34,156 nucleotides of DNA from Oscillospiraceae bacterium (lineage in GTDB: Bacteria; Bacillota; Clostridia; Oscillospirales; Oscillospiraceae), in assembly GCA_017436785.1 (NCBI GenBank), contig JAFSCK010000002.1:1-34156 (forward strand), read 5' to 3'. Position numbers and translations under genes: made by a program. The notes under the pieces are model-generated. The model saw only the letters and a list, made by a program, of their open reading frames with translations. It searched no databases and had not been told where the DNA came from. Below are positions 1 to 34,156 of this stretch, one piece after another. Positions within the stretch are counted from its first letter, which is position 1. Every line of letters begins with the position of its first letter.

Positions 1-756
1 CTGGAAAAGCTTATCGTGGACGGCCGCATCCATCCCACCCGCATCGAGGACATGGTGGAGAAGGCCCGCAAGGAAGTGGACCGCACCATCCGGGAGGAAG
101 GCGAGCGTGCCTGCTACGAGACCGGTGTCCACAACCTGAATCCCGAACTGGTGAAGATCCTTGGCCGTCAGAAGTACCGTACCTCCTACGGTCAGAACGT
201 GCTGAACCACTCCATCGAAGTCTCCCACATCGCCGGCCTCATGGCCGCCGAGCTGGGCGTGGATGTGGCACTGGCAAAGCGGGCAGGCCTGCTGCATGAC
301 CTTGGCAAGTCCATCGACCATGAGGTTGAGGGCAGCCACGTTCAGCTGGGTGCCGACCTTGCCAAGAAGTACAAGGAGAACCCCGTCATCGTCAACGCCA
401 TCGAGGCACACCACGGCGACGTGGAGCCCAAGACCGTCATCGCCGTGCTGGTTCAGGCCGCCGATGCCGTGTCCGCCGCCCGTCCCGGTGCCCGCCGCGA
501 GAACGTGGAGAACTATATCCGCCGTCTGCAGAAGCTGGAGGAGCTCACCGGCTCCTATCCCGGCGTGGACAAGGCCTACGCCATTCAGGCAGGCCGTGAG
601 GTCCGCATCATGGTCAAGCCCGAGGTGGTATCCGAGGACAACATGATCCTGCTGGCCCGGGACGTTGCCAAGAAGATCGAAGCCGAGCTGGAATACCCCG
701 GCCAGATCAAGATCAATGTCATCCGCGAGACCAAGGCTGTGGAATACGCAAAATAA
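1..756 (+). CDS. rny: Ribonuclease Y, C-terminal part (5' end outside window)
   Basis: RNase Y is the membrane-anchored endoribonuclease that starts bulk mRNA decay in many Firmicutes. The reading frame is already open at base 1 ([18 protein letters not shown]), so the gene is cut by the window edge and the GTG at 16 is not its start. What remains is the end of the KH-linked region and the HD phosphohydrolase domain. The metal-binding motif [17 protein letters not shown] lies at about bases 286-345, and the C-terminal domain ends in ETKAVEYAK. The N-terminal membrane helix, coiled coil and most of the KH domain lie upstream. A strong terminator follows 8 bases after the stop. The identification rests on the family-specific stretch around the HD motif and is secure; only the start cannot be given. 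Confidence 0.95.
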
Positions 757-763
757 AAAGACT

Positions 764-796
764 GCACCTCCGAAGGTAACTTCGGAGGTGCTTTTT
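764..796 (+). terminator. Rho-independent terminator of rny
   Basis: A perfect 12-bp stem (GCACCTCCGAAG / CTTCGGAGGTGC) closes a GTAA loop and is followed by TTTTT. It lies 8 bases after the rny stop codon and ends that transcript. Confidence 0.93.
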
Positions 797-801
797 CTAT
801 C

Positions 802-931
802 GTAGGGTGCAGATAAAAACAAAAAATGTAGGGTGCGGATATATCCGCACCGGGCACCGTCGCTGCCTGAGTGTTTTCAATATAGCGCTCAATAACTGTG
901 ACTGCCCGGCGCAGATATATCTGCGCCCTAC
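802..931. repeat. GTAG-family palindromic element, copy A
   Basis: A full copy runs from 828 to 931. It opens with GTAGGGTGCGGATATATCC and closes with the inverted partner ending CTGCGCCCTAC, with an inner GGGCA...TGCCC inverted repeat and about 50 bases of spacer. A broken half copy (GTAGGGTGCAGATA) sits just before it at 802-815. Similar elements occur at 2136, 3810, 3933, 7300, 11385, 12859, 15408, 16815, 32131 and 32993. Confidence 0.85.
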
Positions 932-938
932 ATTTTAC

Positions 939-967
939 TTTACAACATCGGGGTTATCCTGTAAAAT
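939..967 (+). promoter_or_regulatory. Sigma-A promoter for the small membrane protein-gluQ pair
   Basis: TTTACA (939-944) and TAAAAT (962-967) are separated by 17 bases, followed 23 bases later by the AGGAGG ribosome site of the next gene. It lies right after GTAG copy A. Confidence 0.65.
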
Positions 968-990
968 AGCTGCAAAAGGAGGGGATCATC

Positions 991-1227
991 ATGAAGGAGG
1001 ATCTTCGCGGACAGATCCGGCAGATGGAGCAGGAGCTGCTGCGTGAGGAATATCGGGAAGAGGAGGCACCGGCTGCCGTTTTTGCCCCGGAATCTGACCG
1101 GGCCATGTTTGCGGATGAATACTACGGCCCCGAAAAAAAGAAAAATCCCAAAGCCCGGGGCAGGCGGTATCTGCTGCTTCTGGGGATCCTGGCGCTGATT
1201 GGATGGTGGCTGTTATGGCGGCTGTGA
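991..1227 (+). CDS. Small single-pass membrane protein, unknown function
   Basis: A 78-residue protein. The ribosome site AAAGGAGGGG lies a few bases before the ATG, which supports translation. The first two thirds are soluble and very acidic, rich in Glu and Arg, with helix-like heptads (QIRQMEQELLREEYREEE). Then comes a basic stretch (KKKNPKARGRR) and one hydrophobic helix (about residues 60-76) ending in WRL. The pattern is a C-terminally anchored protein with a long N-terminal cytoplasmic helix. The last 24 bases or so overlap the start of gluQ in another frame, so the two are probably co-transcribed and translationally coupled. I recognise no family; the function is unknown. Confidence 0.7.
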   Translation: MKEDLRGQIRQMEQELLREEYREEEAPAAVFAPESDRAMFADEYYGPEKKKNPKARGRRYLLLLGILALIGWWLLWRL

Positions 1228-2129
1228 CCCCTGTGGGGCGCTTCGCCCCTACGCCCTCCGGGCGGATGCACCTTGGCAATGTTTTCGCCGCCCTGATCGC
1301 GTGGCTGTCGGTCCGCAGCCGGGATGGCGAAATGGTGCTGCGGATGGAAGACTTGGATACCCAGCGGACCAGCGCGGATTTTGCGGACATTCTCCGGGAC
1401 GACCTACGGTGGCTGGGTCTGGACTACGACCGGGAAACCCCACCTCAGAGCCAGCGCAGTGCCGTTTACGATCAGTATTTTGAACTGCTGCGGGAGAGGG
1501 GATTGCTGTATCCCTGCTACTGCACCCGCAGTCAGCTCCACAGCGTCAACGCCCCCCATCTGTCTGACGGCACCTACGTCTACACCGGCACCTGCCGCGG
1601 TCTTGCCGCACCGCCGCCAAACCGGATCCCTGCATGGCGTGTTATGGTAACCGACAAGGTCTGGACGGTAGAGGATAAGGTACAGGGCCATTATGAGCTG
1701 AACCTTGCCACCCACTGCGGCGACATGGTGGTGCGCCGGGCAGACGGATGTTATGTCTACCAGTTAGCCGTCACCGTGGACGATGGCGAGGCCGGCGTCA
1801 CGGAGGTGGTCCGGGGCATGGACCTGCTGTCCTCGGCTCCCCGGCAGATGTATCTGCAGGAGCTGTTTGGCTTTCCCCATCCGGAGTACGGCCATGTGCC
1901 CATGCTGCTGGCCCCCGACGGACGGCGGCTCAGCAAACGGGACCGGGACTTAGACCTTGGTGAACTGCGCAAACATGTTTCCCGTGAAACACTCACCGGC
2001 ACACTGGCCTACGCCGCCGGGCTCATTGACCAGAACGTCCCCATCTCCCCACAGGAACTGGCAAAGGAATTTGCGTGGAGCAAGCTGAAAGGGGAGAGCA
2101 TCTTCTTAGATGCAACCCAGCTATATTGA
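1215..2129 (+). CDS. gluQ: Glutamyl-Q tRNA(Asp) synthetase
   Basis: GluQ-RS activates glutamate without tRNA and attaches it to queuosine in the anticodon of tRNA(Asp). The protein (304 residues from this start) is a GluRS catalytic core without the anticodon-binding domain, which is the hallmark of the family. Visible motifs are the HIGH-like GRFAPTPSGRMHLGN at the N-terminus, the zinc site CYC...Y...C in the stretch YPCYCTRS to YTGTC, RVMV in the middle and the KMSKS equivalent RLSKRDRD. An alternative ATG lies at 1203. I prefer 1215 because GGTGG precedes it at usable spacing and only a few residues then precede the motif. The gene overlaps the small membrane protein upstream. Its 3' third contains a parS-like site at 1976. 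No terminator follows; a GTAG element starts 6 bases after the stop. Confidence 0.88.
   Translation: MAAVTPVGRFAPTPSGRMHLGNVFAALIAWLSVRSRDGEMVLRMEDLDTQRTSADFADILRDDLRWLGLDYDRETPPQSQRSAVYDQYFELLRERGLLYPCYCTRSQLHSVNAPHLSDGTYVYTGTCRGLAAPPPNRIPAWRVMVTDKVWTVEDKVQGHYELNLATHCGDMVVRRADGCYVYQLAVTVDDGEAGVTEVVRGMDLLSSAPRQMYLQELFGFPHPEYGHVPMLLAPDGRRLSKRDRDLDLGELRKHVSRETLTGTLAYAAGLIDQNVPISPQELAKEFAWSKLKGESIFLDATQLY
1976..1991. promoter_or_regulatory. parS: parS-like ParB-binding site inside gluQ
   Basis: TGTTTCCCGTGAAACA differs by one base from the perfect palindrome TGTTTCACGTGAAACA seen at 7276 next to parA. It is read in frame as VSRET within gluQ, so it is coding and possibly cis-acting at once. Firmicutes often keep scattered parS sites inside genes near oriC. 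Confidence 0.6.
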
Positions 2130-2135
2130 ATAACT

Positions 2136-2303
2136 GTAGGGGGCAGCCTCCCGGACGCCCCACTTGCCTCCCCCTTTGGGGGAGGTGGCCGAGCGACAGC
2201 GAGGTCGGAGAGGTTTTTCCCTCTCAGTCACCGCCTTTCGGCGGCGCCAGCTCTCCCAAAGGGAGAGCCAAGAAAGCGGGGCGTCGAGGACGCCGCCCCC
2301 TAC
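2136..2303. repeat. GTAG-family element, copy B, with another repeat nested inside
   Basis: The outer arms are GTAGGGGGCAGCCTCCCGGA at the left and its partner ending GACGCCGCCCCCTAC at the right. Between them (2166-2269) lies a second palindromic unit whose left arm is GCCTCCCCCTTTGGGGGAGG and whose right arm is CTCTCCCAAAGGGAGAGCC, with inner hairpins. That inner unit resembles the CTTCCCC family at 18788, 21795, 26786 and 28969. It fills most of the gap between gluQ and the nucleotidyltransferase gene. Confidence 0.8.
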
Positions 2304-2361
2304 AAGGTAAGTTGTTCCTCACAGTCCGTCTATAAAAATGCACAATTTTGTATTCTCTCCC

Positions 2362-2390
2362 TTGCTTTCTTTTGGTAGGTAGCATATAAT
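2362..2390 (+). promoter_or_regulatory. Sigma-A promoter of the nucleotidyltransferase gene
   Basis: TTGCTT (2362-2367), 17 bases, TATAAT (2385-2390). The start codon lies 38 bases further on, behind AAAGGAG. Confidence 0.7.
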
Positions 2391-2428
2391 GGAGGCAGAA
2401 TACAACACCGCAAAGGAGATATACTACT

Positions 2429-3352
2429 ATGGCAAAGAAACCTGTTCTTGTTGTTATGGCCGCCGGTATGGGCAGCCGCTATGGCGGTCTGAAGCAGATC
2501 GACCCCGTGGGCAGTCAGGGTGAGGCAATTCTGGACTACTCCATTTACGACGCACATCAGGCCGGTTTTGAGACTGTTGTCATTATCATTAAGGAAGCCA
2601 TCAAAAAAGATTTTATGGATACGGTAGGTGCACGGCTGCAGAAGGCTCCCGTGGAAATTCGCTACGCTTATCAGGAGCTGGACAAGCTGCCGGAAGGCTA
2701 TACCGTTCCCGCTGACCGCACCAAGCCCTGGGGCACCAGCCATGCTGTTCTGTGCGCTACCGAGGCCATCGACGGCGCTCCCTTTGCCGTCATCAACGCC
2801 GATGACTACTACGGCAAAGAGGCCTTTAAGGTCATCTTCGATCAGCTGTCCGCTACCGAGGATCCCTACGGCTACTGCATGGTAGGCTACGAGCTGGGCA
2901 AGACCGTCACTGAGAACGGCTCCGTGGCCCGTGGTATCTGCGAGATCAATGAACAGGGCTTCCTGGATGTGGTCACCGAGCGGACCCGCATCGAGCAGTA
3001 TGAGGGCGGCATCCACTTCACCGAGGACGGCGGCGAAAGCTGGACCGAGGTGGCGCCTGAGACCATCGTATCCATGAACATGTGGGGCTTCATGCCCTCC
3101 TTCCTGCAGGAGATCAACGACCGGTTCTCCGCTTACTTAGACGAGCACCTGCCCAAGAATCCCCTGAAGTGCGAGTACTTCCTGCCCCTGCCCATCTCCC
3201 AGCTTATCAGCGAGAAGAAGGCCACCGTCAAGGTGCTGTCCTCCTCCGACCGCTGGTACGGTGTTACTTACGCCGCCGATAAGCCCGTGGTGGTGGCAGC
3301 CCTGAAGGAAATGACCGCCGAGGGCAAGTATCCCGACGGCCTGTGGGGCTAA
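2429..3352 (+). CDS. NTP_transferase-family sugar-phosphate nucleotidyltransferase
   Basis: A 307-residue protein with a GT-A type nucleotidyltransferase fold, expected to make an NDP-sugar from NTP and a sugar 1-phosphate. The N-terminal nucleotide-binding loop is VVMAAGMGSRYGGLKQ (about residues 8-23), a variant of the usual GxGTRxxPxTK. The metal-site strand reads AVINADDYYG near residue 128. A conserved WGTSHAVLCA stretch lies between them. This class is annotated loosely as nucleotidyltransferase or UTP-glucose-1-phosphate uridylyltransferase-like; the sugar cannot be told from sequence. It has its own promoter, ribosome site (AAAGGAG) and terminator, so it is monocistronic. Codons are strongly biased to the common GC-ending set, suggesting good expression. 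Confidence 0.85.
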   Translation: MAKKPVLVVMAAGMGSRYGGLKQIDPVGSQGEAILDYSIYDAHQAGFETVVIIIKEAIKKDFMDTVGARLQKAPVEIRYAYQELDKLPEGYTVPADRTKPWGTSHAVLCATEAIDGAPFAVINADDYYGKEAFKVIFDQLSATEDPYGYCMVGYELGKTVTENGSVARGICEINEQGFLDVVTERTRIEQYEGGIHFTEDGGESWTEVAPETIVSMNMWGFMPSFLQEINDRFSAYLDEHLPKNPLKCEYFLPLPISQLISEKKATVKVLSSSDRWYGVTYAADKPVVVAALKEMTAEGKYPDGLWG

Positions 3353-3378
3353 GCAATTGACAGTTAAAAATTGAAAAT

Positions 3379-3413
3379 TCGGGAGAGTCCACAGGACTCT
3401 CCCGAACTTTTTT
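3379..3413 (+). terminator. Rho-independent terminator of the nucleotidyltransferase gene
   Basis: A 13-bp stem TTCGGGAGAGTCC / GGACTCTCCCGAA with a very short loop, followed by CTTTTTTT. A fragment of an AATTGACA-type repeat (3354-3376) precedes it. Confidence 0.92.
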
Positions 3414-3440
3414 CCATATAAAAATAACGCTTTTGAGCGA

Positions 3441-3469
3441 TTGACAATTCCCCTGACGGGAAGTATAAT
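3441..3469 (+). promoter_or_regulatory. Consensus promoter for antisense RNA 1
   Basis: Perfect TTGACA (3441-3446), 17 bases, perfect TATAAT (3464-3469). It reads rightward into the 3' end of the leftward toxin gene at 3555-3638 and has no protein gene of its own. The module at 17698 has an equally perfect promoter in the same place. Confidence 0.85.
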
Positions 3470-3475
3470 AAAAAT

Positions 3476-3567
3476 AGAAAAAAGGTGCTGTCGGAAACGG
3501 TCAGCCCTTAAAGATTAGCGAAAGTGGTCGCCGTTCTTGTCAGGGAGCCGGCGATCACTTCTTTTTT
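3476..3567 (+). ncRNA. Candidate antisense antitoxin RNA 1
   Basis: A transcript of about 90 bases is predicted from the consensus promoter at 3441 to a terminator hairpin (stem AAGTGGTCGCCG at 3522-3533 with CGGCGATCACTT at 3549-3560, then a T run). Its 3' end overlaps the stop codon and 3' untranslated part of the toxin mRNA on the other strand. This is the layout of TxpA/RatA and BsrG/SR4 type I systems. There is no open frame of note. The start and end are inferred from the promoter and hairpin. Confidence 0.65.
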
Positions 3568-3638
3568 ATCTGTATGAACAGACTGATGATACCAACAATT
3601 AAAATACCGATCTGAATCAAATCTGAGTATGTAACCAT
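3555..3638 (-). CDS. Hol_Tox-like small hydrophobic toxin 1
   Basis: A 27-residue peptide, MVTYSDLIQIG...SLFIQIKKK, too short for ordinary gene calling. It has a short polar start with the YSDL motif, one transmembrane helix (about residues 7-23) and a Lys-rich tail. This is the pattern of the putative holin-like toxins (Hol_Tox) and other type I membrane toxins. A ribosome site AAGGAGG lies 9-10 bases before the ATG. The stop codon sits inside the terminator stem of the convergent antisense RNA. The first 28 or so bases of the predicted mRNA are complementary to its 3' end (3699-3726 against 3484-3507), as in other self-masking toxin mRNAs. A sister module lies at 17810-17905. Toxicity is inferred from family and layout. 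Confidence 0.78.
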   Translation of the reverse strand: MVTYSDLIQIGILIVGIISLFIQIKKK

Positions 3639-3751
3639 TGGGCAGCCCTCCTCCTTTGTAAAAGCTGGAGGGCAAAAGAAGCTGCCCTCCGCGCAAGAGG
3701 GCTGACCGCTGCTTTCCGGCAGCACCGGATACCATACGGGTATCCAACAGG

Positions 3752-3797
3752 ATTTTACTGGGTTTCTACAGAAAATGCTACCTCTTTTGGGTTATTC
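3752..3797 (-). promoter_or_regulatory. Putative toxin 1 promoter with conserved upstream motif
   Basis: On the leftward strand a possible -10 (TAAAAT, 3752-3757) lies 21 bases downstream of a 19-base motif, given here on the plus strand as TACCTCTTTTGGGTTATTC (3779-3797). The same motif with one change occurs 21 bases from the putative -10 of toxin 2. The -35 match is poor, so the motif may bind a regulator or replace it. Confidence 0.5.
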
Positions 3798-3809
3798 AAA
3801 ACGAAAAAT

Positions 3810-3912
3810 GTAGGGTGCGGATATGTCTGCACCGGGCAGTTGCATATCTCTGTGCGTCTGGCTTCACGCTCAGTTTTCGACAGTGCCCGGCGCGGATATA
3901 TCCGCGCCCTAC
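3810..3912. repeat. GTAG-family element, copy C
   Basis: GTAGGGTGCGGATATGTCT opens the element and GATATATCCGCGCCCTAC closes it; inner GGGCA...TGCCC arms enclose the usual spacer with its CACGCTCA box. It lies between the toxin 1 promoter and hflC. Confidence 0.85.
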
Positions 3913-3932
3913 ATGTTTCATGCACGATAACA

Positions 3933-3960
3933 GTAGGGGCGATTCGCAAATCGCCCCTAC
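3933..3960 (-). terminator. GTAG palindrome (copy D) after hflC, likely terminator
   Basis: A single hairpin GTAGGGGCGATT-cgca-AATCGCCCCTAC (extended by AACA/TGTT outside) lies 10 bases past the hflC stop. It keeps the GTAG/CTAC ends of the repeat family but lacks the long spacer. It has T runs on the plus-strand side, so the direction in which it terminates is uncertain. Confidence 0.5.
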
Positions 3961-3969
3961 TGTTTTTTA

Positions 3970-4845
3970 TTATTCTGCGCCCATTAAGATCTTGGCCAGT
4001 TCGGAATTGCCGTCGAGGATGACGGTCTTTTCGGTACCGTTCAGGCTGGCCTTCAGGGCATCCAGTGCCAGTGTGAACTGGTAGAAGTCCTGCTTGTCCC
4101 GGCTGTCATAGGCCTCTGCCAGCATCCGCATATATTCGGCTTCGCCTTCTGCCACCAGCTTGGCGGCCTCTGCCTCGGCGTTGGAGACGATGATATCCAC
4201 CTGCTTATCCACATCGTTTCGGATGATGGAGGCTTCGTAGTTGCCGTCGGCGGTGTACTTCTCCGCCATCTGGTTCCGCTCGGAGATCATGCGGTTGTAG
4301 ACCGCATTCAGGTTGCTCTCAGGCAGGTCAAACTGCTTGATCTTCACATCCTCCACATGGATACCGTAGGTGGCTGCCAGTTCATCCACATCGGTGGAGA
4401 TCTTGGCATAAATATCGTTGCGCTTGCCGCCCTCCTCCATGTTGATGATGTCGGACTGGGCCAGCGTGCCCATGACGGTCTTCAGCTCGTTATAGGTCAG
4501 GGCATCCAGACGCTGCTCGGCATTGGAGGTGGTGGTCAGGGTCTGGTAGAACAGCTTGGGGTCGGAGATGGACCAGAGGATGTAGCAGTCCACGGTCATG
4601 TTCTGCTTGTCAGAGGTCAGCACCTCGGAAGGGGGGATGTCGTAAAGCTGGGTAGCCTTGGTGAAATACTTCACGCTGTCAATAACGGGGATCTTGAAAT
4701 GCAGGCCCGCCTCATCGGTGGTGTCGATGATCTTCTGGAAGCGGACGGTGCAGGCAAACTCATTTTCCCGGACGGTGAACAGGGAATTTACCGCCAGAAG
4801 GGCAATGAGCAGTAGGATAATTAAGAAAATACCGCTTTTTTTCAT
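3970..4845 (-). CDS. hflC: HflC-like SPFH (prohibitin) membrane protein
   Basis: HflC with HflK forms a large SPFH-domain membrane assembly that in other bacteria surrounds the FtsH protease. The protein (291 residues from this start) begins with one transmembrane helix (MKKSGIFLIILLLIALLAVN). The SPFH/PHB domain follows (VRENEFACTVRFQKII), then the Ala/Glu-rich coiled coil (SNAEAEAAKLVAEGEAEYMRMLAEAY). A longer frame begins at a TTG at 4860, but that TTG is part of the ribosome site TTGAGGT, so ATG at 4845 is preferred. It follows hflK on the same strand with 144 bases between, filled by a TGTCATTGCGA-type element. No ftsH is in the window. Confidence 0.9.
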   Translation of the reverse strand: MKKSGIFLIILLLIALLAVNSLFTVRENEFACTVRFQKIIDTTDEAGLHFKIPVIDSVKYFTKATQLYDIPPSEVLTSDKQNMTVDCYILWSISDPKLFYQTLTTTSNAEQRLDALTYNELKTVMGTLAQSDIINMEEGGKRNDIYAKISTDVDELAATYGIHVEDVKIKQFDLPESNLNAVYNRMISERNQMAEKYTADGNYEASIIRNDVDKQVDIIVSNAEAEAAKLVAEGEAEYMRMLAEAYDSRDKQDFYQFTLALDALKASLNGTEKTVILDGNSELAKILMGAE

Positions 4846-4883
4846 AGTTTTATACCTCAATATTAGGATTGTTACGATTACAC

Positions 4884-4981
4884 TGTCATCGCAAACCAGT
4901 CCGCAGACTGGTGCGGCGATCTCCTTCCACCTTTCGGAAACCTTTGGGGATTGCCACGTCGCTTCGCTCCTCGCAATGACA
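4884..4981. repeat. TGTCATTGCGA-family palindromic element between hflK and hflC
   Basis: The left end TGTCATCGCAAACCAGT pairs with ACTGGTGCGGCGATC. The right end is GATTGCCACGTCGC followed by CTCCTCGCAATGACA. A short loop hairpin (TTTCGGAAA) lies between. Terminal inverted repeats TGTCAT...ATGACA bound the unit. Other copies are at 6035, 9173, 10620 and 24980. Confidence 0.85.
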
Positions 4982-4989
4982 TGGTGACC

Positions 4990-6003
4990 TTACTCTGCCG
5001 TGTTCTGGTTATCCACCAGAGATTCCAGAGGCAGCAGCATCTGGACATCGCTGCTTTCGCCGGTGCCGGAGTTGATATACAGCTTCACGTCAGGCAGGAT
5101 CTCGGAAATGGCTTCGTAGTACATGCGGCTGCGGGTGATGCCGGGGTTCTGGGCGTACTCTGCGTACATAGCCTCGAACATGGCCACCTGCTGGGTCGCC
5201 TCGTTGATGCGCTTCTGCCGCAGGAACTGGGCATTCTGGATCAGCTTATCTGCTTCCGCCTCTGCCTTGGGCAGCTGGGCATTCTGATAGGCCTTGGCAT
5301 CGTTGATGACGGTCTCCGCCTTCTGCTTGGCAGTTTCCACCGCCTTGAAGGCTTCCACGACCTCGATGGTGGGAGGCTCTGCATCCTGAATCTTTACATC
5401 CACCAAAGACAATCCGATATCATATTCCTCTAGGATCTTTACCACCAGATCCTTCACCTGCATCTGGATATTTTCCTTGCCGTCGGTAAGGACCGCATCC
5501 ACGGTGGAGGAGCCCACCACATTGCGGACCTGACTCTGGATCAGGTTCCGGAGGATCAGCTCCGGGTCGTTGGAGGAATAGAGGTACTGGACAGGATCGG
5601 AGATCTTGTATTCTACGAAGAAATCCACATTGACGATGTTGTAATCGCCGGTGATCATGGCGCTTTCGTTTTCATTGGTGGCATAGTGCTGGCCGTTGCT
5701 GGAATAGCCCAGCTCGATCTTCTGGTAGACATTCACATCCACCTTCTGTACCTGCTGGATGCCAAAGGGGAGCTTAAAGTGGACACCGGCATCGGTGACA
5801 TCGGTGACTTTTCCAAAGGTAGTCACCACCGCCTGCTGCTTGTCGTCCACGGTGTAGAAGCAGGTTCCCGCCAGTGTGAAGAGCACCAGCGCAAGGACCA
5901 CCACGAAGACAGTCCGGCCTGCCCGCTTGAAATCCAGAGTCTTTTTCGGCTTCTTCGGCTTGGGATCATTTCCCGGCCAAGAGTAGGTTCCATTTTCTTC
6001 CAT
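4990..6003 (-). CDS. hflK: HflK-like SPFH (prohibitin) membrane protein
   Basis: Partner of HflC in the SPFH complex. The protein has 337 residues. A Pro/Lys-rich cytoplasmic N-terminus (about residues 1-28) precedes one transmembrane helix (FVVVLALVLFTLAGTCFYTV, about 33-52). The SPFH domain starts with DKQQAVVTTFGKV and ends with the Ala/Lys/Gln-rich coiled coil AVETAKQKAETVINDAKAYQ. The C-terminus carries YYEAISEILPDVKLYI, typical of HflK. A clear ribosome site (AAAGGAGAA) precedes the ATG. Upstream lies a repeat element and then the DUF1836 gene on the same strand, so all three may be read from the promoter at 6774. Confidence 0.92.
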   Translation of the reverse strand: MEENGTYSWPGNDPKPKKPKKTLDFKRAGRTVFVVVLALVLFTLAGTCFYTVDDKQQAVVTTFGKVTDVTDAGVHFKLPFGIQQVQKVDVNVYQKIELGYSSNGQHYATNENESAMITGDYNIVNVDFFVEYKISDPVQYLYSSNDPELILRNLIQSQVRNVVGSSTVDAVLTDGKENIQMQVKDLVVKILEEYDIGLSLVDVKIQDAEPPTIEVVEAFKAVETAKQKAETVINDAKAYQNAQLPKAEAEADKLIQNAQFLRQKRINEATQQVAMFEAMYAEYAQNPGITRSRMYYEAISEILPDVKLYINSGTGESSDVQMLLPLESLVDNQNTAE

Positions 6004-6034
6004 TGTTTTATTCTCCTTTTACATAATTTCATTC

Positions 6035-6124
6035 TGTCATTGCGAGGAGGGCAAAGCCCGACGTGGCAATCTTCTCTGTCGATGGGGATTGCCACACCAG
6101 TGTGCGCACTGGCTCGCAATGACA
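6035..6124. repeat. TGTCATTGCGA-family element between DUF1836 gene and hflK
   Basis: TGTCATTGCGAGGAGGGCAA opens and CACTGGCTCGCAATGACA closes. Both halves hold their own hairpin (GGGC/GCCC; CCAGTGTGCGCACTGG). It starts 31 bases upstream of the hflK ATG and ends 9 bases after the DUF1836 stop. Confidence 0.85.
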
Positions 6125-6133
6125 GGATAATTG

Positions 6134-6682
6134 TTACAGCTGTGCCATCATGGCTTCGGCCTGGGCTTTCAGGGCGTTGGCGCACCAGATGGTCAACATG
6201 ATTTTCAGCACCTTAATCAGCTTGTCCCTTGCGCCGGGGACCGGCTCCCGGTAATCCTCGGTGATCTCGATGAGCGCATCGTCCCATGCCTTGGTACCGC
6301 CGATGTAGCGGGCCCGGGCAGCAAGCTTCACAAAGAGGAAGAACAGCATGGTGTCGTCCACCAGATCGTCGCTTTCGTCCGCAAGGTCACCGTTGAGGTA
6401 GCCCATGAGCTGCACCGTCTGCTCCAAAGTCAGATTGCCCTTAAGGATATTCAGGTTGATCAGGCGGCAGACCTGCTCCATGTCGTAACGCTTGTTTCTG
6501 GGAGAGGGGAGAAAGCCCCGCTTCACCCAGTTCTGGATGGTATAGGGCTCCAGACCGGTGATGCTGGATACCTGAGAAAGGGTCAGGCCTCCGGCCAGAA
6601 ACATGGACTGAAATAGTCCGTCGATGCGGTCGGCATTTTCCCGCTCACCGGTCAAAGTCGTGCCGGGTATGGTCCACTGCAT
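6134..6682 (-). CDS. DUF1836-family MerR-like transcriptional regulator
   Basis: A 182-residue protein of the DUF1836 type, known as putative DNA-binding proteins in Clostridia. Residues around 28-65 form a helix-turn-helix (LTLSQVSSITGLEPYTIQNWVKRGFLPSPRNKRY) with the winged-helix signature of the MerR family. The C-terminal part is helical and lacks the metal-binding Cys residues or drug-binding domain of classical MerR proteins. The ribosome site AAAGGGGG lies before the ATG. Its promoter (6746-6774) contains a 16-base inverted repeat, a likely autoregulatory operator. The gene leads into hflK and hflC on the same strand, so it may control membrane quality-control genes; that is inference. 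Confidence 0.85.
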   Translation of the reverse strand: MQWTIPGTTLTGERENADRIDGLFQSMFLAGGLTLSQVSSITGLEPYTIQNWVKRGFLPSPRNKRYDMEQVCRLINLNILKGNLTLEQTVQLMGYLNGDLADESDDLVDDTMLFFLFVKLAARARYIGGTKAWDDALIEITEDYREPVPGARDKLIKVLKIMLTIWCANALKAQAEAMMAQL

Positions 6683-6700
6683 TGGTATTCCCCCTTTTTT

Positions 6701-6831
6701 AGTGTGAAGTGTGGAGAGTGGAGTTTTTCTTTTGATTACATATTGATAATATCATATGGTCATATGACTGTCAATAGGGATTATATAAATAATTTGTAAA
6801 TTAAAACACTCCACTCTCCACACTTCACACT
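6701..6831. repeat. Inverted-repeat element (GTGTGAAGTGTGGAG family) bracketing a promoter
   Basis: A perfect 24-base inverted repeat (left arm 6701-6724, beginning AGTGTGAAGTGTGGAGAG; right arm 6808-6831) encloses 83 AT-rich bases. The inside holds the leftward DUF1836 promoter. A second, less perfect copy lies at 8193-8281 between parA and parB. Transcription from the inner promoter would pass through the left arm into the DUF1836 mRNA leader. Confidence 0.85.
6746..6774 (-). promoter_or_regulatory. DUF1836 promoter with palindromic operator in its spacer
   Basis: On the leftward strand TTGACA (6774-6769) and TATTAT (6751-6746) are 17 bases apart. The spacer contains the inverted repeat TCATATG-N2-CATATGA (6752-6767), ideally placed for a dimeric regulator to block or remodel the promoter. 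Confidence 0.75.
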
Positions 6832-6845
6832 CTCGAAAATTCCTC

Positions 6846-6874
6846 TTTACGAACTGCAAAATATGTTGTACAAT
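6846..6874 (+). promoter_or_regulatory. Promoter of the zinc-ribbon protein gene (possibly parAB too)
   Basis: TTTACG (6846-6851), 17 bases, TACAAT (6869-6874), then GGGAGG before the ATG at 6906. No separate promoter was seen directly before parA. Confidence 0.6.
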
Positions 6875-6905
6875 ACACCTTATAAATAAGGTGGGAGGTA
6901 TGGCC

Positions 6906-7271
6906 ATGAACTGCTTGAAATGTGGGCGGGAAACTCCGGCGGAGCAGGTGTTCTGTGAGGAATGTTTGCTGGAAATGGAAAAATACCCGGTAAAGCCCGG
7001 CACGGTGGTATTGCTTCCCCGGAATCGGGACACCGCTTCCCCCAAGAAAACGGTCAAGCGGCGTGTCTTATCCGCAGAAGAACAGCTGAAAATTTCCAGA
7101 AAGCGGATCAAGGCTCTGGCCGTGGCCTTTCTGGTGACGCTGGTCCTTGCTCTGCTGATGGTGTACCCCTCGGCGCTGTACATACAATCCCGGCAATTAA
7201 AGATCGGGCAGAATTACACCGCCATTACCAGCACCACCCCTCTCTCCGATGCAGCAGAGGGCAACAAATAA
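6906..7271 (+). CDS. Zinc-ribbon, single-pass membrane protein of unknown function
   Basis: A 121-residue protein from this start. The N-terminus is a compact zinc ribbon with two Cys pairs (MNCLKCGRETPAEQVFCEECL). A basic linker follows (KKTVKRR...KISRKRIK), then one transmembrane helix (about ALAVAFLVTLVLALLMVYPSA) and a short outside tail. In-frame starts also exist at 6891 (GTG) and 6900 (ATG), but GGGAGG at 6892-6897 overlaps or abuts them and is correctly spaced only for 6906. It lies directly before the parS-parA-parB region. No family function is known to me; zinc-ribbon-plus-helix proteins near origin genes are common but uncharacterised. Confidence 0.75.
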   Translation: MNCLKCGRETPAEQVFCEECLLEMEKYPVKPGTVVLLPRNRDTASPKKTVKRRVLSAEEQLKISRKRIKALAVAFLVTLVLALLMVYPSALYIQSRQLKIGQNYTAITSTTPLSDAAEGNK

Positions 7272-7275
7272 CCTG

Positions 7276-7291
7276 TGTTTCACGTGAAACA
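7276..7291. promoter_or_regulatory. parS: parS site 1 upstream of parA
   Basis: TGTTTCACGTGAAACA is a perfect 16-base palindrome, one base from the Bacillus parS consensus TGTTCCACGTGAAACA. It lies 5 bases past the stop of the zinc-ribbon gene. Confidence 0.9.
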
Positions 7292-7299
7292 TTTTTCCA

Positions 7300-7377
7300 G
7301 TAGGGCGGGCTGCCCTCAGCCCGCCGCAATCCGTGTAAGCTGTATCTTCACGGCGGCTTGAGGGCAAGCCGCCCTAC
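7300..7377. repeat. GTAG-family element, copy E, between two parS sites
   Basis: Left arm GTAGGGCGGGCTGCCC...GCCCGCC and right arm GGCGGCTTG...AAGCCGCCCTAC. Stem sequences differ from the ATATAT-loop copies, but GTAG/CTAC ends and hairpin shape are kept. It sits exactly between parS sites 1 and 2. Confidence 0.75.
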
Positions 7378-7392
7378 AGAAGCGTGCAGAAA

Positions 7393-7408
7393 TGTTTCAC
7401 GTGGAACA
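7393..7408. promoter_or_regulatory. parS: parS site 2 upstream of parA
   Basis: TGTTTCACGTGGAACA is the exact reverse complement of the consensus TGTTCCACGTGAAACA. It lies 25 bases before the parA start, so ParB binding or spreading here could also repress parAB. Confidence 0.93.
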
Positions 7409-7433
7409 AAAGAAAGTGTAACAGGAGGAAAGA

Positions 7434-8189
7434 ATGGGAAAAATAATTGCTGTCGTCAATCAGAAAGGCGGCGTGGGCAAAACCACCACCGCTGTGAATC
7501 TGACGGCTGCCCTCCATGAACTGGGTCTGAAAGTCCTGCTGTGTGACTTTGACCCGCAGGCCAACGCCACCTCCGGTCTGGGCGTGGACAAAAGAAAAAT
7601 AAAATATTCCATCTATGATGTGACCATCAATAACATCCCGCTGGAGCAGGCCGTGGTCCACACCAAGCATGGTGATGTGCTGCCCTCGGCAGCGGATCTG
7701 GCCGGTGCTACGGTGGAGCTCATCAACGCCGAACATCGGGAACGGCAGCTGGAAAAGGCCCTCTACCGTGCCAAATCCCAGTATGATGTGATCTTTATTG
7801 ACTGCCCGCCGTCGCTGGAGCTGCTGACCCTCAACGGTCTGTGTGCCGCAGACAGCATCCTGATCCCGGTCCAGTGCGAATACTATGCATTGGAGGGCTT
7901 AAGTGATCTGATGAACACCCTACGGATGGTAAAGCGGAAGCTGAACCCCCGGCTGGAAATTTTCGGCGTGGCACTGACCATGTTCGACGGACGGACCAAC
8001 TTCTCCACGCAGGTAGCACAGGAGGTCCGGCGGCATTTCCCCGGCAAGGTTTTCGCAACGGTAATCCCCCGAAACATCCGTCTGGCCGAAGCCCCCAGCC
8101 ATGGCCTGCCCGTCACCGCCTACGATAAATACAGCAGAGGTGCAAAGGCCTATAAAGCGATGGCAGAGGAAATCAAAGACAAGCTTTAA
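7434..8189 (+). CDS. parA: ParA/Soj chromosome partitioning ATPase
   Basis: ParA is the DNA-binding ATPase that works with ParB-parS in origin segregation and, as Soj, regulates DnaA. The protein has 251 residues, the usual length for chromosomal ParA without an N-terminal regulatory domain. The deviant Walker A motif KGGVGKTT is at residues 11-18, the switch region DFDPQANAT near 39-47 and Walker B FIDCPPSL near 120-127. A good ribosome site (AGGAGG) precedes the ATG. Two parS sites lie immediately upstream and parB downstream. The parA-parB gap carries a copy of the GTGTGAAG repeat. In Bacillus, soj-spo0J is divergent from dnaA; here it runs toward dnaA. Confidence 0.97.
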   Translation: MGKIIAVVNQKGGVGKTTTAVNLTAALHELGLKVLLCDFDPQANATSGLGVDKRKIKYSIYDVTINNIPLEQAVVHTKHGDVLPSAADLAGATVELINAEHRERQLEKALYRAKSQYDVIFIDCPPSLELLTLNGLCAADSILIPVQCEYYALEGLSDLMNTLRMVKRKLNPRLEIFGVALTMFDGRTNFSTQVAQEVRRHFPGKVFATVIPRNIRLAEAPSHGLPVTAYDKYSRGAKAYKAMAEEIKDKL

Positions 8190-8192
8190 ATC

Positions 8193-8281
8193 AGTGTGAA
8201 GTGTGGAGAGTGGAGTGTGAAAATAAAATCCACACCCTGATTCTAAAATAACTCCACGCTTCACTCCCCAAACTCCACACT
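8193..8281. repeat. GTGTGAAGTGTGGAG-family element between parA and parB
   Basis: Left arm starts AGTGTGAAGTGTGGAGAG, identical to the 6701 copy; the right arm (CTCCACGCTTCACTCCCC...CTCCACACTTT) is diverged. It begins 3 bases after the parA stop and ends just before the parB ribosome site. Confidence 0.75.
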
Positions 8282-8303
8282 TTAGAAACAAGGAGTGAAT
8301 CAA

Positions 8304-9164
8304 TTGGCAAACAACAAAGGCCTTGGAAGGGGTCTTGGGGCACTTTTGGGTGATTTCAGTGAGGAAACGCTGGAAACCAGTGCCTACCGGGAACTCCCCA
8401 TCTACAAGGTAGAGCCCAATCCCGACCAGCCCCGGCGGGATTTTGACGAAGAAGAATTGCAGGCCCTAGCAGACTCCATTGCCGTCCACGGTGTGATCCA
8501 GCCCCTGACGGTTCGGGAATTGCCCAGTGGCTATTATCAGATCATCGCAGGCGAACGCCGCTGGCGGGCTGCCCGACAGGCAGGACTGTCTGAGGTTCCG
8601 GTGGTAGTCATTGAAGCTGACGACCGGAAGGCCATGGAGCTGGCGCTAATTGAAAATTTGCAGCGGCAGGACCTGAACCCGGTGGAAGAAGCATTGGGTT
8701 ATCAGTCCCTGATCCAGGAGTACGGCCTGACGCAGGAGGAAGCTGCCTCCCGGGTGGGCAAGTCCCGTCCCGCTGTGGCAAACGCCCTGCGGCTGCTAAG
8801 CCTGTGCGAGGAGGTTCTGGAACTGCTGAAAACCGGAGCCATCACCGCCGGACACGCCCGGGCGATCCTGACCCTGAAATCCGAAAAGAAGCAGCTGGAA
8901 GCCGCAAAGAAAATCATGGCTTTAAATCTTTCCGTCCGTCAGGCGGAGACTCTGTGCAAAAACATGAACAAAGAGCCTGCACCGGAAAAGGAAGTCACGC
9001 TTGCGGTTAACTACGTGGCAGAGTGCGAAAAATCCCTGTCTAAGCACTTAGGCCGGGGCGTGAAAATCATCAACGGAAAACGCAAAGGCCGCTTCGAGCT
9101 GGAATTTTACGGCGAAGAGGATCTGCAGAACCTGCTGGATGCACTGATGAAGCTGGAAAAATAA
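8304..9164 (+). CDS. parB: ParB/Spo0J chromosome partitioning CTPase
   Basis: ParB binds parS, uses CTP to clamp and slide on DNA and recruits SMC. The protein has 286 residues from a TTG start. That start is chosen because AAGGAG ends 8 bases before it and the protein then begins MANNKGLGRGLGALLG, the usual ParA-interacting N-terminus; the GTG at 8295 overlaps the ribosome site. The CTP-binding motif GERRWR is at residues 83-88 and ENLQRQDLNPVEEA at 117-130. The parS-recognising helix-turn-helix is near 142-165 (TQEEAASRVGKSRPAVANALRLL). A C-terminal dimerisation domain ends in ALMKLEK. Confidence 0.96.
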   Translation: MANNKGLGRGLGALLGDFSEETLETSAYRELPIYKVEPNPDQPRRDFDEEELQALADSIAVHGVIQPLTVRELPSGYYQIIAGERRWRAARQAGLSEVPVVVIEADDRKAMELALIENLQRQDLNPVEEALGYQSLIQEYGLTQEEAASRVGKSRPAVANALRLLSLCEEVLELLKTGAITAGHARAILTLKSEKKQLEAAKKIMALNLSVRQAETLCKNMNKEPAPEKEVTLAVNYVAECEKSLSKHLGRGVKIINGKRKGRFELEFYGEEDLQNLLDALMKLEK

Positions 9165-9172
9165 AACACAAC

Positions 9173-9257
9173 TGTCATTGCGAACCAGTGCGCACACTGG
9201 TGTGCAATCCCCTGAATTGAAAGAGATTGCCACGTCGCTTCGCTCCTCGCAATGACA
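9173..9257. repeat. TGTCATTGCGA-family element between parB and serS
   Basis: TGTCATTGCGAACCAGTGCG opens, CGCTCCTCGCAATGACA closes; the left half holds CCAGTGCGCACACTGG. The element fills nearly all of the 119-base gap. No T-box leader for serS was seen. Confidence 0.85.
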
Positions 9258-9283
9258 TACAATAAAAAACGAGAGGTATTATT

Positions 9284-10615
9284 ATGTTAGACATTCGTAA
9301 AATCAAGGAAAATCCCGATGCTGTGAAGGCTGGCCTGAAGGCCAAGGAAGTGGACTGCGATGCCATCATCGACCGGATTCTGGAGCTGGATGTTGCCATC
9401 CGCGCTCTGAAGACCTCCTCCGAGGGCCGTACCGCCCAGAAGAACAAGCTGGCAAAGGAAAACGGCAAGCTGTACGGCATGAAGAAGGGTCTGGAAAAGA
9501 AGGGTCAGGACACCGCTGAGGTGGACGCCAAGATCGCAGCCAACACCTGCGAGTCCATCAAGATTGACGAAGAAAACGCTGCCGATCTGGAAAAACTGAA
9601 CGTACTGAACGCCGAATACCGCACCGCCATGCTGGCCCTGCCCAACCTGCCCGATGCTGACCTGCTGCCCGGCGGCAAGGAAAACAACGAGCCCCTGCGC
9701 TATATTGGCGAGAAGCATTCCTTCGATTTTGAGCCCAAGCACCATGTGGACCTGTGCTCCAATCTGGGCCTCATCGACTACGAGCGCGGCGTCAAGCTGG
9801 CCGGTGCCGGCAACTGGATGTACACCGGCATGGGTGCACGTCTGGAGTGGGCGCTGCTGAACTACTTCATCGACACCCACACCGCCGACGGCTACGAATT
9901 CATCCTGCCCCCCCACATGCTGGAGTACAAGTGCGGCGAAACCGCAGGCCAGTTCCCCAAGTTTGCCGACGAGGTCTTCAAAATCGCCAACCACCCCACC
10001 GAAAATACCGTCTTCTACATGCTGCCCACTGCCGAGGCTGCTCTGGCTTCCGTGTACCGTGACGAAATTCTGACCGAGAAGGACCTGCCCAAGAAGTTCT
10101 TCGCTTACACTCCCTGCTTCCGCCGTGAAGCCGGCTCCGCCCGTGCCGACGAGCGCGGCATGGTCCGCGGCCACCAGTTCAACAAGGTGGAGATGTTCCA
10201 GTTCACCACCCCCGAGGGCTCCGACGAGGCTTTTGAAGAGCTGGTGAAGAAGGCAGAGAATCTGGTTGCCGGTCTGGGCCTCCACTTCCGCACCGTGAAG
10301 CTGGCCGCAGGTGACTGCTCCGCCTCCATGGCCCGCACCTACGACATCGAGATCCTGATTCCCTCCATGAACGGCTACAAGGAAGTCTCCTCCGTTTCCA
10401 ACGCCCGTGACTATCAGGCACGCCGCGGCAACATCCGCTACCGCCGGGCTGACGGCAAGATCGACTTCGTTCACACCCTGAATGGCTCCGGTCTGGCAAC
10501 CTCCCGTATTTTCCCCGCCATCGTAGAACAGAACCAGCGCGCCGACGGCTCCATCGTGGTGCCCGAAGTCCTGAGAAAGTATCTGGGCGGCATCGAGGTT
10601 ATCGAAGTAAAGTAA
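9284..10615 (+). CDS. serS: Seryl-tRNA synthetase
   Basis: SerRS charges tRNA(Ser). The protein has 443 residues, slightly longer than the usual 420-430. The N-terminal tRNA-binding coiled coil spans about residues 25-115. The class II core shows motif 2 (FRREAGSARADERGMVRGHQFNKVEMF) and motif 3 (LNGSGLATSRIFPAIVEQNQ). The serine-site region reads NGYKEVSSVSN. The common bacterial form has GLAVGR and ILEN in motif 3 and EISSCSN in the serine site, so this is a variant subtype, though the key Arg of motif 3 is kept. The ribosome site GAGAGG precedes the ATG. It stands alone between repeat elements downstream of parB. Confidence 0.95.
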   Translation: MLDIRKIKENPDAVKAGLKAKEVDCDAIIDRILELDVAIRALKTSSEGRTAQKNKLAKENGKLYGMKKGLEKKGQDTAEVDAKIAANTCESIKIDEENAADLEKLNVLNAEYRTAMLALPNLPDADLLPGGKENNEPLRYIGEKHSFDFEPKHHVDLCSNLGLIDYERGVKLAGAGNWMYTGMGARLEWALLNYFIDTHTADGYEFILPPHMLEYKCGETAGQFPKFADEVFKIANHPTENTVFYMLPTAEAALASVYRDEILTEKDLPKKFFAYTPCFRREAGSARADERGMVRGHQFNKVEMFQFTTPEGSDEAFEELVKKAENLVAGLGLHFRTVKLAAGDCSASMARTYDIEILIPSMNGYKEVSSVSNARDYQARRGNIRYRRADGKIDFVHTLNGSGLATSRIFPAIVEQNQRADGSIVVPEVLRKYLGGIEVIEVK

Positions 10616-10619
10616 AAAA

Positions 10620-10851
10620 TGTCATTGCGAACCACTGCGCCCGCAGGCGCGTACAGAGCGCAACCGCCGAAGGCGGCTCTTAGCGCGTCGTAGTCCGCAG
10701 ACTGGTGTGGTGACCGAAGGGAATGCCCGTGGTGCAATCTCCTCCGGCATTCCGGAAACTTAAGGAGATTGCCACGTCGCGTATTCTATTGTGCGATTGC
10801 CACTGGCAATCGTTCATCCAGATTCGCTACGCTATGCTCCTCGCAATGACA
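10620..10851. repeat. Enlarged TGTCATTGCGA-family element between serS and mscL
   Basis: Outer ends are TGTCATTGCGAACCA and CTCCTCGCAATGACA, as in the short copies, but the unit is 232 bases, over twice as long. The left arm is interrupted between AACCA and GTCCGCAGACTGGT by about 60 GC-rich bases with their own hairpins. The right arm is interrupted between GCCACGTCGC and CTCCTCGC by about 45 bases, including a GATTGCCACTGGCAATC palindrome. It appears to have gained inserts in hairpin loops. Confidence 0.75.
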
Positions 10852-10876
10852 CATATATAAGGAAAGGATGTTACAT

Positions 10877-11347
10877 ATGAAGAACCCTGTGAAAAAGCCC
10901 TCTTGGTGGGATGAATTTATGACCTTTGCCGTAAAGGGCAACGCCATGGCGCTGGCTGTTGGTACCATCATCGGTGCTGCCTTCTCCACCATCACCAAGT
11001 CTCTGACTGACGATGTCATCATGCCCATCATTGCCATCTTCATGGGCGGCATCGACTTCTCCGAGCTGAAGATCGTCCTGCCCCGGCTGTTCTCTGAGCC
11101 CGTGCTGGACGAAGCCGGCAATGAGATCCTGAACACCCTGAACTACGGCAACTTCATCTCCGCCATCATCAACTTCCTGATCCTGGCACTGGTGGTCTTC
11201 TTCCTGGTAAAGGGCCTGAACAAAATGGCCGACATCGGCAAGAAGAAGGAAGAGGCAGCCGCCGCTGCCGAGCCTCCCGCACCTCCCGCTCCCTCCGCTG
11301 AGGAAGTCCTCCTGACCGAGATCCGGGATCTGCTGAAGAATAAATAA
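10877..11347 (+). CDS. mscL: Large-conductance mechanosensitive channel
   Basis: MscL is the homopentameric membrane channel that opens under osmotic downshock. The protein has 156 residues from the ATG at 10877, where AAAGGA lies 8 bases upstream; an in-frame ATG at 10868 is within the ribosome site spacer. The N-terminal amphipathic helix WWDEFMTFAVKGNAMALAVG leads into TM1, with the conserved pore-lining AVGTIIGAAFSTITKSLTDDVIMP. The periplasmic loop and TM2 (FISAIINFLILALVVFFLVKGLNK) follow. A cytoplasmic Ala/Pro-rich linker precedes the terminal helix EVLLTEIRDLLK. It is monocistronic with a strong terminator. Confidence 0.96.
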   Translation: MKNPVKKPSWWDEFMTFAVKGNAMALAVGTIIGAAFSTITKSLTDDVIMPIIAIFMGGIDFSELKIVLPRLFSEPVLDEAGNEILNTLNYGNFISAIINFLILALVVFFLVKGLNKMADIGKKKEEAAAAAEPPAPPAPSAEEVLLTEIRDLLKNK

Positions 11348-11353
11348 TCATCA

Positions 11354-11384
11354 AACTGGGAAGCCTCTGGCTTCCCAGTTTTTT
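11354..11384 (+). terminator. Rho-independent terminator of mscL
   Basis: A 12-bp perfect stem AACTGGGAAGCC / GGCTTCCCAGTT with a 3-base loop and TTTTTT. A GTAG element begins at the next base. Confidence 0.94.
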
Positions 11385-11569
11385 GTAGGGGCCAGATATA
11401 TCTGCCCCGGGCAGTTGCTTCTGTTGTGCTTTCAACCCGGTCGGATAAGGAACATCGATAAAATACCCCACTCAGCCAAACGCTCAGGAACCGGTAGTGC
11501 CCGGGGCGAATATATTCGTCCCCTACAGTTTCGCATCATTCCTGCAGGTGCGACATATTCGCCCCCTAC
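11385..11569. repeat. GTAG-family element, copy F, with an extra half unit
   Basis: GTAGGGGCCAGATATATCTG opens and GAATATATTCGTCCCCTAC closes at 11526; a further arm ending ATATTCGCCCCCTAC runs to 11569. It abuts the mscL terminator T run. Confidence 0.82.
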
Positions 11570-11646
11570 AGATTTTAATATTGCATATCAGATAATTTCC
11601 GGGGATTTACACAAGAAACGACTAAAAAAATCTCCCAATCGTACAA

Positions 11647-11676
11647 TTGTAAAGTAACCTACTTCTATGGTAAAAT
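11647..11676 (+). promoter_or_regulatory. Promoter of the Gfo/Idh/MocA gene
   Basis: TTGTAA (11647-11652), 18 bases, TAAAAT (11671-11676); AAGGAGAAG follows before the ATG at 11713. The interval 11570-11646 is AT-rich and shows nothing else I can name. Confidence 0.6.
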
Positions 11677-11712
11677 TATCATGACAAAAAATGTAAGGAG
11701 AAGTGATACCCT

Positions 11713-12816
11713 ATGAAGAAGTTAAACATTGCCGTCATTGGCTTTGGCCGTTCCGGCTGCGACATCCATGGTGCTTTCCTGCGTACCGCTGACAACGACA
11801 TCTGCAACGTCAAGTATGTTGTGGAAGCTGATCCCAACCGTGCCGCTGCTGCAAAGGAGATCTTCGGCTGCGAGACCCTGTCCGACTACCGTGAGCTGTT
11901 CGCCCACAAGGATGAGCTGGACTTCGTCACCAACGCTTCCTACTCCGACCTGCACTACCCCATCACCAAGGACCTGATGGAACATGGCTTCAACGTCCTG
12001 TGTGAGAAGCCCCTGTGCAAGACCCCCGAGATGGTTCAGGACCTGATCGACACCGCTAAGGCCAACAACGTCATCTTCACCATCTTCCATCAGTACAAGT
12101 TCAACGACTACTTCATCCAGATGAAGCGTCTGCTGAAGGAAGGCGTTATCGGCGACGTCAAGCTGGTCCGCGCCTGCCAGAACTCCTTCGCCCGCCGCTA
12201 CGACTGGCAGACCCTGCTGTACCGTGACGCCGGCACCATGCGCAACAACGCTGCCCACTCCATCGAGCAGATCATGGATCTGGCTGAGAGCGACGAGCTG
12301 CCCAAGATCACTTCCCACATGGACATCTGGAACTCCGTTGGCGATGCTGAGGACTATATGTTCTGCCGCATGCACTACTCCAACGGCACCATCTATGAGA
12401 TGGAAGTCAACCCCTCCGATGCCTTCGCCGGTGAGCAGCCCCTGTTCAAGATCTTCGGCACCAAGGGTACCATGAAGGTCTACAACGCAAAGATCGTCTA
12501 CAAGTACTATGTTGACGAGGAAGTTCCCACTCCCGTTCTGGACCACAAGTCCCTGCACAAGGAAGACGGCACTCCCGCTTACTGCAACAACCAGCTGGTG
12601 TGGCATGAGGAAGAGGTCGCCCTGCAGGCTGACGTTTGGAATGCCTTCGGCAAGTGCACCAACCGTTTCTACCATGCATGGTATGAAACTCTGGTCAACG
12701 GTGCCGAGCTGTTCATGAAGCCCGAGCACATCAAGGCTCAGATCGCCATCTTCAACGAGATCGAGCGTCAGAACCCCCTGATCTACAAGTACGACAAGCC
12801 CGAGGATGTCATCTAA
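11713..12816 (+). CDS. Gfo/Idh/MocA-family NAD(P)-dependent oxidoreductase
   Basis: A 367-residue oxidoreductase of the family that acts on sugars, inositols and related polyols. The Rossmann motif IAVIGFGRSGCDIHG lies at residues 6-20. The signature EKPLCKT, with the catalytic Lys, is at 98-104. The second half is the family's substrate and dimer domain, with DAGTMRNNAAHSIEQIMDL carrying a His in the usual catalytic region. The substrate cannot be read from sequence. Codons are almost wholly the preferred set (AAG, CTG, GAC, CGT/CGC), more so than in the neighbours, pointing to high expression. It has its own promoter and terminator. Confidence 0.88.
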   Translation: MKKLNIAVIGFGRSGCDIHGAFLRTADNDICNVKYVVEADPNRAAAAKEIFGCETLSDYRELFAHKDELDFVTNASYSDLHYPITKDLMEHGFNVLCEKPLCKTPEMVQDLIDTAKANNVIFTIFHQYKFNDYFIQMKRLLKEGVIGDVKLVRACQNSFARRYDWQTLLYRDAGTMRNNAAHSIEQIMDLAESDELPKITSHMDIWNSVGDAEDYMFCRMHYSNGTIYEMEVNPSDAFAGEQPLFKIFGTKGTMKVYNAKIVYKYYVDEEVPTPVLDHKSLHKEDGTPAYCNNQLVWHEEEVALQADVWNAFGKCTNRFYHAWYETLVNGAELFMKPEHIKAQIAIFNEIERQNPLIYKYDKPEDVI

Positions 12817-12827
12817 CCATTCATATT

Positions 12828-12858
12828 AAAGGGAGGAACTTCGGTTCCTCCCTTTTTT
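12828..12858 (+). terminator. Rho-independent terminator of the Gfo/Idh/MocA gene
   Basis: Stem AAAGGGAGGAAC, loop TTCG, GTTCCTCCCTTT, then TTT. A GTAG element begins at the end of the T run. Confidence 0.93.
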
Positions 12859-12962
12859 GTAGGGTGCGGATATATCCGCACCGGGCAGCTGCCAACTTTT
12901 GAGCCTCTGATGGGTATGCTCAATTATCGATGGTGCCCGGCGCAGATATATCTGCGCCCTAC
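12859..12962. repeat. GTAG-family element, copy G
   Basis: GTAGGGTGCGGATATATCC opens, GCAGATATATCTGCGCCCTAC closes, inner CGGGCA and TGCCCG arms, spacer with TTTTGAGCCTCTG and GCTCAATTATCGATGG boxes. Nearly identical to copy H. Confidence 0.9.
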
Positions 12963-12985
12963 ATTGAAATAACGACAAATATTAT

Positions 12986-13046
12986 TGTGAAATCGTCACA
13001 GTTTTATCGATATTTATTTGACAAATCCGATAATTGGATCTATAAT
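12986..13046 (+). promoter_or_regulatory. Consensus nfnAB promoter with upstream dyad
   Basis: Perfect TTGACA (13018-13023), 17 bases, perfect TATAAT (13041-13046). Seventeen bases upstream lies the dyad TGTGA-AATCG-TCACA (12986-13000). It resembles Rex or Crp/Fnr half sites, but with a 5-base instead of the usual 6-base centre. A redox-linked regulator is possible but unproven. Confidence 0.75.
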
Positions 13047-13107
13047 GACCTTGTACGGACTTTCCGTACTCCCACAATTATTTATTCTGAAAAGGACGGA
13101 TCAGAAC

Positions 13108-13962
13108 ATGTATAAAATCGTGCGCAAGAAGGAGCTGAACGCTTCCGTCACCCTGATGGAAATCGAAGCCCCCTTCGTAGCTAAAAAAGCACAGGCCGGC
13201 CAGTTCATCATTTTCCGCATCGATGAAATGGGCGAGCGCGTTCCCCTGACCATCGCCGGTTACGACCGTGAAAAGGGCACTGTTACCATCATCTTCCAGA
13301 AGGTTGGCTTCTCCACCATCGCTCTGGGTAACCTGAACGAGGGCGACTACATCCGTGACTTCGTCGGTCCTCTGGGCAAGCCCACCCACACCGAGGGTGT
13401 CAAGCGTGTCTGCGTGGTCGGCGGCGGTGTCGGCTGCGCCATCGCTCTGCCCTCCGCTGCTGCCTTCAAGGAGGCAGGCGCTGAGGTCGATGTCATCGTT
13501 GGCTTCCGCAACAAGGACATCGTCATTCTGGAGGACGAATTTAAGGCTGTTTCCGACAATATGTACCTGATGACCGACGACGGCTCCTACGGCGAGCAGG
13601 GCTTCGTCACCGTGAAGCTGCAGCAGCTGCTGGAGAGCGGCAAGGAATACGATGCCGTCCTCGCCATCGGTCCCATCCCCATGATGAAGTTCGTCTGCAA
13701 GACCACCGAGCCCTTCGGCGTCAAGACCATGGTCTCCCTGAACCCCATCATGATCGACGGCACCGGCATGTGCGGCGGCTGCCGCGTCACTGTCGGCGGC
13801 GAGACCAAGTTCGCCTGTGTTGACGGCCCCGAGTTCGACGGCCACAAGGTGGACTTTGCCGAGCTGATGAGCCGTAACGGCACCTACCGCGACCGCGAGG
13901 CCGAGGTCAACGCAACCCATACCTGCCGCATGGATGCCATGGGCAAGGCACTGATCAAGTAA
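13108..13962 (+). CDS. nfnA: NfnA: FAD/[2Fe-2S] subunit of NADH-dependent ferredoxin:NADP+ oxidoreductase
   Basis: NfnA with NfnB forms a cytoplasmic flavin-based electron-bifurcating enzyme. It links NADPH to NAD+ and ferredoxin in anaerobes. The protein has 284 residues. The FAD-binding motif RVPLT is at 44-48, the NAD-binding loop VCVVGGGVGCAIALP at 101-115, and a C-terminal iron-sulfur motif has Cys222, Cys225 and Cys237 (MCGGCRVTVGGETKFAC). With Asp217 nearby this fits the Asp/Cys3 [2Fe-2S] site of Nfn. The frame is open up to 13018, but the ribosome site AAAAGGA and the family N-terminus (MYKIVRKKEL) place the start at 13108. It is followed 14 bases later by nfnB. Without nfnB the same family would be read as a dihydroorotate dehydrogenase electron-transfer subunit. 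Confidence 0.9.
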   Translation: MYKIVRKKELNASVTLMEIEAPFVAKKAQAGQFIIFRIDEMGERVPLTIAGYDREKGTVTIIFQKVGFSTIALGNLNEGDYIRDFVGPLGKPTHTEGVKRVCVVGGGVGCAIALPSAAAFKEAGAEVDVIVGFRNKDIVILEDEFKAVSDNMYLMTDDGSYGEQGFVTVKLQQLLESGKEYDAVLAIGPIPMMKFVCKTTEPFGVKTMVSLNPIMIDGTGMCGGCRVTVGGETKFACVDGPEFDGHKVDFAELMSRNGTYRDREAEVNATHTCRMDAMGKALIK

Positions 13963-13976
13963 GGAGGAAATGCATC

Positions 13977-15362
13977 ATGGCTAACATGTCTAAGACCAAG
14001 GTTCCCATGCCTGAGCAGGACCCCAAGGTCCGTGCCCACAATTTTATGGAAGTCACTCTGGGCTACACCGAGGAGCAGGCCGTTGAGGAAGCAAACCGCT
14101 GCCTGGGCTGCAAGAACCCCGCCTGTGTGCAGGGCTGCCCTGTCAACATCCGCATCCCCGAATTTATCAAGAAGATCCAGGAGCGGGATTTCCGCGGTGC
14201 TCACGATATCATCTTCTCCACCAATCCTCTGGGTCAGGTCTCCGGCCGTGTCTGCCCTCAGGAAAGCCAGTGTGAAAGCAAGTGCGTCCGCGGCATCAAG
14301 GGTGAGCCTGTTGCCATCGGCCGTCTGGAGCGCTTCGTCAGCGACTGGAACTATGCAAACAATCCTGAATCTCCCAAGGATCTGAAGGAAAAGAACGGCA
14401 TTAAGGTAGCTGTTGTGGGTTCCGGCCCTGCCGGCGTCACCTGTGCCACCGACCTGGCCCGTAACGGCTACGAAGTGACCATTTTTGAGGCACTGCACAC
14501 CGTGGGCGGCGTTCTGGTCTACGGCATCCCCGAGTTCCGTCTGCCCAAGTCCATCGTCCAGACCTCCATTGAGCGTCTGAAGTACATGGGCGTTGAGATC
14601 ATGACCAACATGGTCATCGGCCGGGTGCTGACCATCGACGAGCTGTTCGAGATGGGCTATAAGGCTGTTTTCGTCGGCTCCGGTGCCGGTCTGCCCATGT
14701 TTATGGGTATCCCCGGTGAGAGTCTGAAGGGCGTTATGTCCGCCAACGAGTACCTGACCCGTACCAACCTGATGAAGGCCTACACCGAGGAGGCCGATAC
14801 CCCCATCATCAAGTCCAAGGCTGTTGCTGTCGTGGGCGGCGGTAACGTTGCTATGGACGCAGCCCGCTGCGCTCTGCGTCTGGGTGCCGACCATGTTTAC
14901 GTCGTGTACCGCCGCGGCGAGGCCGAAATGCCCGCCCGTGCTGAAGAGAAGCACCACGCCAAGGAAGAGGGCATCGAGTTCAAGACTCTGTGCAATCCCA
15001 TCGAGATCGTAGCTGGCGAGGATGGCCGCGTCTGCGGCATGAAGTGCGTCCGCATGGAGCTGGGTGAGCCCGATGCTTCCGGCCGCCGCCGTCCCATCGA
15101 GGTTCCCAACTCCGAGTTCCTGCTGGATGTGGACACCGTCATCATGTCTCTGGGCACCAGCCCCAACCCCCTGATCCGCTCCACCACTCCCGGTCTGGAG
15201 ACCAACCGGAAGGGCTGCCTGATCGTTAACGAAAACGAAATGACCACCCGCGAGGGCGTCTTCGCAGGCGGCGATGCCGTTACCGGTGCTGCCACCGTTA
15301 TCCTGGCCATGGGCGCAGGTAAGAAGGCCGCCGCAGAGATCCATAAGTTCCTGCAGAAGTAA
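13977..15362 (+). CDS. nfnB: NfnB: [4Fe-4S]/FAD subunit, glutamate synthase small-chain-like
   Basis: The large Nfn subunit, which binds NADPH and the bifurcating FAD. It belongs to the same family as the glutamate synthase beta subunit and is often annotated gltA; no glutamate synthase large chain is nearby. The protein has 461 residues. The N-terminal cluster domain has Cys42, Cys45, Cys50 and Cys54 (CLGCKNPACVQGCP) and Cys93, Cys99 and Cys103 (CPQESQCESKC). The FAD motif is VVGSGPAGVTCA, the NADPH motif VVGGGNVAMDAARCALR and the C-terminal FAD motif GVFAGGDAVTGAATV. AAGGAGG lies 9 bases before the ATG. The pairing with nfnA supports the Nfn role over glutamate synthesis. Confidence 0.92.
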   Translation: MANMSKTKVPMPEQDPKVRAHNFMEVTLGYTEEQAVEEANRCLGCKNPACVQGCPVNIRIPEFIKKIQERDFRGAHDIIFSTNPLGQVSGRVCPQESQCESKCVRGIKGEPVAIGRLERFVSDWNYANNPESPKDLKEKNGIKVAVVGSGPAGVTCATDLARNGYEVTIFEALHTVGGVLVYGIPEFRLPKSIVQTSIERLKYMGVEIMTNMVIGRVLTIDELFEMGYKAVFVGSGAGLPMFMGIPGESLKGVMSANEYLTRTNLMKAYTEEADTPIIKSKAVAVVGGGNVAMDAARCALRLGADHVYVVYRRGEAEMPARAEEKHHAKEEGIEFKTLCNPIEIVAGEDGRVCGMKCVRMELGEPDASGRRRPIEVPNSEFLLDVDTVIMSLGTSPNPLIRSTTPGLETNRKGCLIVNENEMTTREGVFAGGDAVTGAATVILAMGAGKKAAAEIHKFLQK

Positions 15363-15374
15363 TTTTTCTTCTAT

Positions 15375-15407
15375 CTCCCGCTCCAAATTGGAGCGGGAGT
15401 ATTTTTT
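15375..15407 (+). terminator. Rho-independent terminator of nfnAB
   Basis: Stem CTCCCGCTCC / GGAGCGGGAG around AAATT, then TATTTTTT. GTAG copy H begins at the next base. Confidence 0.93.
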
Positions 15408-15511
15408 GTAGGGTGCGGATATATCCGCACCGGGCAGTTACTTACCTTTGAGCCTCTGGTCTGCACGCTCAATTGTCGATGGTGCCCGGCGCAGATTTAT
15501 CTGCGCCCTAC
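15408..15511. repeat. GTAG-family element, copy H
   Basis: Same arms and inner boxes as copy G (GTAGGGTGCGGATATATCC ... CTGCGCCCTAC), 104 bases, directly after the nfnB terminator. Confidence 0.9.
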
Positions 15512-15557
15512 ATTTTTTCATTACAACACATTTCAGAAAAAATTAAAAAATAAAAGG

Positions 15558-15586
15558 AAGACAATTGCCTCCAAATGTGTTATACT
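15558..15586 (+). promoter_or_regulatory. Extended -10 promoter of the DUF3810 gene
   Basis: AAGACA (15558-15563), 17 bases, TATACT (15581-15586) with TG one base upstream of the -10. Confidence 0.65.
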
Positions 15587-15627
15587 AATACAATCCATAA
15601 CTATGTAACAAAAAGGAGGCGTTTCCT

Positions 15628-16803
15628 TTGAAATATTGGTTCGGATACCTGACTGCCGGTATTTTTGCCGCCATCACATGGATTTTGATGATGTTCGGCG
15701 AAAAATTTTCCACACTGGTGGACATGGTGTATCCCTACGTCATCCGTACCACACAGGGGTATCTGGCCCAGTGGTCCTCCATTGTGGATTTTCCCATCTG
15801 GCAGCTGCTGGCGGTGGTGCTGGGCGTGCTGCTGCTGATGAGCTTCGTGCTGATGCTCATTTTGAAATGGAATCCCATTCAATGGGGCGGCTGGGTTCTG
15901 GCGGTTGGTGCAGGCATTTACATGCTGCACATGCTGCTGTGGGGCCTGAATTATTATACCGGCCCTCTGGCGGAGGATATGCGTCTGGATGTCAGCAGCT
16001 ATAATTTGCAGGAATTGACGGAAGCCACGGAATATTACCGGGACAAGGCCAATGCGCTGGCCGCCCAGGTGGACCGGGACGGCAATGCCAACGTGCGCTT
16101 TGCGGATTTTGAAGCGCTGGCAGCCATCGCCGGTGAGGGCTTTGACACCCTGACCTATGAATACCACTATCCCATCTTCGCCGGCTGCAAGACCCCGGTG
16201 AAGAAGCTGGGCTGGGCAGACCTGTATACCTCCGTGGGTATCACCGGCGTTACCTTCGGCATCACCGGAGAGGCAGCGGTGAATCCCCAGATCCCCGATG
16301 TGACCCTGCCCTTTACCATTGCCCACGAAATGGCCCACCGGATGTGTATCGCCCCGGAACGGGATGCCAATTTCGCAGCCTTTCTTGCCTGCTCCGTTCA
16401 TTCCGATATTGAGTTCCAGTACAGTGCCTATTTCATGGCTTACCGCTACTGCTACACCGCCCTTGCCAGCGTCAACCTTCCCGAGGCCGCTGCGGCAGCC
16501 GCCCGGATCAAGAGCGGGGTCAGCTATATGCTGCAGCAAGATATGGATTACTACAGCAATTTCTTCAATGCCAAGAAAAATGAGGTGGCGACACAGGTGG
16601 CCGACACCGTCAACGACACTTATTTGAAGGTCAGCGGCGACGAAAGCGGCATCGCCTCCTATGGTCAGGTCTGTGACCTGCTGGTGAACTGGCACATCCA
16701 GACCGTGGTGCTGCCCTCCATCACCGTGGAGGATTCCCACTTTGACCCCTATGACGAAAGCCAGATCGATTTAACCGGCATCGTCAATGCACGGATCGGA
16801 TAA
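15628..16803 (+). CDS. DUF3810 membrane protein with zinc-metallopeptidase motif
   Basis: A 391-residue membrane protein starting at TTG, which has AAGGAGG at good spacing. Three hydrophobic helices lie in the first 115 or so residues (YLTAGIFAAITWILMMFG; LLAVVLGVLLLMSFVLMLIL; WVLAVGAGIYMLHMLLW). A large soluble domain follows. It carries HEMAHR at residues 233-238 (AHEMAHRMCIAPERDANFAAF), an HExxH zinc site with a downstream Glu/Asp in APERDANF. DUF3810 proteins are common in Firmicutes and Bacteroidetes and are presumed membrane metalloproteases; the substrate is unknown. The C-terminal part includes a helical stretch, an IASYGQVCDLLVNWHIQ segment and an acidic end. Confidence 0.82.
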   Translation: MKYWFGYLTAGIFAAITWILMMFGEKFSTLVDMVYPYVIRTTQGYLAQWSSIVDFPIWQLLAVVLGVLLLMSFVLMLILKWNPIQWGGWVLAVGAGIYMLHMLLWGLNYYTGPLAEDMRLDVSSYNLQELTEATEYYRDKANALAAQVDRDGNANVRFADFEALAAIAGEGFDTLTYEYHYPIFAGCKTPVKKLGWADLYTSVGITGVTFGITGEAAVNPQIPDVTLPFTIAHEMAHRMCIAPERDANFAAFLACSVHSDIEFQYSAYFMAYRYCYTALASVNLPEAAAAAARIKSGVSYMLQQDMDYYSNFFNAKKNEVATQVADTVNDTYLKVSGDESGIASYGQVCDLLVNWHIQTVVLPSITVEDSHFDPYDESQIDLTGIVNARIG

Positions 16804-16814
16804 AAATAAAAACT

Positions 16815-16954
16815 GTAGGGGGCGGCCTCCCGGACGCCCCGAAAGGATTTTGTACCTCGATGGAACAAAATCCTTACAGAATACGGTAATATTCCAAAAA
16901 TCCACCCATCGAGGTTGGATTTTCGGTCGGGGCGTCGAGGACGCCGCCCCCTAC
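16815..16954. repeat. GTAG-family element, copy I, upstream of rsmG
   Basis: GTAGGGGGCGGCCTCCCGGA opens and GACGCCGCCCCCTAC closes, the same subtype as copy B but with a different inside: two arms around AAAATCC...GGATTTT with TACCTCGATGG and CCATCGAGGT. It ends 20 bases before the rsmG start. Confidence 0.8.
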
Positions 16955-16974
16955 ATAACTTTTCGAGGAAAAAT

Positions 16975-17670
16975 ATGATGAAACAAACCTTGACTGCCGG
17001 GCTTCCGGAATTGAATTTGCAGCTTCCGGAGGAGCGGATCGATACCTTGGTGGCCTTTGGACGGGCCATGGTGAAGCAGAATGAGGTAATGAACCTGACG
17101 GGCATCACCGACGATAAGGGCGTTGCCAACTTGCACCTGCTGGACAGCCTGACGGTGCTTTCCACTGCGGACCTGACCGGAAAATCCCTCATCGATGTGG
17201 GCTGCGGTGCAGGCTTCCCCGGTGTACCGCTGGCCATCGCCTGCCCCGATGCCAAGATCACCCTGCTGGACAGCCTTGGCAAGCGGATGAAGTGGCTGGA
17301 GGAGGTTCTGCCTAAGCTGGGCATTGCCGCCGAATGCGTCACCGCCCGGGCTGAGGAGGCGGTTGCCACCCGCCGGGAATCTTATGACTACGCCACCTCC
17401 CGGGCTGTGGCCCGGTTGAACATCCTGCTGGAGCTGACGGCTCCCTACGTCAAGGTAGGCGGCGCAGTGCTGGCCATGAAGGGTGCCGCCGCAAAGGAGG
17501 AGCTGGCGGAATGCCACAATGCCATCAAAAAGCTGGGCTTAAAGCTGGAAGAGGTACGGGAATTTCCCATCGACGGCACCAACCACGCCGTCATCGTCCT
17601 GCGAAAGGTATCCCCCACACCAAAGCAGTTCCCCCGCCGTTTCGCCAAGATCAAGCAGGCACCGCTGTAA
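16975..17670 (+). CDS. rsmG: 16S rRNA (guanine527-N7) methyltransferase
   Basis: RsmG (GidB) methylates G527 of 16S rRNA using S-adenosylmethionine. The protein has about 231 residues, close to the usual 235. The cofactor motif DVGCGAGFPGVPLAI and the following TLLDSLGKRMKWLEEV are diagnostic, as are NLTGITD and the catalytic-region TSRAVARL. Two ATGs are adjacent (16975 and 16978); GAGG lies 6 bases before the first. The frame is open further upstream through the repeat, but nothing supports an earlier start. In many Firmicutes rsmG precedes parA in an mnmE-mnmG-rsmG-parAB run; here it stands alone downstream of them. Confidence 0.95.
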   Translation: MMKQTLTAGLPELNLQLPEERIDTLVAFGRAMVKQNEVMNLTGITDDKGVANLHLLDSLTVLSTADLTGKSLIDVGCGAGFPGVPLAIACPDAKITLLDSLGKRMKWLEEVLPKLGIAAECVTARAEEAVATRRESYDYATSRAVARLNILLELTAPYVKVGGAVLAMKGAAAKEELAECHNAIKKLGLKLEEVREFPIDGTNHAVIVLRKVSPTPKQFPRRFAKIKQAPL

Positions 17671-17697
17671 CCCAAAAGAGTTTATTTTTCCCCGGCA

Positions 17698-17726
17698 TTG
17701 ACACTGCCGGGGAAATCCTTTATAAT
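17698..17726 (+). promoter_or_regulatory. Consensus promoter for antisense RNA 2, inside a hairpin
   Basis: Perfect TTGACA (17698-17703), 17 bases, perfect TATAAT (17721-17726). The -35 lies in the loop of CCCCGGCA-ttgacac-TGCCGGGG, a hairpin that may also end rsmG transcription. Confidence 0.85.
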
Positions 17727-17732
17727 AACAAT

Positions 17733-17822
17733 ACGAAGGGTGCTGCCGGTAGACGGTTGACCCCCCGTTTGCAAAAAAGAAGTAACCGTAAGCTGGGGAG
17801 CTTGGGCGGTTACTTCTTTTTT
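17733..17822 (+). ncRNA. Candidate antisense antitoxin RNA 2
   Basis: Predicted from the promoter at 17698 to a perfect 16-bp terminator stem (AAAAAAGAAGTAACCG 17773-17788 with CGGTTACTTCTTTTTT 17807-17822). It overlaps the stop codon of the leftward toxin 2. The stem is A-rich before and T-rich after, so it can terminate in both directions. Layout and size match candidate antitoxin RNA 1. Confidence 0.65.
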
Positions 17823-17905
17823 GTTATCTGAATGACCAGACTGATCACGCCAAGAATTACAAGACAAAATTGAAACAATTCATCATATATAACTAAGGGT
17901 ATCAC
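17810..17905 (-). CDS. Hol_Tox-like small hydrophobic toxin 2
   Basis: A 31-residue peptide from a GTG start, MIPLVIYDELFQF...SLVIQITKKK. It has one transmembrane helix and a Lys-rich tail and matches toxin 1 in layout, with YDELFQ in place of YSDLIQ and SLVIQITKKK in place of SLFIQIKKK. AGAGGGGG lies just before the GTG. The stop codon lies within the bidirectional terminator. A strong leader hairpin (CAAGGGGGCA / TGCCCCCTTG) precedes the ribosome site. The first 15 bases of the mRNA pair with its 3' region (17964-17978 with 17738-17753). The start is less certain than for toxin 1 because it is not ATG. Confidence 0.72.
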   Translation of the reverse strand: MIPLVIYDELFQFCLVILGVISLVIQITKKK

Positions 17906-17984
17906 CCCCTCTCTGCAAGGGGGCAAAGAAGTGTCTGCCCCCTTGCCACCGCCTACCGCAATTTCTACTGGCAGCACCACAAAT

Positions 17985-18030
17985 ATCCTAACACAGAAAG
18001 TAAGAAAAGATTACCTCTTTTGCGTTATTC
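17985..18030 (-). promoter_or_regulatory. Putative toxin 2 promoter with conserved upstream motif
   Basis: Possible -10 TAGGAT (17985-17990, leftward, with an upstream TG). The 19-base motif, plus strand TACCTCTTTTGCGTTATTC (18012-18030), is at the same 21-base distance as in module 1 and differs from it at one position. Confidence 0.5.
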
Positions 18031-18056
18031 TCTTTCCACATCTTTCTGAAAAGCTG

Positions 18057-18085
18057 TTGAAATTTTCCATGTAAACTGGTATAAT
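18057..18085 (+). promoter_or_regulatory. Sigma-A promoter of plsY
   Basis: TTGAAA (18057-18062), 17 bases, perfect TATAAT (18080-18085). It is divergent from the toxin 2 promoter. Confidence 0.8.
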
Positions 18086-18119
18086 AAACTACTACAAAAC
18101 AAAGAAAGCAGGACCCTTT

Positions 18120-18737
18120 ATGAGCATGATTCTGAGTCTGGGAATGGGATATCTGATTGGCTGCATCAGTCCGGCGGCGTGGATCGCAAAGCGGAAAAAT
18201 GTAGACCTGACCAAGGAAGGCACCAAAAATTTAGGTGCCACCAATACCGGACTGGTGCTGGGAAAAAAGGCAGGTATTTTTGTCATGCTCTTTGACATTT
18301 TGAAATCCTTTTTCTGCTACCGGCTGGCCCATATTCTCTTTCCTCAGATAGCTGTTGCCCGGGTCACGGCCTGCATCGGTGCCATTTTGGGCCACTGCTT
18401 CCCCGCCCACCGGAAATTCCGGGGCGGTAAGGGCTTGGCTGCCTTCGGCGGGCTGATTCTTGCCTACAGTCCGGTGTTCTTCCTGCTGATCGTGATCCCC
18501 GGCATCATTCTGATGGCCCTTTTAAATGTGGGCGTGGCCGCCCCCATTTACGGCACCATCATGTTCCCCATTCTGGTATTTCTGGACCGGGGTCTGGACT
18601 CGGTATTTTACGCCGTTGTCGTGGCCAGCGTCATCATTTTCATGACCCATTGGAGCAATCTCCAGCTGGCGAGACAGCATAAGGATGTCATCAACACCAA
18701 GGATTATGTAAACAAGGTTTTCGGTAAGAAAAAGTAA
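18120..18737 (+). CDS. plsY: Glycerol-3-phosphate acyltransferase PlsY
   Basis: PlsY is the membrane enzyme that makes lysophosphatidic acid from acyl-phosphate and glycerol 3-phosphate, the first step of phospholipid synthesis. The protein has 205 residues with about five hydrophobic helices. It carries the three conserved cytoplasmic motifs: SPAAWIAKR near the N-terminus, GTKNLGATNTG (residues about 38-48), and GHCFPAHRKFRGGKGLA (about 97-113). The third is followed by LNVGVAAP. GCAGGA precedes the ATG, and a consensus promoter lies upstream. No partner plsX is in the window. Confidence 0.95.
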   Translation: MSMILSLGMGYLIGCISPAAWIAKRKNVDLTKEGTKNLGATNTGLVLGKKAGIFVMLFDILKSFFCYRLAHILFPQIAVARVTACIGAILGHCFPAHRKFRGGKGLAAFGGLILAYSPVFFLLIVIPGIILMALLNVGVAAPIYGTIMFPILVFLDRGLDSVFYAVVVASVIIFMTHWSNLQLARQHKDVINTKDYVNKVFGKKK

Positions 18738-18787
18738 AGCCATGATGGAAATGGGCATTTGTCGCACCGGCGCTTACGACGTCCGAA

Positions 18788-18963
18788 GCCTTCCCCTTGA
18801 GGGGAAGGTGGCTCGCCGCAGGCGAGACGGATGAGGTGTAGCCCCGAAGGGGCGTTACCCCGGTACGATTTTGCCGAAAGCAATCAATCGATGCAACTTG
18901 GTACTGCACACCTCATCAGTCACGAATCAAAGATTCGTGACAGCTTCCCCTCAAGGGGAAGCC
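18788..18963. repeat. CTTCCCC/GGATGAGG-family element, diverged copy, between plsY and guaB
   Basis: Left arm GCCTTCCCCTTGAGGGGAAG with a GTGGCTCGCC...GGCGAGACGGATGAGG hairpin. The right arm carries CCTCATCAGTCACGAATC...GATTCGTGAC and GCTTCCCCTCAAGGGGAAGC. The core differs from copies at 21795, 26786 and 28969, but outer hairpins and GATGAGG boxes are the same. Confidence 0.8.
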
Positions 18964-19006
18964 TTGGCGCTCCCGCGCCATAATTTCAATTTCCCGACAT
19001 ACAAAC

Positions 19007-19034
19007 ATACCCCCAACCAATTGGTTGGGGGTAT
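19007..19034 (-). terminator. Likely terminator of guaB
   Basis: A perfect 28-base palindrome ATACCCCCAACCAA / TTGGTTGGGGGTAT, 10 bases past the guaB stop; on the leftward strand GTTTGT follows, a weak T tract. Confidence 0.7.
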
Positions 19035-19044
19035 CCTTGTTTCG

Positions 19045-20550
19045 TTACTTAACAGTGGAAGTAGAGCGCAGGGTGACATCGTGGGCGCCGCCTTCTACGA
19101 TGGAGACGGAGGAGACGAGGGTCAGCTTGGCATCCCGCTGCAGGTCGGGGATGTTGGTAACACCGACGTTACACATGGTGGACTTGACCTTGTACAGGGA
19201 AGCCTCCACGTTGTCGTGCAGGGGGCCTGCATAGGTGACGTAGGAGTCAACGCCTTCCTCGAAGCTCAGCTTGGTGGAGCCGCCCAGATCGTAGCGCTGC
19301 CAGTTACGGGCACGGTTGGAGCCTTCGCCCCAGTATTCCTTCATGTAAGCACCGTTGACCATGACCTTATTGGTGGGGGACTCATCGAAGCGGGCAAAGT
19401 AGCGGCCCAGCATCATGAAGTCAGCGCCCATGGCCAGAGCCAGCGTCATGTGGTAGTCGTGGACGATACCGCCGTCGGAGCAGATAGGCACATAGATGCC
19501 GGTCTCACGGAAATACTGGTCACGGGCTGCTGCCACATCGATGACAGCGGTAGCCTGACCGCGGCCAATGCCCTTGGTCTCGCGGGTGATGCAGATGGAG
19601 CCGCCGCCGATACCCACCTTGACGAAGTCAGCGCCAGCCTCAGCCAAGAAGCGGAAGCCGTCCTTATCGACAACGTTGCCGGCACCGATCTTCACGGTGT
19701 CGCCGTAGTTTTCCCGGACCCACTTGATGGTGTTGGCCTGCCAGCAGGTATAGCCCTCGGAGGAGTCGATGACCAGAACGTCAACACCGGCCTCCAGCAG
19801 AGCGGGGATACGCTTTGCGTAGTCACGGGTGTTGATACCGGCACCTACCAGATAGCGCTTCTTGTCGTCCAGCAGTTCCAGAGGATTCTCCTTGTGGGAG
19901 GCATAGTCCTTACGGAAAACGAAGTACATCAGATTATCGTTCTCATCCACGATGGGCAGGGAGTTCAGCTTGTTGTCCCAGATGATGTCGTTGGCTTCCT
20001 TCAGAGATGTAGCCTTGGGAGCCACCACCAGCTTTTCCCGGGGAGTCATGAAGGAGGAGACCTTCTCCTCGCCGGTCATGCGGCTGACGCGGTAGTCACG
20101 GCTGGCAACGATGCCCAGCAGCTTGCCGTGGGCAGTGCCGTCCTCGGTGATGGCCACGGTGGAGAAGCCGTTGCGGGCCTTCAGAGCCAGTACGTCCTTC
20201 AGGGTGGCATCGGGGGTCAGGTTGGAAGCGGAGGTAACAAAGCCGGCCTTGTAGCCCTTGACCTTGGCGACCATGGCTGCCTGATCCTCAATGGACTGGG
20301 AACCGTAGATGAAGCTGATGCCGCCTTCCTTTGCCAGAGCGATGGCAAGGGTATCATTGGAAACGGACTGCATAACAGCAGAGGTCAGAGGAATGTTCAG
20401 GGAGATGGCGGGCTCTTCCATGCCCTTGCGGTACTTGACGAGAGGGGTCTTCAGACTGACACGGTCAGGAATGCACTCTTCGGAAGTATAACCGGGGACG
20501 AGCAGATATTCGCTGAAGGTGTGGCTGGGTTCCGGATAGTAGTAGGCCAT
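19045..20550 (-). CDS. guaB: Inosine-5'-monophosphate dehydrogenase
   Basis: IMPDH oxidises IMP to XMP with NAD+, the committed step to guanine nucleotides. The protein has 501 residues with a TIM barrel interrupted by two CBS domains (about residues 103-220). The catalytic Cys320 is in [12 protein letters not shown]. The Arg-Tyr flap region is represented by RARNWQRYD, and a monovalent-cation loop matches GGGSIC. A very strong ribosome site (AGGAGG) precedes the ATG. A TATAAT lies 20 or so bases upstream, but its -35 is weak. I saw no guanine riboswitch. An unusually long open frame on the opposite strand is a codon-bias shadow. Confidence 0.95.
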
Positions 20551-20590
20551 TTTATATATCCTCCTATAAAATTATATACGTTTCATTGAT

Positions 20591-20661
20591 AATGCTGAAT
20601 GCGAAATGCGAAATGCTGAATAATTCCAATCATTTTGCATTCTGCATTTTGAATTTTGCAT
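20591..20661. repeat. AATGC-rich inverted repeat between yitT and guaB
   Basis: AATGCTGAATGCGAAATGCG on the left and its rough inverted partner (TTTTGCATTCTGCATTTTG...GCATT) on the right form one imperfect long hairpin. It ends at the yitT stop codon and resembles no other repeat in the window. Confidence 0.65.
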
Positions 20662-21582
20662 TTATAAGGTTTTTCCGTCGCCGGAATCCAGCATTTCCTT
20701 GACTTCCTTGCCGGAATGGGACAGATTTTTGAAATTGCCCATGACCTCGCCTACGGGGTCCATGACGGCGAAGGTATTGGGGTAGCTGCGGCAGATATTG
20801 GCAACGGCAGCTGCCTGGGTCTTGTTCACCACGCAGATGAGCATATTGGTCTCCTTGCCGGAGTACATGCCCTTTGCGGGAACCAGGGTGGTGGAATGGT
20901 GGGTCTTCTGAATGATCTCCTGAGAAATCTCATTGGGGAAGTCGGTAATGATCTCAAAGCAGATGGCTTCCCGGCCGGACTTCATCAGCCGGTCGCCTAC
21001 GGTGGAGGACATGAAGCTGTACAAAATACACAGGATCACAGGCTCCATCTGATAGCCATAGACGAAATAGCTGGCGATGGCAATGAAAACATTCATGGTA
21101 AAGCTGAAGCCCAGCACGCTCTTGGCGGGATTGCGCTTATGGACGATGGCGGAAATAAAATCCGTACCGCCGGAGTAGGCGCTGGCCTTCATCAGAATGG
21201 AGAAGACATAACCCTGAATGATGCCGGCCACCAGAGGTCCCAGAATCTTGGAGGTGCCGTTCTCTGTGGCATAATGGAAGGCGCTGAGGTCCACATGGTC
21301 CAGAAGGATCAGTCCCACGGAAAACATCACCACATACACCATGGAACGCATGGCCACGGGCTTGCTGACCTCGATATAGCACCAGATGGCAAGGGGCACA
21401 TTGATCAGCAGGCTCAGATAGCCCACGCTGATGCCGGTAATGTGCTGGACCATGGTGCAGATGCCGTTAAGTCCCGAGGGGGCGAACTGGTTTGGGAAGA
21501 CGAACAGCTCATAATTCACCGAGGCGATCAGTGCCACGGCAGCGATGACCAGATACGTCCAAATCTTTTTCGCAGTACGCAT
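20662..21582 (-). CDS. YitT-family membrane protein (DUF161/DUF2179)
   Basis: A 306-residue protein of the YitT family, abundant in Firmicutes and without a firm function. The first 210 or so residues contain about five to six hydrophobic segments with the conserved PNQFAPSGLNGI and SAYSGGTDFISAIVHKRNP loops. The C-terminal DUF2179 domain is cytoplasmic and holds KTHHSTTLVPAKGMYSGKETNMLICVV, typical of the family. The start is ATG with GGAG a short way upstream. It has its own promoter 66-94 bases upstream and may read on into guaB, which follows after the AATGC repeat. Confidence 0.88.
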   Translation of the reverse strand: MRTAKKIWTYLVIAAVALIASVNYELFVFPNQFAPSGLNGICTMVQHITGISVGYLSLLINVPLAIWCYIEVSKPVAMRSMVYVVMFSVGLILLDHVDLSAFHYATENGTSKILGPLVAGIIQGYVFSILMKASAYSGGTDFISAIVHKRNPAKSVLGFSFTMNVFIAIASYFVYGYQMEPVILCILYSFMSSTVGDRLMKSGREAICFEIITDFPNEISQEIIQKTHHSTTLVPAKGMYSGKETNMLICVVNKTQAAAVANICRSYPNTFAVMDPVGEVMGNFKNLSHSGKEVKEMLDSGDGKTL

Positions 21583-21647
21583 ATGACGACGCTCCTATGC
21601 CGAAAAATATGGAATTTACCGCATTCTAATGGGTTTCTTAATCATAA

Positions 21648-21676
21648 ATTGTAGCATAGCTTTTTCCTAGGGTCAA
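21648..21676 (-). promoter_or_regulatory. Promoter of yitT
   Basis: On the leftward strand TTGACC (21676-21671), 17 bases, TACAAT (21653-21648). Confidence 0.75.
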
Positions 21677-21794
21677 GGCGCAAAGTGACGAAAATTAAGA
21701 ACTCTTTGGAGGCAGTTTCCATAAGGTTGGATAAGTGTCCATGCGGGGTGTATGGTTGTCCTTATGCAATATATAGACAATGCGCAAAAGCAAA

Positions 21795-21961
21795 GGCTTC
21801 CCCCGGGGGGAAGCTGGCTGCCCGAAGGGCAGACTGATGAGGAATGCGGGCGGTAATGCTGCGATTTGCACAATGTTCCAGACCTGCTCATATGTCGCAA
21901 CTGCACGCCACCCCTCATCCGTCACGGCTTGCGCCGTGCCACCTTCCCCCCGGGGGAAGGC
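21795..21961. repeat. CTTCCCC/GGATGAGG-family element upstream of dnaA
   Basis: GGCTTCCCCCGGGGGGAAGC opens and CTTCCCCCCGGGGGAAGGC closes. Next to them lie variable short hairpins (GCCC-GAA-GGGC; CACGGC-TTGC-GCCGTG), each followed by a GATGAGG box. The core (GAATGCGGGCGGTAATGCTG) is shared with copies at 26786 (inverted) and 28969. Confidence 0.88.
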
Positions 21962-22061
21962 TTTTTCCCGTCATTTTAAAATATAAAAAACATGCCCATT
22001 TCCCTTCCTCATTTTTTCCGGATTTTCGTCATTTTCCTATTGGAATATCGCCAAAAAACCC

Positions 22062-22090
22062 TTGTGCTTTCTAGTAAAATGTGATAAAAT
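22062..22090 (+). promoter_or_regulatory. Extended -10 promoter of dnaA
   Basis: TTGTGC (22062-22067), 17 bases, TAAAAT (22085-22090) with TG one base upstream. The leader to the dnaA ATG is about 75 bases. No good DnaA box was seen next to it. Confidence 0.7.
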
Positions 22091-22172
22091 TTAGGGTGAA
22101 AAACTATGCCCAAAACGCTGTGGATTACCTGCCTTTTTGGGCTTCCAAGACAGGAGAAAGGAGCCGAAACGC

Positions 22173-23486
22173 ATGTATTCATCTGCCTACGTCTGGGCCA
22201 AGGTCCTGAGCCATATGGAGGAGCGGCTGGGTGCCGTCACCGTGTCTGCCTGGTTCGACGATGCCGAGGTGGTGGAGCTCAACGACCACAATCTTATCCT
22301 CTATTCCCCCTCCGATTTCCGCCGGGAGATCATCCGCCGCCGGTGTACAGATTACATCCACGATGCTCTGAAGGAAATCTTCAATTCCGATGCCAAGCTG
22401 CTGGTCTTCGGCGACGAGGAGCTGAATGCCAGAAAGTCTAAGGGAAAGTCCCCTACCTCCATGGACTTTAACCCTCAGTTCACCTTTGACAATTTCGTGG
22501 TGGGCCCCTCCAACCGGTTCGCCCACTCCGCTGCCATTGCCGTTTCCAAGACCCCGGGACAGGTCTACAACCCCCTGTTCATCTATGGCCCTCCCGGCGT
22601 GGGCAAGACCCATCTGCTCTACGCCATCGCCAACGGCATCCGCAAGGAAAATCCCGATGCCAACATCGTCTATATCAAGGGCGACCAGTTCACCAACGAG
22701 CTGATCGACGCCATCAAAAACGGTAAGAATATCGAATTTCGCTCCAAATACCGGGAGGCAGACCTGTTCCTCGTCGATGATATCCAGTTCATCGCCGGCA
22801 AGGAATCGACACAGGAGGAGTTCTTCCATACCTTCAATAAGCTCTATGAAGAGCACAAGCAGATCGTCCTGACCAGCGACCGGAAGCCCGACGACATGCT
22901 GACACTGGAAGAGCGGCTCCGCAGCCGGTTCCTCTGGGGCCTCATTGCCGACATCAATCCCCCGGATTACGAGACCCGTATGGCCATCATCAAGAATAAG
23001 GCCAAGCAGCTGGGTCTGGACCTGACGGACGATGTGTGCAACTATGTGGCTATCAACATCACCAACAACGTCCGGCAGATCGAAGGCACCGTGAAGAAGA
23101 TCCTCGCCTACCGGGACCTGAACAACATGCCTCTGGACCTGCCCAACATCTCCCGGGCCATCGACGACATGTTTAAGAGCGAGGGCAACGCCCTGCCCAC
23201 CCCCAGCCTTATTATCAGTCAGGTCTGCAAGTTCTACAACGTAGACGAGGTAGTGCTCCGGGGCACCCAGAAAAACAAAGGCACCGCCGAAGCCCGGCAG
23301 GTGGCCATGTATTTGATCCGCAAGCTCACCAATCTGTCTTTGCCCGACATCGGCAAGGAATTTGCCCGGGACCACTCCACCGTCCTCTACGCCATCCGCA
23401 AGGTGGAAGTGGCTCTAAAGAACGGCGACAGCAATATGCAAAATAACGTCCGGGATATTACGGCTAATATCAATAGCTGCCTGTAA
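22173..23486 (+). CDS. dnaA: Chromosomal replication initiator DnaA
   Basis: DnaA binds DnaA boxes and opens the origin. The protein has 437 residues from ATG 22173, which has AAAGGAG 9 bases upstream; a frame extension to 22137 lacks a ribosome site. Domain I is residues 1-75 or so, and a short domain II linker is basic. The AAA+ domain has Walker A GPPGVGKT (139-146) and Walker B LFLVDD (199-203 region). Sensor and arginine-finger stretches include RLRSRFLWGLIADI. The domain IV signature DHSTVLYAIRKVE starts at about 400. SRFLWGL has Leu where many homologues have Glu (SRFEWGL). The gene heads the replication cluster and is followed by oriC. Confidence 0.98.
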   Translation: MYSSAYVWAKVLSHMEERLGAVTVSAWFDDAEVVELNDHNLILYSPSDFRREIIRRRCTDYIHDALKEIFNSDAKLLVFGDEELNARKSKGKSPTSMDFNPQFTFDNFVVGPSNRFAHSAAIAVSKTPGQVYNPLFIYGPPGVGKTHLLYAIANGIRKENPDANIVYIKGDQFTNELIDAIKNGKNIEFRSKYREADLFLVDDIQFIAGKESTQEEFFHTFNKLYEEHKQIVLTSDRKPDDMLTLEERLRSRFLWGLIADINPPDYETRMAIIKNKAKQLGLDLTDDVCNYVAINITNNVRQIEGTVKKILAYRDLNNMPLDLPNISRAIDDMFKSEGNALPTPSLIISQVCKFYNVDEVVLRGTQKNKGTAEARQVAMYLIRKLTNLSLPDIGKEFARDHSTVLYAIRKVEVALKNGDSNMQNNVRDITANINSCL

Positions 23487-23488
23487 GG

Positions 23489-23603
23489 CAATTGACAATT
23501 TACAATGGACAATTGACAATTTTGGTGTCCCTGCGGGACGATTTCAAATGATGGCCGAAGGCCATACCATAATTTTCAACTGTCAATTTTCAATTGTCAA
23601 TTA
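23489..23603. repeat. AATTGACAATT-family palindromic element between dnaA and the DnaA boxes
   Basis: Left arms CAATTGACAATTTACAATGG and ACAATTGACAATTTT, right arms AATTTTCAACTGTCAATT and TTCAATTGTCAATTA. Two small hairpins lie between (GTCCCTGCGGGAC; ATGGCCGAAGGCCAT). It begins 2 bases after the dnaA stop and ends where the first DnaA box begins. A fragment of the same repeat lies at 3354-3376. Confidence 0.8.
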
Positions 23604-23604
23604 T

Positions 23605-23832
23605 TTTTCCACAGCCCCTGTGGAATGTGGAGAGACAGGCTGTGGAAAATTCGGGAGCAAAAATTTCTTCCACAGAGCCTGTTGAAAACTTAACTTTCTC
23701 CACATCCCCCCTGTGGAGAAAAAAACGTTGAAACGCTAGACAAAAAGGGACTTATCCACATAACTTTGTACTATTACTGTTATTACTACCTAAACTTATT
23801 TACAGATAGATATATTTAAAATCTTTATCAAG
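23605..23832. other. oriC: Replication origin oriC
   Basis: The dnaA-dnaN interval has six DnaA boxes. Two are TTTTCCACA, at 23605-23613 (+) and 23641-23649 (-). Three have one mismatch, at 23666-23674 (+), 23696-23704 (+) and 23712-23720 (-). One is the perfect TTATCCACA at 23752-23760 (+). The last box is followed, after 10 bases, by a row of trinucleotides and then a strongly AT-rich stretch to 23832. This is the standard box cluster, DnaA-trio and unwinding-element order of Firmicute origins. Confidence 0.93.
23771..23788. promoter_or_regulatory. DnaA-trio element of the unwinding region
   Basis: CTA-TTA-CTG-TTA-TTA-CTA in the plus strand, i.e. 3'-GAT-AAT-GAC-AAT-AAT-GAT on the other strand. 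Six trios in register lie 10 bases after the consensus DnaA box. This fits the element on which DnaA assembles on single strands. Confidence 0.8.
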
Positions 23833-23846
23833 AAAGGAACCTGACG

Positions 23847-24956
23847 ATGCGTTTTACCTGTGAAAAAAGCATGCTGGTAACGGGCCTGAATATTGCAGGC
23901 CGTGCCGTGGCTCAGAAGAGCAGCCTTAGCGTTATTGAGGGCATCCTCTGCAAAGCCGGTCTGGGGCTGAGCCTCACCGGTTATAATATGGAGACTGCCA
24001 TCACCTTTGATATCGAAGCCGAGGTCACGGATCCCGGCCAGTGCATCCTGCCTGCAAAGCTCTTTGGCGATATCGTCCGCCGGCTGCCGGAGGGTCCTGT
24101 CACCGTGGTGGTAGACGAGGACTTTAAGGTCTCCATCCGGGCAGGCTACGCCTCCTTCACCATTTCTGCCGAGTCTGCCGATGACTATCCCGAGCTGCCG
24201 GATGTCAATTCCGGCCGTCCCATCCGGATCCCTCAGAACAAGCTGAAGGAGCTGATCTCCGGCACCATTTTCGCCGTGTCCGAAAATCAGGGCCGCCCCA
24301 TTCACACCGGTGTCAAATTTGAAGTTACCAACGATTCCATCACCACCATCGCCGTGGACGGCTTCCGCCTTGCCCGCCGGACCTACCATCCCGAGGAGGG
24401 CACAACCCGGGAGCTGAGCTTCGTAGTACCTGCCGCAGGACTGAAGGAAGTGGAAAAGATCGTCACCGACTGCGACGATATGGCCTCCTTTACCCTTGGC
24501 ACCAAGCATATCCTGTTCCAGATCGGCACTGCCACTCTGGTCTGCCGCCTCTTAGACGGTGAATTTCTGGATTGGCGGAGAGTGGTGCCCACCAACTGCC
24601 CCATCAAGCTGGTGGCCCATGTTTCCGACCTTGCTTCTTCCGTTGAGCGCGTGGGCCTCATCGTTTCCGAAAAGTATAAGAGCCCGGTGCGCTGCGTCTT
24701 CAGCCACAACGAGGTGCTGATGCGGACCTCCACCACCATCGGCGCCGCCGAGGATAAGTGCGCTCTGGCCGGTGACGGCAAGGAGCTGGAGATCGGCTTC
24801 AATGTCCGCTACTTAGCCGATGCCCTGAAGGCCATCCCCTCCGAGGAAGTTACCTTGGAGCTGACCAACGGCTTAAGCCCCATCGTCCTGACCCCTGTGG
24901 ATGACAAACACGATTTCGCCTACATGGTCCTGCCTGTTAGAATCAAGAACGGTTAA
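23847..24956 (+). CDS. dnaN: DNA polymerase III beta sliding clamp
   Basis: The ring-shaped clamp that tethers the replicative polymerase. The protein has 369 residues, the normal length, with three repeated clamp domains. It starts MRFTCEKSMLVTGLNIAGRAV and ends in the conserved YMVLPVRIK, part of the polymerase-peptide pocket. AAAGGAA precedes the ATG. Transcription may continue from dnaA or start within oriC; I could not assign a clear separate promoter. A TGTCATTGCGA element carrying a nuclease gene has come between dnaN and the S4-protein gene. Confidence 0.97.
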   Translation: MRFTCEKSMLVTGLNIAGRAVAQKSSLSVIEGILCKAGLGLSLTGYNMETAITFDIEAEVTDPGQCILPAKLFGDIVRRLPEGPVTVVVDEDFKVSIRAGYASFTISAESADDYPELPDVNSGRPIRIPQNKLKELISGTIFAVSENQGRPIHTGVKFEVTNDSITTIAVDGFRLARRTYHPEEGTTRELSFVVPAAGLKEVEKIVTDCDDMASFTLGTKHILFQIGTATLVCRLLDGEFLDWRRVVPTNCPIKLVAHVSDLASSVERVGLIVSEKYKSPVRCVFSHNEVLMRTSTTIGAAEDKCALAGDGKELEIGFNVRYLADALKAIPSEEVTLELTNGLSPIVLTPVDDKHDFAYMVLPVRIKNG

Positions 24957-24979
24957 AGGTTAAAAATGTAACGATAAAC

Positions 24980-25422
24980 TGTCATTGCGAACCAGTCCGC
25001 AGACTGGTGTGGCAATCCCCAGAATAGGAGAACAGATGGAATATTACGTATATATGATGTCTAATACACACAGAAAAGTGTTGTATACGGGGATAACCAA
25101 TGATTTGATACGCAGAGTGTACGAACATAGAAATCATTTGGATAAAGGCAGTTATACGGACAGATACAATGCAGAATGTCTGGTATATTATGAATCTACA
25201 TCAGATGTAAGAGCAGCCATTGAACGGGAAAAACAAATAAAGGGCTGGAACAGAAAAAGAAAAGATAAATTAGTGGAAAGCAAAAATCCCAATTGGGTCG
25301 ATTTATATGAAATGATCCTGTAAATGGATGAGATTGCCACACTACTTAAGCGGACTAGCTCGCAATGACATCATTTACGAAGGGGATTGCCACGCCAGTG
25401 TGCGCACTGGCTCGCAATGACA
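24980..25422. mobile_element. TGTCATTGCGA-bounded element carrying a GIY-YIG nuclease gene
   Basis: The left end, TGTCATTGCGAACCAGTCCG...ACTGGTGTGGCAATC, is the same hairpin arm as in the gene-less copies. The right end, GATTGCCACACTACTT...AGCTCGCAATGACA, closes at 25370. A further complete right arm (GATTGCCACGCCAGTGTGCG...CTCGCAATGACA) follows to 25422. Between the ends lies one small AT-rich gene. The unit fills the dnaN-S4 gap. No target-site duplication could be made out. Confidence 0.7.
25036..25323 (+). CDS. GIY-YIG domain nuclease
   Basis: A 95-residue single-domain GIY-YIG endonuclease of the UPF0213/YhbQ type. The motif appears as YVY (residues 4-6) and YTG (17-19, LYTGITNDLIRRVYEHR). 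The conserved Arg is at 26 or 27, and the metal-binding Glu lies within AIEREKQIKGW (63 or 65). The C-terminal KNPNWVDL is typical. AGGAGA lies before ATG 25036. An in-frame extension to 24985 would translate the repeat and is rejected. Base composition is clearly more AT-rich than all neighbours (AAA, ATA and TAT codons), so it was probably acquired. It sits inside a palindrome-bounded unit. It could be the mobilising enzyme of that repeat family or a passenger. Confidence 0.9.
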   Translation: MEYYVYMMSNTHRKVLYTGITNDLIRRVYEHRNHLDKGSYTDRYNAECLVYYESTSDVRAAIEREKQIKGWNRKRKDKLVESKNPNWVDLYEMIL

Positions 25423-25441
25423 CCATTTTAGGAGATTATTT

Positions 25442-25687
25442 ATGAAAGTTGTTGTCAAAAAGAAGGACAATTCCATTCCCGTATCCATCAGCACGGAATA
25501 TATCAAGCTGCAGGATGCCATGAAGTTTGCCAACATCGTCTATTCCGGCGGCGAGGCCAAGGCTCTGATCCAAGAGGGCGAGGTCAAGGTCAATGGCGAA
25601 GTTTGCACCATGCGGGGCAAGAAGCTGAGAAACGGCGATAAATTTGAATTTATGGGTCAGGTGTACCTGATCTCCTACCATTCATGA
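25442..25687 (+). CDS. yaaA: S4-domain RNA-binding protein of the YaaA type
   Basis: An 81-residue S4-like RNA-binding protein found between dnaN and recF throughout Firmicutes (yaaA in Bacillus). The S4 core is visible as IKLQDAMKFANIVYSGGEAKALIQEGEVKVNGEVCTMRGKKLRNGD. Its exact role is unsettled; ribosome association has been proposed for homologues. TTAGGAGA lies before the ATG. Its stop overlaps the recF start in ATGA (25684-25687), so the two are translationally coupled. Confidence 0.92.
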   Translation: MKVVVKKKDNSIPVSISTEYIKLQDAMKFANIVYSGGEAKALIQEGEVKVNGEVCTMRGKKLRNGDKFEFMGQVYLISYHS

Positions 25688-26784
25688 ATTTAGAAAAACT
25701 GGAGCTGCGGTCCTTCCGCAATTACGAGGAGGCCGCCATTGAATTTGACCCCGGCGTGAATCTCATTGTGGGCGACAATGCCCAGGGGAAAACCAACCTG
25801 CTGGAGGCCATTGCCTACCTCGGCTCGGGAAAAAGCTTCCGTGCCCAGAAAACTTCGGAAATGGTCCGATTTGGGGCGGATTTCGCGGAAATTCAGGGGC
25901 AGATCTTTGCCCAGGAGCGAAATCAGATTCTGCGCTACCTGCTGTTCCCCGGCTCCCGGCCCCGGCAGATCTTCCGAAACGGTGCCCGAAAAAAGTCTGC
26001 CTCGGAGTTATCCGGAGTGCTGCCCACGGTGCTGTTCTGCCCGGAGGATCTGCTGATCCTGAAAATGGGTTCCTCTCAGCGCAGAAGATTCGGTGATCTG
26101 GCGTTATGTCAACTGAGGCCAAATTATGATGCTGCCCTGACGGAGTATCATAGAATTTTGGACCAGAAAAGCAGGATCCTGAAGGACCGGTTTGAAAATC
26201 CCGCCATCGCTGCCATTTTGCCGGAATACAACCTCCGGCTGTGTCAGGTGGGCGCTCTGCTGATCTCCTACCGGGCAAGGTTTTATGAGGGACTGGAAAA
26301 AAGCGCCGCAAAATTCCACAGCCAATTTTCCGGAGGTGTGGAAAACTTCCGGCTGGAATACAAGACCGTATCCACCGTCACGGACCCCTTTGCCCCGGTG
26401 GCCAAGCTGACGGAGCAGCTGCTGGACCACCTGCAGCGCCACGAACGGGCGGAGCTGGAAACGGCCCAGTGCCTCACCGGTCCCCACAAGGACGATTTCA
26501 CCGTGGCCTTAAACGGCATTGACCTGAAGGCCTACGGCTCCCAAGGCCAGACCCGCACCAGCGCCATCAGCTTAAAATTGGCCCAGCGGGAGCTGATGGC
26601 CCGGGAATGGGGCGAGGAGCCGGTGCTCCTCTTAGACGACGTGCTTTCCGAGCTGGACCCGGGACGGCAGGACTTTGTCCTGAACCAGATCGTGTCCGGT
26701 CAGGTCTTCATCACCTGCTGCGAACCCGGAAGGTTTACCAAGCTGGGAAAGACAATTGAAATCAAACAAGGCAACGTAATTTAA
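25684..26784 (+). CDS. recF: DNA replication and repair protein RecF
   Basis: RecF is an SMC-like ATPase that with RecO and RecR loads RecA at gaps. The protein has 366 residues. Walker A is GDNAQGKT (30-37), in the family context VNLIVGDNAQGKTNLLEAIAYLGSGKSFR. The C-terminal Walker B/signature region reads PVLLLDDVLSELDPGRQDFV. The start overlaps the S4-protein stop. A palindromic element begins 2 bases after the stop. In Bacillus remB (yaaB) lies between recF and gyrB; here it has moved to after rnhA. Confidence 0.97.
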   Translation: MNLEKLELRSFRNYEEAAIEFDPGVNLIVGDNAQGKTNLLEAIAYLGSGKSFRAQKTSEMVRFGADFAEIQGQIFAQERNQILRYLLFPGSRPRQIFRNGARKKSASELSGVLPTVLFCPEDLLILKMGSSQRRRFGDLALCQLRPNYDAALTEYHRILDQKSRILKDRFENPAIAAILPEYNLRLCQVGALLISYRARFYEGLEKSAAKFHSQFSGGVENFRLEYKTVSTVTDPFAPVAKLTEQLLDHLQRHERAELETAQCLTGPHKDDFTVALNGIDLKAYGSQGQTRTSAISLKLAQRELMAREWGEEPVLLLDDVLSELDPGRQDFVLNQIVSGQVFITCCEPGRFTKLGKTIEIKQGNVI

Positions 26785-26785
26785 A

Positions 26786-26955
26786 GCCTTCCCCCGGGGG
26801 GAAGGTGGCACGGCGAAGCCGTGACGGATGAGGGATGGCGTGCAGTTTCAAGTCTGGAATAGGTCTGATATGTTGTACAAATCGTAACATTACTGCCCGC
26901 ATTCCTCATCAGTCAAAAATCAAAGATTTTTGACAGCTTCCCCCCGGGGGAAGCC
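26786..26955. repeat. CTTCCCC/GGATGAGG-family element between recF and gyrB
   Basis: GCCTTCCCCCGGGGGGAAGG opens and CTTCCCCCCGGGGGAAGCC closes. The same core as the copies at 21795 and 28969 is in inverted orientation (GGATGGCGTGCAGTTTC ... TACTGCCCGCATTCC). The right small hairpin is TCAAAAATCAAAGATTTTTGA. Confidence 0.88.
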
Positions 26956-27012
26956 TTAGGCGCTGCCGCGCCAATATGTTTTATAGTTATCGCATAATTT
27001 AGGAGGACAACT

Positions 27013-28941
27013 ATGTCTGACGAAACGAAAGTAACACAGGAATACGGCGGTTCTCAGATCCAGGTCCTGGAGGGCTTGGAGGCTGTTCGGAAGCGCCCCG
27101 GTATGTATATCGGCTCCACCTCGGCCAGCGGCTTGCACCATCTGGTCTATGAGATCGTGGACAACTCCATCGACGAAGCGCTGGCAGGCTACTGCAAGCA
27201 CATTACCGTCACCATCAACCCCGGCAACTCCATCACCGTCACCGACGACGGCCGCGGCATCCCCGTGGACATCCAGCCCCAGACCGGCAAGCCCGCTTTG
27301 GAGGTCGTGTTCACGGTGCTCCATGCCGGTGGTAAGTTCGGCGGCGGCGGCTATAAGGTCTCCGGCGGCCTTCATGGCGTTGGCGCATCCGTTGTAAACG
27401 CGCTTTCCGAGTGGCTCACCGCCCGGGTCCATAAGAACGGCAACATCTACGAAATGAAGTTCGCCCGGGGTCACATCACCCAAGAAATGAAGATCGTAGG
27501 CAAGACGGAAAAAACCGGCACCGAGGTCACCTTCCAGCCGGATCCGGAGATGTTCGATACGCTGGTTTACGACTACGAGATCCTTCACGAGCGTATGCGG
27601 GAGGAGGCCTTCCTAAACGCGGGCCTGTCCATCACCATCACCGACAACCGGCAGGCTGACGACATTTCCGAGACCATGTGCTACGATGGCGGCATCAAGG
27701 AATTTGCAGTCTGGTGCAACCGGAACAAGAACGCCCTGCACAACGACATCATCTACATGCACGGCATGAAGGGCGATGCTTCCGCGGAAATTGCCATCCA
27801 GTATAACGACGGCTACAACGAATTTTTGCTGAGCTTTGCCAACGACGTCCGCACCCCCGAGGGCGGCATGCACGAGACCGGCTTCAAGACGGCCCTGACC
27901 CGTGTCCTCAATGCCTACGGCCAGAAAAACGGCATCATCAAGGGTGATGACAAGGTTTCCGGCGAGGACTGCCGGGAGGGTATCACCGCCATCATTTCCG
28001 TCAAGCTCACCGATGCCCAGTTTGAGGGCCAGACCAAGGCAAAGCTGGGCAATGCCTACATCCGTACGCTGGTGGATCAGATCGTCAACGAGCAGCTGTC
28101 CGTCTACTTCGAGGAGCATCCCCAGACTGCCAAGGCCATTCTGGAAAAGGCCATGATGGCCAACCGGGCCAGAGAAGCTGCCCGGAAGGCCCGGGAATCC
28201 ATCCGCCGGAAAACCGGTCTGGAATCCGGCCAGATGCCCGACAAGCTGCAGGACTGCAACGAGCGGGATGCCTCCCTGTGCGAAATCTACATCGTCGAGG
28301 GTGACTCCGCAGCGGGCTCTGCCATTCAGGGTCGTGACTCCCGGTTCCAGGCAATCCTTGCCATGTGGGGCAAAATGCTGAACGTGGAAAAGGCAAGAGC
28401 CGATAAAATTTATGGCAACGACAAGCTGTATCCTCTCATCGTGGCGCTGGGTGCCGGCATCGGCGAGGAATTTGACATCGAGAAGCTGCGCTACCACAAG
28501 GTCATCATCATGTCCGATGCCGACGTGGACGGCGCCCATATCCGTACCCTGCTTCTGACCTTCTTCTTCCGCTACATGCGGCCCCTGATTGAAAACGGCT
28601 ACGTCTACTCCGCTGTGCCCCCCCTGTATAAGCTGACCCGGGGCAAGACCGTTCGGGTCGCTTACTCCGACGAGCAGCGTGACGAGATCTCCGCCGAGCT
28701 TCGTGGCGACAATCCCAACACCAAGGTCCTCATCAACCGCTTCAAGGGCCTGGGCGAAATGGATGCCCACGAGCTGTGGGAGACCACCATGGACCCCGAA
28801 AAGCGGACCCTGCGCCGCATCACACTGGAGGATGCCCGCCGTGCCGATGCCATCTTCACCGTCCTCATGGGCGAACAGGTGGAACCCCGGAAAGAATGGA
28901 TCGAGAAGAACGCAAAGTACGCGGTGAATATTGATATTTAA
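27013..28941 (+). CDS. gyrB: DNA gyrase subunit B
   Basis: The ATPase subunit of gyrase. The protein has 642 residues, the short Gram-positive form without the proteobacterial insert. The GHKL ATPase domain shows EIVDNSIDEALAGYC, DDGRGIPVD and GGLHGVGASVVNALS. The Toprim domain has the catalytic Glu429 in EGDSAAGSA and the acidic pair Asp502 and Asp504 in MSDADVDGAHIRTLLLT. Two normally near-invariant stretches are altered: EGDSAGGSA reads EGDSAAGSA, and PLRGKILNVEKA reads AMWGKMLNVEKA. The ribosome site AGGAGG precedes the ATG. The call is GyrB rather than ParE because of its place in the replication cluster with gyrA. Confidence 0.96.
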   Translation: MSDETKVTQEYGGSQIQVLEGLEAVRKRPGMYIGSTSASGLHHLVYEIVDNSIDEALAGYCKHITVTINPGNSITVTDDGRGIPVDIQPQTGKPALEVVFTVLHAGGKFGGGGYKVSGGLHGVGASVVNALSEWLTARVHKNGNIYEMKFARGHITQEMKIVGKTEKTGTEVTFQPDPEMFDTLVYDYEILHERMREEAFLNAGLSITITDNRQADDISETMCYDGGIKEFAVWCNRNKNALHNDIIYMHGMKGDASAEIAIQYNDGYNEFLLSFANDVRTPEGGMHETGFKTALTRVLNAYGQKNGIIKGDDKVSGEDCREGITAIISVKLTDAQFEGQTKAKLGNAYIRTLVDQIVNEQLSVYFEEHPQTAKAILEKAMMANRAREAARKARESIRRKTGLESGQMPDKLQDCNERDASLCEIYIVEGDSAAGSAIQGRDSRFQAILAMWGKMLNVEKARADKIYGNDKLYPLIVALGAGIGEEFDIEKLRYHKVIIMSDADVDGAHIRTLLLTFFFRYMRPLIENGYVYSAVPPLYKLTRGKTVRVAYSDEQRDEISAELRGDNPNTKVLINRFKGLGEMDAHELWETTMDPEKRTLRRITLEDARRADAIFTVLMGEQVEPRKEWIEKNAKYAVNIDI

Positions 28942-28968
28942 TAATGCACTGGTGCGGCAGCACCCAAA

Positions 28969-29138
28969 GGCTTCCCCCGGGGGGAAGCTGTCATGAATCT
29001 TTGATTCATGACTGATGAGGAATGCGGGCAGTAATGTTGCGATTTCTGCTCTGTATCAGACCTCCTTTTGGTCAGAACTGCACGCCACCCCTCATCCGTC
29101 ACGGCTTACGCCGTGCCACCTTCCCCCCGGGGGAAGGC
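28969..29138. repeat. CTTCCCC/GGATGAGG-family element between gyrB and gyrA
   Basis: Same outer hairpins and core as 21795 in the same orientation. The left small hairpin here is TCATGAATC-TTT-GATTCATGA; the right is CACGGC-TTAC-GCCGTG. The gyrA frame is open through it but translation is not supported. Confidence 0.88.
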
Positions 29139-29180
29139 ATGCGGCATTCGCCGCAACAATCCTTATCGTGGAGGTGCTTT

Positions 29181-32125
<2,945 letters not shown>

Positions 32126-32130
32126 AAATC

Positions 32131-32726
32131 GTAGGGGAGGGTCTTGACCCTCCCGGCGATGCAGCGCATCGCAGCAGCCGGAGGCTGCTAAAGGAGGATA
32201 TCCATGGCTGGACCTGTTAGAAAATCCCCTAGAATGTCCTTTTTTGATTATGCCAGCAGCAATTATTATTTTGTCACGATTTGTACCCACGAGAAAAAAT
32301 GTATTTTTGGGTCTGTTCAAAACCGCAGCCGCTATGGTCAAATAGCGGCTGATTCCATAGTACAGATTTCTGCACATTATTCCAGTGTAGCTGTGGATAA
32401 ATATGTGGTCATGCCAAATCATGTCCATATGATCCTTGTGATTGGATGTGAAAACCGGAATGAAAAGAATCCGTCATTGGAACAGATCATTGGAGCCTAC
32501 AAATCCGGAGTGTCCCGAATGATCTATAAGACAGGAGAAAAATTCCCGGTGTGGCAGCGGTCCTTTCATGACCATGTAATTCGGAATCAGAAGGATTATG
32601 AAAGAATATGGGCATATATTGACACCAATCCTATGAGATGGGAAACAGATTGCTTTTATTATGGAGAATGACCCTGCGGGTCATGTCATCCTTCGGATGA
32701 CCGGGAGGGTCAAGACCCTCCCCTAC
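32131..32726. mobile_element. GTAG-bounded element carrying a RAYT transposase
   Basis: The left end GTAGGGGAGGGTCTTGACCC and the right end GGGTCAAGACCCTCCCCTAC are perfect inverted partners over at least 20 bases, and each is itself a hairpin. Inside on the left are two more hairpins (GCGATGCAGCGCATCGC; AGCAGCCGGAGGCTGCT); inside on the right are TGACCCTGCGGGTCA and GTCATCCTTCGGATGAC. The single gene is a REP-associated tyrosine transposase. The GTAG head is the same as in ten gene-less palindromes in the window. The unit separates rnhA from remB. Confidence 0.85.
32204..32671 (+). CDS. REP-associated tyrosine transposase (RAYT, Y1_Tnp family)
   Basis: A 155-residue HUH-type single-strand transposase of the RAYT/TnpA-REP group. 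The HUH motif is His73-Val-His75 in VVMPNHVHMILVIG. N-terminal YYFVTICTHEKKCIFG and C-terminal FHDHVIRNQKDYERIWAYIDTNPMRW are hallmarks of the family. The nucleophilic Tyr is probably Tyr99 (IIGAYKSGVSR); Tyr108 is less likely. AAAGGAGG precedes the ATG. The gene is more AT-rich than its neighbours. In E. coli, RAYTs bind and cut REP hairpins next to a GTAG tetranucleotide; this one is enclosed by GTAG-headed hairpins. It looks intact. Confidence 0.93.
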   Translation: MAGPVRKSPRMSFFDYASSNYYFVTICTHEKKCIFGSVQNRSRYGQIAADSIVQISAHYSSVAVDKYVVMPNHVHMILVIGCENRNEKNPSLEQIIGAYKSGVSRMIYKTGEKFPVWQRSFHDHVIRNQKDYERIWAYIDTNPMRWETDCFYYGE

Positions 32727-32748
32727 GAATGGAAGGAAGGTTTTCATT

Positions 32749-32991
32749 ATGTATTTGTCCATCGGTAACGATATGGCGGTGCGGGACCGGTCCATCATTG
32801 GGATCTTTGACTTGGATAACACCTCCACCTCCAAGCGGACCCGGGAATTTCTGGAAAAAGCAGAACAGGAGGGCGAAGTGGTGCCCTGCGACGACCTGCC
32901 CAAGTCCTTCGTTTTGACGAGTGAATACGGCTTTACAAGGGTGCGGCTGACCTCCTTGAATACCGCAACGCTGGAAAAACGACTGAAATAA
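32749..32991 (+). CDS. remB: RemB/DUF370-family regulator
   Basis: An 80-residue protein of the DUF370 family; the Bacillus homologue RemB (YaaB) is linked to biofilm matrix gene control along with RemA. It begins MYLSIGNDMAVRDRSIIGIFDLDNTS, the family signature, and contains SFVLTSEYGFTRVRLTSLNTATLEKRL. GGAAGG lies before the ATG. In Bacillus the gene lies between recF and gyrB; here it follows rnhA and the RAYT element. Before the element inserted it may have been read with gyrA-rnhA. Confidence 0.88.
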   Translation: MYLSIGNDMAVRDRSIIGIFDLDNTSTSKRTREFLEKAEQEGEVVPCDDLPKSFVLTSEYGFTRVRLTSLNTATLEKRLK

Positions 32992-32992
32992 T

Positions 32993-33120
32993 GTAGGGTG
33001 CGGATACATCCGCACCGGGCACCATCGAGGATTGAGCGTGTAACCGGAGGCTCAAAAGTTGGTAACTGCCCGACGCAGATATATCTGCGCCCTACAGTAA
33101 TGTTTATATCTGCGCCCTAC
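32993..33120. repeat. GTAG-family element, copy K, with an extra half arm
   Basis: GTAGGGTGCGGATACATCC opens, GCAGATATATCTGCGCCCTAC closes at 33095, and a second arm ATATCTGCGCCCTAC repeats to 33120. The spacer is the inverted form of that in copies G and H (ACCATCGAGGATTGAGC...GAGGCTCAAAAGTTGG). Confidence 0.88.
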
Positions 33121-33126
33121 AATGCA

Positions 33127-33157
33127 AAAACCTCCCGTTCGGATGAACGGGAGGTTT
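33127..33157 (-). terminator. Rho-independent terminator of pnp
   Basis: Stem AACCTCCCGTTC / GAACGGGAGGTT with a 4-base loop; on the leftward strand TTTTT follows. It lies 13 bases after the pnp stop. Confidence 0.9.
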
Positions 33158-33169
33158 TGTTATCTGATA

Positions 33170-34156
33170 TTAGCCCTGCTGAGCCAGTTCCTTCAGAGCG
33201 TCCTTGCGGGAGAAGTTTGCACGGCCCTTCTCGTCGAAGCCCATGAACTTGACCCAAGTCATGTCGCCCAGATTCAGAACGTCTTCCACCTTTTCCACGC
33301 GGCGGTTCTCCAGCTTGGAGATGTGGACCATGCCGTCATGGCCGGGAGCGATCTCAACGAAAGCGCCGATGGGCAGGATGCGGACAACCTTGCCGTAGTA
33401 CAGCTTGCCCACCTCCGGAACGAAGCAGATGTCGTCCACCATCTTCTTGGCAGCGTAGGCAGCAGCGGAGTCCACAGCGGAGATGAAGACGGAGCCGTCG
33501 TCCTCGATGTCCACCTTGGCACCGGTGTCGGCGCAGATCTTCTGGATGGTCTTGCCGCCGGAGCCGATGACCTCGCGGATCTTATCAACGGGGATCTTCA
33601 TGGAGATCATCTTGGGTGCGTACTCGCTGACCTCAGCACGGGGCTCTGCGATGCAGGGCAGCATGACCTCGTTCAGGATCTCCAGACGGGCAACGCGGCA
33701 GCGCTCCAGAGCGTCGGCAATGATCTCCATGGTCAGGCCCTTGTTCTTCAGGTCCATCTGGATGGCGGTGATGCCTTCGGTGGTACCGGCAACCTTGAAG
33801 TCCATTTCGCCGTGGAAGTCCTCAACACCCTGAATGTCGGTGAAGGTTCTCCACTCACCGGTCTCCTGATCGGAGATCAGGCCGCAGGAAATGCCGGCAA
33901 CGGGACGCTTGATGGGGACACCGGCATCCATCAGAGCCAGCGTAGAGCCGCAGATGGAGCCCTGAGAGGTAGAACCGTTGGAGGACAGGACCTCGCTCAC
34001 CACACGGATGGCATAGGGGAACTCCTCAACGGGAGGAATGACAGGCAGCAGAGCCTTCTCAGCCAGAGCACCGTGGCCGATCTCACGACGGGAGGTGGAG
34101 CGGGCGGCACGGGCTTCGCCGGTGGAGAAGGAGGGGAAGTTGTAGTGGTGGATATA
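33170..34156 (-). CDS. pnp: Polynucleotide phosphorylase, C-terminal part (5' end outside window)
   Basis: PNPase is the phosphorolytic 3'-5' exoribonuclease of RNA decay. The frame runs off the right edge; the visible 328 residues start YIHHYNFPSFSTGEARAARSTSRREIGHGALAEKAL, in the second RNase PH domain. The active-site region SNGSTSQGSICGSTLALMDAGVP and DIQGVEDFHGEMDFKVAGT follow. Then come the KH domain (MISMKIPVDKIREVIGSGGKTIQKICADTGAKVDIEDDG) and the S1 domain (GKLYYGKVVRILPIGAFVEIAPGHDGMVHISKL). It ends KELAQQG. It faces the replication cluster convergently. Confidence 0.97.
   Translation of the reverse strand, partial: YIHHYNFPSFSTGEARAARSTSRREIGHGALAEKALLPVIPPVEEFPYAIRVVSEVLSSNGSTSQGSICGSTLALMDAGVPIKRPVAGISCGLISDQETGEWRTFTDIQGVEDFHGEMDFKVAGTTEGITAIQMDLKNKGLTMEIIADALERCRVARLEILNEVMLPCIAEPRAEVSEYAPKMISMKIPVDKIREVIGSGGKTIQKICADTGAKVDIEDDGSVFISAVDSAAAYAAKKMVDDICFVPEVGKLYYGKVVRILPIGAFVEIAPGHDGMVHISKLENRRVEKVEDVLNLGDMTWVKFMGFDEKGRANFSRKDALKELAQQG

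Follow-up and report, generated by a model that had tools for sequence, protein, structure and literature searches.

A small GIY-YIG nuclease as the probable partner of GTC-tagged palindromic repeats in many bacterial phyla

Why should a small nuclease gene lie between hairpins of a kind that recurs nearby, in pairs, around no gene at all? The question is raised by positions 24980–25422 of a 34,156-nucleotide stretch of DNA from an Oscillospiraceae bacterium (GenBank assembly GCA_017436785.1, contig JAFSCK010000002.1, positions 1–34,156; hereafter the window), where a 95-residue GIY-YIG gene is flanked by inverted hairpins beginning TGTCATTGCGA. A preliminary description of this DNA had proposed that the nuclease mobilises the palindromes. 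Our reading, to which we assign a probability of roughly 0.6, is that the product of this gene serves a large family of GTC-tagged (CGTC-type REP) repeats as their dedicated enzyme, gene and hairpins together forming the full element and the hundreds of hairpin doublets with outward tags being its gene-less derivatives.

Comparison of the translated open reading frame (25036–25323) with Pfam identified a GIY-YIG domain (PF01541, E 2.3e-15), which, together with the hairpins on both sides, bears out the description of this locus as a GIY-YIG gene within a TGTCATTGCGA palindromic element. PF01541 was the only Pfam match of the protein at 0.001, with no Y1 domain found, and NCBIfam yielded no model for it at the same threshold. 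Residues Y6, Y17, G19, R27, H31, E65 and N84 are invariant in a 35-row alignment and include those usually named catalytic in GIY-YIG enzymes, the conserved Tyr, Tyr, Arg, His, Glu, Asn set of the domain being present in the family of the window protein. The left and outer right hairpins are 90% complementary over 41 nt, and the inner right hairpin folds no better than its shuffles (Table 1). Searches of positions 24900–25500 against Rfam (no known RNA family up to E 1), of two of the proteins against defence-system models (none at 0.001) and of 50,697 phage records for phage carriage (no match at 1e-5) were all negative. The gene had also been called clearly foreign, but its composition gives this no support: a G+C content of 34%, against 55%, does not demonstrate foreign origin, because at all 127 of 127 family loci with enough flank the nuclease gene has a lower G+C content than the flanking sequence, and we discarded composition as evidence of foreign origin.

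Table 1. Features of the window: the nuclease locus, the gene-less doublets and the neighbouring genes.
Feature	Position	Strand	Remarks
Gene-less doublet, left end TGTCATCGCAA	4884..4981		TGTCATTGCGA-type hairpins; no such hairpin at the site in 11/11 congeners
Gene-less doublet	6035..6124		z -6.7; TGTCATTGCGA absent in the 3 of 11 congeners with both flanks aligned
Gene-less doublet	9173..9257		z -4.8; no such hairpin in the 8 of 11 congeners with both flanks aligned
Longer gene-less doublet	10620..10851		TGTCATTGCGA absent in the 6 of 11 congeners with both flanks aligned
dnaN (context)	23847..24956	+	Pfam DNA_pol3_beta domains
Left hairpin, TGTC-ATTGC..(inner stem)..GCAAT-CCCC	24980..25020	+	single-stranded DNA fold -9.7 kcal/mol, z -3.3
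GIY-YIG nuclease gene, 95 aa	25036..25323	+	PF01541
Inner right hairpin, degenerate	25326..25370	-	z +0.55
Outer right hairpin	25378..25422	-	-10.4 kcal/mol, z -2.1
S4-domain gene (context)	25442..25687	+	Pfam S4_2
recF (context)	25684..26784	+	Pfam RecF/RecN/SMC N-terminal domain; name recF taken from the preliminary description
gyrB (context)	27013..28941	+	Pfam DNA_gyraseB

The 11-mer TGTCATTGCGA occurs 339 times in the 3.05-Mb assembly (166 forward, 173 reverse), compared with no occurrence of its reversed control; with at most one mismatch it is found 10 times in the window, against 0.63 expected and a highest count of 3 in 100 shuffles. Among the 100 of these 339 places that were listed, 76 ends belong to doublets of 85–232 bp (median 127 bp) with their tags outward. 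Four gene-less doublets lie in the window, and their hairpins are, as had been proposed, the same as those that flank the nuclease gene. At matching sites in congeners, G034 has an ATTCC-type match within a 694-bp gap at the site of 6035..6124, and G056 holds an ATTCC/ATCCT doublet, of the same general kind, at the site of 10620..10851. The window's genome has three GIY-YIG matches: the gene of the window, a second that is 53% identical and lies inside a different hairpin pair (TGTCATCCTGAGC..GAAGGATC), and a third that is less similar and carries no hairpins. The two closest nucleases of this genome therefore have different hairpins, ATTGC versus ATCCT, and a low-copy enzyme gene between hairpins is found there together with many gene-less doublets. 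At the L022 and L027 loci and at C22 of the window's genome, hairpins of the family are interrupted by a different insert of ~40–50 bp, in which letters such as CGTTTACGCTC and GAGCGTTATGCAGAGC occur and which is possibly another small mobile repeat.

Pairing of gene and hairpin extends well beyond this genome. Flanks of 150 bp were searched with a strict motif, GTC followed by a perfect 5-bp stem starting A[TC], with controls offset by 1 kb. For 28 gene pieces of the genus with at least 50% identity, a hairpin was found upstream in 24, downstream in 22 and on both sides in 20, compared with 0 of 25 offset controls on each side; these are counts of pieces, in which both halves of the broken copies L050 and L116 are included and the halves of L054 fall in different identity groups. 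None of the 11 pieces below 46% identity was flanked by a hairpin, and one of the 10 control windows in this group contained one. Scanning a species-genome collection with a 14-row alignment gave at least 579 confirmed places, the best 80 of which were analysed; in the 76 of these with enough flank, hairpins were present upstream in 58, downstream in 60 and on both sides in 48 (offset controls, 1 and 4 of 65). Inverted repeats sought without any motif between 200-bp flanks scored at least 15 in 39 of 79 loci from the same best 80; the 1-kb offset gave 0 of 66, and swapping partners between loci gave 47 of 785. The offset, swapped-partner and less-similar-gene controls make chance flanks very unlikely.

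Pooling these data gave 131 distinct loci, comprising the window's locus, genus loci, 76 of the best 80 of at least 579 places in the genome collection and 8 of 33 plasmid records, after removal of pieces with stops or shorter than 85 aa, duplicates and genus matches below 46%. A GTC-tagged hairpin lies within 200 bp of the gene in 125 of them and on both sides in 92, which shows that relatives of this subtype mostly carry such flanks, as the initial proposal would predict. The genome-collection part of the pool contributes 71 loci with a hairpin out of 76, and these represent 23 of the 25 named phyla. Some features of the pool count against the partner reading: the strict hairpin is missing on one side or both in 39 of the 131 loci, and among the 92 two-sided loci both hairpins are reversed in 13, while in 11 the two point the same way. 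Six loci have no strict hairpin on either side (L148, L180, L186, L195, L200 and L207), and the motif-free search found imperfect ones in L148 and L195.

To a large degree the stems are paired and matched. Near the genes, 243 of 333 (C/T)GTCA(T/C) sites are followed shortly downstream by the complement of their own stem; with stems taken from other sites the number is 18.6 on average and 30 at most. Stem letters vary and yet stay paired; the stem is selected as a stem. There are 24 different five-letter stems, dominated by ATTGC, ATTCC, ATCCT, ATTCT and ATCCC, and paired sites begin with AT in 235 of 243 cases and with AC in 8, under a search that admitted only A[TC]. Left and right stems are equal in 54 of the 92 two-sided loci (shuffled mean 22.5, maximum 34); they are unequal in the other 38, which counts against the partner reading, and in many of these 38 the difference is a paired change, for example ATTCT versus ATCCT.

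Nuclease and stem have also diversified together. On a 131-row protein tree (97 columns; 69 of 128 inner branches open), the 106 rows that fall into three stem classes require 22 changes of class, against 39–53 after shuffling. Restricting the count to the 60 rows from the genome collection (best 80 of at least 579) and the plasmid records gave 15 changes against 20–31, host kinship being only reduced in this count because the rows include Oscillospiraceae of the genome collection. One row merits separate mention: L203, on a plasmid of Planktothrix agardhii, encodes a relative 66% identical to the window protein; its neighbours are MmeI and drmA genes, one on each side, and hairpin doublets form an array around it. 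Its position on the tree, among CT-class loci of other phyla, is weakly supported and suggests transfer between phyla together with the hairpin type.

Repeat numbers follow the matching nuclease. Across the genus, the 16 genomes with an ATTGC-type nuclease hold a median of 51.5 copies of TGTCATTGCGA, compared with 3 in the 45 genomes without (p 2.0e-5); the former group includes G034, with a broken copy, and G018, with an ATTCC hairpin downstream and no adjacent ATTGC one, and leaving out both gives p 1.9e-5. Copies of TGTCATCCTGA have a median of 22 in the 8 genomes with an ATCCT-type nuclease and of 2 in the 53 without (p 4.5e-4). G013, whose broken copy has no hairpin, was placed in neither nuclease group. 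Cross tests of copy number against the non-matching nuclease showed no effect (p 0.32 and 0.87). Cognate pairing, co-diversification and correlated copy number thus support a partnership of nuclease and hairpin like that of RAYT and REP. This is the part of the initial proposal that stands; that the nuclease moves or cuts the palindromes is kept here as conjecture.

RAYT is a Y1/HUH transposase associated with a GTAG tag. Judged by the accessible part of the literature, the system described here resembles RAYT/REPIN in having few enzyme-gene copies between hairpins, many gene-less doublets and cognate specificity, but differs in that the enzyme is a GIY-YIG protein paired with a GTC tag, with no Y1 (HUH) domain found in Pfam at 0.001. 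The repeats themselves recall the CGTC-tagged REP superfamily, which, in the accessible part of its description, spans 5 phyla and has no dedicated transposase (Di Nocera et al. 2013, PMC3733652). These REPs are described there as having an unpaired CGTC, TGTC or CCTC tag, a single stem of 8–9 bp that starts with AT, a loop of 4–5 nt and a short unpaired tail, as occurring mostly as HH dimers, and as including Neisseria dRS3 and the repeats of A. lipoferum and S. meliloti (PMC3733652). As far as that text can be compared, the likeness lies in the TGTC tag of the window hairpins and the (C/T)GTC of the 243 paired sites (which the search required), in the predominant AT start of the stems near GIY-YIG genes (235 of 243) and in the genera of Neisseria, A. 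lipoferum and S. meliloti, which also yield the gene beside such repeats here. The tags-outward doublets found at 76 of the 100 listed TGTCATTGCGA ends may correspond to the published HH dimers. The differences are that the gene adjoins such repeats in 23 of 25 named phyla (best 80 of at least 579 places), against the 5 phyla given there for the repeats, and that the window hairpin has two stems, an outer one of 5 bp and, beyond an internal loop, a second that varies, rather than a single stem of 8–9 bp. Because of this two-part stem, the window repeats appear related to, and not strict members of, CGTC families 1–4 as the available text presents them. The Azospirillum hairpin has a stem of 8 bp and a 4-nt loop.

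The preliminary description knew of no established account of such a transposition system. Titles and abstract openings yielded no publication on the nuclease–hairpin pairing, the accessible text of PMC3733652 contains GIY-YIG 0 times, and a term search of the accessible text of PMC12306157 and PMC6006769 found no mention of it. The claim holds less well for the repeats, which resemble published CGTC REPs (PMC3733652), and for Neisseria, considered below.

In N. gonorrhoeae, a GIY-YIG gene 44% identical to that of the window lies among GTCATTCCCGCG..GGGAATC repeats (GTCATTCCCGCGCAGGCGGGAATC). Ssn, a site-specific single-stranded nuclease of Neisseria, is reportedly a GIY-YIG protein whose target repeat is present in hundreds of copies; its published role is said to be the modulation of transformation, along with use as a tool, and it is not known to include mobility or a link to CGTC REPs. 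The window family shares with Ssn the GIY-YIG domain and the conserved Tyr, Tyr, Arg, His, Glu and Asn. The gonococcal relative may be Ssn, which would tie Ssn to the nuclease family, and part of the pairing may therefore already be known. YhbQ/UPF0213 proteins (PDB 1zg2, 1ywl) belong to the same fold family by sequence profile, but differ in that those GIY-YIG genes of the genus that are less similar to the window's, putatively YhbQ-like, are without hairpins.

This Neisseria case leads to a different explanation, which we regard as unlikely: the protein would be a host or self-serving single-stranded DNA nuclease, and the repeats would be the sites it recognises, for example in limiting DNA uptake, as is said of Ssn, the repeats multiplying by other means and accumulating because they confer this function. 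The gonococcal gene among its repeats would fit such a role, as would the low copy number of the nuclease, at most 3 per genus genome and never multiplied like its repeats, and the six genomes with 44–643 TGTCATTGCGA ends in which no matching nuclease was found (G002, 98% complete, G005, G028, G029, G032 and G051); the last two observations also count against the partner reading. A recognition system of this kind is harder to reconcile with a gene that is itself bounded by repeats at unrelated sites and that is patchily distributed, with matches at E 1e-5 in 33 of the 61 genomes of the genus (less similar genes and the window's genome included) and at E 1e-15 in 19 of 250 genomes of the family and 6 of 398 of the phylum (the window's genome counted each time).

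Matching sites in relatives bear on a further possibility. Relatives lack the gene, and likewise the gene-less doublets, at corresponding sites, as seen for the Azospirillum gene and for the window doublets in congeners. In Azospirillum lipoferum, the gene and two hairpin doublets separate sufB from sufC; neither gene nor hairpin is present at this site in three relatives at 94.7–96.5% identity and a fourth at 91.5%. Other gene-free sites hold palindromes: that of Sphingobium TomTYG64 has one palindrome GTC-tagged on both sides (GTC..GAC), those of TomTYG74 and TomTYG72 have an imperfect version and another palindrome, respectively, that of Sinorhizobium C101 has one hairpin whose two sides carry CTC and GAC, respectively, and two Planktothrix plasmids with the same left neighbour carry three doublets and no gene. 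The TomTYG64 palindrome looks as if the left and right hairpins had fused upon gene loss (L235; also L234 and L237), and the TomTYG64, TomTYG74 and C101 sites are possible deletion footprints. Because the TomTYG64, C101 and Planktothrix sites hold hairpins or doublets, they are explained equally well by recombination that removed the gene and by its gain. A search for target-site duplications and clean junctions in Azospirillum, Sphingobium, Sinorhizobium, Planktothrix and the congeners found none, the junctions being too diverged. Both points count against the partner reading.

Such sites would also be expected if the gene were a homing-type parasite living off REPs that were already there, with a product that cuts the repeat, with repair copying the gene in through palindrome homology, and with something else behind the spread of the repeats. 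The hairpins at the TomTYG64 and C101 sites and the gene-free doublets of the Planktothrix plasmids agree with this idea, but the corresponding site is free of such hairpins in the four gene-free Azospirillum relatives, and repeats are more numerous where the matching nuclease is present, which together make homing improbable. That short intergenic gaps simply gather hairpins and small genes with no functional link, as the other palindrome families and other small genes in the dnaN–S4 gap of congeners might suggest, is highly improbable in view of the offset controls, the hairpin-free less similar GIY-YIG genes, the tracking of stem type on the tree and the matching of copy number.

The surroundings of the window gene were described as a dnaN–S4–recF cluster into which it had inserted; Pfam agrees with the identities of the neighbours, and the gene fills the dnaN–S4 gap. 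An S4 match was present in 57 genus genomes, and among the 30 S4 loci that were read the gap holds the nuclease gene in the window only, gaps of 12–66 bp being found in 13 of the 30; G011 is one further genome with the gene in this gap. The dnaN–gyrB neighbourhood is occupied elsewhere in the genus too, since seven congeners carry the gene in the recF–gyrB gap (one copy broken). In all, nine genus copies lie within this stretch, seven in the recF–gyrB and two in the dnaN–S4 gap (L031, L034–L036, L039, L040, L048, L050 and L094). The seven recF–gyrB copies and that of G011 thus make the neighbourhood an old home of the gene or a favoured one, and the clustering may reflect either inheritance or a preference for the stretch.

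Other genes in the genus are likewise associated with palindromes. DUF559 genes (PF04480) are present in 31 of 61 genomes, in up to 4 copies (L257–L286; L090 in the dnaN–S4 gap), and lie between matching palindromes, for instance AAAGCCTTCCCC..GGGGAAGG or CCTCCCTTGTGTAAAGGGAGG, at 14 of 26 loci with usable flanks, compared with 29 of 249 swapped partners; four of 30 loci had been dropped for short flanks, and some gene limits are mislocated. Palindromes of the kind associated with DUF559 occur in the window at 21791–21816, 26782–26807, 26931–26956 and 28965–28990. This is a second, unrelated gene–palindrome pairing, and it hints that several unrelated nucleases drive the spread of hairpins. 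In the dnaN–S4 gaps of L074 and L085, RAYT-like Y1 transposase reading frames (PF01797 for L074) lie beside a TGTAGGG..GACCCC palindrome, and palindromes starting with TGTAGGG are frequent in the window (822, 3803, 12852, 15401 and 32986). With GIY-YIG, DUF559 and RAYT-like genes in the dnaN–S4 gaps of congeners, three unrelated enzymes therefore occupy one gap in different congeners.

Returning to the GIY-YIG enzyme as partner of the GTC-tagged repeats, our best reading from these comparisons is that it would be the missing partner of the CGTC REPs, in a RAYT–REPIN-like arrangement built on another nuclease fold. For cleavage, the strand used and the route of integration, we infer a scheme in which the repeat would fold as a single strand during replication or DNA uptake, the GIY-YIG protein would read the unpaired GTC tag together with the AT-N3 stem and nick there, and the freed or broken hairpin DNA would be copied or joined elsewhere by host repair. 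GIY-YIG enzymes hydrolyse DNA and do not join ends, so the insertion step must, unlike that of HUH transposases, fall to the host. The gene-less doublets would be the non-autonomous form, as in REPINs. A wider proposal, which we hold tentatively and at somewhat less than even odds, is a mobility system spanning many phyla: hairpin doublets would spread by way of host repair under the action of a hydrolytic GIY-YIG nuclease rather than a transposase, and every nuclease lineage would read stem letters of its own. Such a system would supply both the missing CGTC-REP enzyme and a second, independent solution to the RAYT–REPIN problem.

The CGTC REPs were, in the accessible part of their 2013 description, left without a dedicated enzyme (PMC3733652), and their origin becomes open to direct testing once a cognate nuclease accompanies them in many phyla. 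The nuclease family links the dRS3-like repeats of Neisseria with those of gut and candidate-phylum bacteria, and its matched nuclease–stem pairs would form a natural set of candidate hairpin-specific cutters. If movement by the enzyme is true, transposon-like spread would need no more than a nuclease that lacks joining chemistry to drive it.
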